A stretch of DNA of 64,000 nucleotides from Cognaticolwellia beringensis (GTDB lineage: Bacteria; Pseudomonadota; Gammaproteobacteria; Enterobacterales; Alteromonadaceae): contig NZ_CP020465.1 in NCBI RefSeq assembly GCF_002076895.1, forward strand, positions 3,906,001 to 3,970,000, written 5' to 3'. The position numbers and the translations under genes are program-made. This document shows, one piece after another, positions 1 to 64,000 of the stretch. The first letter of the stretch is position 1, and each line of letters opens with the position of its first letter. The notes beneath the pieces are model-generated. The model searched no databases and was not told where the DNA came from. It saw only the letters and a list, made by a program, of their open reading frames with translations.

Positions 1-1
1 A

Positions 2-172
2 TCAGTATTAAGCTTTGCCATTGTGTTATTTATCTATTCTCCTGAAGAAGGTATGCAATGGTCGGTATTTATAGGGGTTGTTGTAACGTTAATTATTGGC
101 GAGTTGGCAATTAACTCAGCTGAAAAGACCAAGGCTGTAGCAAAAGGGAAGTTGGGATTGATTAACGATTAA
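2..172 (+). CDS. C-terminal fragment of a small membrane protein (5' end outside window)
   Basis: An open frame enters from the left edge and stops at TAA 170-172, giving 56 visible residues. It shows a hydrophobic stretch (SFAIVLFIY), a short polar turn (SPEEGMQW), a second hydrophobic helix (VFIGVVVTLIIGELAI) and a basic tail rich in Lys. This is the pattern of the last two transmembrane segments of an inner-membrane protein with a cytoplasmic C-terminus. I do not recognise the family from this piece. It is followed 22 bases later by a strong intrinsic terminator, which supports this as the real gene end. Confidence 0.6.
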   Translation, partial: SVLSFAIVLFIYSPEEGMQWSVFIGVVVTLIIGELAINSAEKTKAVAKGKLGLIND

Positions 173-194
173 TAAAATTAGATAGTGATAGATT

Positions 195-227
195 AGACCA
201 ACTTAATTGTAAGTTGGTCTTTTTTTT
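195..227 (+). terminator. Rho-independent terminator of the partial membrane gene
   Basis: A perfect 11-bp stem (195-205 with 210-220) with a 4-base loop is followed directly by seven T. It ends the transcript of the left-edge gene before the convergent lhgO operon. Confidence 0.85.
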
Positions 228-367
228 CATTCAATCATCAGATTAACTTCTTTCAAATAATATAAATATTAATTTTCAGTATGTATTCACATGAACGGGT
301 AATGGCTATAAGGCATACACCTGGTACTTTTTCTACCATATTCACTAATTAATAAGTCATAAACAAC

Positions 368-401
368 TCGATAAATACATCGAAATTGAAGTATTTATCG
401 A
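368..401 (-). terminator. Possible terminator hairpin of the glutarate operon
   Basis: An 11-bp perfect inverted repeat (368-378 with 391-401) lies 9 bases beyond the lhgO stop codon on the minus strand. The stem is A/T-rich, and the following minus-strand sequence has only scattered T, so it would be weak or would serve as a 3'-end stabiliser. Confidence 0.4.
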
Positions 402-409
402 TTTACAAC

Positions 410-1642
410 TTAGACCATTGTTTGATCTACTTCATTAGATGCATTTACACAGAAGTGCTGATTTACTTTATCAACAATATAGCCACCAATCGGAATTGCT
501 GAAGTCGCTGCAGGAGACGGAGCATTGCAGACATTAATTGTTCGTTTACTGTTAGCAAACAAAAAGTCATGTACTAAGCTACCATCTTTCATCACTGCTT
601 GGGCACGAATACCGGCAGGATATGGGCTTAAATCTGATAATGCTATTGATGGACAATATTTTTGCACTAGCTTTAAATAGCCACGCTTAAAGAGTGAATT
701 TTTGAACTCAGTGATTCCAGATCTTAGGTTTTGACTAAGTACTTTCCAAAAACCTGAAAACATGACCATTTCTTTAATATCACGAAGGTTTACATTGACT
801 TTTCCGTAGCCCTCGCGTTTAAAACCCAGTACTGCATTCGGTCCAACCGTTACACTACCATCAATCATCCTTGTTAAATGCACACCTAAAAAAGGTAAAT
901 CCGGGTCTGGAATAGGGTATATCAGGTGATTAACAATGTTGTTTTTATTCGCGGGTAACTGAAAGTACTCACCACGAAATGGTACAATTTGAAAGTCCAC
1001 AGGGATCTTTAACATTTTGACTACGCGATCGGCCATTAAGCCTGAGCAAGTAATTAAATATTGGCAAGAAAAGTCTCCTACCGTGGTACTGACGGTGACG
1101 TTATCAGCGGTTTCAGCGAGATTGGTGACTTGCGTGTTTAATTTATATTCTCCGCCCAAAGATTTAAAAACTTGCGCCATCTGAATGGTAATTAACTGGT
1201 AATCGACAATACCAGTAGATTTAACCAAAATAGCACCTAGCCCGGTGATATTTGGCTCACAAACTTTTAACTGCTGTTGGTTTAATAACTCTACCTCAAG
1301 ATTATTTTCTTGGCAGCGTTTATAAAGCGCCTCCATGCGATTTACTTCTAATTCATTAGTGGCAACCAATAACTTTCCGCATTGATTAAAGGGAATATTA
1401 TATTGCTGGCAAAAATTAATTGTCGCCTGCACACCTTCAAGACAAAACTTAGCCTTTAAACTCCCAGGTTCGTAATAAACGCCAGCATGAATTACTCCGC
1501 TATTATGACCAGTTTGATGTGTAGCAAATTCACTTTCTTTTTCTAGTAATAGTATTTTTTTATCGGGGTAGCGTTGCTGTAGTTGCCAAGCTGTTGATAC
1601 ACCAACAATACCACCACCAATGATGATGTAGTCATAGATCAT
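410..1642 (-). CDS. lhgO: L-2-hydroxyglutarate dehydrogenase/oxidase LhgO
   Basis: FAD-dependent enzyme that oxidises L-2-hydroxyglutarate to 2-oxoglutarate and passes electrons to the respiratory quinone pool. The 410 residues are close to the family length (about 420 in E. coli). The N-terminus has the Rossmann dinucleotide motif GGGIVGVSTA (residues 8-17), followed by an ELLEKE-like acidic strand end (LLLEKE) and the HNSGVIHAGVYY segment typical of the DAO/LhgO family. A late GGYIVDKV segment closes the FAD domain. It lies 16 bp downstream of glaH, whose product is its substrate, so the two form one catabolic step pair. It is the last gene of the four-gene minus-strand operon. The start ATG follows the stop of glaH closely, consistent with translational coupling. 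Confidence 0.93.
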   Translation of the reverse strand: MIYDYIIIGGGIVGVSTAWQLQQRYPDKKILLLEKESEFATHQTGHNSGVIHAGVYYEPGSLKAKFCLEGVQATINFCQQYNIPFNQCGKLLVATNELEVNRMEALYKRCQENNLEVELLNQQQLKVCEPNITGLGAILVKSTGIVDYQLITIQMAQVFKSLGGEYKLNTQVTNLAETADNVTVSTTVGDFSCQYLITCSGLMADRVVKMLKIPVDFQIVPFRGEYFQLPANKNNIVNHLIYPIPDPDLPFLGVHLTRMIDGSVTVGPNAVLGFKREGYGKVNVNLRDIKEMVMFSGFWKVLSQNLRSGITEFKNSLFKRGYLKLVQKYCPSIALSDLSPYPAGIRAQAVMKDGSLVHDFLFANSKRTINVCNAPSPAATSAIPIGGYIVDKVNQHFCVNASNEVDQTMV

Positions 1643-1658
1643 AATAAATTCCTATTCG

Positions 1659-2621
1659 TTACGGCTTTAGTTTCGCATTTTCATAATATGCGCCACGCTG
1701 GCGTAATAATTCACGATAAAGCCCTTTATCAGCGACAAATTTATCACGACCATGAAGCCAAACATGGTTATTCATGACTAACATACTGCCAACAGGAACT
1801 CGTACATTGAAAGTGTTTTCCTCAGCTTCCAATGAGTTGCCCATTTCATATAAATACTGTCCTTGTCGCATATTTAAGGGTTCGGCAAATTGATCGATAT
1901 AAAGCATTTTAGGTCTGCCATTTTGATCTTCTTCGAAAAACACCGGATGTTGCATTTTATAAGTAATATTTTTACTGGCTGGAGGTGCCCATTGAATATC
2001 TTCTTTTGCTAAAGGATGATTATAAAATTTTTCTAGATCTTGCCATTCATCTACATGCAATATTAAAGAGTCACCACCTTCCATATTCTCTTCAGCTATT
2101 TTTTGCATAATAACCCAGTCGGTGCGCTCTTTTACATAAGTGCCATCGTTGTGTAATTCCATACGACGGTGTGCTTGGCGAAGGTAACTGTCGCTATTAT
2201 CTTCGTTTTTAACACTAAATCGCGCATAATATTTGCCATACATAGCATCTAAATTAGGCACACCAATTAAATGAGAAATTGCGGTAGATAATAAAATATT
2301 AAACTCAAGTTCATCATATTCAGCTGCGACAGGTTCGCACTGCAATAAAAATGCGCCGGTCGCTCTATTTTTGATGGTGTTGAGTAAAAGGTCGCCTAAG
2401 GTGTTATTAGTGAGTGAATTAAGAATACTGGCAACGTGAAAACGCAAAAAAGGTTTATATTCTATCGCTTGCACACCTATGGGTAATGCTTGTTCAATAA
2501 ATTCTTTGACTGTTGCCGAGGTTAATTTTATTACTTGTAAACGTGGGTTTCCTGCATATGGAGCTACCGAAAAACCATAAGGGCTTGCTGCATTATCGAT
2601 TTTGATTACTGATGTATTCAT
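1659..2621 (-). CDS. glaH: Glutarate 2-hydroxylase GlaH (CsiD), Fe(II)/2-oxoglutarate dioxygenase
   Basis: Hydroxylates glutarate to L-2-hydroxyglutarate while decarboxylating 2-oxoglutarate to succinate. The 320 residues match the CsiD family (about 325 in E. coli). The facial triad is visible: H157-x-D159 in the segment MELHNDGTYV and the distal H290 in VWLHGRDKF. A conserved Arg follows (LLRQRGAYYE) near the C-terminus. Partner lhgO is 16 bp downstream. Upstream, 40 bp separates it from the CoA-transferase gene. In E. coli csiD is part of csiD-lhgO-gabDTP; here gab genes are absent and CoA-route glutarate genes take their place. Confidence 0.93.
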   Translation of the reverse strand: MNTSVIKIDNAASPYGFSVAPYAGNPRLQVIKLTSATVKEFIEQALPIGVQAIEYKPFLRFHVASILNSLTNNTLGDLLLNTIKNRATGAFLLQCEPVAAEYDELEFNILLSTAISHLIGVPNLDAMYGKYYARFSVKNEDNSDSYLRQAHRRMELHNDGTYVKERTDWVIMQKIAEENMEGGDSLILHVDEWQDLEKFYNHPLAKEDIQWAPPASKNITYKMQHPVFFEEDQNGRPKMLYIDQFAEPLNMRQGQYLYEMGNSLEAEENTFNVRVPVGSMLVMNNHVWLHGRDKFVADKGLYRELLRQRGAYYENAKLKP

Positions 2622-2661
2622 ATTATTACTCTCACACTGTATTAAACTTAAAGGTATTTAG

Positions 2662-3876
2662 TTAGCTAACAGTCCCGTTAGAAAAAAGTTTTTTAATGTT
2701 ATCTTCACTGTATTTAAGCAGCGATGATAAAACCTGATGACTATGTTGGCCTAAGTCAGGTGAAGCACTGTTATATTGTAATGGTGTCGCTGAAAGGTTT
2801 ATGGGTGATGCTATGGTGTTAATAAGCTCACCTTGTTGATTGCTCACTTGCCTAACCATTTCGCGGTGCTTAATTTGCGGGTGGTCAAAAACCTGTTCTA
2901 AGGTATTAACTGGGCCACAAGGTACTGCAACAGACTCAAGTTGTTCAATCCACCAAAGCGTTGAATATGAAGCAAGTTTGTTCGCAATAATTGGAATGAG
3001 CTTATCTCGGTTAATAACGCGTTGAGCATTGGTGGCAAATAACGCGTTTTGCGCAAGTTCCCCACAATGAGCAACCTGACAAAATTTAACAAATTGACTG
3101 TCATTGCCAATGGCTAAAATGATGCTACCATCTTGCGTCGCAAAAGTTTGATAAGGCACAATATTCGGGTGTCCGTTACCTAGTCTTTGTGGATTTTTAC
3201 CTGTTGCCAAATAGTTCATACCTTGGTTGGCTAATGTCGCTACTTGCACATCTAGCAGGGCAATATCGATATGTTGACCTGCATTTGTTTGATGACGAGC
3301 CATGAGTGCAGCCAAAATTGCATTGCAACTGTACAAACCTGTCATAACATCAACCAAGGCAACGCCGACTTTCATTGGCATGCCATCAGGCTCACCCGTT
3401 AAGCTCATCAAGCCACCTTCACCTTGGATCATGGCATCGTAACCGGCTTTATGTGCGCTGGGTCCACTTTGTCCAAAGCCAGTAATAGAGCAATATACTA
3501 AGCGGGGATTAATCGCTTTTACGCTTTCATAATCTAGCCCGTACTTAGTCAGTCCACCGACTTTATAATTTTCAATGAGCACATCTGCCTGAGCAATTAA
3601 ATCTTTAATCACTTGTTGACCTTGCTGCTGAGTAATATCAATCGCGATAGATTGTTTATTACGATTTACACAGTGAAAATATGCGGCCTGTGGCGGCTGT
3701 TCTTCATTCGCTTCTTTGATAAAAGGAGGGCCCCAAAAGCGAGTATCATCACCTTTTTTAGGACGCTCCACTTTTATCACTTCTGCGCCCATGTCAGCTA
3801 ACATTTGCGAAGCCCAAGGCCCCGCTAAAATGCGGCTTAAATCGACAACTTTTATGTTCCCCAATGCGCTAGTCAT
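2662..3876 (-). CDS. Class III (CaiB/BaiF) CoA-transferase, probably glutarate CoA-transferase
   Basis: The 404 residues show the family III CoA-transferase hallmarks: N-terminal VVDLSRILAGPWASQMLADMG, VIKVERP, LIENYKVG, the NPRLVYCSITGFGQSGP segment and the catalytic Asp in ALVDVMTGLYSC. It probably moves CoA from succinyl-CoA (or another donor) onto glutarate to give glutaryl-CoA, the substrate of GcdH, as the GcoT/SUGCT proteins do. Its ATG overlaps the gcdH stop by one base (TAATG), which indicates translational coupling. Substrate assignment rests on the neighbouring gcdH; the sequence alone shows only the family. Confidence 0.88.
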   Translation of the reverse strand: MTSALGNIKVVDLSRILAGPWASQMLADMGAEVIKVERPKKGDDTRFWGPPFIKEANEEQPPQAAYFHCVNRNKQSIAIDITQQQGQQVIKDLIAQADVLIENYKVGGLTKYGLDYESVKAINPRLVYCSITGFGQSGPSAHKAGYDAMIQGEGGLMSLTGEPDGMPMKVGVALVDVMTGLYSCNAILAALMARHQTNAGQHIDIALLDVQVATLANQGMNYLATGKNPQRLGNGHPNIVPYQTFATQDGSIILAIGNDSQFVKFCQVAHCGELAQNALFATNAQRVINRDKLIPIIANKLASYSTLWWIEQLESVAVPCGPVNTLEQVFDHPQIKHREMVRQVSNQQGELINTIASPINLSATPLQYNSASPDLGQHSHQVLSSLLKYSEDNIKKLFSNGTVS

Positions 3877-5057
3877 TAGCAGAAAGCCTGATAACCTGTG
3901 ATAGCACGACCCAATATTAGCGCGTGCACATCGTGTGTACCTTCATAGGTATTAACCGCTTCAAGATTCATCATATGGCGAATTACACCAAATTCATCAC
4001 TAATACCATTGCCACCATGCATATCACGCGCAACGCGAGCAATATCAAGAGACTTGCCACAATTATTACGTTTTAATAAGGAGATTAATTCAACCGGACA
4101 TTGATCTGCATCCATTAAGCGACCCATTTGCAAGCACCCCTGTAAACCAAGGGATATCTCAGTTTGCATATCAGCCAGTTTCTTTTGAATAAGCTGATTT
4201 GAAGCCAAAGGACGACCAAATTGCTGACGGTCTAAGGTATAGTTTCTTGCTGAGTTAAAGCAAAATTCTGCCGCGCCTAATGAGCCCCAAGCAATACCGT
4301 AACGTGCTTTATTTAAACAACCAAAAGGTCCTGCTAAGCCGGTAATTTCTGGGAACATATTTTCAGCCGGTACAAAAACGTTATCCATCACAATTTCGCC
4401 TGTTATTGAAGCACGTAATGAAAATTTACCTTCAATTTTGGGGGCAGACAAACCTTCCATACCTTTTTCCAACACGAAGCCACGAATTTTACGATCGAGC
4501 TTTGCCCACACGACAAAAACATCGGCAATAGGAGAATTTGTGATCCACATTTTATTACCGGTTAAACGATAACCACCGTCAACTTTCTTGGCATGTGTGG
4601 TCATTGAGGCAGGATCACTACCCGAGTTAGGCTCAGTCAAACCAAAACAACCCACCCATTCACCCGAAGCAAGTTTAGGTAAATACTTCATGCGTTGTTC
4701 TTCCGTGCCGTAAGCATATATTGGATGCATTACGAGTGAAGATTGCACACTCATTGCGCTGCGATAACCACTGTCAACACGCTCTACTTCACGCGCAATT
4801 AAACCATAACTGACATAATTGACTTCACTGCCGCCATATTTAGCCGGCAAAGTAGCACCCAACAAACCTAATTGACCTAATTCACGCATGATTTCACGAT
4901 CAAAATGTTCATGTCTATTGGCTTCAAGCACACGTGGCAGTAACTTTTCTTGGCAATAATCATGAGCAGAGTCACGGATCATTCGTTCTTCTTCGGTCAG
5001 TTGACTATCAAGAAACATCGGGTCTTGCCAATTAAAAGGGGTCAATTTTGTGTTCAT
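3876..5057 (-). CDS. gcdH: Glutaryl-CoA dehydrogenase
   Basis: Acyl-CoA dehydrogenase family flavoprotein that oxidatively decarboxylates glutaryl-CoA to crotonyl-CoA, passing electrons to ETF. The length is 393 residues. The C-terminal segment [20 protein letters not shown] is nearly identical to that of characterised GCDHs and contains the catalytic base (E372). FAD-binding motifs [13 protein letters not shown] and [11 protein letters not shown] are present, as is [14 protein letters not shown]. It is the first gene of the operon, divergent from the LysR gene, and its stop overlaps the start of the CoA-transferase. A minus-strand GAGTAACTCT before the ATG is a modest Shine-Dalgarno. Confidence 0.95.
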
Positions 5058-5131
5058 AGAGTTACTCTTTTTTATATAGTTTTGCAGTAAGCATTTATTT
5101 TATGACTGTACTCTATCGCTAATGACAAAAT

Positions 5132-5157
5132 AAATATAATATATAGTTATTATATTT
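5132..5157. promoter_or_regulatory. Palindromic LysR-type operator candidate between gcdH and its regulator
   Basis: The 131-bp divergent spacer contains a perfect 9-bp inverted repeat (AAATATAAT at 5132-5140 and ATTATATTT at 5149-5157) around an 8-bp centre. An A/T-rich dyad of this size fits the T-N11-A style recognition boxes of LysR regulators. It sits 32 bp before the regulator start and 75 bp before gcdH, so it could serve both promoters. Confidence 0.5.
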
Positions 5158-5188
5158 TTCATAACTTTTATTTATAGCTTGAAATAAC

Positions 5189-6070
5189 ATGAATTTAAAA
5201 CGTCTAGAATATTTCTGTCAATTGGCCGCAATAGGCAACTTTACAAGAGCAGCACTTAAAATTGGTATTGCTCAGCCAGCCTTGACTATTTCGATTCAAA
5301 AGCTCGAACAAGAAGTTGGCTTAAAACTGATCAACCGCGCAGAAAAAAATGCGTTATTAACTGCCGAAGGCGAAGTATTGAATAAACGGGCAATTCAACT
5401 ATTAAGCCAAGTAAAACAAGTGGAATTAGAGCTAGAAGATCTAAAAAATCTCGGGCAAGGCACCATTCGTTTTGGTGTTTCCGCTATGATGGGCTCTTAT
5501 TATTTTCCAAAAGTATTGACCGAGTTTAAGCAAAAGCACCCAAAAATAAAAATACAATTAGTCGACCAAGGTACTGCAGCGCTTGAAAAGATGTTGCTCA
5601 ATGGTGAGCTGGATTTAGCCTTAATACGCGGTGACTTAGAGAATCAACAGCTGCGATATACTGAACTTATTAATGAAGAAGTCGTGGCCGGTATGGCAAG
5701 TACGCACGAGCTTGCTACAGAGCGAACCATCTCACTTGCACAATTTTGTCAGCAGCCACTCGTACTATTCCATGAAGGGTATTTTTTACGTGAAGTGGTT
5801 AGTCAATATTCAAAAAAACATCATGTAGACTTAGACATACGTATGGAAACGAACCTTATTGAGCTGCAAAAGTCATTGGTGCGCAATGAAGTAGGTATAA
5901 CCACTTGTTTATCGCGTATTTTACAAAATGATCAGAAGATGACATCGATAGCTTTTGAGCCAAAAATAGAATTTAAATTGAGTTTAGCATGGAAAAAAAG
6001 TCACTCGCTTTCTAACGCCAGTAAAGCCTTCATGACTTATTTAAGCTCAACACCTGAACCGTTAACCTAA
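5189..6070 (+). CDS. LysR-family regulator of the glutarate operon
   Basis: The 293 residues have the canonical layout: N-terminal winged helix (MNLKRLEYFCQLAAIGNFTRAA, then AQPALTISIQKLEQEVG, residues 1-60), a linker helix, and a periplasmic-binding-protein-like effector domain beginning near residue 90 (GTIRFGVSAMMGSYYFP). Divergent placement next to gcdH matches the GcdR arrangement known in Pseudomonas, where a LysR protein activates glutarate catabolism in response to glutarate. That role is inferred from context here. It probably also represses its own gene through the shared spacer palindrome. Confidence 0.88.
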   Translation: MNLKRLEYFCQLAAIGNFTRAALKIGIAQPALTISIQKLEQEVGLKLINRAEKNALLTAEGEVLNKRAIQLLSQVKQVELELEDLKNLGQGTIRFGVSAMMGSYYFPKVLTEFKQKHPKIKIQLVDQGTAALEKMLLNGELDLALIRGDLENQQLRYTELINEEVVAGMASTHELATERTISLAQFCQQPLVLFHEGYFLREVVSQYSKKHHVDLDIRMETNLIELQKSLVRNEVGITTCLSRILQNDQKMTSIAFEPKIEFKLSLAWKKSHSLSNASKAFMTYLSSTPEPLT

Positions 6071-6130
6071 ATGATCGATATAATGTTTTGAACAAGGTTA
6101 GTTTATGGGAGTTAAGGTTTAGCTGGAAAA

Positions 6131-6167
6131 TTAGCCTAATCTCGACGATAGCTGATGATTAGGCTAA
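6131..6167 (-). terminator. Hairpin between convergent LysR and VOC genes
   Basis: A perfect 11-bp stem (6131-6141 with 6157-6167), followed on the minus strand by TTTT. It is best read as the terminator of the VOC gene and may act in both directions for the convergent pair. Confidence 0.55.
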
Positions 6168-6243
6168 ACAGGATTAAATATGCTTAAGTAAAATCTAGTC
6201 AAACTTAATGAAGCCAAACTAAACATGGTTAAACTTTGGCTAT

Positions 6244-6663
6244 TTACCAGCTACCTGAATTTTCCATACTTAACCAAGGTTCTTGTGGTGCTAAACGTTC
6301 ACCTTTTTGCAGTAACTCAATAGAAACATTATCTGGTGATTTTACAAATGCCATATGACCACAACGTGGAGGTCTATTAATGGTAATACCTGCAGCCATT
6401 AACTTTTCACACAAAGCATAAATATCGTCAACTTCAAAAGCTAAGTGGCCAAAATTTCTGCCGACGGTGTACTCTTCTTCTGAACCCCAATTGTGGGTAA
6501 GTTCTATTTCAGGAGCGCCAGGCTCAGTCGCTAAGAAAATTAAGCTAAATTTACCTTCCGGCACATCTACTCGCTTAGTTTCTATTAAGCCTAAATGGGT
6601 TATATAGAAATCTAATGATTTATCTAGGTCTTTAATACGAACCATTGTGTGTAAAAATTTCAT
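6244..6663 (-). CDS. VOC-fold metalloenzyme, lactoylglutathione lyase (glyoxalase I)-like
   Basis: A 139-residue, two-module vicinal-oxygen-chelate protein. Residues matching the four metal ligands of glyoxalase I are visible: H5 ([10 protein letters not shown]), E54 (EIELTHNWG), H73 ([11 protein letters not shown]) and E116 ([10 protein letters not shown]). Glyoxalase I isomerises the hemithioacetal of methylglyoxal and glutathione to S-lactoylglutathione. The ELTHNWG and GHLAF segments are close to E. coli GloA. The C-terminus ([16 protein letters not shown]) differs from GloA, so this may be a paralogue with a related substrate. It is monocistronic, with the terminator hairpin at 6131-6167 after it. 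Confidence 0.8.
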
Positions 6664-7282
6664 AGTTTACTTATCCAATCTATCTTAAAATTCACAAAGA
6701 CTTTCTATTAAAAAGGTGTCACATCAATGTTGTTAACACTTTTGATAGTATATCTTCAACTTGAAAAAATATTGACCTCCACCGCAAGCTCAGTGCGATT
6801 GAGGACTAGGTAAATATGGGGAAAACCGCAATGGTAAGCCAGCATATAGAAGTGTTTTATTATTTCACAGATTTAATAAAGGAGGAATACTTCAAAGTGT
6901 TGTTTTGTAATCGAAGTAGTCTAAAAAGCAAATTAGGACCGTTCAGACTTTGTGTTTAACACTACTTTATGCCGCGCATATACCGCCTTCTCGTATGGAA
7001 TCACTGGCCTCGTTGCTAAATATTCCAGAAAAAGTATCTGCTCATGGACAAAAGATGGTGTTATTGCGTAACGCTAAATAAGTACGACTTACCCCCCCAA
7101 TTCGTTTTTATTGGAAAGTTACATTACACATTAGAAAAAAGTTATAATTGGGGGCTGAAATTTGTAGCCCAAAAATTAATATTCGTTGAAGCTTATACTT
7201 GGTTTAGCAGTATTAACACCATCCTATGTTATGTAAATCCAGCGTAGATGACTCTTAAATTAAAAGCCCTTGAGTTAATTAC
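6664..7282. other. Gene-poor gap upstream of the VOC gene; degraded coding-like traces
   Basis: No gene is convincing. A 47-codon frame at 6816-6959 (MGKTAMVSQHIEVF...) and, in a different frame, a coding-like run ending near 7080 (HIPPSRMESLASLLNIPEK...RNAK) look like the remains of a decayed gene, but I do not recognise it. A 67-codon frame at 7044-7247 has no Shine-Dalgarno and is probably chance. Confidence 0.4.
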
Positions 7283-7945
7283 TTAGTCTTCAGTTTTATC
7301 TTTAAAGTCGCATAAATCTTCGATAATACATGATCCGCAGCGGGGCTTTCTAGCAATACAGGTGTATCGGCCATGTAGAATTAACCAATGATGTAAATTA
7401 AAAAAGAACTCTGTTTTTCTTGGTGTGTGTTTGACAATATTCTGTTCAGTTTCTTCTACTGTTTTACCTTTAGCGTAACCTGTGCGGTTAGCGACTCGCT
7501 GGATATGTGTATCCACGGCTATAAAGTATTTACCTTCATTATCTTTTAGCCAGCCAAACGCGGTATTTAATACTACATTAGCGGTTTTTCTGCCCACACC
7601 GGGTAGGGCTTCAAGTGCCGCTCGGTTTTGTGGTACTTCACCGCCATGTAAATCAATTAACATTTGGCAGGTTTTAAGCGTATTTACCGCCTTGGTATTA
7701 AATAAACCAATGGTTTTAATATACGATTTTAAGCCATCTAGACCAAGGTCAAGTAGTGCTTGTGGTGTATTGGCTATCGGGTATAGTTTATCCGTGGCTT
7801 TATTAACGCTTACATCAGTCGCTTGAGCCGATAATAAAACAGCGATTAATAACTCAAATGGACTTGAAAAATTAAGCTCGGTAGTCGGATTTGGATCGTT
7901 GTCCCTTAATCGAGATAGCATCTCTATTCGTTTTTCTTTATTCAT
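7283..7945 (-). CDS. nth: Endonuclease III (bifunctional DNA glycosylase/AP lyase)
   Basis: Removes oxidised pyrimidines and nicks the resulting abasic site in base excision repair. The helix-hairpin-helix LPGVGRKTANVVL carries catalytic K120, and the conserved Asp is D145 in AVDTHIQR. The C-terminal [4Fe-4S] loop C-X6-C-X2-C-X5-C is complete at C196, C203, C206 and C212. The 220 residues exceed E. coli Nth (211); part of the difference is a roughly 7-residue insertion (LKDNEGKY) between the HhH motif and the catalytic Asp. It follows rsxE by 38 bp, the usual gammaproteobacterial end of the rsx operon. Confidence 0.96.
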   Translation of the reverse strand: MNKEKRIEMLSRLRDNDPNPTTELNFSSPFELLIAVLLSAQATDVSVNKATDKLYPIANTPQALLDLGLDGLKSYIKTIGLFNTKAVNTLKTCQMLIDLHGGEVPQNRAALEALPGVGRKTANVVLNTAFGWLKDNEGKYFIAVDTHIQRVANRTGYAKGKTVEETEQNIVKHTPRKTEFFFNLHHWLILHGRYTCIARKPRCGSCIIEDLCDFKDKTED

Positions 7946-7983
7946 CAGACTTATATTCTTTATTTTGACTTAAGTATTCAGAG

Positions 7984-8688
7984 TTAACTTTCAAAGTTTA
8001 CCCGTACACGTTCAATGGCTTTTTCTAGTTTTTTCGGTTTAGCTAGGGCTATTTTATTGTCGATCAGGTTTTTTCCTGCGATTAAAAACCCCATGGCAAT
8101 AAAAGCACCTGGCGGCAATATTGCTAATAAAAACTGACTATCAAGTTGGTATATTTCCAACCTTAGACCTGTTGCCCATGGCCCTAGGAGTAAGTTTGCG
8201 CCATCGAATAACGTGCCTTGCCCTAAGACCTCACGTATTGCACCTAGTACCATTAAAACAGCTAAAAAACCAAGTCCCATCATCAAACCATCAAAGCTAG
8301 CTAGCTTAATAGGATTTTTAGACGCATAAGCTTCTGCACGACCAATAATGGCACAGTTAGTGACAATAAGTGGCAGAAAAATACCTAGCGACTGATATAA
8401 ATCATAAGTGAATGCATTCATTAGCAGTTGCACACAGGTAACAAAAGTAGCGATGATAAGAACAAAAATTGGAATACGAATTTCTTTTGGAACCCATTGT
8501 CTGATCGCTGACACCGTTGCGTTTGAGCAAATAAGCACAAACAGTGTGGCAATGCCTAAGCCTAATGCGTTAACAACAGTCGAGGTTACGGCCAGTAATG
8601 GACAAAGACCAAGCAATTGTACTAAGCCAGGATTATTTTTCCATAAGCCTTGCCAAGCCAGCTCTTTATATTCGGGATTTAATTTCAT
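7984..8688 (-). CDS. rsxE: Electron transport complex subunit RsxE (RnfE)
   Basis: A 234-residue multi-helix inner-membrane subunit of the Rsx/Rnf complex and homologue of NqrD. It carries the conserved half-motifs [16 protein letters not shown] (N-terminal) and [19 protein letters not shown]. The two Cys in these motifs correspond to the pair that, with RsxA, holds a [2Fe-2S] cluster in the membrane. The start overlaps the rsxG stop by 4 bases, so translation is coupled. RsxE and RsxA are inverted-topology relatives. Confidence 0.95.
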
Positions 8689-9326
8689 AGTTCAGCTCCA
8701 CAATTGCTAGCGGCATTAAAAATAACTGCTTGATTAGCTTGAAAGTAATCGATTGTTTTTCTAACCGTATTTACGACAGCTCTAGGGGTGATGGTGGCTC
8801 CCGTAAACTGATCGAACATACCTCCGTCTTTAATAACCGCCCAGCGATTGTCATTATTTCCTAGCAGTTTTTTACCCGCGAATGTGTCGATCCAATCACT
8901 TTTTCTTAACTCGATTTTATCACCTAAACCTGGCGTTTCCTTATGTAGCAATGTTCTTACGCCACTAACACTGCCATCAGTATTTAAGGCGATTAATAAC
9001 TCGATGTTGCCATTATAACCGTCTGGAGCAACTGTTTTAATTGCTGCTGCGGTCGGCACATTATTGAGGCGAGCGCGATAAATAACATCGATTAGTAAGT
9101 CAGAATTATTGTCAATTGGCGCTAAAATACAGTCAAGAAACATTTTATTATCATGGCTGCTGGGTTGAATAACTTCATTTAACTGTTGAATTAATTGTTG
9201 TTGAGCTTGAAATTCAATACGATCTTCTGTGAGCAGTTGTACTAAAGCAACCGCCGCAGTACAAACAATAGCAAATATACCTAATATTATTGAGTTTTTA
9301 CTAATGGCAGGCATTAACTCAGACAT
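8685..9326 (-). CDS. rsxG: Electron transport complex subunit RsxG (RnfG), covalent FMN carrier
   Basis: The 213-residue subunit has an N-terminal transmembrane anchor ([19 protein letters not shown]) and a periplasmic FMN-binding domain. The covalent flavinylation motif is visible as [12 protein letters not shown] near residue 175; the second Thr of the motif carries the [18 protein letters not shown], the family's conserved loop, precedes it. The frame overlaps rsxE downstream by 4 bases and shares one base with rsxD upstream. Confidence 0.95.
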
Positions 9327-10390
9327 TATTTCTTCACTCCTAAATTATGTCCGTAAGTGCGTGGGCGAGTATATTGGTCAATTAATGGTGCAGCCATATT
9401 ACAAAGTAAAACGGCAAAAGCGATGGCATCAGGATAACCGCCAAACTTTCTGATCAAATAAACCAATAAGCCAGCAAGTGCACCAAAGACTAATCGACCT
9501 TTAACACTTGTTGCTCCAGAAACTGGGTCAGTTAGGATGAAAAAAGCGCCTAACATAGTTGCACCAGTAAACCAGTGAAACATGGTTGAAGCACTACTGT
9601 CAGGACTAATAATGAAGCCAATAAAGCTACAAACAAACAAGCTTGCTAAAAAGCTTACAGGAGTTGTCCAGTGAATCGCTTTTTTACTCAGTAAAAATAG
9701 TCCACCAAGTAAAAAACCCGCATTTATCCATTCCCAGCCGATACCAAAGTGCTTTCCTATAACGGGGTCGTTCATACTTTCAACTACTGTTAGGCCAAGC
9801 GTAATGTTAGTTTTTACGGTATCGAGCGGGGTTGCCATGGTAAAGCCATCAATGTGCGTGCGAATTTGTTCAACAGAATAGCCTTGAGGCGTATAACCGG
9901 AGAAAATAACCGCGAGTGTGTCATTAAATTGTATATCCATCGCCAGTAATGATAATGGTGGTTGCCACTGCGTCATTTGGACAGGAAATGATATCAACAA
10001 CATGACATAAGCTGCCATAGCAGGGTTAAACGGGTTGTGGCCTAAACCACCATAAAGCTGTTTAACCACTACAATAGCAAATAAACTCCCGATAATAGTA
10101 ATCCACCAAGGCGCTAAAGCAGGTAAACTTATACCTAATAAAACAGCGGTTAATATGGCACTTCCGTCAAATAACTGAGTTGTTATTTTTTTATCTCGTA
10201 GTGATAACACCGTAAATTCAGCAACAATGGCGGTAATTACGGCTAATAAAATATGAATTAAGTTACCCCAACCAAAGAAATACCATTGAGCAAATATGCC
10301 TGGAATTGCGGCATAAATTACCAGCCTCATCAGGGCCGATGTTTCACTTTGTTGATGATTATGCGGAGAACTTGCTATCCAAAATGCCAT
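9326..10390 (-). CDS. rsxD: Electron transport complex subunit RsxD (RnfD)
   Basis: A 354-residue polytopic membrane subunit homologous to NqrB. The covalent FMN site is present as DPVSGATSVKGRLVFGA, with the Thr of SGAT as attachment residue. YGGLGHNPFNPAMAAYVMLLISFP is the conserved central segment. Hydrophobic helices cover most of the sequence. It begins 9 bp after rsxC and is coupled to rsxG by a one-base overlap. Confidence 0.95.
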   Translation of the reverse strand: MAFWIASSPHNHQQSETSALMRLVIYAAIPGIFAQWYFFGWGNLIHILLAVITAIVAEFTVLSLRDKKITTQLFDGSAILTAVLLGISLPALAPWWITIIGSLFAIVVVKQLYGGLGHNPFNPAMAAYVMLLISFPVQMTQWQPPLSLLAMDIQFNDTLAVIFSGYTPQGYSVEQIRTHIDGFTMATPLDTVKTNITLGLTVVESMNDPVIGKHFGIGWEWINAGFLLGGLFLLSKKAIHWTTPVSFLASLFVCSFIGFIISPDSSASTMFHWFTGATMLGAFFILTDPVSGATSVKGRLVFGALAGLLVYLIRKFGGYPDAIAFAVLLCNMAAPLIDQYTRPRTYGHNLGVKK

Positions 10391-10399
10391 GGTACTTAT

Positions 10400-12862
10400 T
10401 TACTCTGAAGTTGATGATTTATCGGATGAAGCAGCCAGTTTTTTGGCTTTCGCTTTAGCGACTGCGGCTGCAATTCGCGCTTTTTTATTTGCAGCACTTG
10501 CAGCTTGTGTTGCTAGTACACGTTTATCTTCACTTTCTTTCGATTCTGATATCGTGCTTAATGGTATATCAGATGTCTGCTGAGACTTTACAGCCAATTT
10601 CTTTGCTTTCGCTTTAGCTACTGCAGCAGCTATCTTAGCTTTTCTATCTACGTTTGAACTGTCAATGGCATTAACCGTCAGGGGTTCACCGTTGTCTTCA
10701 TTTTCGCTCAAATGGTCGATATTTATAATTTCTGTTGCTGTTATTTCTGTTTTATTTGGCGTTTTTTCTGCATTTTCAAGCACTGGTTCAGTGTTTAAAA
10801 TTGCGTCTGCGTCTGCTTTTGCTTTTACCTTTAACTTAGCTTTGGCAATAGCGGCGGCAACTTTAGCTTTTTTATTTCCTGCTTCGTTGTCATTTTCCTC
10901 GGTAGTCGACTCATTGGCAATTACATCAGGTTTTAATATCTGACTTGCTTCCACGGTAGGTTCAGCTGGAATATTTTCATTGCTTGATGCTGCTTCAGCT
11001 TTGCGTTTTTTTGCCTTAGCTTTAGCAATAGCGGCAGCAACTTTAGCTTTTTTATCTATAACAACGGGCGCAGCTTGCGCTAATGACGTTGAGCTAGGCG
11101 ACTCATTGTCTTGTAGAGTATCTAACGAATCTATTTTTGCTTGGTTTTTCTGTACTAATTTTTTCGCTTTTGCTCTTGCTATAGCATTAGCGACCTGGCT
11201 TTTACTGTTATCATTTTGTGCTGCGGTCACTGTCGATGCGGCGCTTGTATCCATAGGATTATCTGCAGTATTGGCAGCAGTATTGGTTGATAAGCTCGCT
11301 TGGGCTTTTTTGGCTTTTACGCGAGCTAATGCGTCAGCCACTGCAGACTTTTCTGATTTTGCTGCTGTGGTGCCTGAATTCATTCTGGCTTTGCGAGCTT
11401 CAGCGGCAATTTTATGTTTCTCTGCACGGGCAATTTTTTCTCGCTCAAGCCTTAGTTTACGTGCTTCAAATCTTACTTTGGCTTTTTCGGCTTTAATGTC
11501 GAGTAACTTTTGTTGACGAATTTCAGCTTTCGCAACTCGATAATAATGCACTAACGGAATTTGACTTGGACATACATAAGCACACGCGCCACATTCAATA
11601 CAATCAAATAAGTTCAGTTTCGTTAGCTGTGGCTGATCTTTTGCTTTCGCACTCCATTGCAATTCTTGTGGTAATAACTGTGCAGGGCATACATCGGCAC
11701 ATTGGCCACAACGAATACATTCTACCTCTTTACTGCTGGTAGAGGAAAAAGGTGAAGCTATTTCAATTTCACTGGGTGCTAAGATACAGTTAGTGCTTTT
11801 TATCACTGGCACTTGATCATGCGGTAAACTAAAGCCCATCATAGGGCCACCCATAATTAAGTGTCGTTTTTCGCTGTTTTGATAGCCACATTGGTTGGTT
11901 AGAAATCCAACGGGTGTGCCAATAAGTGCCCATATATTTTGTGGTTTTTCGAGCGCTTGCCCGCTAACAGTAACAACACGTTTTATTAATGGTGTATCGT
12001 TAATAACAGCGTCAGCAATAGCAAAGCAAGTAGCAACGTTTTGCATTACTATCCCTAAAGAACTTGGTAATACGCCCGACGGTACTTCTTGACCTGTTAA
12101 TATTTGAATAAGTTGCTTTTCGCCACCACTCGGGTATTTTGTCGGTATAACACAAACTTTTATATTCTCGATATCTGCTGTGGCTTTTTGTAAGGCCTCA
12201 ATGGCTTTGGGTTTGTTATCTTCAATACCAATAAGAATATGTTTCGGCGTTAATAAATGGTCGACAATTTTAATACCATCTAAAATAGTTGGGCTATGCT
12301 CTTGGATCAATAAGTCATCAGCGGTGATATAGGGTTCGCACTCAGCAGCATTAATGATGAGATAGTCAATTTTAGCTAAAGTGCTGACTTTTACTTGCGT
12401 AGGAAAGCCTGCGCCGCCCATACCTGAAATACCTGCATTCGCTATTTTTTCTAAGATTTGTGCTTTGCTTAATAACTGAAAGTCAGGACAAATATGTCGT
12501 TGTTTCCAAGTGTCCTGGCCGTCAGGAGTGAGTATTATACAAGTTTCGCTTAAGCCTGAAGGATGGGGGATTGCCATCGACTTAATTGCCGTAATGGTGC
12601 CACTAGTCGGTGCATGTACCGGCAAAGACATTGGAGTGTCACTGGCACTTAATGCTTGCCCTTTAAGCACTTTGTCGCCAACCTTGATAATTAAATCACC
12701 GGCTTGACCAATATGTTGGCGAATAGGGATGATTAATTGTTCTGGTATCTGCGCACTTGCAATAGGTTTGTTACAGGTGAGAAACTTTTGCTCAGGCGGA
12801 TGTATGCCGCCATGAAACTGCCAGAAATTTCCTCGTTGTATACGTTCAATTACCGATTCCAC
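10400..12862 (-). CDS. rsxC: Electron transport complex subunit RsxC (RnfC) with long Ala/Lys repeat tail
   Basis: The 820-residue NADH-side subunit. The N-terminal half holds the NuoF-like Rossmann and SLBB regions (GAGDLIIKVGDKV-like, GISGMGGAGFPTQVK, INAAECEPYITADD). Two ferredoxin-type [4Fe-4S] motifs follow at about residues 375-430: CIRCGQCADVCPAQ and CIECGACAYVCPSQ. Beyond residue 460 the protein becomes a charged, low-complexity tail with six related modules of the type KAKVAAAIAKAKAKK, separated by acidic spacers rich in Ser, Asn and Glu. Such a tail is known in other RsxC proteins; its function is unsettled. It is located 12 bp after rsxB. Confidence 0.95.
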   Translation of the reverse strand: MESVIERIQRGNFWQFHGGIHPPEQKFLTCNKPIASAQIPEQLIIPIRQHIGQAGDLIIKVGDKVLKGQALSASDTPMSLPVHAPTSGTITAIKSMAIPHPSGLSETCIILTPDGQDTWKQRHICPDFQLLSKAQILEKIANAGISGMGGAGFPTQVKVSTLAKIDYLIINAAECEPYITADDLLIQEHSPTILDGIKIVDHLLTPKHILIGIEDNKPKAIEALQKATADIENIKVCVIPTKYPSGGEKQLIQILTGQEVPSGVLPSSLGIVMQNVATCFAIADAVINDTPLIKRVVTVSGQALEKPQNIWALIGTPVGFLTNQCGYQNSEKRHLIMGGPMMGFSLPHDQVPVIKSTNCILAPSEIEIASPFSSTSSKEVECIRCGQCADVCPAQLLPQELQWSAKAKDQPQLTKLNLFDCIECGACAYVCPSQIPLVHYYRVAKAEIRQQKLLDIKAEKAKVRFEARKLRLEREKIARAEKHKIAAEARKARMNSGTTAAKSEKSAVADALARVKAKKAQASLSTNTAANTADNPMDTSAASTVTAAQNDNSKSQVANAIARAKAKKLVQKNQAKIDSLDTLQDNESPSSTSLAQAAPVVIDKKAKVAAAIAKAKAKKRKAEAASSNENIPAEPTVEASQILKPDVIANESTTEENDNEAGNKKAKVAAAIAKAKLKVKAKADADAILNTEPVLENAEKTPNKTEITATEIINIDHLSENEDNGEPLTVNAIDSSNVDRKAKIAAAVAKAKAKKLAVKSQQTSDIPLSTISESKESEDKRVLATQAASAANKKARIAAAVAKAKAKKLAASSDKSSTSE

Positions 12863-12874
12863 CCAAACCTCTTC

Positions 12875-13429
12875 TTAATCTATCTGTACTACAGGAATAC
12901 TATTTAGATCCCATTGCCAGTTTTGTGTTGTTGTGGCAACTGGGATCATTTCTATACAATCTACTGGGCATGGGGCAACACATAGGTCGCAACCAGTACA
13001 TTCGTCCGCAATTATTGTATGCATTTGTTTGGTTGTGCCGATGATGGCGTCAACAGGACAAGCCTGAATACACTTGGTACAACCAATGCAATCTTCTTCA
13101 ATAATAAAAGCTACTTTAGGTGAATTATCTGTTTCGTGATTCTCATCTAAAGGCTGAACTTCAACTCCCATTAAATCTGCTATTTTTTTTATGGTATCTT
13201 CACCGCCAGGGGCGCACTTATTTATAGCTTCCCCATTAGCGACTGCTTCTGCATAAGGTTTACATCCAGGGTAACCACATTGACCACATTGTGTTTGTGG
13301 GAGAAGCGCGTCTAATTGCTCAGCAAGAGGATCACCAATAACTTTAAACTGTACAGAGGCGAAACCTAATAAGGCGCCAAACAATGCGGCAATAACACCG
13401 ACGACTAATATTGCGATGAGTGTGCTCAT
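12875..13429 (-). CDS. rsxB: Electron transport complex subunit RsxB (RnfB), polyferredoxin
   Basis: The 184 residues begin with one transmembrane helix ([21 protein letters not shown]). A 4-Cys cluster follows with the pattern [15 protein letters not shown]. Two ferredoxin motifs come next, [16 protein letters not shown] and [16 protein letters not shown], so three [4Fe-4S] clusters are expected. RsxB moves electrons between RsxC and the membrane flavin subunits. The start shares a base with the rsxA stop. Confidence 0.96.
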
Positions 13430-14010
13430 TAAAACTTAACCAATCCTGTAAAGCCCATGAATGCTAGTGACATTAAACCCGCGGTGATCATGGCAATAGC
13501 CGAACCTTTGAAGGGGGCAGGGACATCGGCATTGGCTAATTTTTCACGCATGGCTGAAAACATAATCAATACCAAAGAAAAACCAACAGCAGCACCGAAA
13601 CCATAAATAATTGATTCAAAGAAATTATGTTGTTCATAAAGATTCAACAATGCAACACCAAGCACGGCACAATTAGTGGTGATCAGTGGAAGAAAAATAC
13701 CTAATAAGCGGTATAAATTAGCACTAGTTTTATGAACAACCATTTCAGTAAATTGTACGACAACGGCAATGACTAAAATAAAGGTCATTGTCGTTAAATA
13801 TTCCAAACCTAACGGTGCAAGAATATAACTATTTACGATATAGCTGAGTAATGACGCTAGTGTCATGACAAAGGTTGTCGCAAAAGACATACCTATGGCG
13901 GTTTCAGTTCTAGACGACACGCCCATAAATGGACATAAGCCAAGAAACTTAACCAAGACAAAGTTATTTACTAATACTGTGCCAACAAGTAGCAAGAGAT
14001 AATCAGTCAT
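13429..14010 (-). CDS. rsxA: Electron transport complex subunit RsxA (RnfA)
   Basis: A 193-residue, six-helix inner-membrane subunit homologous to NqrE. Conserved motifs are [17 protein letters not shown] and [16 protein letters not shown], each with the Cys used for the intramembrane [2Fe-2S] cluster shared with RsxE. First gene of rsxABCDGE-nth. In E. coli the complex reduces SoxR; in other species the homologous Rnf couples NADH and ferredoxin. Nothing in the window (such as soxR) decides between these roles. Confidence 0.96.
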
Positions 14011-14042
14011 TCGATCAATATTTTACCGTGAAAATTCGCACT

Positions 14043-14071
14043 ATTATCCGTGTTTATCTAGCAATAAACAA
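14043..14071 (-). promoter_or_regulatory. Candidate sigma-70 promoter of rsxABCDGE-nth
   Basis: On the minus strand a TTGTTT -35 (14066-14071), a 17-base spacer and a GATAAT -10 (14043-14048) lie about 32 bp before the rsxA start. The -10 is strong and the -35 weak. Confidence 0.45.
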
Positions 14072-14181
14072 CATACGAACAGTAGGGATATTCATTTTAA
14101 TGTTGAGTTATTTAAATGTGCGAGTGAAACTGTATTAAAGTTAACCAAGGAAGCGGTAGAAAATGTTTTCTAAACACCTTT

Positions 14182-14218
14182 AAAAAAACTAAAGCCACTA
14201 GAATATAGTGGCTTTAGT
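14182..14218 (-). terminator. Terminator of the GGDEF-EAL gene
   Basis: A perfect 13-bp stem (14188-14200 with 14206-14218, 5-base loop) is followed on the minus strand by six T (plus-strand A-run at 14182-14187). It isolates the gene from rsxA. Confidence 0.85.
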
Positions 14219-14236
14219 TGAAGGTATATAAACTAA

Positions 14237-16123
14237 CTATACTGAAGATATAGTTCTGGGCTTACCAATATAGAAACCCTGGCAGCCATCAACAAATAGT
14301 TTTTCAAGCATAAATTTCTCTTCTTGGCTTTCAACACTTTCTGCCAACACGCTAATACTTAGTCTGTGTGCTAAGTCGACCATCAAACGCATAAAATATT
14401 GATTGTTTTTGTCTTCGTCAATATCACGAGTATAGGTGCTATCCATTTTTATAAAATCAGGTTTTAAATCTCTGAAAAATTTAAAAGAGGTTAATCCTAT
14501 ACCAAAGCGTTCAACGGTAATTCGGGCACCAACTCTATGGACCATATCAATAAAGTTTTTACTGGTTTTTATATTTTGCTGTAAACCACTCTCGGTGATT
14601 TCAAAAACAAGTTTTGAAGCAATTATGTTATCTCGCAATAAACGTCTTTCTAACCAAATCAGGAAGTGACCGTCGTTAATAGAGCGTGCGCTAACGTTAA
14701 TACCAAAGAAGTTATCGTGCATGTTTCTGTTGGCAATTTCTTTAATTGCAGCTTCTATAATCATTTGGTCGACAGCCACGATTTTGTCGAGTTTTTCTGC
14801 CATCGCAAAGAAAGAAGCGGTAGGTAAAATATCATCATTACTATTTAAAAAGCGTGTCAGGATTTCTCCATAGACTCGATTGTTAGGGCTACTTGGCTTG
14901 ATCGGTTGAACAAGTAAATTAACTCTTTGGTTTGCAATGACACTATCAATTTCTTGGCGCCAATTTTGATTGCCGTAACTTGCGCTACTGTTATCTAAAA
15001 TACTGGTATCAGTTTGAGCGTACCATGCGTTAACGCTTTGCGTTTGCGCTACGCTAATACCGGTATCAGCTAATGCTAAAAGTTCACCCAGTGGTTTGTC
15101 ATTATCAAAGTAAACTAATCCGGTATAGCCAACTGAATCTAGATCTGAGGCTTGCTGATATCGGTTAAAGCTTGCGGTTAATTCTGTCGCAAATGTTTCA
15201 GCACTTTTTAAGCTAATATTGGGGATTAATGTCGCAAAGTCAGAACTATTTAATCTAAAGACCTGTGCACCTTTATAGCGACTGATAGCATTTTTCATTA
15301 TATCGGCAACTTTGCGGATATAAGTATCACCTTCGTGGTAACCGTGAATTTGGTTAATAGTTTGTAATTCAGAACAACGAGTAATAGATAAAACACCGAA
15401 ATCTGAACGGTTATCAGCATTTTCAAAAAATTGAACAAAGCGGTTACGGTTTTCTAATTTAGTGACCGGTTCAATATAGGCGTCTTTCTCTAATAAGGCT
15501 GTTGCGGTAATTTTACTCGCAATAAGTGCTCTAAGTGCTATTAAACTTTGCTCAATATTAGGTAAAGTAACTTCATGCTTATTAACTTCATCAGTGCCTT
15601 CTTTGCCTTCAATAATCAGCGTAAGATCTTGCTTAACTTGCTTATCAATTCTATCTGCAAATCGACGCGATCTTGCAATACTCAATGGTGCTGAAAAAAT
15701 AGTAAATAATAGCGTAATAATAAACACAGCTAAAACGGTCGTGCGCAAAAAGATTAAATTAGCGCTTACATCTAATTGAAATTGTATAATTAAGCTTGAA
15801 TTAGGTAATGTAACTTGGCTAACTGGTGACAAAATAAACTCGTCGATAAACGTAGGTTTCTTTTGCTCGTTGACAATGACTTCACCTTCTATATTGATAA
15901 TATTTATAAAGTGATAAGCGTTAAATATAGGAAGTTGCTTAGCAAGTGACTCACTTTTTCCAAAATCTATTTGTTTGTCTAAAGTGAGTAAAATCTGTTG
16001 ATGTTGGCTTTGCTGCGTTGATATTTGTGTTGCCAATAACACAGCGCCAGCTAACGCTACGCAGGCACTAAAGCCGATAGCAAAAAGAAAGTTTCTTAAA
16101 AGTAATTGAGAATATGTATACAT
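14237..16123 (-). CDS. Degenerate GGDEF-EAL membrane protein, CsrD-like
   Basis: The 628 residues have an N-terminal transmembrane helix (about 10-32), a short extracytoplasmic segment, a second helix (about 128-150), a linker, a GGDEF domain (about 225-375) and an EAL domain (about 395-625). Both active-site signatures are degraded. The GGDEF position reads RLNSSDF, comparable to HRSDF in E. coli CsrD, and the EAL position reads GEILTRF; the DDFG loop is replaced by VERFGIGLTSF. Cyclic-di-GMP synthesis or hydrolysis is therefore unlikely. CsrD acts as an adaptor for RNase E decay of CsrB/C RNAs, and the architecture and motif decay suggest the same here. It is monocistronic. Confidence 0.72.
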   Translation of the reverse strand: MYTYSQLLLRNFLFAIGFSACVALAGAVLLATQISTQQSQHQQILLTLDKQIDFGKSESLAKQLPIFNAYHFINIINIEGEVIVNEQKKPTFIDEFILSPVSQVTLPNSSLIIQFQLDVSANLIFLRTTVLAVFIITLLFTIFSAPLSIARSRRFADRIDKQVKQDLTLIIEGKEGTDEVNKHEVTLPNIEQSLIALRALIASKITATALLEKDAYIEPVTKLENRNRFVQFFENADNRSDFGVLSITRCSELQTINQIHGYHEGDTYIRKVADIMKNAISRYKGAQVFRLNSSDFATLIPNISLKSAETFATELTASFNRYQQASDLDSVGYTGLVYFDNDKPLGELLALADTGISVAQTQSVNAWYAQTDTSILDNSSASYGNQNWRQEIDSVIANQRVNLLVQPIKPSSPNNRVYGEILTRFLNSNDDILPTASFFAMAEKLDKIVAVDQMIIEAAIKEIANRNMHDNFFGINVSARSINDGHFLIWLERRLLRDNIIASKLVFEITESGLQQNIKTSKNFIDMVHRVGARITVERFGIGLTSFKFFRDLKPDFIKMDSTYTRDIDEDKNNQYFMRLMVDLAHRLSISVLAESVESQEEKFMLEKLFVDGCQGFYIGKPRTISSV

Positions 16124-16327
16124 ATAATTCCAAAGTGCCTGTGTACTGTTATTAAGGTAGCAAATGAATAGCCGTTAATGTTTTTTAACATAAACTGGAC
16201 TAATTTACTAACTATCTGATAATGCCGCAATAATTATTATGCTTATGTTATCTAAAATTTTTGATATTTCTACCTAATGATCTCGGTGAGTTAACAATAA
16301 TAAGCTACACTGGCTTCGAAAATTAAC

Positions 16328-16356
16328 TTGCTATGGAAAGAGCAACTCTATATAAT
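16328..16356 (+). promoter_or_regulatory. Sigma-70 promoter of the rimP-nusA-infB operon
   Basis: TTGCTA (16328-16333), a 17-base spacer and a perfect TATAAT (16351-16356). Initiation near 16363 would give a leader of about 245 bases before rimP that contains two terminator-like hairpins. Confidence 0.7.
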
Positions 16357-16482
16357 TTGCGCAGCTTTAATATAGCAATATCTCACTGAAAAGATTTTTA
16401 TCGAAGTTTGATAACAGTCTAAGATATTGTTGTACAGAACCAAGAGAGTTATTGCTTGGTTTACATCGTGGGTTCAGTGAAT

Positions 16483-16507
16483 AAGCCCCGCGTATTGGGG
16501 CTTTTTT
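16483..16507 (+). terminator. Leader terminator 1 upstream of rimP
   Basis: A 7-bp G/C-rich stem (AAGCCCC 16483-16489 with GGGGCTT 16497-16503) with the T-run at 16502-16507. It lies inside the presumed leader of the operon and so may act as an attenuator. Confidence 0.75.
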
Positions 16508-16554
16508 GTATCTTAACTTTGTGAAAAGGTGCAATAGCAGCAAGGTATATCGCT

Positions 16555-16574
16555 GGGCTTTAAGCCCTTTTTTT
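16555..16574 (+). terminator. Leader terminator 2 upstream of rimP
   Basis: GGGC (16555-16558) pairs with GCCC (16564-16567) over a 5-base loop, followed by seven T. It ends 33 bases before the rimP start and is shorter than the first leader hairpin. Confidence 0.6.
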
Positions 16575-16607
16575 GTTTCTGGACTCTTCCAAATTGGAGA
16601 AAAGTGA

Positions 16608-17069
16608 TTGGCTAAATTTGAACACAAATTAACCGCAATGTTACGTCCTGCCGTTGAAGAAACGGGTAAGGAATTATTAGGCGTTGAATTTATCAGTGCC
16701 GGCAACCATTCGGTTTTACGATTATTTATCGACCATGAAAATGGTATCGATGTTGATGACTGCGCAGAAGTTAGTCGTCAAGTAGGGGCTATTCTAGATG
16801 TAGAAGACCCGATCAGTAGTGAATATAGCTTAGAAGTTTCATCACCTGGGCTTGATCGCCCACTTTTTGACAAAGCGCACTTTGAGGCGGTTGTTGATGA
16901 AACAGTAGAAGTGAAAATTTCTATGCCATTGAATGGCCGTCGTAAATTCAAAGGCAAATTAGTTGCCGTTGATAACGATAGTTTAATTGTAATGGTGGAT
17001 AACGAGGAGTATGTACTTGTTATTAGTAACATTGACAAGGCACACCTTGTTTTTAACCATCGTAAATAA
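16608..17069 (+). CDS. rimP: Ribosome maturation factor RimP
   Basis: A 153-residue 30S assembly factor. Recognisable segments are GIDVDDCAEVSRQVGAILDVEDPI and LEVSSPGLDRPLF, both hallmarks of the family, with a C-terminal SH3-like domain (NGRRKFKGKL, VMVDNEEYVLVISNIDKAHL). The start is TTG at 16608, selected because GGAGA (16596-16600) is correctly spaced and because E. coli RimP also uses a TTG start at this position. First gene of rimP-nusA-infB. Confidence 0.95.
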   Translation: MAKFEHKLTAMLRPAVEETGKELLGVEFISAGNHSVLRLFIDHENGIDVDDCAEVSRQVGAILDVEDPISSEYSLEVSSPGLDRPLFDKAHFEAVVDETVEVKISMPLNGRRKFKGKLVAVDNDSLIVMVDNEEYVLVISNIDKAHLVFNHRK

Positions 17070-17098
17070 ATTTAAAATACTGAGAAAGGCTAACTAGC

Positions 17099-18595
17099 AT
17101 GAGTAAGGAAATATTACTGGTCGTAGATGCTGTTTCTAATGAAAAGGCATTACCACGAGAAAGCATTTTTGAAGCGATGGAAACAGCTTTAGAAACAGCG
17201 ACAAAAAAGAAATATGAAGGTGACATTTTAGTTCGTGTAAGTATTGACCGTGCAACAGGTGAATTTGACACTTTCCGTCGTTGGTTAATCGTTGATGAAA
17301 GCGACACTCCGATGGAAAACCCATATTCTGAGATTAGTTTAGCGGCTGCGCAATATGATGATCCAGAATTAAACGTTGGTGACTTTGTCGAAGATCAAAT
17401 TGAATCTGTTAAGTTTGACCGTGTAACAACGCAAACAGCTAAACAGGTTATTGTACAAAAAATTCGTGAAGCAGAACGCGGACTTATTGTTGATGCTTAT
17501 CAAGAGCAAATTGGTGAAATCATTACAGGTGTAGTGAAAAAAGCCAGTCGTGATAGCGTAATTTTAGATCTTGGTAATAATGCTGAAGCGATTATTTATC
17601 GTGACGACATGTTACCACGCGAAAGTTTTCGTCCAGGCGATCGTATTCGTGGTTTACTTTATGAAATTAAACCAGAAGCACGTGGTGCACAATTATTTGT
17701 AAGCCGTACAAAACCTGAGATGTTAATTGAACTTTTCCGTGTTGAAGTACCAGAAATTGGTGAAGAAATGCTTGAGATCAAAGGCGCAGCACGCGACCCT
17801 GGTTCTCGCGCTAAAATTTCAGTAAAAAGTAACGACAAGCGTATCGACCCTGTTGGCGCGTGTGTTGGTATGCGTGGTTCGCGTGTACAAGCCGTTTCAA
17901 GTGAGTTAGGCGGCGAACGTGTTGATATCGTTTTATATGATGACAACCCAGCACAATACGTGATCAATGCAATGGCACCAGCTGAAGTGGCTTCTATCAT
18001 TGTTGATGAAGACAAAAACACCATGGATATTGCCGTTGAAGAAGGCAACTTAGCCATGGCGATTGGTCGTAGTGGTCAAAATATACGTTTAGCTAGCCAG
18101 TTAACAGGCTGGGAACTTAACGTAATGACTGTTGCTGACATGAACGAGAAACACCAAGCTGAAAACGATAAAGTATTAACGCTATTTATTGACAAGCTAG
18201 ATCTTGATGAAGATTTTGCTTTGATGTTAGTAGAAGAAGGCTTTACCTCGTTAGAAGAAATTGCCTACGTACCTGTTGCCGAAATGCTAGATATTGATGG
18301 CATGGACGAAGACACTGTTGAAGAATTGCGCGAACGTGCAAAAGCGGCAATTACGACTCAAGCACTTGCAAGTGAAGAAACACTTGAAGGTGCAGAACCT
18401 GCAGAAGATTTATTAAATCTTGCCGGTTTAGAACGCCATTTAGCGTTTGTATTAGCAAGTCGTGGTATTACAACTTTAGAACATCTTGCTGAGCAAGGTG
18501 TTGATGAAATATCCGACATTGAAGAATTAGATGAAACCAAAGCGGGCGAGCTAATTATGGCTGCACGTAATATTTGTTGGTTTAACGAAGAATAA
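17099..18595 (+). CDS. nusA: Transcription termination/antitermination factor NusA
   Basis: The 498 residues comprise an N-terminal RNA polymerase-binding domain (1-125), an S1 domain (about 130-200, [21 protein letters not shown]), KH1 and KH2 ([22 protein letters not shown], and [21 protein letters not shown]), and two C-terminal acidic helix-hairpin repeats (AR1 and AR2) found in gammaproteobacterial NusA. It modulates pausing, termination and antitermination. The start is preceded by GAGAAAGG. In E. coli NusA autoregulates this operon, which would fit the leader hairpins upstream. Confidence 0.97.
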
Positions 18596-18616
18596 CTCAC
18601 CGGGAGAATTATATAG

Positions 18617-21304
18617 ATGGCAAACGTAACAGTAGAACAACTTGCCAAAGAAATCGGTACACCGGTGGATCGCTTAGTTAGCCAATTGGCTGACTCAGGC
18701 GTGAAAAAATCGGCAACTGATTCTGTTTCGCAAGAAGAAAAAGAAAACCTGCTTGATCATTTGAAAAAGCAACACGGTGATGACTCAACTGCTAACCCAA
18801 GCAAAATGACATTAAGCCGTAAGAAAAAGTCTACTTTGGTTTTAGGTCATGGTAGTAAAGCTAAATCAGTGCAAGTAGAAGTACGTAAAAAACGTACTTA
18901 TGTTAAACGTAGCGATTTAGAAGAGCAGCAACAAGCAGAAGTTGAAGCGAAAGCTGCAGAAGAAGCGCGTATTCAAGCTGAAATCGACGCTAAAGCTAAA
19001 GCAGAAGCTGATGCTAAAGAGGCAGTAAATGCTCGTGCAGCAGCAGCAGCAAAAGCAGAAGTGCAAGCCGAAGCTAAAGCAGAAGCAAAACTTGAAGCTG
19101 AAGCTAAAGCTAAGCAAGCCGCAATCGCTAAAGCAAAATCTATTGAAGAAGCGCCTAAGCCTGCGCCAGTAGTTGCTGAAACTGAAGAAGCGAAAAAATT
19201 ACGTTTACAACAAGAAGCAGAATTAACAGCAAAAGCTGAAGAAGAAGCTAAGTTGTCTGCAGAAGTAGCACGTAAACTTGCTGAAGAAAACGAATCTCGT
19301 TGGAAAGAGCAAGAAGCTGAGCGTAAAGCGAAAGAAAAAGAAGTGGTACATTTAACCTCTTCTAAATACGCGCAAGAAGCTGAAGATAAAAGTGACTCTG
19401 CCGATGAAAGTGGTCGTCGACGTAAGAAGAAAAAACCAGCGGGTCAAGATAGAAATAACCGTGGCGGTCGTAATGCAAGAGGCAAAGGCAAGTTAAGCTT
19501 ATCTTCTCCTCAAAGCTTAAAGCATGGGTTCACTAAACCCGTTGAAATTAAGCTTAACGAAGTACGTATCGGCGAAACAATTTCGGTTGCTGAACTAGCA
19601 AACAAAATGTCTGTTAAAGGCGCTGAAGTTGTTAAAGCAATGTTTAAAATGGGTGCTATGGCAACCATTAACCAAGTGATTGACCAAGAAACAGCGGCAT
19701 TAGTTGCTGAAGAAATGGGTCGTGAAGTGGTACTAGTGAAAGAAAATGCCCTTGAAGAAGCGGTACTTTCAGATCGAGGCCATACAGGTGAAGCGATTAC
19801 ACGTGCTCCTGTTGTAACTATCATGGGTCATGTTGACCATGGTAAAACATCATTACTTGATCACATTCGTGAAGCAAAAGTAGCTGACGGTGAAGCCGGT
19901 GGTATTACTCAGCATATTGGTGCATACCATGTAGAAACAGGACACGGAATGATTACATTCCTTGATACTCCTGGTCATGCGGCGTTTACGTCTATGCGTT
20001 CACGTGGTGCTAAAGCAACCGATATCGTTATTATTGTTGTTGCCGCAGATGATGGTGTAATGCCACAAACAGTTGAAGCGATTCAGCATGCTAAAGCATC
20101 TGACGCACCAATTATTATCGCTGTTAACAAAATGGATAAAGAAGGTGCTGATCCAGATCGTGTTAAGAGTGAGTTATCACAACACGACGTACTTTCTGAA
20201 GAGTGGGGCGGAGACGTTCAATTCTGTCACGTATCAGCTAAAACTGGTTTAGGTATTGACGAATTACTTGACGCTATATTACTTCAATCTGAAGTATTAG
20301 AGCTAACCGCTGTTGTTGATAAAATGGCTAACGGTGTTGTTGTTGAATCTAAACTTGATAAAGGCCGTGGCCCAGTGGCTACTGTACTTGTTCAAGAAGG
20401 TACATTGAACCAAGGTGATATCGTACTTTGTGGTTTAGAATACGGTCGTGTTCGTGCCATGCGTGATGAGAACGGTAAGACTATTCAATCTGCAGGCCCA
20501 TCTATTCCAGTAGAAATTATTGGCTTAAGTGGTGTACCAATTGCGGGTGATGAAGCTACAGTTGTTAAAGATGAGAAGAAAGCGCGTGAAGTTGCTTTAT
20601 TCCGTCAAGGTAAATTCCGTGATGTGAAACTTGCACGTCAACAGAAAGCTAAGCTTGAAAATATGTTTGCGAACATGGCTTCAGGTGAAATTTCTGAAGT
20701 GAATGTAGTCCTTAAATCTGATGTTCAAGGTTCACTTGAAGCGATTTCAGATTCATTGACTAAGCTTTCAACTGACGAAGTTAAAGTTCGCATTATTGGT
20801 AGTGGCGTTGGTGCAATTACTGAAACCGATGCAACGTTAGCTGCTGCCTCTAACGCTATCATGGTTGGTTTTAACGTTCGTGCCGATGCAACAGCACGTA
20901 AAGTGATTGAAGCTGAGAAAATCGACTTACGTTACTACAGTGTTATTTACTCTTTGATTGACGAAGTTAAATCAGCAATGAGCGGTATGCTTGCTCCTGA
21001 GTTTAAACAAGAAATCATTGGTTTAGCACAAGTTCGTGATGTATTTAAGTCACCTAAGATTGGCGCAATTGCTGGTTGTATGGTTACTGAAGGTATAATC
21101 AAGCGTTCAGCACCAATTCGTGTACTACGTGATAACGTAGTTATTTACGAAGGTGAGTTGGAATCTTTACGTCGCTTTAAAGATGACGTACAAGAAGTTC
21201 GTAACGCTACTGAATGTGGTATCGGTGTTAAGAACTACAACGATGTTCGTGTTGGTGACCAAATAGAAGTATTTGAAACGGTTGAGATTAAACGCACACT
21301 ATAA
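18617..21304 (+). CDS. infB: Translation initiation factor IF-2
   Basis: An 895-residue GTPase that places initiator tRNA on the 30S subunit. The N-terminal IF2_N domain ([17 protein letters not shown]) is followed by a long Ala/Glu/Lys-rich coiled region (about 95-275), a basic stretch ([10 protein letters not shown]) and a second IF2_N domain (about 315-365). The G domain begins near residue 400: GHVDHGKT (G1), DTPGHAAF (G3), NKMDKEG (G4). Domains II-IV end with the fMet-tRNA-binding region ([18 protein letters not shown]). Shine-Dalgarno GGGAG lies 10 bases upstream. The repetitive Ala/Lys region is normal for the family. Confidence 0.98.
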
Positions 21305-21332
21305 TCGCGTTTAGTTTTCATAGTTTAGTTAA

Positions 21333-21356
21333 AATGGGGGCTTAGCCTCCATTTTT
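21333..21356 (+). terminator. Terminator after infB
   Basis: A 9-bp stem with one G-U pair (21333-21341 with 21345-21353) and a T-run. It separates infB from rbfA and suggests that rbfA-truB have their own promoter or depend on readthrough. Confidence 0.7.
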
Positions 21357-21440
21357 ATTTACAAAATATACCTAATATTTAAAGCTGATGATGGTTATAC
21401 TTGTATCAATTTTAATATCATTAGGTTGTAGGAATTATTT

Positions 21441-21848
21441 ATGGCCAGAGAATTTGCTCGTACTGATCGAGTTGCACAAGAAATTCAAAAAGAAATCGCG
21501 ATGATTATTCAACGCGAAGTAAAAGATCCACGTTTAGGTATGGTGACGGTTAATGCGGTAGAAATTACGCGTGATTTAGCTTATGCAAAAATATTTGTTA
21601 CTTTCTTCACTTTAGAAGGTCAAAATGTTGATGTTTCAATCGATGTTTTAAACGAAGCTTCAAGCTATATTCGTACTTTGTTAGCCAAGCGTATTAATGC
21701 TCGTATTATGCCAGAGCTTAGATTTATTTATGATAGCTCTATGGTTGAAGGTGTTCGCATGGGCAATTTAGTTGATAAAGCTGTAGCTGAAGATGTAAAA
21801 AATCATGAAGGTGAAATAGACGAAGCCCCAGCACCAGAGAGTGAATAA
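21441..21848 (+). CDS. rbfA: Ribosome-binding factor A
   Basis: A 135-residue KH-fold 16S rRNA maturation factor needed for cold growth. Family segments are [50 protein letters not shown] and [15 protein letters not shown]. The C-terminal tail is acidic ([12 protein letters not shown]). It ends 2 bp before truB; the spacing implies cotranscription and coupling. Confidence 0.96.
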
Positions 21849-21850
21849 CG

Positions 21851-22795
21851 ATGGCGAAGAAAAGAAAAGGCCGTGCGATTAACGGCGTTTTATTATTGGA
21901 TAAACCCTATGATATGTCGTCTAACAATGCCCTACAGCGAGTTAAGCACATATATTTTGCACAAAAAGCAGGGCATACCGGTGCTTTAGATCCATTAGCG
22001 ACCGGCATGTTACCGATATGTTTAGGTGAAGGTACTAAGTTTTCTCAGTTTTTACTTGATACCGATAAAACTTACCAAGTTACCGCAAAATTAGGTGTTC
22101 GTACCACAACAAGTGATGCTGACGGTGAGGTGGTTAGTGAAAAGCCTGTCGATGTTAGTGCTGAGCAATTAGCAGCCGCATTAGACTCGTTTCGCGGTAC
22201 AACTCAACAAATACCGTCAATGTACTCAGCATTAAAGTATCAGGGGCAACCTTTATATAAATATGCTCGTGAAGGTATTGAAGTACCGAGAGAATCACGT
22301 GACATTACGGTATTTCGGTTAGATCTATTACGTTTTGAAGGTGATGAAGTTGACCTAGATATTCATGTTTCTAAAGGTACCTATATTCGTACCATTATTG
22401 ATGATTTAGGTGAACTTTTAGGCTGTGGAGCACATGTTGCTGATTTACGCCGAAGTGCGGTTGGTAATTATCCTCCAGAAAGAATGGTAACAATGGCAAC
22501 GTTAGAAGCATTGTTAGAACAAGCCCAAGCGGAAGATGTTCCACCGTCAGTTTATTTAGATCCTTTGCTATTACCTATGACTACAGCTTGTGACGGTATA
22601 CCTGCGGTTTTTGTTGATGATATGTCGGCGAACTTTTTGCGCCACGGTAACCCTGTGCAATGCTCGAATGGGCCAAGCGAGGGGTTAGTGCAAGTGTTCA
22701 TTGGCGATGATGTCGATACTGGTGAATTTATTGGTGTTGGTGAAATTGATGACGATGGTTTAGTTGCCCCGAAGCGTATTACAGTCGTTGGGTAA
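21851..22795 (+). CDS. truB: tRNA pseudouridine-55 synthase TruB
   Basis: Converts U55 in the T-loop of tRNAs to pseudouridine. The 314 residues carry the catalytic motif [14 protein letters not shown] with D47, the RNA-binding segment [21 protein letters not shown] and [18 protein letters not shown]. The start is 2 bp after rbfA. Position before rpsO is the standard gammaproteobacterial order. Confidence 0.97.
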
Positions 22796-22934
22796 TTGTC
22801 ACTATAATTAATAGGCTATCTGTTTAAGTTGCAATTGTAGCTATTATTGATAGAATACGCGCTCTTAGAACGTCTTGCTGATTTAGTGTTCGGCTTGACG
22901 CGATTTTTAAAACACTAAAATTAAGGTAAATATT

Positions 22935-23204
22935 ATGTCTTTAAACGCTACTGAAAAAGCGGCTATCGTTGCAGAATACGCACAAGCTGAAGGTGATACT
23001 GGTTCTCCAGAAGTACAAGTTGCTTTGTTAACTGTACAAATCAACCACTTACAAGGTCACTTCAAAGAGCACATCCATGATCACCACTCACGTCGTGGTT
23101 TATTACGCATGGTAAGCCAACGTCGTAAATTACTTGATTACTTAAAAGGCAAAAACGTTGAACGTTACACTGCTTTAATTGGTAAATTAGGTCTACGTCG
23201 TTAA
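22935..23204 (+). CDS. rpsO: 30S ribosomal protein S15
   Basis: The exact family length of 89 residues, with the conserved [17 protein letters not shown] and [21 protein letters not shown] segments. It binds 16S rRNA at the central-domain three-way junction. The 139-bp upstream spacer can hold its own promoter and leader; in E. coli S15 represses itself through an mRNA pseudoknot. A strong terminator follows at 23241-23266. Confidence 0.98.
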
Positions 23205-23240
23205 GATACAGTTTATTTAATAAAATAAGCAAAGAATATC

Positions 23241-23266
23241 AAAAGGAGCCGAATGGCTCCTTTTTT
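23241..23266 (+). terminator. Terminator after rpsO
   Basis: A perfect 10-bp stem (23241-23250 with 23255-23264), 4-base loop, six T. In E. coli pnp follows rpsO directly; here two unrelated genes and about 3.3 kb intervene, so pnp must be transcribed separately. Confidence 0.9.
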
Positions 23267-23441
23267 CATTTTTGGTTCTTAATACAATTTTTATTTTTGT
23301 ACCATAATACTAAGTTAACAAATCAACTTGGTTTAAGATCAGAAAGCTTAATAGTACGACTATCAGTTGCTAGGTTAGCGCACTTTAGTTAGTTTATTTG
23401 TTTCTGATAAAGTCGTAATAAATAAGGCGCGCAGAAAGTTG

Positions 23442-24377
23442 ATGATTTTAAAATATAGCTTATATCTACTGCTTATCTTGGCCGTTTTCCTCGGCATTTA
23501 TCTGTATTCAAATTTAGCGTACGACAAATCTGTTGCAGAACTGAGTAAACGCTGGGCGCCTGAACCATCACAATTTTTAAATGTAGCTGGGATGAATGTT
23601 CACTACAGAGACGAAGGCCCTAAATCGGATAAAGCACCTATTGTTTTGATACACGGTACCAGTGCGTCATTACATACTTGGGATGGGTGGGTAGAGGTAT
23701 TAAAAGAGCAGCGAAGAGTAATTCGATTTGATTTACCCGCTTTTGGCTTAACAGGACCTGACCCGAAAAATAATTATACCATTGAACATTACGCTAAAGT
23801 CGTTATTGCGGTGTTAGATAAATTAAAAGTCGACAAAAGTGTATTAGCAGGTAACTCGTTAGGCGGTTATATTGCTTGGGCGACAGCGGTATTTCACCCA
23901 GATAGAGTATCTAAATTGATTTTAGTCGATGCAAGTGGCTACCCCTATGATCCTGAATCTGTGCCACTTGCTTTTAAATTGTCACAAAACCCGATAGCAA
24001 GTCGGCTATTAAAAAATATTTTACCTAAATCACTAGTAGAAAAAAGTATTAAAAATGTTTATGGAAATCCGGATTTAGTGACCGAAGAATTAGTTAACCG
24101 ATACTATGAACTTTCATTGCGTGAAGGCAACCGCAGTGCTTTAAAGGCACGTTTTGAACAGACATTACCTGGAGCCTTGATAGAAAAACTTCATACTGTT
24201 AGTGTGCCAACACTTTTAATTTGGGGGAGAAAAGACCGACTAATTCCGCTTAAGTTTGGTAAACAATTTGAACAAGAAATTGTTAATAGTGAATTAATTG
24301 TCTTTGATGACTTGGGTCACGTGCCTCATGAAGAAAACCCTCAGGCAACCGTTTCGGCGGTGCTAAAATTTTTATAG
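23442..24377 (+). CDS. Membrane-anchored alpha/beta hydrolase
   Basis: The 311 residues start with one hydrophobic helix (about 5-23, YSLYLLLILAVFLGIYLY), probably a signal anchor, followed by an alpha/beta-hydrolase domain. The oxyanion motif HGTSASLHTW is near residue 71, the nucleophile elbow GNSLGG places Ser at about 139, the acidic residue is in LLIWGRKDRLIP, and the catalytic His is in DDLGHVPHEENP. The substrate is unknown; carboxylesters or lactones are common. I chose ATG 23442 over the TTG one codon earlier. It is monocistronic. Confidence 0.85.
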   Translation: MILKYSLYLLLILAVFLGIYLYSNLAYDKSVAELSKRWAPEPSQFLNVAGMNVHYRDEGPKSDKAPIVLIHGTSASLHTWDGWVEVLKEQRRVIRFDLPAFGLTGPDPKNNYTIEHYAKVVIAVLDKLKVDKSVLAGNSLGGYIAWATAVFHPDRVSKLILVDASGYPYDPESVPLAFKLSQNPIASRLLKNILPKSLVEKSIKNVYGNPDLVTEELVNRYYELSLREGNRSALKARFEQTLPGALIEKLHTVSVPTLLIWGRKDRLIPLKFGKQFEQEIVNSELIVFDDLGHVPHEENPQATVSAVLKFL

Positions 24378-24928
24378 CTTACTCTTTGTAGCGCTCTAAA
24401 GATAAATCATATTCACTCAAGGAGATTGGTGTAATACCCTAAAGCTTTTGTACCATTAATATCATTAGCTTTGTCTAAGTTAATTGAGGTTATAGCGTAA
24501 GTTAACGTTAATTAATATTGATCTGATAGCTTAATTTATTACCGCTATTATAAACGGGGATTTATGAACGAAAATTGTTTCTGGGCAAAACTTCATTGGT
24601 ATTTTAGCTATAGGTATTACAGATATATAGTCTGAGTACTATGAGTATTATTTCAATTGGTATTGTCATATTTCTAAAAGGATCACAAAGCTCATAATCG
24701 TATTGATATTAAGCGTTTTGGTGAATCAAAGAATATTGTTGTGCTACACTTTTCACAATTGATAAGGCAGTGATTGATAGAAAGTATTTGATATCAGTAG
24801 CAGACGGCTTCTTTCATCGCTTTAATCGTTTGCGGTAAAGTAGCTTTTGCTACCTTACCGCCATAAAGTATCAGCCCAGTTGATGCTGGACAGAATGTGA
24901 AAAGCTCAATGTTTTCATTGGATACATA
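24378..24928. other. Intergenic stretch between hydrolase and MscS genes
   Basis: About 550 bases with no open frame that has a Shine-Dalgarno, and no clear hairpin with a T-run. A GC-poor composition and short homopolymers are all that I see. Confidence 0.5.
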
Positions 24929-25762
24929 TCACTCGGATTTATAAACATGAACGTCACGTTGAGGGTAGGGAATAGTAATGCCTTCTTTATCATAGGCCTT
25001 TTTGACCTTTTCTTGCATGTCCCAGTAGTAAGGCCACAGGTCATCAGTCGAAACCCAGGGGCGAAACATCAGGTTAACTGAATTATCGCCGAGACTGCCA
25101 ACACAGATTCTTGGTGCAGGTTCTTTAAGAGAGCGTTCGTCTTCATCAAACAAGCGTTGAAGAATAGCCTTCGCCTTATCGATGTCGTCGTCATAGTGTA
25201 TGCCAAAGGTCATGTCGCATCGGCGCTTATCGTAAATACTGACGTTAACCAAAGTGGCGTTAGATAGGCTACCATTTGGAATAACAATACGGCGGTTGTC
25301 GAAGGTATTTACCACGGTGTAGAGAATTTGGATTTCAGCGACAGCGCCCAAAAAACCCTGAGCTTCAATGGTATCACCGACCTTGAAAGGTTTGAAGATT
25401 AAGATAAGTACACCGCCAGCAAAATTGGCCAGACTTCCCTGCAATGCGAGCCCTATAGCGAGGCCAGCAGCACCGATGACCGCAATAAATGAGGTCGTTG
25501 CAATACCGATCATCGAGGCGACTGAAATTAGTAGCATGACTTTCATCACGGCGCTCAGCAATCCACATAGAAATTTGTTAAGTGTTGGATCTTTTTTACC
25601 CAATTTTTTGTCTAACACGCCGACAAATCGGTTAATCAACCACAAACCAACGATTAAAGTAATAATGGCGAGCACCAACTTGGGTGCGTATGTCATCACC
25701 AGCGATATTGCTTGGTCTGTTAATTCCGAAGCATTTATATTTGTCCCAATAATATCATCCAT
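24929..25762 (-). CDS. mscS: Small-conductance mechanosensitive channel (MscS family)
   Basis: The 277 residues are close to E. coli MscS (286). Three N-terminal transmembrane helices are visible (about 22-48, 65-90, 92-125). The pore-lining TM3 has the Gly/Ala packing pattern (GAAGLAIGLALQGSLANFAGGV) and the hinge leading into FKPFKVGDTIEAQGF. The cytoplasmic beta domain contains NTFDNRRIVIPNGSLSNATLVN, the family signature, and the alpha/beta cage ends in TIPYPQRDVHVYK. It opens under membrane tension to release solutes on hypo-osmotic shock. Confidence 0.93.
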   Translation of the reverse strand: MDDIIGTNINASELTDQAISLVMTYAPKLVLAIITLIVGLWLINRFVGVLDKKLGKKDPTLNKFLCGLLSAVMKVMLLISVASMIGIATTSFIAVIGAAGLAIGLALQGSLANFAGGVLILIFKPFKVGDTIEAQGFLGAVAEIQILYTVVNTFDNRRIVIPNGSLSNATLVNVSIYDKRRCDMTFGIHYDDDIDKAKAILQRLFDEDERSLKEPAPRICVGSLGDNSVNLMFRPWVSTDDLWPYYWDMQEKVKKAYDKEGITIPYPQRDVHVYKSE

Positions 25763-26560
25763 TCAATGGTTCCTTGTTTATGTGAGTTACTAGTTGAATA
25801 GTATAAGGATAAACGCGATATTACCTTGATGCAACTAGGGTATATATTTGGATTTTTTGATATTTGAGGTCATTGTTGTAACTCGTTAAAGTAAAATAAG
25901 ACCTGACATTAGGTACCCCTGAGTATTGTTAGGTTTAGATGAACAAGTATTTTTTAAAAACCATCTCGACTTTTAATTCGAGCGACAACGATTGAAATAT
26001 TTTTAACGTTATTTAACGCGATGAATTAAGAGGTAATATTATTATATTGTTTATCACATAGGCGATAGTTACCGAGTATAAAATCAATTCTAAATTACGT
26101 AAATATAGACCATTATCTGCTATCAAGAAGCGAAGTGACATTGAAAATTATGGATTTAATACGCTGAAAAAAGTCACTGATAAGTCATTTAAGGTAAAAG
26201 CGCCTATGCTGTTGCTTATTTATAAGTAAAACTCGCCTTTATATCAACTGAACCGCCCACACTGATTTAAAATTTGTAATGTATAGTTTCGCTGCAATAA
26301 AACTAATATTGACAAAAATTTTCAGGTTTTCTTCTTTTAACGTCAACATTTATGCTTTCAGGCTAGTAAAAACATAACTGTTAAGTATAATGTGCGTGCA
26401 AATTTCGTATTTGCAAAAAACTAATCAATCAAACTGTATAATTTTTTGTTCAACTTAGTGCGTAACTTATTGGTAACGCCTTAATACTTAATGATTAACT
26501 AAGTGAATAAATAATTGTACAGATTGATTAAAATCAAAAGATATTTAAGGAACTAACTAA
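25763..26560. other. 798-bp gap upstream of pnp
   Basis: No complete gene. A coding-like run at about 26066-26229 (EYKINSKLRKYR... ending MLLLIYK, then TAA) lacks a usable start and is preceded by a stop; it may be a gene remnant. The last 150 bases probably contain the pnp promoter and leader, which in E. coli is cut by RNase III for autoregulation. I could not identify a convincing long stem here. Confidence 0.4.
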
Positions 26561-28684
26561 ATGTTTAATCCAGTTACTAAAACATTTGAGTTCGGTCAAC
26601 ATACCGTAACTCTAGAAACGGGCGTTATTGCTCGTCAAGCCACTTGTGCCGTTATGGCTAGCATGGACGATACATCAGTATTAGTCTCTGTTGTTGGTAA
26701 AAAAGAAGCAAAACCAGGTCAAGACTTTTTCCCATTAACGGTTAACTACCAAGAGCGTACCTACGCAGCGGGTAAAATCCCAGGTGGTTTCTTTAAGCGT
26801 GAAGGTCGTCCTTCAGAAGAAGAAACACTCATTTGTCGTCTAATTGACCGTCCAATTCGTCCACTATTCCCTGAAGGGTTTACTAACGAAGTTCAAGTCG
26901 TTATCACTGTTGTTTCGGCAAACCCAGAAATTTCTCCAGACATTATCGCTTTATTAGGTACGTCTGCAGCATTAGCTATTTCAGGTATGCCTTTTAGTGG
27001 TCCAGTTGGTGCAGCGCGTGTTGGCTATACTGACGGAAAATATATTCTTAACCCATTACAATCTGAATTAGAAACTTCTCAGTTGAACTTAGTTGTTTCT
27101 GGTACTGATTCTGCTGTATTAATGGTTGAATCTGAAGCTGACGTACTTTCTGAAGAAGTTATGCTTGGCGCTGTTATGTTTGGTCATGAGCAAATGCAAA
27201 CGGCTATTACAGCAATTAAAGAAATGGCCGCAGAAGTTAACAATCCTAAATGGGATTGGGTTGCACCAGTTAAAAACGCCGATCTTATCGCTAAAATAGC
27301 TGAGCTTTCTGAAAGCCAAGTTGACGAAGCTTACCAAATTACTGAAAAAGCTGTTCGTTACGAAAAAATTAAAGAAATTCGCGATGGTGTTGTTGCGGCA
27401 TTATTGGCAGCTGATGCTGACCTTGATGTTCAAGAAGCAAAAGATTTATTCCATGATTTAGAAAAAACGGTTGTTCGTGGTCGCATTACAAACGGCAAGC
27501 CTCGTATTGATGGTCGTGATCCTGAGATGATCCGTGCTTTAGATGTAATGACGGGTGTATTACCGCGTACGCATGGTTCTGCTGTGTTTACTCGTGGTGA
27601 AACTCAAGCATTAGTTGTTGCTACATTAGGTACACAACGTGACGCACAACGTTTAGACACCATCATGGGTGAAAAAACTGATAACTTCATGCTTCATTAT
27701 AACTTCCCTCCATACTGTGTGGGTGAAACAGGTTTTGTTGGTTCTCCTAAACGTCGTGAAATTGGCCATGGTCGTCTTGCGAAACGCGGCATGTTGGCTG
27801 TTATGCCTTCAGCTGAAGAATTCCCGTATTCGGTTCGTGTAGTTTCTGAAATTACTGAATCAAATGGTTCATCTTCAATGGCTTCTGTTTGTGGTACTTC
27901 TTTAGCACTTATGGATGCTGGTGTACCCATTAAAGCTTCAGTTGCTGGTATTGCTATGGGTCTAGTTAAAGAAGGCGACAACTTTGTTGTTCTTTCAGAC
28001 ATCTTGGGTGATGAAGATCACTTAGGTGATATGGACTTTAAAGTAGCGGGTACTACCGGTGGTATTACTGCACTTCAAATGGACATTAAAATTGAAGGCA
28101 TCACGCAAGAAATTATGCAACTTGCTTTAAACCAAGCAAAAGCTGCACGTACTCATATCTTAGGTGTTATGGACGAAGCTATTGGTGGACATCGTGATGA
28201 TATCTCTCAATTCGCTCCACGTATTCATACTATGAAAGTTCCTCAAGATAAAATTCGTGACATTATCGGTAAAGGTGGCGCAACTATTCGTCAATTGACT
28301 GAAGAAACTGGTACGACTATTGAAATTGAAGACGATGGTACAGTTAGAATCGCAGCGACTGACGGCGATCAAGCAAAAGACGCGATTGCACGTATTACAG
28401 CTCTGACTGCTGAAATTGAAGTTGGAACTGTTTACACAGGTAAAGTTGTACGTATCGTTGACTTTGGTGCGTTTGTTAACGTATTACCAGGTAAAGACGG
28501 TTTAGTTCATATTTCTCAAATCTCTGAAGAACGTGTTAACGCTGTTAGCGACGTATTGACAGAAGGCCAAGACGTAACCGTTAAAGTACTTGAAGTTGAC
28601 CGTCAAGGTCGCGTACGTTTAAGCATGAAAGAAGCGATGGAAAAGCCAGTTGCAGCAGCGCCTGAAACTGACTCAGCAGAGTAA
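26561..28684 (+). CDS. pnp: Polynucleotide phosphorylase
   Basis: A 3'-to-5' phosphorolytic exoribonuclease, part of the RNA degradosome and important in the cold. The 707 residues hold two RNase PH-like domains (1-215 and about 310-540) separated by a helical domain, then KH (about 555-610, [23 protein letters not shown]) and S1 (about 620-690, [31 protein letters not shown]). Active-site segments such as [14 protein letters not shown] and [20 protein letters not shown] are intact. The tail is short and acidic. Shine-Dalgarno AAGGAA precedes the ATG. Confidence 0.98.
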
Positions 28685-28745
28685 TTTACTGCTATAAATC
28701 GAGTGCAGGAGATATGTTAGTTAACACTACTTAATACCTGGACAC

Positions 28746-28774
28746 AAAAAGGGAGCTTAATTGCTCCCTTTTTT
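28746..28774 (+). terminator. Terminator after pnp
   Basis: GGGAGC (28751-28756) pairs with GCTCCC (28763-28768), extended by an A/T stem and followed by six T. It lies 43 bases before the nlpI start, so nlpI needs its own promoter or readthrough. Confidence 0.85.
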
Positions 28775-28816
28775 ATATACTCAATAGTCTAAATACTTAC
28801 TAGGATTCTGTTTTAC

Positions 28817-29734
28817 GTGCGCTTACTTTCTAATACTCAATTTTCTAAAGCTTTATTTTCCAAAGTATTACTTTTATCTGGTTTATTGCTCGTTCAAGGT
28901 TGCCAATCAACAACCTCTCAGCAATCTGTAATTGGAGAACTGATCATTGCTGAGCCCATTGCTATTAGCTATAAAAGCGAAATAGCGATAGCACGATTGA
29001 CACAAGTGATACAAAGGGCTGAAATCAGCGATGGCCAAAGAGCAGAATTATTTTATCAACGAGGTGTTGAATACGATAAAGTTGGCTTGCGTGGTTTAGC
29101 GCGTTTTGACTTTAACCAAGCCATAAGCCTAAAGCCCGATATGGTAGACGCCTATAACTTTATTGGTATCCATTTTACTCAATTACAAGAATTTAATCAG
29201 GCATACGACGCCTTTGACTCTGCCATAGAATTAGCTCCTGATCATGAATACGCTTTTTTAAATCGTGGCATCGCGCTCTATTATGGTGGGCGTCCAAATT
29301 TAGCCTCTGCTGATTTTGAAACCTTTCGAGAATTTCAACAAAATGATCCTTATCGAGTGTTGTGGCAATATCTAGCAGATATAGAAATAGATCAACTAAA
29401 GGCCAATCAAGACTTAGCCTTATTCGCCGAATTAATCGATGAAAGTGTTTGGGCAAAAAATGTTATTAAGCTTTACTTAGGCGAAATGAGTCAAGATGTC
29501 TTTATTGATAAATTAGTCGTAAATGTTAATTCAAACGAAGCACTAACCGAACGTTTATGTGAAGCATATTTCTATTTAGGAAAGTACAGCCAAATGAAAG
29601 GCGATGTAAACGCCGCTATTAACTTTTTTAAACTAGCGCTTAGTACAAACGTATATGAATTTGTTGAACACAGGTATGCCAAGCTTGAATTAGATTTGAT
29701 ACGACAATCGATACAACAAAGCAGTACACCTTAA
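28817..29734 (+). CDS. nlpI: TPR lipoprotein NlpI
   Basis: A 305-residue outer-membrane lipoprotein adaptor that in E. coli brings peptidoglycan hydrolases and the protease Prc together. The signal peptide ends in the lipobox LLVQGC, with lipidated Cys near residue 29. Tetratricopeptide repeats follow: AELFYQRGVEYDKVGLRGLARFDFNQAI, VDAYNFIGIHFTQLQEFNQAYDAFDSAI and YAFLNRGIALYYGGRPNLASADFETF. Location downstream of pnp is conserved in Gammaproteobacteria. The start is GTG at 28817, chosen because it opens the signal peptide. Confidence 0.92.
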   Translation: MRLLSNTQFSKALFSKVLLLSGLLLVQGCQSTTSQQSVIGELIIAEPIAISYKSEIAIARLTQVIQRAEISDGQRAELFYQRGVEYDKVGLRGLARFDFNQAISLKPDMVDAYNFIGIHFTQLQEFNQAYDAFDSAIELAPDHEYAFLNRGIALYYGGRPNLASADFETFREFQQNDPYRVLWQYLADIEIDQLKANQDLALFAELIDESVWAKNVIKLYLGEMSQDVFIDKLVVNVNSNEALTERLCEAYFYLGKYSQMKGDVNAAINFFKLALSTNVYEFVEHRYAKLELDLIRQSIQQSSTP

Positions 29735-29764
29735 CTAATTAATTAGTTAATTTAGATTTATAAA

Positions 29765-31174
29765 ATGGCATTTAAAAATATTCTTATAAGCTTAGTAATA
29801 GTGATATTACTAAGCTTATTTCTATTTATAGCCGATTATCGTGACAAAATTTCGAACGCTGAAATAACCCGCCAACAACTATCGTTACTTGAAATACTCG
29901 ACCCGCTAACTGACACGGATGAACGGTTGGCTCAATTGTTAAAGAATGGTAATGAACAGGCATGGATACACTTAGCAAAACATCATGCTAATGAGAGTGC
30001 AAGTACAGCCTTTCAACTCGGAGAATATTACCTAAAACAAAAGCAAGTGTCTGCAGCTCAATTATGGTATCAACTTGCGATACGTCAGCATCATGTAACA
30101 GCACGGTTAGCCTTGGCGAATAGTTATTTTGACCAACATCAATATGCAGACATCAAGTCATTGTTATTACCCATTTTGAACAATGAAAAAGCATTAGCCC
30201 TGTTATATAAATTAGCTTTACAACAAGGTGATCTATCTTTTATTCAAGCTTATAAAAGCAAGTTAGCACATGGTGATAATGCTGGTCTGTTCAACGAACT
30301 TGAGCAGTTCTCTGTATTTAGTCAAAACGTAAGGCATAAAAGCGAACATAACACCGCTTGTTCAATTGATGTGCAGCTGTTTGCAACTAACTTAGCGGGC
30401 TTACGCCATGGTAAACAATTAACTTTAGCATTTGAGGGTCATAAGCTTGCAAAATATATCTGTGTACTAACACCAAAATATATTCCTGCTGAAGTGGTAA
30501 ACTGCCAACATCAACCAACAGATAAGATACGTTGTAATGCAAGTAAGTGGCTACAACGTTCAGATATAAATTCACGCTATTTAGGGGTTATTGTTGAGCA
30601 AGGGAGTGCAAATGTCGATAATGGCATTATGTATATAGACCAGCAAGACAACCTTGATGTTTTAGTTCATGAACTTAGTCATTTTATTGGTTTTGTTGAT
30701 GAATATCCACTGCCAAAGCAACACCAAAAGTGTCAGCAATTTCAACAAACTCCATTTGCTCATAACCTGGTTGTTTTAGATAAATATTATCAGGGGGAAC
30801 GAGGAAACTTGCGAGAAAGTATATTATTGCAGTTGCCATGGCGAAGCTTAGTTAAAGATTCAACACCAATATTGTCTAATCACCCCCAAGGTTGGCAGTT
30901 AGGTACACCCGTCGAACATAATAACGAAATAGGCTTATTTACCACTAACTCTTGTAATAGCAAGCGCGATACACAAGCGTTTAAACCATTAGCCCATCGG
31001 ACAAAGTTGGAGTATTTCGAGTTAGATTTTCCCGATATATATTTAAATATTATGAAGCTAGATCCCAAACGTTACTTAATGCCTAGTTATCATTTTAACA
31101 TCAGTCGAGATTTAGTGGGACAGGGGAAATATATTAAGGCGAGTGAGGTATTACAGGTTACGCTATTTAAATAA
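29765..31174 (+). CDS. Membrane-anchored helical-repeat protein with a zincin metallopeptidase domain
   Basis: The 469 residues begin with a transmembrane anchor (about 5-24). An alpha-helical Sel1/TPR-like region follows (about 55-180: STAFQLGEYYLKQKQVSAAQLWYQLAI, HHVTARLALANSYFDQHQYADIKSLL). A C-terminal domain carries VHELSHFIGFVDEYPL, with H302, E303 and H306 of a HExxH zinc site and a downstream GxxDEY like that of the M64 and related peptidases. Cys residues in this domain (CSIDVQLF, CVLTP, CQHQPTDKIRC, CQQF) suggest an extracytoplasmic location with disulfides. It starts 30 bp after nlpI and so may be cotranscribed. The exact family is unknown to me. Confidence 0.75.
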   Translation: MAFKNILISLVIVILLSLFLFIADYRDKISNAEITRQQLSLLEILDPLTDTDERLAQLLKNGNEQAWIHLAKHHANESASTAFQLGEYYLKQKQVSAAQLWYQLAIRQHHVTARLALANSYFDQHQYADIKSLLLPILNNEKALALLYKLALQQGDLSFIQAYKSKLAHGDNAGLFNELEQFSVFSQNVRHKSEHNTACSIDVQLFATNLAGLRHGKQLTLAFEGHKLAKYICVLTPKYIPAEVVNCQHQPTDKIRCNASKWLQRSDINSRYLGVIVEQGSANVDNGIMYIDQQDNLDVLVHELSHFIGFVDEYPLPKQHQKCQQFQQTPFAHNLVVLDKYYQGERGNLRESILLQLPWRSLVKDSTPILSNHPQGWQLGTPVEHNNEIGLFTTNSCNSKRDTQAFKPLAHRTKLEYFELDFPDIYLNIMKLDPKRYLMPSYHFNISRDLVGQGKYIKASEVLQVTLFK

Positions 31175-31181
31175 TTAAAAG

Positions 31182-31228
31182 TTAGCCAATTTGAAAATTC
31201 AAAACTGCTACTAATTGGCTAAATTTTT
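31182..31228. terminator. Bidirectional terminator between the zincin gene and the small minus-strand gene
   Basis: A perfect 10-bp stem (31182-31191 with 31213-31222) with a 21-base loop and plus-strand T-run 31224-31228. The minus-strand side has AAC then TTTTAATTATTT, which is weaker. Confidence 0.6.
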
Positions 31229-31258
31229 ATTCAATATCTTTTATTTTCTAACCTTAGA

Positions 31259-31480
31259 TTAGTTAATGTGTTCTTTCAGTGTATTGAACTTAGTTTCTTT
31301 TTTGAAGTGTGATGCAGCATTTACGTATACTTGCTGTTGTATCACGGTGTTACTTCTTACTTTAGCTACTGGCCACATTGTATTGTTGTTAAATGTAGAT
31401 AATTCTTGTTCCAATGTCGCCTTGTTATTTTTTGTGGAGTTTATGTTAGCCTTTCGCATAAACCATGAAAATAATGCCAT
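31259..31480 (-). CDS. Small hypothetical protein, 73 residues
   Basis: A short basic protein (MALFSWFMRKANINSTKNN...) with no recognised domain. Support comes from a strong Shine-Dalgarno GGAGG on the minus strand about 10 bases before the ATG, and from the terminator hairpin beyond its stop. A competing 81-codon frame on the plus strand (31266-31511) lacks a Shine-Dalgarno. Function unknown; no membrane segment. It is divergent from the csdA-csdE gene. Confidence 0.55.
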   Translation of the reverse strand: MALFSWFMRKANINSTKNNKATLEQELSTFNNNTMWPVAKVRSNTVIQQQVYVNAASHFKKETKFNTLKEHIN

Positions 31481-31641
31481 AGTATTTTTTCCTCCAATTA
31501 TTCATCTTTAGTTATAGCTCAAGTTATTAATTTTTGCTCAAAGATATTGAAAATTTTGTTAAAAAAAACACATTAACTCAGTTTATAAATCATAAGTTAC
31601 GATATAATCGTGACAACTCAATGAAAATCACTATTACCTCT

Positions 31642-33336
31642 ATGGAAAAATTTACTTTTACATCTTTTCGTCAACAATTCCCCATCCTTGAAGACTTAAT
31701 TAATGGTCATGCGTTAGTATATTTCGATAATGCGGCGACAACTCAAAAGCCAATTTGTGTTATTGATAGCTATCAAAATTACTATCAATTGAACAATGCT
31801 AATGTTCATCGGGCATCTCATGCTTTAAGTGCAAGGGCCACGTTAGCTTTTGAAAATGTTAGAGGTAAAGTAAGAACATTCATTAATGCTAACACTAACA
31901 AAGAGATTATTTGGACAAAGGGCAGTACTGAAAGTATTAATTTAGTTGCACAAAGTTGGGGACGTTCAACACTACAAGTCAATGATGAAATAGTCTTAAG
32001 TTATAGTGAGCATCACGCTAACATTGTGCCTTGGCAAATTGTTGCACAGCAAACTGGCGCAAAAATTAAAGTATTACCTTTAACGCTATCGGGTCAAATA
32101 GATGTTGAACAACTTGAAAGTGTTATTGGCGAGCGTACTCGAATCGTATGTTTTGGCCATATATCTAACGTCATTGGAAAAATCAATCCAATTAAAGAAA
32201 TCATTCGCGTCGCGCGCAAGTATAAAGCATTAACTTTAGTTGATGGTGCTCAGGCAATTGCACATTTAAAGGTAGATGTTAGGGCATTAGATTGTGACTT
32301 TTATGTCTTTTCCGCACATAAAATGTATGGCCCAACGGGTGTTGGTGTACTTTATGGTAAGCGAGAATTATTAGAGAAAATGCCACCATACCAAGCCGGT
32401 GGAGAAATGATCAAAGCAGTAAGTTTTGAGCAAACTACATTTAACGACTTACCCCATAAATTCGAGGCCGGCACACCCAATATTGCTGGTGTTGTTGCGC
32501 TGGGTTCAACTATTACATTTCTTGAACAACAAGGCCATGCAGCGTTACTCGAATATGAAACCCGATTGAAGCAGTATTGCTTCGATAAGTTATCAACCGT
32601 TGAGGGATTAACATATATTGTTAATGAAGCGCCGGATATTCCAGTATTTTCATTTACCCTTGCTAACCAACATAATCATGATGTTGCCACCGCACTAGAC
32701 AGTGTTGGTATCGCAGTTCGTTCAGGACATCATTGCGCTATGCCGTTAATGCAGTATCTGCATATTGATGGCTGTATTCGCTTATCTTTATCTGCATATA
32801 ACAGCTTTGAAGAAGTAGACTTTGTCGTGCAACAACTGAAAAGCATAAGAAAGTCTATGCTAGAGGAAAATGAAAAAACAGGGACTTTTGAGCACAAAGA
32901 AATTACCGACTCTAATTCCTTTGCTACCACACATTTAGCTGTTGATGACATATATACCATATTCGCCAAAGCGAAAAGCTGGGATAGTAAACATCGTGAA
33001 ATTATGATGTTAGGGAAAAAGCAATTACGTCTAGCAGAAGCAGACAAGACAGAATTGTCATTAATTACGGGTTGTGAAAGTCAGGCATGGTTAGTCTGTA
33101 ATAGAGAAAATAACGATATATTTCGATTTAAAGGTGATAGCGATGCCAAGGTTATACGTGGCTTATTTGCCATTATATTAGCCGCTGTTGATAACAAAAC
33201 TGCCGCGCAAATTAGCGCCTTTGATATGGATAAATATTTTAATGAATTAGGTTTACTACAACACCTAAGCCCGTCGCGTGGTAACGGGCTACGAGCTATT
33301 GTGCAGAAAATATATAGTTCGATTGAGTTGTATTAA
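31642..33336 (+). CDS. csdA: CsdA-CsdE fusion: cysteine desulfurase joined to a SufE-like sulfur acceptor
   Basis: Residues 1-405 are a PLP-dependent cysteine desulfurase of the CsdA/SufS group: VYFDNAATTQKP, NVHRASHALSARAT, the PLP Lys K227 in SAHKMYGPTGVGVLYG, and the persulfide Cys C365 in RSGHHCAMPL. After a linker (about 405-430), residues 435-564 are a complete SufE/CsdE domain: WDSKHREIMMLGKKQLRL, acceptor C478 in ITGCESQAWL, GDSDAKVIRGLFAIIL and LSPSRGNGLRAIV. In E. coli these are two proteins, CsdA and CsdE. The frame opens at 31534, but homology and a TATAAT at 31603-31608 favour ATG 31642 (31621 also possible). Convergent tcdA, the partner in cyclic t6A synthesis, is adjacent. Confidence 0.92.
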   Translation: MEKFTFTSFRQQFPILEDLINGHALVYFDNAATTQKPICVIDSYQNYYQLNNANVHRASHALSARATLAFENVRGKVRTFINANTNKEIIWTKGSTESINLVAQSWGRSTLQVNDEIVLSYSEHHANIVPWQIVAQQTGAKIKVLPLTLSGQIDVEQLESVIGERTRIVCFGHISNVIGKINPIKEIIRVARKYKALTLVDGAQAIAHLKVDVRALDCDFYVFSAHKMYGPTGVGVLYGKRELLEKMPPYQAGGEMIKAVSFEQTTFNDLPHKFEAGTPNIAGVVALGSTITFLEQQGHAALLEYETRLKQYCFDKLSTVEGLTYIVNEAPDIPVFSFTLANQHNHDVATALDSVGIAVRSGHHCAMPLMQYLHIDGCIRLSLSAYNSFEEVDFVVQQLKSIRKSMLEENEKTGTFEHKEITDSNSFATTHLAVDDIYTIFAKAKSWDSKHREIMMLGKKQLRLAEADKTELSLITGCESQAWLVCNRENNDIFRFKGDSDAKVIRGLFAIILAAVDNKTAAQISAFDMDKYFNELGLLQHLSPSRGNGLRAIVQKIYSSIELY

Positions 33337-33386
33337 GGGTAAGTTTATAAAGGCTTACAACGTTAAGTATTACCTTAAAATAATAA

Positions 33387-34172
33387 CTAGCTACGTACTT
33401 TCTTTAAATATTTATCCATTGCTTTACCAACGGCAAAAAATGCAAAACAGGCAGTAACATGTGTTGCTGCACCAAAGCCGCCACTACAATCCAAACGCAT
33501 AGAGCCATCATTTGATTGCTTAGCGTGGCAAACATTTCCATCAGCATCAGGGTAGCGTAGCTGTTCACTTGAGAATACGGCATCAATTGAAAACTTCCGT
33601 TTCACATTTCGTGAGAAATTGTATTCTCTACGCAGTTGGTTTCGTACTTTAGCCAACAGGGGATCTTGAAAAGTCTGACTTAAATCGGCGATGGCGATTT
33701 TACTTGGATCTATTTGCCCCCCCGCACCGCCAATAGTAACGATGGGTATTTTATTTCGTTTGCAATGCGCAATAACGGCACTTTTAACATTAACAGAGTC
33801 GATGGCGTCGATAACGTAATCAAACGAATTTGAGAGTAATACTTTAATATTTTCTAGCGTGACAAAATCTTCTATAGTGTTAACAATGCAATCAGGATTA
33901 ATTTGCTTAATTCTGTCGCGCATAACATCAACTTTACTCAGGCCTATAGTATCGGTTAAGGCATGAATCTGGCGATTAATATTGGTTACACATAAATCAT
34001 CAAGATCAATTAACGTTATTTGGCCAATACCATTACGGGCAAATGCTTCTGCTACCCATGAACCCACACCACCTATGCCGATAACACAGAAATGTGCCTG
34101 CTGAAGCGCTGCACTTTGGCTGTTACCGTACAGTCGTGCGATACCGCCGAATCTTAATTGATAATCTGACAT
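33387..34172 (-). CDS. tcdA: tRNA threonylcarbamoyladenosine dehydratase TcdA (CsdL)
   Basis: An E1-like ThiF/MoeB-fold enzyme that uses ATP to dehydrate t6A37 to cyclic t6A in ANN-decoding tRNAs. The 261 residues show the nucleotide-binding GIGGVGSWVAEAFARNGIGQITLIDLDD, the NINRQIHAL segment, and VIDAIDSVNVKSAVIAHCKR. It is convergent with the CsdA-CsdE fusion 50 bp away; in E. coli tcdA is linked to csdA-csdE, whose sulfur relay is needed for efficient activity. Confidence 0.95.
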   Translation of the reverse strand: MSDYQLRFGGIARLYGNSQSAALQQAHFCVIGIGGVGSWVAEAFARNGIGQITLIDLDDLCVTNINRQIHALTDTIGLSKVDVMRDRIKQINPDCIVNTIEDFVTLENIKVLLSNSFDYVIDAIDSVNVKSAVIAHCKRNKIPIVTIGGAGGQIDPSKIAIADLSQTFQDPLLAKVRNQLRREYNFSRNVKRKFSIDAVFSSEQLRYPDADGNVCHAKQSNDGSMRLDCSGGFGAATHVTACFAFFAVGKAMDKYLKKVRS

Positions 34173-34954
34173 TATTTATCCACTTGCTTGAAAATTCGTT
34201 GCGCATTATAGCAGTACATTATAGTAAAGCTACGAACGCAAATAACTAAGTACTCATAAAATATGTAATATTTATATATGGATGGTGAATATTTCATCGA
34301 AAAGACATGCTAGGTATTTATTATATTTATTTCCAATATTGAAAATAATGATGATGAAGTAGTCTTATATGGATATGAAAGAACTATGCTTGCTTGTTTT
34401 TTGACCCATTAATTAGTGTTGGCGCGAAAAAAAGTGAATAAAAAATATAATTACCGCGATATAAGTAATTATTTTTTATAAATCTAAGCTGGAATTTCGT
34501 AAAATATTTAAATAATTGATGTTTTTATTCGCGTATTTATACTTAAAATCGGGCTGGTAGATATAAAATGTCGGCATATTTGACATAATTATGACAAATA
34601 GGTCAAATTATTTACCTTAAAGGAGACGTTTTGCTGATTTACTCTCTGATTTATTGTCAATTTAAGTCATTAGTTACGCTAATTTATATGCATGGAAAAC
34701 CACCCGATAGAGGCTTGATATAAATAAATAGTTATTCAAGGCGGTAATTTTGCGTGGCCTAATAAGCTAGTTCATTGTAGCGACAATGATTAAATAAATG
34801 TCGTAGTAATTGGTTGTTTTAACCCGTAATAGAGCTCGACGATATGTGAAACTTTTATTAACATCTTGTGCTACCTTGCTCTGTATATTGGATAGTATTT
34901 ATATTACTTTTAGGCAATTATTAGGCGTGATTCAATACTAGCGCACACATAATA
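34173..34954. other. 782-bp non-coding gap between tcdA and the hybrid kinase
   Basis: A very A/T-rich stretch without an open frame above 60 codons on either strand and without a terminator-like hairpin that I can see. The first 40 bases hold the tcdA promoter region. The sequence looks like decayed or spacer DNA. Confidence 0.45.
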
Positions 34955-36496
34955 TTATGCAGCAGGTAGTTTGACAATAAACTGTGTTTGCTGCTCATCA
35001 ATAATATTAAAAGATATTTGCCCATGTTGTACTTGAGTCATTAGCTTAGCTGAATAAGTACCTAATCCTGTACCAGTATTATGATTAGAGCTACTGTATT
35101 TTTCAAATAACCGTTGGCGCATGTGCTTAGGAATCACCCCGCGGTTAGTTAACTGAAAGCTTATATAGCTTTTATTACGTGTTATTACCATGGCGATGGT
35201 TTGATTGTCCGGTGAGGCTTCTACAGCATTCTTGATCAAATTATTGAAAATTGATAAGCAAAGTAAAGGCTCTGCCATAATAGCATGTTCAGTCTCAAAA
35301 CCGCTTAAGGCAAACTGGATGTTTTTCTCATTACTAAGGGTTGATACCGCATTCATAGCATCGTTTATTAACACAATTAAGTTGGTTGATTGTGGTTTTA
35401 ATGTATAAATTCCTTGCTCTATTTTGTATACATTCAGAGAGTTATTGACCATATTAACCACATTGTGTACCGCACGATTAATTGATTTAGCTGCACTTTT
35501 ATCTGTTAAGCGGTAAGTCTCAAACAAAATATTATTGAGTGGTGCTTTCAAATCGTGATGGGTAATTTTCTCGATGTCTTCACGTAATTTAGCATTTTCT
35601 TTAAGAGTAGCGACTTGTGTAGTTAAGGCGATCTTTTGCTGTTGCAGCCTAATGTGAGTGGCGACCCTGGCACGGAGTAAATCGCCATTTAAAGGTTTTG
35701 TTATATAATCTACAGCACCTAAGTCAAAACCGTATTTTATATCCTCTACAAGTGCTTTTGCACTGAGAAATATTACCGGAATATTAGCAGTTTCATGATC
35801 TGCTTTGAGCATTTCACAAACTTGATAACCATCCATCGTCGGCATCATAATATCAAGTAAAATCAGTCTAATATTATGTTTGTTATTCGCAACTATTTTT
35901 AACGCGTGCTCGCCTGATTTTGCCGCCATTACGCGGTAAAGATTACGCAAATTTCCTGCTGCAACATCAATATTACTGCTTTCATCGTCAACCACAAGAA
36001 TGGTTGGTTTTTGTTCAAGTAACTCGGAAGCTTCGTTAACAGGGAGTTTTGACAACTTATCGTTAGTGCTGTCCTCATTTATATAATTGGCAAATAGTTT
36101 ATCTTGCGTTAATTCAAATAAGGCACTAACGACATGTTGCTTTTTAAATGGAGGAGACAGACAAATACTATTGCTCACCGGACATTTTTTATTGTGGTCT
36201 GTTGCTGCTTGTTCTAATTTATTGTCATCAATTCTATGTGACAGAATCATCAACGGAAGCTGAGTTTTATTTGATGCTTTTGCTAACTCATCACGAAAGT
36301 TTAAGCTATTTTCGGTGGTTAAATTATCAGCACATATTAATAAACTAATCGCTGCAAACTGGGCATACTCTATAGCGTCATCGGCATTCTCAATGCAAGC
36401 AATTGCGGTTTTACTAACACCACATGACAGTAAGATTTTAGCAAGAGCCTCGCGCACTAAGCGGCTCTCATGGACGATTAAAATATGTTCAAGCAC
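34955..36496 (-). CDS. REC-REC-histidine kinase hybrid without a sensor domain
   Basis: The 513 residues comprise an N-terminal receiver-like domain (1-125, HILIVHESRLVREALAKILL) that is divergent around the acceptor (LLICADN). A canonical receiver (about 165-285) has the acidic pair in LVVDDESSN, phospho-Asp in LILLDIMMPTMDGYQV and the Lys in YITKPLNGD. A HisKA-like helix pair carries THHDLKAPLNN (His near 315), and the HATPase domain has N-box FNNLIKNAVEAS and GTGLGTYSAK. There is no transmembrane or PAS segment, so it is cytosolic and probably driven by another kinase or a bound protein. It stands alone upstream of gltA; the partner is unknown. Confidence 0.85.
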   Translation of the reverse strand: MLEHILIVHESRLVREALAKILLSCGVSKTAIACIENADDAIEYAQFAAISLLICADNLTTENSLNFRDELAKASNKTQLPLMILSHRIDDNKLEQAATDHNKKCPVSNSICLSPPFKKQHVVSALFELTQDKLFANYINEDSTNDKLSKLPVNEASELLEQKPTILVVDDESSNIDVAAGNLRNLYRVMAAKSGEHALKIVANNKHNIRLILLDIMMPTMDGYQVCEMLKADHETANIPVIFLSAKALVEDIKYGFDLGAVDYITKPLNGDLLRARVATHIRLQQQKIALTTQVATLKENAKLREDIEKITHHDLKAPLNNILFETYRLTDKSAAKSINRAVHNVVNMVNNSLNVYKIEQGIYTLKPQSTNLIVLINDAMNAVSTLSNEKNIQFALSGFETEHAIMAEPLLCLSIFNNLIKNAVEASPDNQTIAMVITRNKSYISFQLTNRGVIPKHMRQRLFEKYSSSNHNTGTGLGTYSAKLMTQVQHGQISFNIIDEQQTQFIVKLPAA

Positions 36497-36811
36497 AGAT
36501 ATAATACCGATTGGAGGAGTTTATAAAAATCGCTGTAACAATATAGTGTTTTTAACACTAATGTACAGGAGTTTATCCCTTTATTTATAACGACTAACCG
36601 AGGTTTAATACCAAGTTGATTAATTAACTGCTCATTTGTAATGGTTAAAATTAATAATGACGGCGTTATAAAAATTTATAAGTAGCATAACTACTGACTA
36701 AATTTTATGCCTGGTCATTATCTATTTTTCCTCATGAAAAAGTAGATCACTTAATTAATTTAATTGGTATAAGTCAATTTATATGCTGCTAATTGGCAAC
36801 ATGTGAAATAG
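36497..36811. other. Gap between the hybrid kinase and gltA terminator
   Basis: About 315 A/T-rich bases holding the minus-strand promoter region of the hybrid kinase. No gene or clear structural element is visible. Confidence 0.4.
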
Positions 36812-36838
36812 AAAAAGGCAACCAAGTGGTTGCCTTTT
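36812..36838 (-). terminator. Terminator of gltA
   Basis: AAAAGGCAACCA (36813-36824) pairs perfectly with 36827-36838. The minus-strand read ends in TTTTTC, 42 bases beyond the gltA stop. Confidence 0.8.
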
Positions 36839-36879
36839 GATATCCAAAATAAGAAGTTAGCTAACTAAATAAAACCTAC

Positions 36880-38166
36880 TTATCTCTCACTCAAAGGAAT
36901 AAATTTACGATCAATTTCGCCAGTATACTTTTGACGTGGACGACCAATTTTTTGTCCTGCTTGACCTAGCATCTCATCCCAATGTGCAATCCAACCTACA
37001 GTACGAGACATGGCAAATATCACTGTGAACATATTGGTTGGAATACCAATAGCTTTTAAGATGATGCCTGAATAAAAATCAACGTTAGGGTATAATTTTT
37101 TCTCAATGAAATAAGGGTCTTCAAGCGCTACTTTTTCAAGCGCCATTGCTACGTCAAGTAATGGATCTTGTATACCTAACTCAGTCAATACTTCATGACA
37201 AGTTTCACGCATTACAGTAGCACGAGGATCGAAGTTTTTATAAACACGATGGCCAAAGCCCATTAAGCGGAACGGGTCAGCTTTATCCTTTGCTTTAGCA
37301 ACAAATTCGTCAACTCTATCTAACGAACCTATTTCTTCAAGCATCGTTAAACATGCTTCGTTTGCGCCGCCATGTGCTGGGCCCCAAAGTGATGCAACAC
37401 CAGCTGCGATACATGCATAAGGGTTCGCGCCAGATGAACCAGCTAAACGCACTGTAGACGTTGAAGCGTTTTGCTCGTGGTCTGCATGTAGCGTAAAAAT
37501 ACGGTCCATAGCACGAGCAACTGTCGGGCTAACAACGTACTCTTCTGCTGGAACAGAGAACAACATATGCAAGAAATTTTCTGCATAAGTTAAGTCGTTA
37601 CGAGGGTAAACAAAAGGTTGTCCGATGCTGTATTTGTACGCCATAGCCGCTATCGTTGGCATTTTCGCAATTAGACGATGTGCACTACGCATACGTTGGT
37701 CTGGTGCATGAATATCTAGGTCACTGTGGTAGAACGAAGAAAGTGCGCCAACAACACCACAAAGCATAGCCATTGGATGTGCATCAGGTAAAAAACCATG
37801 AAAAAAGTGGACTAATTTTTCATGTACCATAGTGTGGTTAGTAATGGTGTTGGTAAAATCTTCATATTGCGCTTTAGTTGGCGCATCACCATTTAATAAA
37901 ATATAACAAACTTCTAAATAATCTGCTTGTTTTGCAAGGCTATCGATAGGATAACCGCGGTGCTGTAATACACCTTTATCACCATCAATGAAGGTGATTG
38001 CAGATTCACAAGACGCTGTAGCTAAAAATCCTGGGTCATAGGTGAAATAGCCTGCACTACCAAGTGTACGAATATCTATCACATCGTTACCAGCAGTGCC
38101 TTTAAGAATTGGCAAGTCAGCTATTACTTTTCCATCGATACTAAGAGAGGCTTTCAAATCAGCCAT
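36880..38166 (-). CDS. gltA: Citrate synthase (type II, NADH-sensitive hexameric form)
   Basis: Condenses acetyl-CoA and oxaloacetate. The 428 residues match the E. coli enzyme length. Catalytic segments: [20 protein letters not shown] (His), [16 protein letters not shown] (His), [15 protein letters not shown] (Arg/His) and the Asp in [16 protein letters not shown]. The N-terminal beta domain ([38 protein letters not shown]) belongs to the gram-negative type. It is divergent from sdhCDAB, with a 406-bp control region between them. Confidence 0.97.
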
Positions 38167-38572
38167 ATGTTATTTCCCCATTAAGATTTATTTATCTTGA
38201 AAATTGTTAAAACGAGATGTTTAGTCAATTTTTGTGAATATTAAACTGACGCTATTCTACTTCAGATCACCCCCTAAAAGTCAATTCGTTTGTTAAGTAC
38301 TTAGACTAAAGTTATATGTCGGAATCAATTTTTGTAAAGTATGGTTGATAATTAGTCGTAAGCCTTGATAATTGGCTAAAACTTGTCGGGAAGAAAATTG
38401 TAATTAATGATTTTCACCTATATAATCAGGCCGATCTGAATTATATTTTGCATTTTTTTTTAAAGATTAAAATTTAATTTAAATCGGAGGGGGGTTATCT
38501 AGCTTTAATAAATGAGTTAGGTAGCGTAAAAAAAATAAGTTGAAGGCTCTAAGAGCTCCTTAGGCAACAATC
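38167..38572. promoter_or_regulatory. Divergent control region of gltA and sdhCDAB-sucABCD
   Basis: 406 bases separate the two TCA units. A plus-strand sigma-70 promoter is clear (listed separately). On the minus strand TTGACT (38279-38284) and TAGAAT (38254-38259) form a possible gltA promoter, but the 19-base spacing is long. Leader DNA before sdhC is A/T-rich and has a run of G (AGGGGGG-like) near 38490. No clear CRP or ArcA box could be called by eye. Confidence 0.5.
38398..38426 (+). promoter_or_regulatory. Sigma-70 promoter of sdhCDAB-sucABCD
   Basis: TTGTAA (38398-38403), a 17-base spacer and a perfect TATAAT (38421-38426). It would produce a leader of about 140 bases before the sdhC GTG. 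Confidence 0.65.
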
Positions 38573-38947
38573 GTGAAAAAACAACGTCCTGTAAACCTAG
38601 ATTTGTCAACAATTAAAATGCATGCAGCAGCTAATGCATCGATATTACACCGAGTATCCGGTGTGATCATGGTATTTGCTATTGGTATTTTATTGTGGAC
38701 GCTTTCTTTATCACTATCTTCTATTGAAGGTTTCACACAAGTAGAGTCATTACTTGATGGTGTATTCTTCAAAATAATTATCCTGGGTACGCTTTCTGCT
38801 CTTATCTATCACTTACTTGGCGGTATCCGTCACTTATTAATGGATTTAGGCTATTTTGAAGAGCTAGCTTCTGGTAATGCTACGGCAAAACTTATTATCG
38901 CACTTTGGTTGGTGCTTACTGTAGTAGTAGGAGTTCGATTATGGTAA
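38573..38947 (+). CDS. sdhC: Succinate dehydrogenase cytochrome b556 subunit SdhC
   Basis: A 124-residue, three-helix membrane anchor. The quinone-site segment SILHRVSGV (Ser and Arg) and the haem-ligand His in YHLLGGIRHLLMDLG are conserved. The start is GTG at 38573. Its last codons overlap the sdhD start by 7 bases (ATGGTAA), so translation of the two anchors is coupled. Confidence 0.96.
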   Translation: MKKQRPVNLDLSTIKMHAAANASILHRVSGVIMVFAIGILLWTLSLSLSSIEGFTQVESLLDGVFFKIIILGTLSALIYHLLGGIRHLLMDLGYFEELASGNATAKLIIALWLVLTVVVGVRLW

Positions 38948-39288
38948 ATAATGCAGCAACAGTAGGCCGTAGTGGCGTACATGATTTTATTCTTATTCGT
39001 GCCAGTGCCATTATTTTAGCACTGTACACTTTTTTTCTTGTTGGTTTCTTCGTTACAACACCCGATGTGACTTTTGAAATTTGGCAGGCATTCTTTGGCA
39101 ATATTTGCACTAAAGTCTTTACCATTTTAGCCATTCTTGCGTTGTTAATTCATGCATGGATTGGTGTATGGCAAGTACTTTCTGATTACATAAAACCAGC
39201 GCTATTACGCGGTGGTTTACAATTTTTCTTTTCTGTTTTGTTGCTCGTATACTTTGCAGCAGGCCTATTAACTGTGTGGGGTGTGTAA
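38941..39288 (+). CDS. sdhD: Succinate dehydrogenase membrane anchor SdhD
   Basis: The 115 residues equal the E. coli length. The motif LLIHAWIGVWQVLSDYIKP contains the haem-ligand His and the quinone-site Tyr. I chose ATG 38941 because TAGGAG lies 8 bases upstream and it matches family length; a longer frame from 38905 runs inside sdhC. It ends directly at the sdhA GTG with no gap. Confidence 0.95.
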   Translation: MVNNAATVGRSGVHDFILIRASAIILALYTFFLVGFFVTTPDVTFEIWQAFFGNICTKVFTILAILALLIHAWIGVWQVLSDYIKPALLRGGLQFFFSVLLLVYFAAGLLTVWGV

Positions 39289-41058
39289 GTGAGCGTTCCA
39301 ATTCGTGAATTCGACGCCATTGTCATTGGCGCAGGTGGTGCAGGTATGCGCGCTGCCTTAGCAATATCGGAGTCAGGCAAATCTTGTGCTTTGATTTCAA
39401 AAGTCTTTCCTACTCGTTCTCATACGGTATCAGCACAAGGCGGTATAACTGTTGCCTTGGGTAATGCTCATGAAGATCATTGGGAACAGCACATGTACGA
39501 TACCGTTAAGGGTTCCGATTATATCGGTGACCAAGACGCTATTGAATATATGTGTAAAACAGGGCCAGAATCTATCATCGAATTAGAGAAAATGGGTTTA
39601 CCATTCTCTCGTACGGAAGAAGGTAAAATTTACCAACGTCCATTTGGTGGTCAATCTAAGAACTTTGGTGGCGAACAAGCTGCGCGTACAGCAGCAGCAG
39701 CTGACCGTACCGGTCATGCATTGCTACATTGTTTATATCAGCAGAACGTTAAAAACAAAACTAACGTATATTCTGAATGGTATGCCTTAGATTTAGTTAA
39801 AAACAGTGATGGTGCTGTTGTGGGTACTACCGCAATTTGTATTGAAACTGGCGAGATTGTTTACTTTAAAGCCCGTGCAACTGTTTTAGCAACAGGTGGC
39901 GCTGGTCGTATCTTTGCTTCAACAACTAATGCTCACATTAATACCGGTGACGGTGTTGGTATGTCGCTTCGCGCTGGCGTACAAATGCAAGATATGGAAA
40001 TGTGGCAGTTCCACCCAACAGGTATAGCGGGTGCTGGTACGTTAGTGACTGAAGGTTGTCGTGGAGAAGGTGGTTACCTTCTTAACAAAGACGGCGAACG
40101 TTTCATGGAACGTTATGCGCCGAATGCTAAAGATTTAGCCGGTCGCGATGTTGTTGCACGTTCAATGATGACAGAAATTCGTGAAGGTCGCGGTTTTGAC
40201 GGTCCATTAGGTCCTCATCTTAAACTTAAACTTGATCATTTGGGTCGTGAAACGTTAGAAAAACGTTTACCAGGCGTTTGTGATTTATCGAAAACGTTTG
40301 CTCACATTGATCCTGCTATTGAGCCTATCCCTGTTATACCAACTTGTCATTATCAGATGGGCGGCGTGCCTTGTAATGTTAACGGTCAAGCGATTCACTT
40401 CAATCCAGAAACGGGCGAAGAAAATATCATCGATGGCTTATTTGCTGTTGGTGAAATCGCAAACGTATCTGTGCATGGAGCTAACCGTTTAGGTGGTAAC
40501 TCATTACTTGATTTGGTGGTATTTGGTCGTGCAGCGGGTAATTTCTTAGGTACATACTTAAGTGAAACGCAAAGCGGTAAAGATGCAACTGAATCTGATT
40601 TAGAAGCCTCTTTAGCTCGCACGAATCGTTGGGAATCTTCAACAAGTGGTGAAGATCCAGTTCAAATTCGTAAAGACCTTCAAAAATGTATGCAATTTAA
40701 CTTCTCGGTATTCCGTGAAGGTGAAGCAATGGCACAAGGCATGAAAGAACTTACGGAAATCCGTGAACGTCTTCAAAATGCACATTTAGATGATAAGTCT
40801 TCTGAGTTTAACACCCACAGAATTGAGTGTTTAGAATTAGACAACTTAATGGAAACAGCTTTTTGTACCGCTAAAGCAGCTAATTTCCGTACGGAATCTC
40901 GTGGCGCACATGCTCGTGAAGATTTCCAATCACGTGATGATGAAAATTGGTTATGTCATTCAATTTACTCACCTGCGACTGAAGACATGAGCAAACGCTC
41001 TGTTAACATGAGCCCGGTTCACCGTGAAGCTTTCCCACCGAAAGCAAGAACTTACTAG
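39289..41058 (+). CDS. sdhA: Succinate dehydrogenase flavoprotein subunit SdhA
   Basis: The 589-residue subunit oxidises succinate to fumarate. The FAD Rossmann motif is [21 protein letters not shown], and the covalent FAD His is in [13 protein letters not shown]. The substrate site shows [18 protein letters not shown] and the [22 protein letters not shown] segment. The GTG start directly abuts the sdhD stop. Confidence 0.97.
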
Positions 41059-41068
41059 GAGCGTTGTG

Positions 41069-41779
41069 ATGAAACAAATTTTTTCAATTTACCGTTACAA
41101 CCCTGATGTTGATAACAAACCTTACATGAAAGATTATGAGCTGGAAATTCCAGAAGGCTCAGACATGATGGTACTAGACGCGTTAATTTTGCTGAAAGAG
41201 CAAGATTCTAGTCTTTCATTCCGTCGTTCATGTCGTGAAGGTGTTTGTGGCTCTGACGGTTTGAATATGAATGGTAAAAACGGTTTGGCTTGTATCACGC
41301 CTTTATCTGCTGTTCCAGCAAATAAAATTGTGTTACGCCCATTACCAGGTTTACCTGTAGTACGTGATTTAATTATTGATATGACACAGTTTTATAATCA
41401 ATATGAAAAAATCAGACCTTACCTGATTAATGATGGTAAAGAACAACCTGCACGCGAACATTTGCAATCTATCGAAGAACGTGAAAAATTAGATGGGCTA
41501 TACGAATGTATTTTATGTGCTTGTTGTTCTACATCTTGTCCTTCTTTCTGGTGGAATCCTGATAAGTTTATCGGTCCAGCGGGTTTATTACATGCTTATC
41601 GTTTTCTTATCGATAGCCGTGATACCGCAACAGAAGAACGTTTAGATGATTTACAAGATGCTTACAGCGTATTTCGTTGTCACGGTATCATGAACTGTGT
41701 TGATGTTTGTCCGAAAGGATTAAACCCAACCAAAGCCATTGGCCATATTAAGTCAATGTTGCTAACCAGAGCGGTTTAA
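41069..41779 (+). CDS. sdhB: Succinate dehydrogenase iron-sulfur subunit SdhB
   Basis: A 236-residue electron-transfer subunit. The [2Fe-2S] domain has CREGVCGSDGLNMNG with the later Cys in GLACIT. The C-terminal domain binds [4Fe-4S] and [3Fe-4S] through CILCACCSTSCPSFWWN and CHGIMNCVDVCPKGLNPTKAIG. The start at 41069 follows TAGGAG and matches the E. coli N-terminus; the open frame itself begins inside sdhA. Confidence 0.97.
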   Translation: MKQIFSIYRYNPDVDNKPYMKDYELEIPEGSDMMVLDALILLKEQDSSLSFRRSCREGVCGSDGLNMNGKNGLACITPLSAVPANKIVLRPLPGLPVVRDLIIDMTQFYNQYEKIRPYLINDGKEQPAREHLQSIEEREKLDGLYECILCACCSTSCPSFWWNPDKFIGPAGLLHAYRFLIDSRDTATEERLDDLQDAYSVFRCHGIMNCVDVCPKGLNPTKAIGHIKSMLLTRAV

Positions 41780-41789
41780 ATTAATTAGT

Positions 41790-41814
41790 CGAGCATCTTA
41801 AAATAAGATGCTCG
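41790..41814 (+). promoter_or_regulatory. Intercistronic hairpin between sdhB and sucA
   Basis: A perfect 11-bp stem (41790-41800 with 41804-41814) and 3-base loop, without a T-run. It probably acts as an mRNA stabiliser or processing barrier that sets sdh/suc stoichiometry, or as a weak attenuator. Confidence 0.55.
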
Positions 41815-41870
41815 ATTATGTTAACTTAAACATATCTTTTGATTGCTTTTATCCCATAAAGGAACAGGCA

Positions 41871-44675
41871 ATGCCCGAAGGTGCTATGAAGACTTGGATA
41901 GAGTCTTCCCATTTAAGTGGTGCAAACGCTGCTTATATTGAAGAATTATACGAATCTTATCTGAATAACTCACAATCTGTTACTGCAGAGTGGCGAGGTA
42001 TTTTCCAACAACTTCCTAAAATTGAAGGTGCTGACGTTGAATATCGGCATTCTGAAATCCGCAATGAATTTAAAGAGCTAGCCCAACAAACACAAAAAAC
42101 CGTGGTTGTTTCAGGTGGCAGTGACGCTAAGCAAGTAAAAGTTTTACAGCTGATTAATGCTTTTCGTTTTCGCGGACATCAAAATGCTAACCTTGACCCA
42201 TTAGGGTTATGGCAACGTGACAAAGTACGTGACCTGCAATTATCTCACCATGAACTTTCAGAAAATGATTTTGATCGAGAGTTTAACGTTGGCTCATTGG
42301 CGATAGGCCAAGAATCAATGAAGCTTGGTGAGTTATATAAAGCGCTGAAAACTACTTATTGTGGTTCTATTGGTGCTGAATATATGCATATCAACTCTAC
42401 TGATGAAAAGCGTTGGTTACAACAACGTCTTGAGTCAGTGCAGTCACAAGCGGTACTGAGCGTTGAAGATAAAGCAGAAATATTTAAGGACTTAGTTGCG
42501 GCTGATGGACTTGAAAAGTACTTAGGGGCTAAGTTCCCGGGTGCAAAACGTTTCTCTCTTGAAGGCGGTGACTCGCTAGTTCCTATGTTGAAACAACTGA
42601 TCACGCGTGCTGGTTCGCAAGGCGCCAAAGAAGTTGTTATAGGAATGGCTCATCGGGGTCGTTTGAATGTGCTGGTTAATGTTATGGGTAAAAACCCATC
42701 AAAGCTTTTCGATGAATTCGGTGGCAAGCATGACGAAATTTTATCTTCTGGCGATGTTAAATATCACCAAGGTTATTCGTCTGACTTTGTGACTCCAGGT
42801 GGCACTGTTCATTTGGCATTAGCATTTAACCCATCGCATCTTGAAATTGTTAACCCAGTGGTTATCGGTAGCGTTCGTGCTCGACTTGATCGACGCGAAT
42901 GCAGCGAAGGCGATTTAGTCTTACCAATCACTATTCATGGTGATTCGGCAATAGCTGGTCAGGGTGTTGTACAAGAAACTTTTAATATGTCGCAAGCAAG
43001 GGCATTTAAAGTTGGCGGTACTATTCGTATAGTCGTTAACAATCAAGTTGGCTTTACGACATCAAGTTCAGAAGATACGCGTAGTGGTGAATACTGTACT
43101 GAAGTCGCCAAAATGGTATCAGCACCTATTCTTCATGTTAATGGGGATGACCCAGAAGCAGTGATCTTAGCAACGCAAATTGCGCTTGATTACCGTAACG
43201 AATTTAAACGTGATGTGGTGATCGATTTAGTTTGTTACCGTCGTCATGGTCATAATGAAGCCGATGAGCCTAGTGCTACTCAGCCACTTATGTACAAAAA
43301 AATTAAGAAGCATCCGACACCACGTCAACTTTATGCTGATAAACTTAACGCTGAAAACTCACTTAATAAAGCTAAGACTGATGAGTTAACTGCTTATTAT
43401 CGTAAATTGCTTGATGAAGGCCAGTGTACGGTTGAACAATGGCGTCCGATGACAGAACATTCTGTTGACTGGTCACCTTATATTGGCCATAACTGGGATG
43501 ACGATTATGATAAAGAAATTTCACTTGAGAAGTTAAAAGAACTCGCTGGTAAAATTTCAACTATTCCAGAAGATTATCATGTTCATAATCGTGTAAACAA
43601 AATTTATGACGATCGTGTCAAAATGGCCAGCGGTGAAAAGCTGCTTGATTGGGGCATGGCAGAAAATTTAGCTTATGCATCAATTGTTGATTTAGGTAAA
43701 CGTGTTCGTCTTACCGGTCAAGACTCTGGTCGTGGTACTTTTTTCCATCGTCACGCTGTTTTACATAGTCAAGATGACGCAAGTCGTTATTTACCATTGC
43801 AAAACATTCGCGAAGGACAAGGTCCTTTTGATGTGCATGACTCAGTGTTATCAGAAGTGTCAGTATTAGCGTTTGAATATGGTTACACAACAGCAGAGCC
43901 AAGTGGATTAACTATTTGGGAAGCACAATTTGGTGATTTCGCTAACTGTGCACAAGTGGTATTTGACCAATTTATCAGTTCAGGTGAACAGAAGTGGGGC
44001 CGTTTATGTGGCTTAACTATGTTGTTACCGCATGGCTATGAAGGTCAAGGCCCAGAGCATTCGTCAGCCCGTTTGGAACGATTTTTACAGCTTTGTGCCG
44101 ATCACAACATGCAAGTTTGTGTCCCTACAACCCCAGCGCAAGTATTTAACATGTTGCGTCGTCAAGTGGTGCGTCCTATGCGTCGTCCATTGGTTGTTAT
44201 GTCGCCTAAATCATTATTGCGTCACCCGATGGCAGTTTCTTCATTAGAAGAGCTATCTACTGGTGTTTTCCATAATGTAATTGGTGAAGTTGACGAACTT
44301 GATGCTGACAGTGTTGAACGTGTAGTGTTCTGTAGTGGTAAAGTTTATTACGAACTACTCGATCAACGTCGTAAGAATGAGCAAACGAATGTTGCTATCG
44401 TTCGTGTCGAACAATTATATCCATTCCCAGAAGAAGAGCTAAAAGCTGAAATTGCAAAATATCAGCATGTTAAGCAATTCGTTTGGTGTCAGGAAGAACC
44501 GCAAAACCAGGGTGCTTGGTACTGTTCACAGCATCACTTTAGAGCGGCTATCCCTGATAATACTTATTTGACATATGCAGGTCGTAACGCTTCGGCGGCA
44601 CCGGCTGTAGGTTATATGTCAGTTCATGTTAAAGAGCAACAAGCGCTAGTTCATGACGCGCTTAATGTAGAATAG
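41871..44675 (+). CDS. sucA: 2-oxoglutarate dehydrogenase E1 component
   Basis: The 934-residue thiamine-diphosphate decarboxylase of the OGDH complex. The N-terminal E2-binding stretch (MKTWIESSHLSGANAAYIEELYESYL) resembles E. coli SucA. The ThDP-binding GDSAIAGQGVVQETFNMS...NNQVGFTTS region and HRGRLNVLVNVMGK are intact, with the substrate His segments LAFNPSHLEIVNPVV and RRHGHNEADEPSATQP. I chose ATG 41871 because of AAGGAA at 41859-41864 and homology; the longer frame starts inside the hairpin at 41790-41814. Confidence 0.97.
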   Translation: MPEGAMKTWIESSHLSGANAAYIEELYESYLNNSQSVTAEWRGIFQQLPKIEGADVEYRHSEIRNEFKELAQQTQKTVVVSGGSDAKQVKVLQLINAFRFRGHQNANLDPLGLWQRDKVRDLQLSHHELSENDFDREFNVGSLAIGQESMKLGELYKALKTTYCGSIGAEYMHINSTDEKRWLQQRLESVQSQAVLSVEDKAEIFKDLVAADGLEKYLGAKFPGAKRFSLEGGDSLVPMLKQLITRAGSQGAKEVVIGMAHRGRLNVLVNVMGKNPSKLFDEFGGKHDEILSSGDVKYHQGYSSDFVTPGGTVHLALAFNPSHLEIVNPVVIGSVRARLDRRECSEGDLVLPITIHGDSAIAGQGVVQETFNMSQARAFKVGGTIRIVVNNQVGFTTSSSEDTRSGEYCTEVAKMVSAPILHVNGDDPEAVILATQIALDYRNEFKRDVVIDLVCYRRHGHNEADEPSATQPLMYKKIKKHPTPRQLYADKLNAENSLNKAKTDELTAYYRKLLDEGQCTVEQWRPMTEHSVDWSPYIGHNWDDDYDKEISLEKLKELAGKISTIPEDYHVHNRVNKIYDDRVKMASGEKLLDWGMAENLAYASIVDLGKRVRLTGQDSGRGTFFHRHAVLHSQDDASRYLPLQNIREGQGPFDVHDSVLSEVSVLAFEYGYTTAEPSGLTIWEAQFGDFANCAQVVFDQFISSGEQKWGRLCGLTMLLPHGYEGQGPEHSSARLERFLQLCADHNMQVCVPTTPAQVFNMLRRQVVRPMRRPLVVMSPKSLLRHPMAVSSLEELSTGVFHNVIGEVDELDADSVERVVFCSGKVYYELLDQRRKNEQTNVAIVRVEQLYPFPEEELKAEIAKYQHVKQFVWCQEEPQNQGAWYCSQHHFRAAIPDNTYLTYAGRNASAAPAVGYMSVHVKEQQALVHDALNVE

Positions 44676-44726
44676 ACCCTCTTTTTTATAAAGAGATTAA
44701 TTAAGAGTGTGTAAGGAATATTATAA

Positions 44727-46250
44727 ATGACAACCGAAATTAAGGTTCCCGTTTTACCTGAATCAGTTGCTGATGCAACTATAGCAACTTGGCACGTACA
44801 AGTTGGCGATAAAGTATCTCGCGATCAAGTATTAGTTGATATCGAAACTGACAAAGTGGTACTTGAAGTACCGGCTACATCAGATGGCGTTATTACTGAT
44901 ATATCTCAAGCTGAAGGCGCTACGGTTTTAGGCGAGCAAGTTATTGCTATTTTGTCTGAAGGTGAAAGCGAAGCTGCAGCTCCTGAAAGTAAAAGTAATG
45001 AAGCGGCACCAGCAAAAGCAGAAGCAGAAACTACTGCCAGTGCGCCTAAAGCATCAGGCGATTCAGCTAAAGTGATTGATATTGTCGTACCAGTACTGCC
45101 TGAATCAGTTGCTGATGCGACTGTTGCTGCATGGCATGTTGCTGCAGGCGATACCGTAACTGTTGATCAAAACTTAGTTGATATCGAAACTGACAAAGTG
45201 GTTTTAGAAGTTGTTGCACAAGCTGATGGTATAATTGGTAAAATAATTCATGCTGAAGGCGATACAGTATTAGGCGACCAAAAATTGGGTGAACTTAATG
45301 TTGGTGCTGCAGCAAACTCAGCCCCTGCAGCGTCTCCTGAAGAAGCGATTAGCTCTGACGAGCTTGCTAGCCCATCAGTGCGTCGTTTAATGACTGAGAA
45401 AGGTCTAACGGCTAGTGATGTTGTTGGTACCGGTAAAGGCGGACGTATTTCTAAGGAAGACGTAGAAACGGCAGCTAATAAACCTAAAGCAGCACCAGCA
45501 AAAGCAGCGGCGCCAGCGCCTGCAGCCCAAGCGACTGCCGCACTAGGTGAGCGTACTCAAAAACGCGTACCTATGACGCGTTTACGTAAAACTATCGCGA
45601 CACGTTTATTAGAAGCGAAAAATTCTACTGCGATGCTAACGACGTTTAACGAAGTTAACATGAAGCCAATAATGGATCTTCGTAACCAATATAAAGACGT
45701 ATTCGAGAAAACACATGATACCCGTCTAGGTTTTATGTCGTTCTACGTTAAAGCGGTTACTGAAGCGCTTAAACGCTACCCTGCAATTAACGCGTCAATT
45801 GACGGTGATGACATTGTTTATCACAACTTTTTCGACATCTCGATTGCGGTATCTACACCACGTGGTTTAGTTACACCGGTATTACGTGATGCAGATCAGC
45901 TAAGCATGGCAGGTATCGAAAACGGTATCCGTTCATTAGCGATTAAAGGTCGTGACGGAAAATTAACCATGGACGAAATGCAAGGTGGTAACTTTACTAT
46001 CACTAATGGCGGCGTTTTTGGTTCATTAATTTCAACGCCTATTCTTAACTTGCCACAAGCGGCAATCTTAGGAATGCATAAAATCCAAGATCGCCCGATG
46101 GCGGTTGACGGAAAGGTTGAAATTTTACCTATGATGTACCTAGCACTTTCTTACGATCATCGTTTAGTTGATGGTAAAGAATCTGTAGGTTTCTTAGTAA
46201 CCATTAAAGAGTTGTTGGAAGATCCAACACGCTTGTTACTAAACATCTAG
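44727..46250 (+). CDS. sucB: 2-oxoglutarate dehydrogenase E2 (dihydrolipoyl succinyltransferase) with two lipoyl domains
   Basis: The 507 residues hold two lipoyl domains (about 1-77 and 113-190), each with the ETDKVVLEV lipoylation Lys. Ala/Pro/Glu-rich linkers follow, then a peripheral-subunit-binding domain ([33 protein letters not shown]) and the catalytic core (from about 280; [20 protein letters not shown], and active-site [16 protein letters not shown]). E. coli SucB has one lipoyl domain and 405 residues. The two copies here share most of [15 protein letters not shown], which suggests duplication within the gene or an ancestral two-domain form. Confidence 0.96.
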
Positions 46251-46298
46251 TAAGCAGTAATATTGAAATATTTGGTTTGATTTAGACTATAGTATTAG

Positions 46299-46328
46299 GC
46301 TCTAAGGACTATGCTCTTTAGAGCTTTT
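46299..46328 (+). terminator. Weak hairpin between sucB and sucC
   Basis: GCTCTAA (46299-46305) pairs with TTAGAGC (46318-46324), followed by four T. In the 160-bp spacer it may act as an attenuator; a TATAAT at 46333-46338 just beyond could start a separate sucCD transcript, though no good -35 is visible. Confidence 0.4.
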
Positions 46329-46410
46329 GTACTATAATCGGTCGACTCTTTTCGATGGTAATAATTATAATTATTGCCATTTTCATCTACAGATAAATGG
46401 ATAAAACACC

Positions 46411-47577
46411 ATGAATTTGCATGAATATCAAGCGAAACAATTATTCGCTGAATATGGTTTACCAGTTTCTGAAGGTTTCGCTTGCGATACCGCTCAAGAA
46501 GCTGCCGAAGCTGCCGACAAAATTGGCGGCGATATGTGGGTTGTTAAAACTCAAGTACACGCGGGTGGCCGTGGTAAAGCTGGCGGTGTTAAGCTAGTTA
46601 AAAGCAAGCAAGAAATCAAAGATTTCGCGCAAAACTGGTTAGGTAAAAACTTAGTTACATACCAAACTGACGAACATGGTCAGCCAGTTGCTAAAATCTT
46701 AGTAGAAAGCTGTACAGATATTGCTAACGAATTGTATCTTGGTGCTGTTGTAGACCGTGCAAGTCGTAGAGTAGTATTCATGGCCTCTACTGAAGGCGGT
46801 GTTGACATTGAGAAGATTGCTGAAGAGACTCCTGAGTTAATTCACCAAGCTGAAATTGATCCACTAGTTGGTGCTCAACCATACCAAGCACGTGAATTAG
46901 GCTTCAAGTTAGGTTTAAACCCAACGCAAATGAAGCAATTTGTTAAGATCTTTTTAGGTCTTGCACAAATGTTTGAAGATTTCGATTTCGCTTTATTAGA
47001 AATCAATCCGTTAGTTATTACTGACGAAGGTAATCTTCACTGTCTAGATGGCAAAATTGGTATCGATGGTAATGCTTTGTACCGTCAACCTAAAATGCGC
47101 GCATTTCACGATCCATCTCAAGAAGATGAGCGTGAAGCACATGCAGCACGTTTTGAATTAAACTACGTAGCTTTAGATGGCAACGTTGGTTGTATGGTTA
47201 ACGGTGCAGGCCTAGCAATGGGTACTATGGATATCGTTAATTTACACGGCGGCAAGCCAGCTAACTTCTTAGATGTTGGCGGCGGGGCGACTAAAGAGCG
47301 TGTATCTGAAGCATTCAAAATCATTCTTTCTGACGACAACGTTAAAGCTGTTTTAGTTAACATCTTTGGTGGCATCGTACGTTGTGACATGATCGCTGAA
47401 GGTATTATCGCTGCAGTTAAAGATGTAGGCGTTCAAGTGCCTGTAGTTGTACGTTTAGAAGGTACAAACGCTGAAGAAGGTCGTGAAGTACTTAAGAAAT
47501 CTGGCTTAGACATCATTGCTGCTGAGTCATTAACTGATGCAGCAACTAAAGTTGTAGCAGCTGCGGAGGGCAAATAA
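46411..47577 (+). CDS. sucC: Succinyl-CoA synthetase beta subunit
   Basis: The 388 residues equal the E. coli length. The ATP-grasp domain includes [42 protein letters not shown] and [15 protein letters not shown]. The C-terminal CoA-ligase domain has [27 protein letters not shown] and [17 protein letters not shown]. The stop overlaps the sucD ATG by one base (TAATG). Confidence 0.98.
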
Positions 47578-48449
47578 TGTCTGTCTTAATTAATAAAGAT
47601 ACTAAAGTAATCTGTCAAGGTTTCACTGGTGGTCAAGGTACATTCCATTCAGAACAAGCACTTGAGTACGGTACACAAATGGTTGGTGGCGTAAGCCCAG
47701 GTAAAGGCGGTCAAACGCATTTAGGCCTTCCAGTATTCAATACAGTACGTGATGCAGTAGAAGCAACTGGCGCAACAGCTACAGTTATCTATGTTCCTGC
47801 ACCATTTTGTAAAGATGCAATTTTAGAAGCTATTGATGCAGGCATCGAGCTTATCGTTACTATCACTGAAGGTATTCCAACTTTAGATATGGTTGACGTT
47901 AAAGCTAAGCTTGATCAATCTGGCGTTCGTATGATCGGTCCTAACTGTCCAGGTGTTATTACTCCTGGCGAAACTAAGATTGGTATCATGCCTGGTCACA
48001 TTCACAAGCCTGGTAAAGTAGGTATTGTTTCACGTTCTGGTACACTTACGTACGAAGCCGTTAAACAAACTACAGATGCTGGTTTTGGCCAATCTACTTG
48101 TGTAGGTATTGGTGGTGACCCTATCCCTGGTACTAACTTCATCGACGTATTGGAAATGTTCCAAAACGATCCACAAACTGAAGCAATCGTAATGATTGGT
48201 GAAATTGGTGGAACAGCTGAAGAAGAAGCAGCGGAATACATCAAAGCACACGTTACTAAACCTGTAGTATCTTACATTGCTGGTGTTACTGCACCAGAAG
48301 GTAAGCGTATGGGTCACGCTGGCGCGATTATCGCCGGTGGTAAAGGTACAGCTGATGAGAAATTCGCAGCATTAGAAGCGGCTGGTGTTAAAACTGTACG
48401 TTCTTTAGCTGAGATTGGTTCAGCACTTAAAGAGAAAACAGGTTGGTAA
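47577..48449 (+). CDS. sucD: Succinyl-CoA synthetase alpha subunit
   Basis: The 290 residues comprise the CoA-binding Rossmann domain ([22 protein letters not shown]) and the ligase domain with the phospho-His loop in [38 protein letters not shown] is the conserved central segment. The SucCD complex makes the NTP of the TCA cycle. A strong terminator at 48482-48519 ends the operon. Confidence 0.98.
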
Positions 48450-48481
48450 TCAGCTTTTGATTGCAAACTGTTATTCTTAAT

Positions 48482-48519
48482 AAAAACCCGCATTCTCTGA
48501 TGGATAGTGCGGGTTTTTT
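48482..48519 (+). terminator. Terminator of sdhCDAB-sucABCD
   Basis: A perfect 10-bp stem (48483-48492 with 48508-48517), 15-base loop, six T. Confidence 0.9.
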
Positions 48520-48543
48520 GGTTTAAGACTTTTTAAATAATAT

Positions 48544-49407
48544 TTATTTTTGTCGATACTTGCCAAACTGTAAAGGATTTTGTTGGAATTGCTGTTTTTC
48601 ATTTAGCTCAGCGGTAATAATACTGTCCAATCTAGTTTCATTTTCTAACAAATACTCTATCCCACTATTTGTAATAGTAAAACCAAATCCTGTATTTCCA
48701 TTATTGTCTTCAGTGATGTTTCGGTCTACGTATCCAATTCGTATTAATTTGATTAAGGCTATTTGGAGTTGAGCTTCTGAAAAGGATAGTGCCTTTTGTT
48801 CAATATCCCAAAAGAACAAGCCGTTTGTAGAACTTGTGTGAGTGGAAAGTAGTTCAGATAGCAAACGGAGAGATTTATCATTAATAGAATATTCACTTTT
48901 AGATATCTTGGGTGTCATCAATTTATCGGTAGCTGAACTTCTATTAATGTTGCCAAGTTGGTCCATTTGCTCGGATATTTTTATACAAGCAGCATTGACC
49001 GCACAATTTAAATTTGTATCACTTCTACTTTCATCAAAATCTAAAGTATTAATTCCAGCTAAGTCACTAGCGATATATAACTCTATATTTCTAGGTTTCA
49101 GTATAAAACAACGTTCTTTTCCTATTGAACCAATAAAAAGTCCTAATTCAAAAAGCACATTGTCTCTAACTTTTGGGTGATTATTGCCTCGAACAGTTAT
49201 TACATCATCGGGCGAGAAAACAAATAAAGAAAAATCAACATTAGCAGCCTTAGTAATTAATGAACTCAAAGTATCACTGCCTGCCTTGTCAAAAGCATAC
49301 GGCCAATTTGACACTTCAGCTGACCGGTCTAACGCGACGTTGCATGCGTTAGCTATATCAATACTATCACTTGATGATCCAATAAAAATTCTTGGCTTAT
49401 TATTCAT
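48544..49407 (-). CDS. TIR-like predicted nucleotide-binding protein, solitary
   Basis: The 287 residues begin with a TIR-like fold (1-150): PRIFIGSSSDSIDIANAC, the WPYAFDKAGSDTLSSLI helix, VDFSLFVFSPDDVI, and RDNVLFELGLFIG with E87 at the position of the catalytic NADase Glu of TIR enzymes. A second half (about 170-287) looks like a winged helix (LSFSEAQLQIALIKLIRIGYVDRNI, GFGFTITNSGIEYLL) that may bind nucleic acid. TIR-like domains of this group (COG4271 type) occur in CBASS Cap12 and other anti-phage proteins, where they degrade NAD+. No cyclase or partner is adjacent. It starts about 70 bp from the repeat array. Function not established. Confidence 0.75.
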   Translation of the reverse strand: MNNKPRIFIGSSSDSIDIANACNVALDRSAEVSNWPYAFDKAGSDTLSSLITKAANVDFSLFVFSPDDVITVRGNNHPKVRDNVLFELGLFIGSIGKERCFILKPRNIELYIASDLAGINTLDFDESRSDTNLNCAVNAACIKISEQMDQLGNINRSSATDKLMTPKISKSEYSINDKSLRLLSELLSTHTSSTNGLFFWDIEQKALSFSEAQLQIALIKLIRIGYVDRNITEDNNGNTGFGFTITNSGIEYLLENETRLDSIITAELNEKQQFQQNPLQFGKYRQK

Positions 49408-49477
49408 GTTATCCCTTCGACTGCTTTTCTCATTATCATAAGCTTAGCAACTTATTTCTTTAAGTTATATGAAAAAT

Positions 49478-50083
49478 TAGAAGGACACCGACTCTAACTT
49501 AACTGCTTGGAGTTTAATTTATCTGCTTGGCGTCGCGGTGGCGACGACACCCAAAGGGAGGCTGACGCCGACCTCCCTCTGGACTCCCTCGGCGCTGCTG
49601 CATTAAACTTGTTTCCTTCATGACGTCCAATATTCTTCGACGTACCAGCGCTGAACGTACATCCATGTACTACATCGCTTTCACTGGCATCCATGCCAGT
49701 GATACGTGAATATTGGCCATCATTCCGGAGTTTAATGAAGCAGACTTGGCGTCTGGTTTATCTGTTGTGTTTATTCTTTAATATTTCAATAAACCGATTT
49801 GCTAAAGAACTACACCATAGAACTCACAAACTCCCGATCCCATCTCAGCAACGGAAACTTAATTTAGATAAGTGCGATGTTTATCGGAGCCATGGATGGC
49901 GTAGACTGCCGTGTGAAGGGACGATTTTCGGCAGGAATAAACATCGTGCCTAAATTCAGTTGGAGTGTTTTGCTGTGTAGGGCACAGTGGGGGATGCAAG
50001 GGGGAGATCTGTGTCTATCTCCCCCTTGCGTGTAGTCGCCACCGCGACGCCAAGCAGAGATTAAAACTCCAAGCGGTTGAGTT
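49478..50083. repeat. Structured repeat element, unit 1 (complete, about 600 bp)
   Basis: The element is bounded by long terminal inverted repeats: left 49500-49552 and right about 50029-50081 share the order GCTTGGAGTTT, then CTGCTTGGCGTCGCGGTGGCGA. Inside are, in order, a small hairpin (49555-49561 with 72-78), palindromic domain 1 (49595-49743; ends CTGCTGCATTAAAC and GTTTAATGAAGCAG), palindromic domain 2 (about 49844-49977), and a perfect 13-bp hairpin (49996-50008 with 50017-50029). The element is non-coding; the short frames in it vary between copies. GC is higher than in the surroundings. Confidence 0.85.
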
Positions 50084-50085
50084 AT

Positions 50086-50141
50086 GTATAAGTAGGGTCA
50101 GATACACATTAAGGCTTAATGCACGCTAATCTACCGTTGTC
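50086..50141. repeat. 56-bp junction module M, copy 1
   Basis: The module runs from AAGTAGGGTCAGATACAC to CTACCGTTGTC and contains the perfect palindrome CATTAAG-G-CTTAATG (50107-50121). Its last bases overlap the start of the next element's inner inverted repeat. The GGGTCAG start is reminiscent of ends recognised by REP-associated (Y1) transposases, but that is only a resemblance. Confidence 0.8.
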
Positions 50142-50722
50142 GCGGTGGCGACGACACCCAAAGGGAGGCTGACGCCGGCCTCCCTCTGGACTCCCTCGGC
50201 GCTGCTGCATTAAACGTGTTTCCTCCATGACGTTCAATATTCTTCGACGTACTAGCGCTGAACGCACTGCGCTCCTTGCCATCCATGGCATCGCGCTTTA
50301 CCGTTCATCCTAAACATAATCCATGCACTACAGCGCTTTCACTGGCATCCATGCCAGTGATACGTGAATATTGGCCATCATTCCGGCGTTTAATGAAGCA
50401 GACTTAGTGTTTGTTTCTTCGTTAGTAATTATTCTCAGTGATTTAGCTTTAACAGCTGTTACAGCGATCTCTAAATCCCATCACAGCAACGGAAACTTAA
50501 TTTAGATAAGTGCGATGTTTATCGGAGCCATGGATGGCGCAGACTGCCGTGTGAAGGGACGATTTTCGGCAGGAATAAACTTCGTGCCTAAATTCAGTTG
50601 GAGTGTTTTGCTGTGCAGGGCACAGTGGGGGATGCAAGGGGGAGATCTGTGTCTATCTCCCCCTTGCGTGTTGTCGCCACCGCGACGCCAAGCAGAAAAT
50701 TAAAACTCCAATCCGATAATTT
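50137..50722. repeat. Structured repeat element, unit 2 (left outer end replaced by module M)
   Basis: The body is closely similar to unit 1 from the GTCGCGGTGGCGACG segment through the right inverted repeat (50669-50710). Palindromic domain 1 (50202-50401) is about 50 bases longer than in the other copies because of an extra hairpin segment (TGCCATCCATGGCA at 50277-50290). Domain 2 spans 50482-50615, and the perfect 13-bp hairpin is 50634-50646 with 50655-50667. Confidence 0.85.
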
Positions 50723-50734
50723 TTCAATATTAGA

Positions 50735-50794
50735 CGGACACTCACTCTAAATTAATGGCTTGGAGTTTGTTTACTGGTTTGGCGTCGGCGTGCC
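50735..50794. repeat. Left terminal inverted repeat of unit 3
   Basis: GGACACTCACTCTAAATT through GCTTGGAGTTTG and GGCGTCGGCG matches the left end of units 1 and 4. It is cut off at 50794 by the second copy of module M. Confidence 0.75.
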
Positions 50795-50850
50795 TATTAA
50801 GTAGGGTCAGATACACATTAAGGCTTAATGCACGCTAATCTACCGTTGTC
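50795..50850. repeat. 56-bp junction module M, copy 2
   Basis: Nearly identical to copies 1 and 3, with the CATTAAG-G-CTTAATG palindrome at 50816-50830. It lies between the interrupted left end and the body of unit 3. Confidence 0.8.
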
Positions 50851-51213
50851 GCGGTGGCGACGACACCCAAAGGGAGGCTGACGCCGACCTCCCTCTGGAC
50901 TCCCTCGGCGCTGCTGCATTAAACGTGTTTCCTCCATGATGCCCAATATTCTTCAACGTACCAGTGCTGATGGCACATCCATGTGCCAACAGCACTTTCA
51001 CTGGCATCCATGCCAGTGATACGTGAATATTGGGCATCATTCCGGCGTTTAATGAAGCAGACTTGGTGTCTGGTTTATCTGTTGTGTTTATTCTTTAATA
51101 TTTCAATAAACCAGTTTGCTAAATAACTACACCATAGAACTCACAAACTATTGATCCCATCACAGCAATGGAAACTGAATTTAGATAAGTGCGATGTTTA
51201 TCGGAGCCATGGA
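50846..51213. repeat. Structured repeat element, unit 3 body (right end truncated)
   Basis: Contains the small hairpin, domain 1 (50911-51060) and the first third of domain 2, breaking off at the GCCATGGA segment where copy 3 of module M begins. The variable hairpin here is TGGCACAT-CC-ATGTGCCA (50971-50988), enclosed by AGTGCTG/CAGCACT, which differ from unit 4 by compensating changes. Confidence 0.85.
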
Positions 51214-51269
51214 TATTAAGTAGGGTCAGATACACATTAAGGCTTAATGCACGCTAATCTAACGTTGTC
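51214..51269. repeat. 56-bp junction module M, copy 3
   Basis: Third copy, with the palindrome at 51235-51249 and one substitution near its end (CTAACGTTGTC). It replaces the missing right half of unit 3. Confidence 0.8.
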
Positions 51270-51280
51270 TCGGTAATATA

Positions 51281-51716
51281 AGAAGGACACTCACTCTAAA
51301 TTGACAGGCTTGGAGTTTGTTTGCTGGTTTGGCGTCGGGGTGCCGACTACACCCAGAGAGGGTTAAACGCCGAACCCTCTCTGGACTCACCCGTCGCTGC
51401 AACATTAAACGTGTTTCCTCCATGACGCCCAATATTCTTCGACGTACCAGCGCTGAACGTGCATCCCTGCACTACAGCGCTTTCACTGGCATCCATGCCA
51501 GTGATACGTGAATATTGGTCATCATTCCGGCGTTTAATGAAGCAGACTTGGTGTTTGTTTCTTCTCCTGAGTTTATTCTTTAATAATTCAATATATAAGT
51601 TTGCTGAATAAGCACCACGGGGAGTCCAGAGGGGCTTTTGTGGCGTGTAACGCCCCTCTGGGTGTTGTCGCCACCGCGACGCCAGACAGTAAAATATGCT
51701 CCAAGCCGTTCAATTT
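51281..51716. repeat. Structured repeat element, unit 4 (short form lacking domain 2)
   Basis: Left inverted repeat 51281-51352 and right inverted repeat about 51663-51716. The left small hairpin is a perfect 12-bp stem of different sequence (51353-51364 with 51373-51384). Domain 1 is 51397-51545. The right hairpin is a perfect 10-bp stem (51626-51635 with 51652-51661), again unlike that of units 1 and 2. Domain 2 is absent. Confidence 0.85.
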
Positions 51717-51807
51717 ATTAAACTAGAGCCCACATACACTAACTTAAAATCAATGGGGTCAGGGGATTTTGATTTCTTCTGTAGAATTTATTTAGGCATT
51801 ATCAGTC

Positions 51808-51862
51808 AAAATTGACAGGCTTGGAGTTTGTTTGCTGGTTTGGCGTCGGGGTGCCGACTACA
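51808..51862. repeat. Isolated left inverted repeat, unit 5 remnant
   Basis: About 54 bases identical to 51299-51352 (left end of unit 4), followed by unrelated DNA. It ends 85 bp before the RraB-like gene. A GGGGTCAG sequence at 51754-51761 lies just before it. Confidence 0.8.
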
Positions 51863-51947
51863 ACCATTAAATATATTTTGTTTTCTATTCATTTAAAACA
51901 TTGCCGTTTATAATACCGCCATTAATTTTATAGCTTTGAAGAGTAAT

Positions 51948-52271
51948 ATGAACTTCCCAAAAGATGACACCGGTAAAGTATTGTTTGAAATGCAAAAGGC
52001 AGGTATTGATTTAACTGTGATGCATACTATCGTTTTCTTTCACTTATTTGAAACACCAGAACAAGCAGCGGCTATGGCGGCATATCTTGCTGAAATAGCA
52101 CCTGATCTTATTTGTCATGTTCACATTGATGAAAATCCAAAAATATGGCATTTAGATTGTTCCATAACAATAATTCCTCTTTACGATGCAATTATTGCTC
52201 AGGAAGCTAAGTTTGAGCAAATAGTATCGCAGTTTAAAGGGTATACGGATGGTTGGGGAATTGAAGCCTAA
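51948..52271 (+). CDS. RraB-like protein (ribonuclease E inhibitor family)
   Basis: The 107 residues resemble the RraB fold: an N-terminal helix with KDDTGKVLFEMQKAGIDLT, the beta strand HTIVFFHLFETPEQAAAMAAYL, an acidic middle, and a C-terminal FKGYTDGWGIEA that matches the YDGWG signature of RraB. RraB binds RNase E and lowers its activity. Similarity is partial, so this is a family-level call. I chose ATG 51948 with GAAGAG upstream over a TTG at 51936. A TATAAT at 51909-51914 may be its -10. It sits at the right edge of the repeat array, and a good terminator follows. Confidence 0.7.
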   Translation: MNFPKDDTGKVLFEMQKAGIDLTVMHTIVFFHLFETPEQAAAMAAYLAEIAPDLICHVHIDENPKIWHLDCSITIIPLYDAIIAQEAKFEQIVSQFKGYTDGWGIEA

Positions 52272-52414
52272 GTTGCTAATTTTTGATTTTTCTGAAGACT
52301 TTTGGCCTTATTAATTTTTACGAATGGTGGCCATTGAAAGGAATACAGTAAAGTACAGGTTAATTCTTTAATTCTTTTCACTATATGAAATTAATTTGAA
52401 AAATAAAAGCTAAA

Positions 52415-52450
52415 AAAGAGCTTAAATTATTGATTTAATTTAGGCTCTTT
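52415..52450 (+). terminator. Terminator of the RraB-like gene
   Basis: A 15-bp stem with one T-G pair (52415-52429 with 52436-52450) and a 6-base loop, ending in TTTGTTTATTT. Confidence 0.75.
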
Positions 52451-52855
52451 GTTTATTTGACTGTCTAAATACTCTCATTGTTACTTAAAAGGGTTAATAA
52501 ACACTGTTTATTTGGCTAATTATATCGGTACAGTCTTGCCTATGTACGGTAAGTGGTAGGGTAAATGGCGATATATTTATTTAGTTTATACCAACACTAG
52601 CAACTAAACGTGTTTATAAAAACAACCGTATTTCTACCTTAATGGCTTCTGCTAATTTAGTTTTAAACACGATAGAACTTGTTAATAAGCCAGCCTTACC
52701 AAGTTATCTTTATTTTGGTAAGGCTGGCTTAATTGCTTTCCTAATTGAGTAGTTCTTGCTTTTAATTTTTGTTCTGAAATCGGAACATCAATTATATTCG
52801 CTATCTAAGCTCACTTTTGGATTTCATATCGTGAAAGATGTTTATTTAACATTTT
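52451..52855. other. Gap between RraB-like and aminotransferase genes, with a long hairpin
   Basis: Non-coding. The one clear element is the perfect 16-bp hairpin at 52687-52730, listed separately. The remaining sequence is A/T-rich without frames. Confidence 0.5.
52687..52730. terminator. Perfect 16-bp hairpin, possible terminator between convergent genes
   Basis: AAGCCAGCCTTACCAA (52687-52702) is exactly complementary to 52715-52730, with a 12-base loop. T-runs are poor on both sides, so it may act as a bidirectional terminator or 3'-end protector for the minus-strand aminotransferase transcript. Confidence 0.5.
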
Positions 52856-53983
52856 CTACTTTTGTTGAGCTAAAGCGTCTTCAAGTGTAGTTAAACATAG
52901 GGCTACATTTTCGCTTCTAGCGGTGTAACCCATCAAACCAATGCGCCATGCTTTACCTGCAAAATCACCTAATCCACCCCCTATTTCTAGGTTGTACTCA
53001 TTCAATAGATAGCTTCTTACTTTTGCGTCATCTATGCCTTCTGGGATGTAGATAGCGTTTAACTGAGGTAAGCGTTCTTCTTTAGGTACAATGAACTTGA
53101 TACCTAGCTTATCTAAGCCTTTCGCTAAAGTTTCGTGCTGGATTTGATGGCGTGCCCAACGGTTTTCTAAGCCTTCATTTTGTAGTTGTATTAATGATTC
53201 ATGCAAGCCGTATAGCGAGTTAACAGGCGCGGTATGATGATAGCTGCGTTTGCCTGCTCCAGACCAATAACTCATCACAAGTGATTGATCTAAAAACCAA
53301 CTTTGTATTTGTGTTTTACGGTTTTTAATAACATTTACCGCTTTTTCACTAAACGAAATAGGCGATAATCCCGGTACACATGATAAACATTTTTGTGAAC
53401 CAGAATAAATAGCATCTATGCCCCAATCATCAACTTTAAGCTCAACACCGCCTAGTGATGTAACGGCGTCAACAATAGATAAACAGTCGTGTTGCTGTGC
53501 TAGAGCACATAAGGCTTCTGCATCTGATAAGGCACCTGTAGAGGTTTCAGCGTGAACAAAGGCTAAAAATTTCGCCTCTGGATTAGCCTTTAAAGCGGCT
53601 TCTACTTTGTCAACTTCAACTGCTCGACCCCAAGGAGAGTCAACTATAATGGCCTCTGCGCCAATACGGTTGACGTTTTGGATCATCCGGTCACCAAACA
53701 CCCCATTTCGGCAAACAATAACCTTGTCGCCTGCTTCGACTAAGTTAACAAAACAAGCTTCCATACCAGCAGAACCGGGCGCTGACAGGGCAATAGTGAA
53801 CTCATTTTTAGTTTGAAAAGCATACTGTAGTAAGGCTTTTAATTCGTCCATCATACCAACAAACAAAGGATCTAAATGACCAATTGCAGGTCTTGATAAT
53901 GAAGCTAAAACTTCTGGACTGATGTCTGAAGGGCCAGGACCCATTAATATTCTGCGCGGTGGGTGAAATGATTTAAAGTTCAT
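52856..53983 (-). CDS. Class V aminotransferase, alanine-glyoxylate / serine-pyruvate type
   Basis: A 375-residue PLP enzyme close to AGXT. Visible segments: MGPGPSDISPEVLASLSRPAIGHLDP, SAPGSAGMEACFVNLVEAGDKV, AETSTGALSDA, VDAVTSLGGVELKVDDWGIDAIYSGSQKCLS with the PLP Lys in GSQK, YHHTAPVNSLYGLHESL, and the C-terminal GGGLGDFAGKAWRIGLMGY. It would move amino groups between alanine or serine and glyoxylate or pyruvate. The open frame starts at 54055, but I chose ATG 53983 because AAAGG precedes it and homologues begin here. Confidence 0.9.
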   Translation of the reverse strand: MNFKSFHPPRRILMGPGPSDISPEVLASLSRPAIGHLDPLFVGMMDELKALLQYAFQTKNEFTIALSAPGSAGMEACFVNLVEAGDKVIVCRNGVFGDRMIQNVNRIGAEAIIVDSPWGRAVEVDKVEAALKANPEAKFLAFVHAETSTGALSDAEALCALAQQHDCLSIVDAVTSLGGVELKVDDWGIDAIYSGSQKCLSCVPGLSPISFSEKAVNVIKNRKTQIQSWFLDQSLVMSYWSGAGKRSYHHTAPVNSLYGLHESLIQLQNEGLENRWARHQIQHETLAKGLDKLGIKFIVPKEERLPQLNAIYIPEGIDDAKVRSYLLNEYNLEIGGGLGDFAGKAWRIGLMGYTARSENVALCLTTLEDALAQQK

Positions 53984-54055
53984 TTTGAGTGCCTTTATTT
54001 GATGTAAGTAATGATTGATTAATACTTTGATATCAAAGGCTGTCATTAGTGTCAA

Positions 54056-54535
54056 GCTTCTAGTTTGTCGGTAAATTATTTATTGTAAATAAGAATAAAT
54101 TTACGAAAAATAAAAATTGACATACCTGTCATGATTTGTGATTTTATTAAAACCTTAGCTAAAATTTAATCTCATGACTACTTTGAACGTTTAAAGCAAA
54201 GTTTAAAAAATTGAGCTTCAGCACGGTAATTTTTATTGAAATGTTTAATTAGTCAACATTATCGATAACGAAAATTTCTCGCCAGTCATTAAGATATTCT
54301 GCTGAGACGAAAAATTAAGATAACGACTAAAATACCTAACAATGTTGTTTAAATAAAAATAACATTATTTGTAATTACCTCGTTGACAGAAATACATAAC
54401 ATTACGTCACGATATTTTTATTTTCGAGACAAATCAGCGCAATAGTTCCCTCGAGATGCTTACCTTCTTGTTTACTGAGTGAGTGACACTATTGAAGAAC
54501 TTATTTATATTTTTACATTTAATTAAAGGTCAATT
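54056..54535. promoter_or_regulatory. Divergent control region of aminotransferase and malic enzyme
   Basis: 480 bases without a gene. It contains the dyad TGACA-TACC-TGTCA (54118-54131), a plausible operator for a transcription factor, 135 bases before the aminotransferase start. An A/T-rich stretch follows toward the malic enzyme. Cognate regulator unknown. Confidence 0.4.
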
Positions 54536-55774
54536 ATGAGTGATTTTAAACAACGTGCATTAGATTATCATGCCAAACCAACACCCGGTAAAATAGCCGT
54601 TCAAATAACTACTGCTGCAGAAACAAGTGAAGACTTGTCATTAGCTTATAGCCCCGGCGTTGCTGAACCTTGCCGAGCAATAGCTGAAAACCCTGATGAT
54701 GTTTATAAATACACAGGTAAGGGAAATACCGTTGCTGTTATATCAAATGGTAGTGCTGTTTTAGGGTTAGGTAATTTGGGGCCAATGGCTTCTAAACCTG
54801 TGATGGAAGGTAAAGCGCTACTTTTTAAAAGGTTTGCCAATATTGATTCATTTGATATAGAAGTTAATCATAAAACGCCAGAGGAATTCATTAATACAGT
54901 TGCCAGTATTGCTGACACCTTTGGTGGTATTAACCTTGAAGACATAAAAGCGCCAGATTGTTTTATTATTGAAAAAGCGTTGCAAGAGCGCTGTAAAATC
55001 CCAATTTTTCATGATGACCAACATGGTACGGCAATCGTCACTTGTGCTGCTATGATCAATGCTTTAGAAATTCAAGGCAAAGACATTGAACATGCGGTCA
55101 TTGTTTGTTTGGGCGCGGGTGCTGCGGCAATAGCTTGTATGGAATTACTTATTCAATGTGGTGCTAAACGTGAAAAAATATATATGTTGGACACTAAAGG
55201 CGTAGTACACACTCGCCGTAGCGATCTTAACGAATATAAAATGCTATTTGCTAATAATACAGATAAACGTACGCTTGATGATGCTATTGCTGAAGCTGAT
55301 GTGTTTGTTGGAGTATCAGGACCAAACTTATTATCTAAAGAGCAATTATTAACCATGGCGCCAAATCCTATTGTTTTTGCTTGTTCAAATCCTGATCCTG
55401 AAATTAAACCTGAACTTGCCCATTCAGTTAGAGATGATTTAATTATGGCCACAGGTCGTTCTGACTATCCTAACCAAGTAAATAATGTGCTGTGTTTCCC
55501 ATTTATTTTTCGAGGTGCTTTGGACGTTAGAGCAAGAAAAATAAATAACGAAATGAAAATAGCCGCTGTACACGCCATACGTACGTTAGCAAAAGCTGAA
55601 GTACCTGAAAGCGTGTTAAAAGCCAGTGGTGAAAAGTCATTAAGCTTTGGCAAAAACTACATTATTCCTCGTCCGATGGACCCCAGACTTTGTCACAATG
55701 TGGCAAAGGCGGTAGCCGTAGCTGCTGTAGAATCTGGTGTTGCACAAATCCCAATGCCTGAATGTTATCTTTAA
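54536..55774 (+). CDS. Short malic enzyme (NAD(P)-dependent, single domain)
   Basis: Oxidatively decarboxylates malate to pyruvate. The 412 residues cover only the malic-enzyme domain: YSPGVAEPCRAIAENPDD and TGKGNTVAVISNGSAVLGLGNLGPMASKPVMEGK, the metal site in EDIKAPDCFIIEKAL and HDDQHGTAIVTCAA, and the cofactor motif VCLGAGAAAIACMELL. The phosphotransacetylase-like domain of MaeB (about 760 residues) is absent, so it resembles YtsJ-type enzymes. Cofactor preference cannot be read with certainty. It is likely monocistronic. Confidence 0.93.
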   Translation: MSDFKQRALDYHAKPTPGKIAVQITTAAETSEDLSLAYSPGVAEPCRAIAENPDDVYKYTGKGNTVAVISNGSAVLGLGNLGPMASKPVMEGKALLFKRFANIDSFDIEVNHKTPEEFINTVASIADTFGGINLEDIKAPDCFIIEKALQERCKIPIFHDDQHGTAIVTCAAMINALEIQGKDIEHAVIVCLGAGAAAIACMELLIQCGAKREKIYMLDTKGVVHTRRSDLNEYKMLFANNTDKRTLDDAIAEADVFVGVSGPNLLSKEQLLTMAPNPIVFACSNPDPEIKPELAHSVRDDLIMATGRSDYPNQVNNVLCFPFIFRGALDVRARKINNEMKIAAVHAIRTLAKAEVPESVLKASGEKSLSFGKNYIIPRPMDPRLCHNVAKAVAVAAVESGVAQIPMPECYL

Positions 55775-56292
55775 TATATTTGATTTAGTTTAAGTATTCG
55801 TAATCTGAGTCTGTAGCATAGTTATTTTATGTTTCAGACTCAGACATTTTAGGATATCTGAAAATTACTCCAATGCACGCTTCACAACCTACCGTCGATT
55901 TTATGACTAGAATTGCAACATTCTTTGATAAAATGCCTTTAAAAAGAACCTAATGAGTTATACGCTGAAAATTGTACTATTGTTGGCTAACCATATGAAA
56001 TTTATCAGCGATTAGTGTAAAATTATCAGCCTAAACATTATCAGCTTCAGCTATGTAGTCAGAGTTTGTTTATCTGGGCAATATAGCGAGACAGTAATAT
56101 TTTGTGGAATTGATTAATCAAAGGCCGTGTTAACTAAACCGTGTTTGAAACTGCTTATTAATCTATTTTACAAATAACAAAACAAACCCAGTTTTGAATA
56201 CAATGTTTTCAACTATTTTATTGAATACAGACTTCAGCACGTGATTTTTTATTTATTAAATCTTCCAAAAAATGATTAAGGGCAACATTAAA
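55775..56292. other. Gap between malic enzyme and YbdG-type channel
   Basis: About 500 bases, A/T-rich, without frames or clear terminators. It presumably contains the channel promoter near its right end. Confidence 0.4.
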
Positions 56293-57564
56293 ATGACTGA
56301 AACAAGGGCACAATTGAGAGAGTTTTTATTAGGCTGGTTTGAGCAAAGTATGCCGGGTAATGCCTTTTTTTGGTATGACATATTAGTCGTTTTATGGATA
56401 ACCATATTTGCCGTTACACTACATTATATCATCAGGGGCTCAGCTAGGCATTTTCTCAAGGGCAAGTTTGAGATTATGGACAAAGGGCAAGTAAAAAACA
56501 TCACCATCGAGTTAATTCAACGCCTAGCAAGCCGACTTTCGTTTGCGCTTCAAGGCGCTGTAGTGGTGATACAAGCCAAGCTGTGGCTACCTGCAGAAGC
56601 ATCGTTCTTACACTTTGTGCAAGTGGTAACTGACCAATGGATTATCTTATTCTTATTGTTATCATTGTTTACTTTTTTAGATATTTTACAATCACTTGCA
56701 GATAAGCGCCAAACTCAGGCACATTTCCCGTTAAGAGGGCTTTTACAGACGGTTAAACTGATAGCCAGTGTTTTAACCACCATCTTGGCCGTTTCGTTAC
56801 TGATGGACAAATCGCCGCTGATTTTATTAAGTGGTTTAGGCGCATTGTCTGCGGTGCTGTTATTAGTATTTAAAGATCCTATTTTAGGCTTAGTTGCTGG
56901 GATACAGCTTTCTGCGAATAACATGCTTGCAGTGGGTGATTGGCTTGAAATGCCTAAATATGGTGCAGACGGTGATGTAGTCGATATTGCTTTAACCACG
57001 GTAAAAGTCAGAAATTGGGATAAAACTATTACTACTATTCCAACTTATGCACTTATTTCAGACTCATTTAAAAACTGGCGCGGCATGTCTGAATCTGGCG
57101 GCAGAAGAATAAAACGCTGTATTCACCTCGAAATGAGCAGTGTTTGCTTCTTAGATAAAGCACAAATAACTGAATTGAAAAAAGCACAATTATTAAGCGA
57201 GTATATAACTCATACGGTACCGGCAATTGAAAAAGAAAATACCGATAAAAAGATCGACATGACCGTCATGCAAAATGGTCGACGACTGACCAATGTTGGC
57301 ACGTTCAGAAAATATCTCTTATCGTTTTTGAGAAACCACCCTAATATTCATCAGGGGATGACCTTAATCGTTAGACAGCTAGAGCCAACGAGTAATGGCT
57401 TGCCAATTCAAATTTATGCTTTTACGAATACCACAAGCTGGGTGCTTTACGAGGATATTCAGTCCGATATTTTCGATCATATTATTGCGGTTTTGCCAGC
57501 ATTTTCACTCAGAGTACATGAGTCGCCTACGGGCAATGACATTAGGTTACTGGCTAAACACTAG
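56293..57564 (+). CDS. ybdG: YbdG-type mechanosensitive channel (MscS superfamily)
   Basis: The 423 residues have about five N-terminal membrane helices, followed by the MscS-type pore helix and beta domain. Long stretches are close to E. coli YbdG: VFKDPILGLVAGIQLSANNML, GDWLEMPKYGADGDVVDI, TTVKVRNWDKTITTIPTYALISDSFKNWRGM, SGGRRIKRC and SPTGNDIRLLAKH. YbdG contributes minor mechanosensitive conductance and osmotic-stress sensing. ATG 56293 is preferred (AAGGG 10 bases upstream); an earlier ATG at 56272 is in frame. Confidence 0.93.
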   Translation: MTETRAQLREFLLGWFEQSMPGNAFFWYDILVVLWITIFAVTLHYIIRGSARHFLKGKFEIMDKGQVKNITIELIQRLASRLSFALQGAVVVIQAKLWLPAEASFLHFVQVVTDQWIILFLLLSLFTFLDILQSLADKRQTQAHFPLRGLLQTVKLIASVLTTILAVSLLMDKSPLILLSGLGALSAVLLLVFKDPILGLVAGIQLSANNMLAVGDWLEMPKYGADGDVVDIALTTVKVRNWDKTITTIPTYALISDSFKNWRGMSESGGRRIKRCIHLEMSSVCFLDKAQITELKKAQLLSEYITHTVPAIEKENTDKKIDMTVMQNGRRLTNVGTFRKYLLSFLRNHPNIHQGMTLIVRQLEPTSNGLPIQIYAFTNTTSWVLYEDIQSDIFDHIIAVLPAFSLRVHESPTGNDIRLLAKH

Positions 57565-57883
57565 CGCATGTTTTGTTGAAGTTAATATACTAATTTGTAG
57601 ACACTAAGCCGTATTCTTAAGGCTTAGTGTCAAATACCATTCTTATTAATCAAGTGTTTGAACTCAACTAAGGTGCACAAACAAGATCTGTTCGCTAATA
57701 ACGTTGAGATTGGTGCGGGAAAATATAAGACTACACTTATAATTTTATCCACTTTACCTAAGTGAGTGCAGCACCAATAGTTAAAAATTATTTTACCTGT
57801 TAAATCGAATAATATTTTGTAACTCATATAAAATTTTTTGTATTATATAAATCGTTACAAAAGACAGGGAATTGCCTGTTAAT
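57565..57883. other. Gap between ybdG and the META lipoprotein gene
   Basis: About 320 bases between convergent genes; no frame with coding character. CTTAGTGTC and GACACTAAG (near 57599-57630) form a 9-bp inverted repeat around a central spacer, without T-runs; it may be a weak transcript end for ybdG. Confidence 0.4.
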
Positions 57884-58357
57884 CTAAAAATATACGGCAG
57901 CGAAACTTGCTAATTCAACTCCATCTTGATTGAACAACGCTAGGGATTCTGCTGTGATTTTATAAGAAGTGGTATTAGCAAATACATTCAATACAGACTG
58001 CTCATTTAATTTAGCATCTGGGCAAGCCATTTGGGTTGCTCCTAAAGCGCTGAATTGTAAGTTGCCTGATCCTACTGCTATTGCCTTTGTATTAAATTGC
58101 CCAAAAAAGCGGTTACAGCCAGAAAACCCGGCTATGCGACCATCATTGCTATGTAATGTGAAATGACGTTCATGTTTTTGTTCAGGCGTCATTTCAACGT
58201 TTGTACCGTCTAGTTGCATCAGCTTCCAATAGGTGTTGGTGAGATTAGCAAGTGGGGCGGTGGCTTTTGATTCCTCGGTTGCCAGTTCTGTTGATACGCA
58301 ACCCGATAATGTTAGCGCTAATACAAGACAAGAACGTCCTAAGTATTTTTTGAACAT
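57884..58357 (-). CDS. META-domain (HslJ-like) lipoprotein
   Basis: The 157 residues start with a lipoprotein signal peptide ending LTLSGC (Cys about 20). The META domain follows: NTYWKLMQLDGTNVEM, GRIAGFSGCNRFFGQF and LQFSALGATQMACPD, the typical WxL...GCNxxxG...T(R/Q)MAC pattern. Proteins of this group (HslJ in E. coli) are associated with heat and drug tolerance, but a biochemical role is not known. It is probably outer-membrane anchored and monocistronic. Confidence 0.87.
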   Translation of the reverse strand: MFKKYLGRSCLVLALTLSGCVSTELATEESKATAPLANLTNTYWKLMQLDGTNVEMTPEQKHERHFTLHSNDGRIAGFSGCNRFFGQFNTKAIAVGSGNLQFSALGATQMACPDAKLNEQSVLNVFANTTSYKITAESLALFNQDGVELASFAAVYF

Positions 58358-58902
58358 GATAATTTATTTCCTCAATTGAATGTTTAATCTGGTCAGTGAA
58401 AAATTTACTATAAAATGACTTGCTTTGAAATTTTGAGTGTTCACATATCATGCAATGATGGTAAATCGTAAATAATAGTCAACTCAAAACTAATTTTATC
58501 AATGGAAATAAGTAATGACTATTAAATAAAAGTAGCATCTTGTAACTGTGAATTGGCTCTTGATGATCATGGTACAATAAAAGAGTGCGCTTTATCTTTG
58601 TAGTGATGAGACATTTATGCTTGAAATTATTATATGCTTTGCTGACTTTTTATAAATTTACGTAGTGAGTTTTTCAGCAATTCAATAATAGTTCTGGTTG
58701 TTTAACAAACTTGAAGATTTATCTGCTATTCCTGAAAGTGATCAAGTCAAAGTGATCAAGTCAAAGGGATAAAGTACAGTACTTAATGAATTGAACACTC
58801 TTAAAAAACCACTCTTAAACCATATGTACAAGGGTAAATAACTGTTATTATTAACTATTATTTATAAAAAGCATTAGTTAATTAAGGAAGTCATTATTTA
58901 AA
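58358..58902. other. 545-bp gap with a tandem 14-bp duplication
   Basis: No gene. A 14-bp sequence, AAGTGATCAAGTCA, is repeated in tandem at 58736-58749 and 58750-58763, inside a short coding-like run (KLEDLSAIPESDQVK...) without a start. It may be gene debris. The right end contains the zinc transporter promoter. Confidence 0.45.
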
Positions 58903-59682
58903 ATGATTAATCAAGCGTTAGAGGCTGCGATTTGGGGCGGGGTGTCAGGCCTAGCACTTATTATTGGTGCGATAGTGGGTTATTTTGTTAACCTACCTCA
59001 TAAAGTTATTTCAAGCATTATGGCATTTGGTGCGGGGGTGCTAATTTCAGCACTGTCATTCGAGTTAATGGCCAAGGCAACAGAGCAAGGTGGTTTGTTA
59101 TATTCTGTTAGCGGTTTCGCTTGCGGTGTTTTGATTTATTCTCTGGCAAACTATTTGGTAGCACATAATGGCGGCCTGCATCGTAAACGTTCACAAGGTA
59201 TACCCAAATCTGTCGGTAATAACTCTGAAAAAAAAGGAGTTGCCCAGTCTGCGGGTATCGCGATTGCTTTAGGGGCGTTAATCGACGGCATTCCAGAGTC
59301 GGCTGCAATTGGGGTTAGTATGATAGAAGGCGGTGGTGTTGCCTTAGTCACGGTCTTTGCGGTATTTATGTCGAATATACCAGAAGGGTTATCAAGCTCT
59401 GCTGGTATGAAAAAGAGCGGTAAAAGCGCCACATTTGTTTTTACCCTATGGATTGCCATTACTATTGTGCTAGCCATATCGGCTTATCTTGGTTTAACTA
59501 TTTTGGGAGAGCTTGGTAACGAATATATAGGTTTTGCAACGGCGTTAGCTGCAGGTGCAATTTTGGTCATGATCATACAAACTATGATCCCAGAAGCCTT
59601 TGAAGGTATGCATGACATTACCGGCCCAATTGCCGCCGTTGGATTTTTAGTGGCTTATAGCGCCAGTGAAATGTTCAGTTAA
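58903..59682 (+). CDS. ZIP-family metal transporter
   Basis: The 259 residues are hydrophobic with about eight transmembrane helices. The metal-site helices are recognisable: GALIDGIPESAAIG and FMSNIPEGLSSSAGMKKSG (the N-x-PEG pattern of ZIP proteins), and a late E in TMIPEAFEG. Several His and Lys between helices 3 and 4 (HNGGLHRKRS) form the variable loop. It probably imports Zn2+ or another divalent cation into the cytoplasm. Shine-Dalgarno AAGGAA lies before the ATG. Monocistronic. Confidence 0.88.
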   Translation: MINQALEAAIWGGVSGLALIIGAIVGYFVNLPHKVISSIMAFGAGVLISALSFELMAKATEQGGLLYSVSGFACGVLIYSLANYLVAHNGGLHRKRSQGIPKSVGNNSEKKGVAQSAGIAIALGALIDGIPESAAIGVSMIEGGGVALVTVFAVFMSNIPEGLSSSAGMKKSGKSATFVFTLWIAITIVLAISAYLGLTILGELGNEYIGFATALAAGAILVMIIQTMIPEAFEGMHDITGPIAAVGFLVAYSASEMFS

Positions 59683-59892
59683 TATCCAATACATAAATAA
59701 ACCATAACAATTCATCGTTAGATTTAAAATAAATTGGGTATTGATTTTAATTGGTTTTATTCTCCAAGCGGGCAATCTAATTACTGCCTTTTAATTAACC
59801 AAATAAATTAAGTGTTATTTTTATAAGTTATACCAAGTTGATTAATCGTCTACATGAGTTTCGCCAGCGCAACTTAGTTGTATCTTTCTGTG

Positions 59893-62277
59893 TTAGCCAA
59901 CGCGTGATTTATTGACAAGTCCGTCAAGCCGCTCAGGTTTATGTAAATGATAACCTTGTGCAAATTCAACGCCCATTTCTTGTAAACATTTTAAGGCGGG
60001 CTCGTCTTCGACAAACTCAGCAACGATGACTTTACCTAAGGTTTTACCTATATCGCTAATGGCTCTAACCATAGCTTTATCTGTTTTATCGTTGGCCATG
60101 TTTTTGACAAATACGCCATCAATTTTGAGATATTGGACGGGGAATTGCTTAAGGTAGGCAAAGGAGGATAACCCCGCACCAAAATCATCCAGCGCGAAGC
60201 TGCTGCCTAATTCTCTTAGCTTTTCCATAAAGTTACGTACAACGTTCAAGTTGCTAACCGCCGCGGTTTCGGTTATTTCAAAACAAAGTTTATTGGCTGG
60301 AATATTATAGTGCGCGATGGTTTTTAACGTAAAGTCAGTAAAGTCTTCTTGATCAAAACTTTTACCTGAAATATTAATATGGCAAACGTCAAAGCCATTT
60401 AATTCTAGAGGATAACGTTGTAAATGTGAGCAGACTTTCTCTATTACCCATCGGTCAAGTAAGTGCACTAGATTGAATCGTTCAGCAGCAGGTATAAATG
60501 CACCTGGTGGGATAATTTCGTTGTTCTCTCCTAACATGCGCACTAAAACTTCGATATGTGTATGTTGAACTGATGTCAGAGAAACTAATTTTTGTGCATC
60601 TAAATATAAGCTATCAGTCTCGATAGCTCGGCGAATACGTTCGATCCACTCCATTTGTATACGACGAGCTGCGAGTTCTTTATCTCCTTGATAAGTTAAT
60701 ATCACACGATTACGACCTTGCTCTTTAGCCATGTGACAAGCCGAGTCTGCAGCCTGTAATAATGATGCTTCATCAGTACTAGTGGCCATAATAGGAGTAA
60801 TACCAATACTACAGCCGATATTAAAGGCACGACCATCCCAACTAAATGGGAATTCACTCAAGCTATTTCGCAGGTTTTCCGCTGTTTTAATCGCTTGCTC
60901 AGGCTCGCAGCAATCTAGAATTAACCCAAACTCGTCACCACCCAAACGGGCTAATAAGTCACTTTTTCTTAATTGTCGGCTAAATAGTTGCGTAACTTGT
61001 AGTAGTAGTTGATCGCCGGCAAAATGGCCAAGTGTGTCGTTGATCACTTTAAATTGGTCTAAGTCGATAAAACAAAGACAATGAACAAAGTTCTCACTTC
61101 GGGCTTTTAATAGAGATTCGCTTAAGTAACCATCAAAAGCTCTGCGGTTAATTAGGCCCGTTAAGTTATCATGGCGGGCTTGGTAGCTTAGCTCTTTACT
61201 GAGACGCTGTTGCTCAGATACGTCTTCTATAATACAAATATAACGTATTTCGCTCGGGTTTCCCCACTCAAAACGCGACATCGTGGTTTGTACCCAAATC
61301 ACGCTACTGTCAATGCGATGTAAGCGCTGTTTAAAGCTAACCCTTTCGCTTAAACCTTTGTCTAAGATCGCACGTTCTTCTATAAAAATATTGCTATCTT
61401 CAGGATGAATTAACTGGTTATACCTTAATTGTGAAAGTACCGTGAAGTTATAATTAAGAATATCGCACAAGGCGCTATTAGCATCTTTAATGCGGCCATC
61501 AGCATCTAGCTGTGCAATACCGACAGCAGCATTTTCAAAGGTGCTTCTAAATTTGTACTCAGAAATACGTATGGTGGAGGTTAATTTTTTTAGCAGCAAG
61601 GTAGCAATGCCACCTAATAATAGAAAGAAAATAACGCTTACTATTGACAATAATATTGCCAAAACACGACTAGCCAAACTCATTTTTACTTGAAATTCAG
61701 TTTGTGGCTGAGCGAGCTTCTGTGTAATTTCATCTAGCTCGGATTGTAGTACTTCCACTTCAATTAAGGATTTTTGTCTGGTGTGGGGTAATTTGTCTAA
61801 GGTATTGCCTAGCCTTACTATCCATGGATCTGAGCTCTGCCAAGCTTTTACCGCATCTTTAAAATAAGGTGCATTTTGAAAAAAGCGAAATAACCATATC
61901 ATGCGAGAAATATCATCAGGATGATTACCACCTTGTAAAAATCCACGATAGGCAGAGTCATAATCTAAAACATCGCGCTCTAATATTAGACGACCTAGCA
62001 TATGACCCAGCGGGAGTTGGTATTTATCTCGCGCCAACTTTAAGGCCCGAGGATCTCCAGATCGCAAATAAATTTCACTTTGTCTGACCGATTCGCTCAC
62101 CCCGTGAGACCAATTACTTAACGCAGCTAAATAAGCGGCCGTACCCGACTGAATTTGGATAATTGACAGCGTAAAACCGATGGCGACTGCACCGAGTAAT
62201 ACTAATAATGACGCTGTGAGTTTAAACCTATTTCGATTAGTGCTATTTATGTCTTTGACTCCGGATTCGTTCAGCAT
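59893..62277 (-). CDS. PAS-GGDEF-EAL cyclic-di-GMP protein with intact catalytic motifs
   Basis: The 794 residues hold a first helix (about 20-40), an extracytoplasmic segment, a second helix (about 210-235), a PAS domain with PAC-like end (about 245-365), GGDEF (about 370-530; LLARLGGDEFGLILD), and EAL (about 545-790). The EAL signature reads EVLVR, and residues for metal and substrate are kept: INISG, EITETA, LDDFGAG, YLKIDG, VAEFVED and AQGYHLHKP. Both synthesis and hydrolysis are possible. I chose ATG 62277 because AAGGA lies 5 bases before it; the open frame extends to 62340. Monocistronic. Confidence 0.9.
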   Translation of the reverse strand: MLNESGVKDINSTNRNRFKLTASLLVLLGAVAIGFTLSIIQIQSGTAAYLAALSNWSHGVSESVRQSEIYLRSGDPRALKLARDKYQLPLGHMLGRLILERDVLDYDSAYRGFLQGGNHPDDISRMIWLFRFFQNAPYFKDAVKAWQSSDPWIVRLGNTLDKLPHTRQKSLIEVEVLQSELDEITQKLAQPQTEFQVKMSLASRVLAILLSIVSVIFFLLLGGIATLLLKKLTSTIRISEYKFRSTFENAAVGIAQLDADGRIKDANSALCDILNYNFTVLSQLRYNQLIHPEDSNIFIEERAILDKGLSERVSFKQRLHRIDSSVIWVQTTMSRFEWGNPSEIRYICIIEDVSEQQRLSKELSYQARHDNLTGLINRRAFDGYLSESLLKARSENFVHCLCFIDLDQFKVINDTLGHFAGDQLLLQVTQLFSRQLRKSDLLARLGGDEFGLILDCCEPEQAIKTAENLRNSLSEFPFSWDGRAFNIGCSIGITPIMATSTDEASLLQAADSACHMAKEQGRNRVILTYQGDKELAARRIQMEWIERIRRAIETDSLYLDAQKLVSLTSVQHTHIEVLVRMLGENNEIIPPGAFIPAAERFNLVHLLDRWVIEKVCSHLQRYPLELNGFDVCHINISGKSFDQEDFTDFTLKTIAHYNIPANKLCFEITETAAVSNLNVVRNFMEKLRELGSSFALDDFGAGLSSFAYLKQFPVQYLKIDGVFVKNMANDKTDKAMVRAISDIGKTLGKVIVAEFVEDEPALKCLQEMGVEFAQGYHLHKPERLDGLVNKSRVG

Positions 62278-62340
62278 AGTTATCCTTAATTGAGCATTAA
62301 CACATGTCAGTAAAAGGTTAATTTTGAACGCTAAACTCAT

Positions 62341-63031
62341 TTTACTTCAATATATTATACACTAGTTTACGCGAGCATAAATTACAGTCAATAAATACCA
62401 TTATCACTGTTTTAAATGAATACATTTGTAATGTAAAGTAATTTGAAGTCCTCGTAATGCCATACACTAATGGTAAAACTTATTCTTGCTTGAAGTAGTA
62501 AGCGCTTTAAAGTAAATTCTCTAAATCATCACTAGCTAATAGGGTAATTAACTATTGAAAAGTCGGTGTAAACGGTGGTGAATAGATTTATGATTGAATG
62601 CTAAAGTGTAAAAATATGCTTTGTAGCAATTGTATTAGAATTAATTGTCATGGTTTATTTTATATATAAAACATTTATTACTTTTGACTTGAAATTTAAC
62701 TCGTTCACCGCAATTAACTTAATATAACCCTGGGATTAACCATTATTGGTAAAAATAGTGGTCTATGTTACGATTAATATATGCTTACATTATCATTTAT
62801 TCAGTTCATTGCTTTAGTTGATGACTTATCCATTACACAGATGGTACCTGTTCGCACCTTGCCCATTTTAGGGCGACTAAATACAGCTTTAACTTAGTCG
62901 CCCAACACGTAAACAAAACTAATCTACGAAAAGACAAGTAACAGCACATAAATGGTGCCTGCTATTCGTGGCTAGTTTAAATTTGTGCAATTAACACTCA
63001 CCACCATTTATTCGAGATTGATAATAGATAT
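62341..63031. other. 691-bp gap containing a 10-bp hairpin
   Basis: No gene. GGGCGACTAA (62871-62880) pairs with TTAGTCGCCC (62894-62903), loop 13 bases, no T-run, 130 bases upstream of the small gene. The rest is A/T-rich. Confidence 0.45.
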
Positions 63032-63241
63032 ATGCATAATAATTTTTGGGATTACCTCTATGAAACCACTGAGTTAATAGAAAATATGGCTAATGAAAAG
63101 CAAGATATAATTGAGCAAGTTTATGCTCGATTAGAAAATGTTGAGTTGCTATATGAGCGAAATTTCGATCCTGTTGATTCATATGAAGAATATGTAGCAG
63201 TAAAGTTAATTCGGGCAATTTCACAGGCGATCAAAAGGTAA
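63032..63241 (+). CDS. Small acidic hypothetical protein upstream of hemD
   Basis: The 69 residues are helical and acidic (MHNNFWDYLYETTELIENMANEKQDIIEQVYARLENVELLYERN...). No membrane segment or known domain is visible. The stop is 4 bases before the hemD ATG, and the end of this frame (AAAAGG) supplies the hemD Shine-Dalgarno, which supports cotranslation and a real gene. No strong Shine-Dalgarno is seen for its own start. Function unknown. Confidence 0.55.
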   Translation: MHNNFWDYLYETTELIENMANEKQDIIEQVYARLENVELLYERNFDPVDSYEEYVAVKLIRAISQAIKR

Positions 63242-63245
63242 CAAC

Positions 63246-64000
63246 ATGGATGCTCTCCCTATAAATGTTTTGTTTAGCAGAGAATACTCGCAGCTTGGTA
63301 GCGCCTTAAAAGTGTTGTCAGCTAAAAAGTTCAAGGTTATTGCTTGCCCAACGATCAAGATAGCGGCGGTTGAAAAAAATCAACAACTTAAAAATGACTT
63401 TACTCAAGCAGTAACTGCTGATTATTTAATTTTTACTTCTCAATACGCGGTTATTGAAACCATAGCATTCCTGAAGCTTTTAGGTATTAGTGCATCTGCA
63501 CTTAACGCAATGAAAATTTGTGCTGTTGGCCCGATGGTTTCTCGCCAGTTGGCTGAATATGGCCTTATTGCCGATATGATGCCCAGCATATATACAGCTG
63601 AATCGTTAGGCGATTTATTTCCACGTATAGCGGCTGATAGCTTAAAAATATTTTTTCCAAAAGGAAATCGAGCAGCGTTAAAATTAGAACAGGTGCTTGC
63701 TGAAAAAGGTTATTCGATAATTTCACCTATTATTTACCAAACGACATTAAGAAAATCGCTTGAAAAACCTGCGCAAGCTTTATTTGATGCAAAGAATGTC
63801 GATTGTTTTGTATTTACATCTCCGTCATCTGTGCTTGCTTTGACGTCGATCTTAAATACCGCTAAAAATGAACAGGCTTTAAAAAATACGGTGCTTTGCG
63901 CCATAGGAACAACAACGTATCAGGCGTGTTTAGATGCTGGATTAACAGTCAGCATTATGCCAAAGGAGTTTACTATTGAAGGATTAGCTCGTGCGATAGA
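63246..64000 (+). CDS. hemD: Uroporphyrinogen-III synthase, 3' end outside the window
   Basis: About 251 residues are visible in an uninterrupted frame to the right edge. The two-lobed HemD pattern is present: VLFSREYSQLGSALKVL, DYLIFTSQYAVIETIAFL, KICAVGPMVSRQLAEYGL, KIFFPKGNRAALKLEQVLAEKGYSI, DCFVFTSPSSVLAL, LCAIGTTTYQACLDAGL and TIEGLARAI. HemD cyclises hydroxymethylbilane to uroporphyrinogen III. In E. coli it follows hemC; here a small gene and a non-coding gap precede it. AAAAGG 7 bases upstream supports ATG 63246. Confidence 0.88.
   Translation, partial: MDALPINVLFSREYSQLGSALKVLSAKKFKVIACPTIKIAAVEKNQQLKNDFTQAVTADYLIFTSQYAVIETIAFLKLLGISASALNAMKICAVGPMVSRQLAEYGLIADMMPSIYTAESLGDLFPRIAADSLKIFFPKGNRAALKLEQVLAEKGYSIISPIIYQTTLRKSLEKPAQALFDAKNVDCFVFTSPSSVLALTSILNTAKNEQALKNTVLCAIGTTTYQACLDAGLTVSIMPKEFTIEGLARAI

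Follow-up and report, generated by a model that had tools for sequence, protein, structure and literature searches.

Between sucD and rraB in the genome of Cognaticolwellia beringensis lies an array of non-coding repeats, next to a gene that differs between species. What are these repeats, and why do they adjoin a variable gene? We analysed the window, a stretch of 64,000 nucleotides (contig NZ_CP020465.1, positions 3,906,001 to 3,970,000), and compared it with related genomes.

The array and its family

The array consists of four related units and a left-end fragment, in which the arms vary and the hairpin pairing is kept (Table 1). The sequence and a repeat finder thus bore out the head-to-tail arrangement described in the first-pass annotation. 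Direct repeat D1 occurs in four copies, the other three being 64-95% identical to the reference; D3 has four copies and D5 two, and D6 and D8 represent ends, including the fragment. Units 1 and 2 each form a palindrome-like element of ~600 bp with inverted ends (assembled for unit 1 from inverted repeats I1, I6 and I23), whose TwoAYGGAY arm faces left and whose divergent arm faces right. The loops of the unit 1 right arm are ATGGAT and AAGGGACG, and this arm can be aligned with the right arms of congeners in L196, which score 36.4 bits. Model R1 recognises no right arm in unit 4, one loop of which reads AGGGAT. In searches of the whole C. beringensis genome the element was confined to the array locus (10 matches by blastn, three with RF01731 and four with model R1). 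Neither the inverted composite structure nor the adjoining variable-gene locus appears in the first-pass annotation.

The complementary arms quoted there were present: AGTGCTG/CAGCACT in unit 3 and AGCGCTG/CAGCGCT in unit 4; the inner hairpins GTACAT/ATGTAC in unit 1, TGGCACAT/ATGTGCCA in unit 3 and GTGCA/TGCAC in unit 4; and the stem AGGGAGG/CCTCCCT in units 1-3, in place of which unit 4 has another stem, of 12 bp. The pairing is kept in these arms, although one outer arm of unit 1 is imperfect (AGCGCTG/CATCGCT).

The first-pass annotation knew of no described family for the array. A check against Rfam corrected this: it is RF01731, TwoAYGGAY. On the minus strand unit 3 scored above the family cut-off of 43 bits and units 1 and 4 just under it, and unit 2 gave no RF01731 match. 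Two neighbouring hairpins with AYGGAY loops were found in the matches to both RF01731 and R1, and as in the family the pair lies inside a closing helix. The RNA is read from the minus strand, which is why the loop given earlier as ATCCAT is the reverse complement of ATGGAT, an AYGGAY form. An excerpt of PMC2864571 tables TwoAYGGAY as probably RNA and probably not cis-regulatory, with no function given; Rfam's own type label is Cis-reg. A role for CsrA was raised in PMC4333381. Inverted composite units, arrays and exchangeable defence-like genes are not mentioned in the excerpts of these two papers.

Table 1. Coordinates of genes, units, arms and hairpins at the array locus (positions in the window)
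Feature	Position	Strand	Evidence or remark
sucD (name assumed from sequence)	47577..48449	+	Conserved left border of variable locus; followed by terminator 48482-48519
Gene X, CAP12-PCTIR TIR-domain	48544..49407	-	Pfam PF10137, E 5.6e-27
Unit 1, complete	49473..50084	.	Inverted end repeats 49496-49558 / 50022-50084
Unit 1 left hairpin	49555-49578
Unit 1 left arm, TwoAYGGAY RNA	49626..49720	-	RF01731 42.5 bits, E 7.6e-5; R1 62.6 bits
Unit 1 right arm, divergent TwoAYGGAY-like domain, opposite orientation	49870..49948	+	R1 10.7 bits, E 0.038 (weak)
Unit 1 right 13-bp hairpin	49996-50029
Unit 2, core split by insertion	50131..50722	.	Repeat finder, blastn
Unit 2 left arm (core insertion here)	50273..50378	-	R1 32.4 bits, E 4e-10
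Unit 2 right arm	50508..50586	+	R1 12.7 bits, E 0.0073
Unit 3, 3' part missing, ends ~51217	50726..51217	.	Repeat finder, blastn; left end broken by small repeat, 50799-50847
Unit 3 left arm, TwoAYGGAY RNA	50942..51037	-	RF01731 66 bits, E 3.6e-10; R1 76.6 bits
Unit 4	51275..51717	.	Inverted ends 51297-51361 / 51653-51717
Unit 4 left hairpin (12 bp, its own)	51353-51384
Unit 4 left arm, TwoAYGGAY RNA	51428..51522	-	RF01731 42.4 bits, E 8.3e-5; R1 63.5 bits
Unit 4 right hairpin	about 51626-51661
Fifth unit, left-end fragment	51802..51866	.	95% identical to unit-4 end (D6)
rraB	51936..52271	+	PF06877; promoter region is conserved right border of variable locus

The fold and its GGA loops

With a simple two-hairpin search, 901 kb yielded 40 cores and shuffled sequence one; this was too small a set, and a covariance model was used instead. 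In alignment A3, which holds 141 distinct core copies (the best 150 of 185 matches), 28 of the 29 pairs had changes on both sides, the covariation score was 0.792 against 0.217 in shuffles, and 92.1% of cells were paired against 60.7%. Alignment A2 gave 27 of 29 covarying pairs. Among the mispairs 140 were G-T and 26 A-C (matches below 30 bits and the window excluded), and sliding the partners by 1-3 columns lowered this ratio to 1.0-1.6. The double changes, together with the excess of G-T over A-C, indicate selection for the folded form of one strand. The selection for a folded single strand proposed earlier is therefore strongly supported, and each arm is a strand-specific fold, most likely RNA. 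Recombination of a few blocks was rejected as the source of the arm differences, because pairing holds across the 141 distinct copies and several genera. A coding explanation was also dropped, since ORFs across the units are short and changes follow the pairing. Within unit 1 the left arm folds with z = -6.0 (0 of 200 shuffles equally good) and the right arm with z = -2.45 (1 of 200).

Each arm carries two adjacent hairpins within the closing helix, with ANGGAN-type loops ~27 nt apart. GGA was present in both loops of 138 of the 141 copies, a conservation partly ascertained because both models reward GGA loops; loop 2 was ANGGAN in 138/141 and exactly ACANGGAUGU in 84/141, and the loop-to-loop spacing was 10-63 nt in 132 of 138 copies (all in A3, the best 150 of 185 matches). 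The CsrA consensus obtained by SELEX is RUACARGGAUGU, and a CsrA dimer bridges sites 10-63 nt apart (PMC7652899), so that in loop GGA and spacing the two-hairpin arm looks like a candidate CsrA docking site. Hairpin 1 has nine contiguous pairs in the model, unlike most SELEX ligands, which have four or fewer (PMC7652899). A csrA gene was found in all 22 motif-bearing genomes tested; this does not discriminate, as CsrA is common across the order.

Variable genes beside and between the elements

In the window, X is a TIR-effector-like defence gene (PADLOC TIR Effector 4.5e-40, PycTIR 6.9e-28). Of the 17 genomes from the window's genus, 16 have some match to the motif, and in 14 it lies at this locus in the order sucD-[X]-array-rraB. 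Gene X varies with the species; 7 of 14 carry a defence or toxin-antitoxin domain, and of the 14 X proteins scanned, only 4 have a PADLOC match at 1e-5. The left-hand gene, which we take to be sucD (succinyl-CoA ligase alpha) from its sequence, keeps its terminator in 16/16 sequences compared, with a varying loop, and most sequences diverge directly past it. To account for this border, selection acting on the terminator is sufficient; insertion right behind the terminator was dropped as an explanation, since at other sites tens of bases often separate a terminator from the outer end.

Both the placement of the motif in this gene order with a species-variable X and the inverted pairs around accessory genes in Psychromonas are new here. 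Adjacent matches of 30 bits or more were oriented -/+ in 29 cases, +/- in 3 and in the same direction in 69 (p 2.6e-6 for opposite pairs; copies not independent). Of the opposite pairs that enclose an ORF in Psychromonas, 17 face outward (-/+) and one is reversed (p 1.4e-4; copies not independent); an ORF also lies between 21 pairs of same-direction neighbours. At nrdD-nrdG the arms are present in some species and absent in others, and in Psychromonas the cargo is swapped, with LE and RE matching, between a PHP gene in L079 and a DUF2971 gene in L205. That X always lies between arms was rejected, as in the window's genus it is outside the element.

Among 43 bracketed ORFs PADLOC identified at least 12 as defence-like, compared with at most 3 among the 43 flanking ones (p 0.02), the 12 comprising the first member and 11 of 20 proteins that were chosen, not sampled at random, for single scans, with the other 22 seen only pooled. 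Proteins were counted rather than PADLOC families, because the family total (176 vs 3) is inflated by two L099 proteins, which supply as many as 135 of the 176. Loci L060-L135 had been picked for RF01731 matches and come mostly from high-scoring genomes. In genus f7 g25 no mapped locus brackets an ORF; carrying cargo is therefore not general. In marine bacteria the repeats often sit at the edges of species-variable genes, many of them defence-like.

Explanations for the array

Mobile insertion cassettes and MITE pairs carry passenger genes between inverted ends. Were the array a non-autonomous element of this kind, the fold would be selected as single-stranded DNA at ends cut by a transposase in trans, and the cargo would move along. 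The terminal inverted repeats fit, as do inverted arms with or without cargo, the strong bias to gene 3' ends (88/117 sites; matches below 30 bits and the window excluded), the 8 to 36 matches per genome in nine rescored Psychromonas genomes and the restriction of nrdD-nrdG arms to some species; passengers within inverted ends that hold no shared transposase are a further likeness. We nevertheless consider such an element rather unlikely. No target-site duplication was seen by eye in the outer flanks, where the exact outer end is uncertain, and the 43 bracketed ORFs hold no shared partner transposase among 25 of their 31 families, the only one named there being that of a duplicated IS91-type IS in L077. 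In the window's genus all matches above 45 bits lie at one locus, bar one in G395, and plasmid and phage collections contained no match apart from 53 bases in a single Ilyobacter replicon. An exact-pattern search of viral contigs was unproductive. Unlike those of mobile insertion cassettes, the array ends hold a covarying strand-specific fold.

Strand specificity, conservation of structure rather than sequence, and cargo of often one or two genes would also suit attC-like folded sites for an integron integrase. The integrase (TIGR02249) exceeds its cut-off in 21 of the 28 genomes with the motif but is equally common without a motif match (20/23), and the attC reading was rejected for that reason; we regard it as highly improbable. 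Opposite pairs also face predominantly outward, the integrase of the window's own genome lies 0.67 Mb away, and neither a carrier-specific integrase nor, judging by the orientation of the matches, a direct-repeat array of gene plus attC was seen.

The GGA hairpins in tandem could instead be transcribed as one CsrA-titrating sRNA, with X incidental and sucD-rraB a permissive site. A Pseudoalteromonas Csr sRNA with 21 GGA motifs is a precedent (PMC9927453), and the earlier suggestion of a CsrA role for TwoAYGGAY points the same way; loop GGA in hairpins and a spacing suited to the CsrA dimer are shared with the CsrB/CsrC/RsmX/Y/Z decoys (PMC4333381). However, no CsrB/Rsm Rfam family matched in the whole window at gathering scores, terminator-like sites were not in excess, nor were sigma-70-like sites in a promoter scan (9 found, 8.0 expected), and copies per genome range from 0 (G400) to 36 (G125). 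In contrast to these decoys, the array is repeated and lies at gene-exchange borders. A decoy is thus unlikely in our view.

On balance, and with modest confidence, we favour the reading that tandem TwoAYGGAY elements with inverted arms are folds bridgeable by a CsrA dimer, bordering the exchange of often defence-like or toxin-antitoxin genes. In the window's genus the place of exchange would adjoin the array at sucD-rraB; in Psychromonas it would lie between inverted pairs. An incoming gene would be swapped through homologous recombination involving the repeats at the border and the flanks of the host. Transcripts leaving the cassette or crossing the array would then bear GGA hairpins bound by CsrA, which would tie the newcomer's expression or read-through, or free CsrA, to the host Csr/Rsm circuit. 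Control of phage defence by Rsm/Csr has been described (PMC8450108, PMC11888443). The fold, the loops and their spacing, the inverted pairing, the variable-gene loci and the surplus of defence-like cargo are observed; transcription, CsrA binding and recombination as the route of exchange are inferred. Several findings weigh against this reading: under strict filters 303 of the order's 394 genomes had no match; in gaps between co-directional genes the motif was antisense to its neighbours in 59 cases and sense in 24 (matches below 30 bits and the window excluded); X in the window lies outside the element; and the long hairpin 1, the few PADLOC matches among X proteins, the lack of cargo at the f7 g25 loci, and the absence of a CsrB/Rsm match and of surplus sigma-70-like sites count against it too. 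A bolder version, in which anti-phage genes travel as Csr-wired immunity cassettes between inverted CsrA-dimer docking RNAs and come instantly under Csr/Rsm, is tentative: it may hold, but we would not expect it to. If true, it would offer a route by which horizontally acquired defences may be wired immediately into host regulation.

An orphan Rfam family thereby gains a concrete, testable context of exchangeable, often defence-like genes, and the earlier CsrA proposal for it is sharpened. The motif also provides a sequence handle for defence-gene discovery: bracketed ORFs without a PADLOC match are candidates, as are the X genes of L190, L191, L197 and L203, which match neither Pfam nor PADLOC. 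The core defence hotspots of Pseudomonas likewise hold variable defence genes between fixed core neighbours (PMC10250203); unlike what the excerpt of that source describes, the border here is marked by a defined structured repeat.

The array and its folded arm

The first-pass annotation had described a head-to-tail array of related units, and four such units plus one left-end fragment were indeed recovered, as were the arm pairs it had quoted, with minor corrections. It had found no described family to match; comparison with Rfam showed that the array belongs to a motif that is already known, TwoAYGGAY (RF01731), folding on the minus strand. The ATCCAT loop it had pointed out is present; on the minus strand, along which the RNA reads, it becomes ATGGAT, one of the sequences covered by AYGGAY. 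Units 1 and 2 each have a composite build: inverted end repeats, a minus-strand TwoAYGGAY arm, a spacer and a divergent plus-strand arm. These divergent right arms scored 10.7 and 12.7 bits, respectively, with R1, a covariance model built from 28 core copies (alignment A2), and could be aligned to right arms of a congener (L196; 36.4 bits). Nucleotide, RF01731 and R1 searches of the 4.66 Mb genome revealed no further copy outside this array. A near-identical stretch of ~50 bases, starting with AAGTAGGGTCAGATACACATTAAGG, interrupts the units at three junctions and resembles a further small repeat, one of the GGGTCAGAT type. The window also contains Rfam matches to the S15 and rimP leaders.

Positions of the features (in the window unless a locus or genome is named)
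Feature	Position	Strand	Score or remark
Array	49473-51866		four units, one left-end fragment
RF01731 match	50936-51047	-	66 bits (best; cut-off 43)
RF01731 match	49613-49730	-	42.5 bits (cut-off 43)
RF01731 match	51415-51532	-	42.4 bits (cut-off 43)
Junction stretch	50090-50138		
Junction stretch	50799-50847		
Junction stretch	51218-51266		
S15 leader	22870-22991	+	71.4 bits
rimP leader	16451-16574	+	50.7 bits
272-aa gene of no known family 3' of sucD, then TwoAYGGAY match	L180 (G006) 442-1260		54.9 bits (motif)
Two transposase-bearing copies	L077 5169-10368		
Psychromonas right arm	L079 7384-7727		
Integron integrase match	G000:C1:4628967-4629914		447.2 bits

The claim of covarying arms was borne out by two alignments. 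In A2, which was aligned by sequence alone, RNAalifold predicted 29 pairs, 27 of them with compensatory double changes. R1 gave 185 matches at E ≤ 1 across 965 kb of chosen loci, and among the best 150 of these (alignment A3, 141 distinct rows) both sides had changed in 28 of the 29 pairs. In these rows 92.1% of the cells were paired, versus 60.7% in shuffles, and the covariation score was 0.792, versus 0.217 in shuffles and 0.09-0.14 in slid controls; A3 was fitted to R1 and is therefore biased towards it. Read on the Rfam strand, A3 contained 140 G-T and 26 A-C mispairs (ratio 1.0-1.6 with slid partners) and A2 44 and 11 (0.8-1.5). This asymmetry speaks for the folding of one strand, either as RNA or as single-stranded DNA of the Rfam strand, and against a cruciform.

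Both loops contained GGA in 138 of the 141 rows; for loop 1 the full length was scored, also in ten rows with long insertions. Loop 2 read ANGGAN in 138 rows, and in 84 rows its sequence was precisely ACANGGAUGU. The spacing of the two GGAs was 25-83 nt (median 27) and fell within 10-63 nt in 132 of 138. According to a review (PMC7652899), the SELEX consensus of CsrA is RUACARGGAUGU, ligands of RsmE carry an ANGGAN hexaloop and a CsrA dimer bridges sites 10-63 nt apart; a CsrA role for the TwoAYGGAY family was proposed earlier from motif matches (PMC4333381). The presence of csrA in all 22 motif-bearing genomes tested is consistent with a CsrA reading but does not discriminate.

A variable locus 3' of sucD

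Seventeen genomes of the window's genus were scanned with R1, scoring 150 of the 406-703 first-look candidates per genome. Sixteen contained a match, within a few kb 3' of sucD in 14; in G400 none was found among the 150 candidates scored, and in G395 (66.5 bits) and G399 (40.3 bits) the matches lay on contigs beyond those fetched. Except for that of G395, all matches above 45 bits were at the sucD locus. Weaker matches elsewhere were seen in G396, G397, G398 and G403.

The window's locus was set beside those of 15 relatives, of which 14 are congeners and one, G410, belongs to a different genus. In the window and 13 relatives, sucD and its terminator are followed by a species-variable gene or gene pair (X) and then by the array, which is missing in L199; rraB comes next in 12 of the 15. 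The terminator is kept in all 16 sequences with a variable loop, and most diverge directly 3' of it; a stretch past it is common to L193, L199 and partly L189. On its right side, the locus is bordered by the rraB promoter. The array has probably been lost in L199, as a short remnant of a unit's left end is present at the junction.

By Pfam, X encodes a TIR effector in the window (also by PADLOC), Mrr endonuclease domains in L192 and L194, DUF4062 in L196, DUF2971 in L198 and L200 (PADLOC PDC-S31) and a ParE/Phd pair in L193; a ParE/Phd pair was recognised by eye in L199, and an HNH-like gene in L195 by PADLOC at E 0.0009 only. L189 and L202 have no gene at this position. Defence or toxin-antitoxin domains thus occur in 7 of 14 X-bearing loci, and PADLOC at 1e-5 matched only 4 of 14 X proteins scanned (window, L192, L198 and L200). 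Neither Pfam nor PADLOC matched X of L190, L191, L197 and L203, which are candidates for defence genes of a new kind, and a Pfam scan of two ORFs at this position in L201 gave no match.

As a control, seven first genes 3' of sucD from loci outside the genus were scanned: none matched PADLOC at 1e-5, four had Pfam domains of ordinary types (CAAX protease-like, GGDEF, transporter and AAA/nucleotidyltransferase) and three had none. The motif was found in one (L180) of 13 stretches of 1.5 kb (L176-L188). L179 carries a 409-aa gene 3' of sucD without the motif, so genes after sucD can vary without it too.

Genes bracketed by inverted arms

RF01731 matched at E ≤ 0.001 in 91 of 394 genomes of the order, 72 above the cut-off, using strict filters and at most six scored candidates per genome. 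When up to 54 candidates were scored, all 38 chosen positives matched again, with 1 to 36 matches apiece. Copy number was highest in Psychromonas (genus f11 g29), which also contributed 47 of the 54 stretches from a pattern scan of named genomes. Within the right arm of L079, 53 bases match a replicon of Ilyobacter polytropus (92.5%), the record of which has six places matching this arm.

Neighbouring R1 hits of ≥30 bits had the same direction in 69 pairs and opposite directions in 29 (-/+) and 3 (+/-); 17 of the -/+ intervals enclosed an ORF of ≥100 aa, versus one +/- interval. The p-values (2.6e-6 for orientation, 1.4e-4 for ORF enclosure) are optimistic, because the copies are related. The 17 intervals lie in 16 loci, 15 from Psychromonas and one (L072) from another family, and contain 43 ORFs of ≥80 aa. 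When 20 chosen ORFs were scanned one by one, 11 matched PADLOC at 1e-5; the L072 ORF also matched at this threshold, with a trypsin-type domain that may be generic. This makes at least 12 matching ORFs among the 43, across 10 of the 17 intervals, versus at most 3 of 43 flanking ORFs, generic by eye (Fisher p 0.02); the latter were drawn randomly from 90 eligible, excluding the gene nearest the array on each side. KAP, GmrSD, HEPN, SLATT and SocA-Panacea domains were also found by Pfam. The cargo goes beyond defence, since it includes an IS91-type transposase pair, LysE and acetyltransferases (Pfam). In L077, an IS91-type transposase and its integrase-like partner are present between the arms in two copies, identical in their proteins, that flank a 311-aa gene.

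Cargo has been swapped at nrdD-nrdG, a locus matched in 23 of 24 Psychromonas genomes searched. In G138 an 887-aa PHP/ATPase gene (PADLOC Ppl) lies between the left and right arms, followed by nrdG; in G076 a DUF2971 gene lies between them, followed by lysE and nrdG. The arms of the two genomes are ~84-85% identical, and the alignment stops at their inner ends. Other nrdD ends carried AbiD left of the arms (L206), a BstA homologue between arms (L207; nrdG not found within 8 kb), a ThsB-type TIR (L154; motif absent from the fetched stretch) or a lone arm (L142, G237). In 18 of the 23 genomes the motif was not found within the 1.5 kb fetched per side.

Gene context and possible mechanism

Convergent-gene gaps accounted for 42 of 103 element sites, versus 68 of 524 other gaps in the same loci, and the outermost arms faced the 3' end of a gene in 88 of 117 cases (background 0.47; p 3e-10). 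In co-directional gaps the motif was antisense to its neighbours in 59 cases and sense in 24, which argues against a simple mRNA leader; read-out from the cassette, or a transcript of its own, is the likelier source of the RNA. The fold and its strand, the loops, the paired arms and the variable loci are seen directly in the sequences; in the proposed mechanism the arms would be transcribed and bound by CsrA, and exchange may proceed via homologous recombination within the arms and the host flanks. In the TwoAYGGAY literature covered, which excludes most subscription journals, arrays, inverted units and defence genes are not mentioned, and wider searches of similarly limited coverage gave no visible link of the motif to defence genes. 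The window's own genome also contains an integron integrase match with one in-frame TAG.
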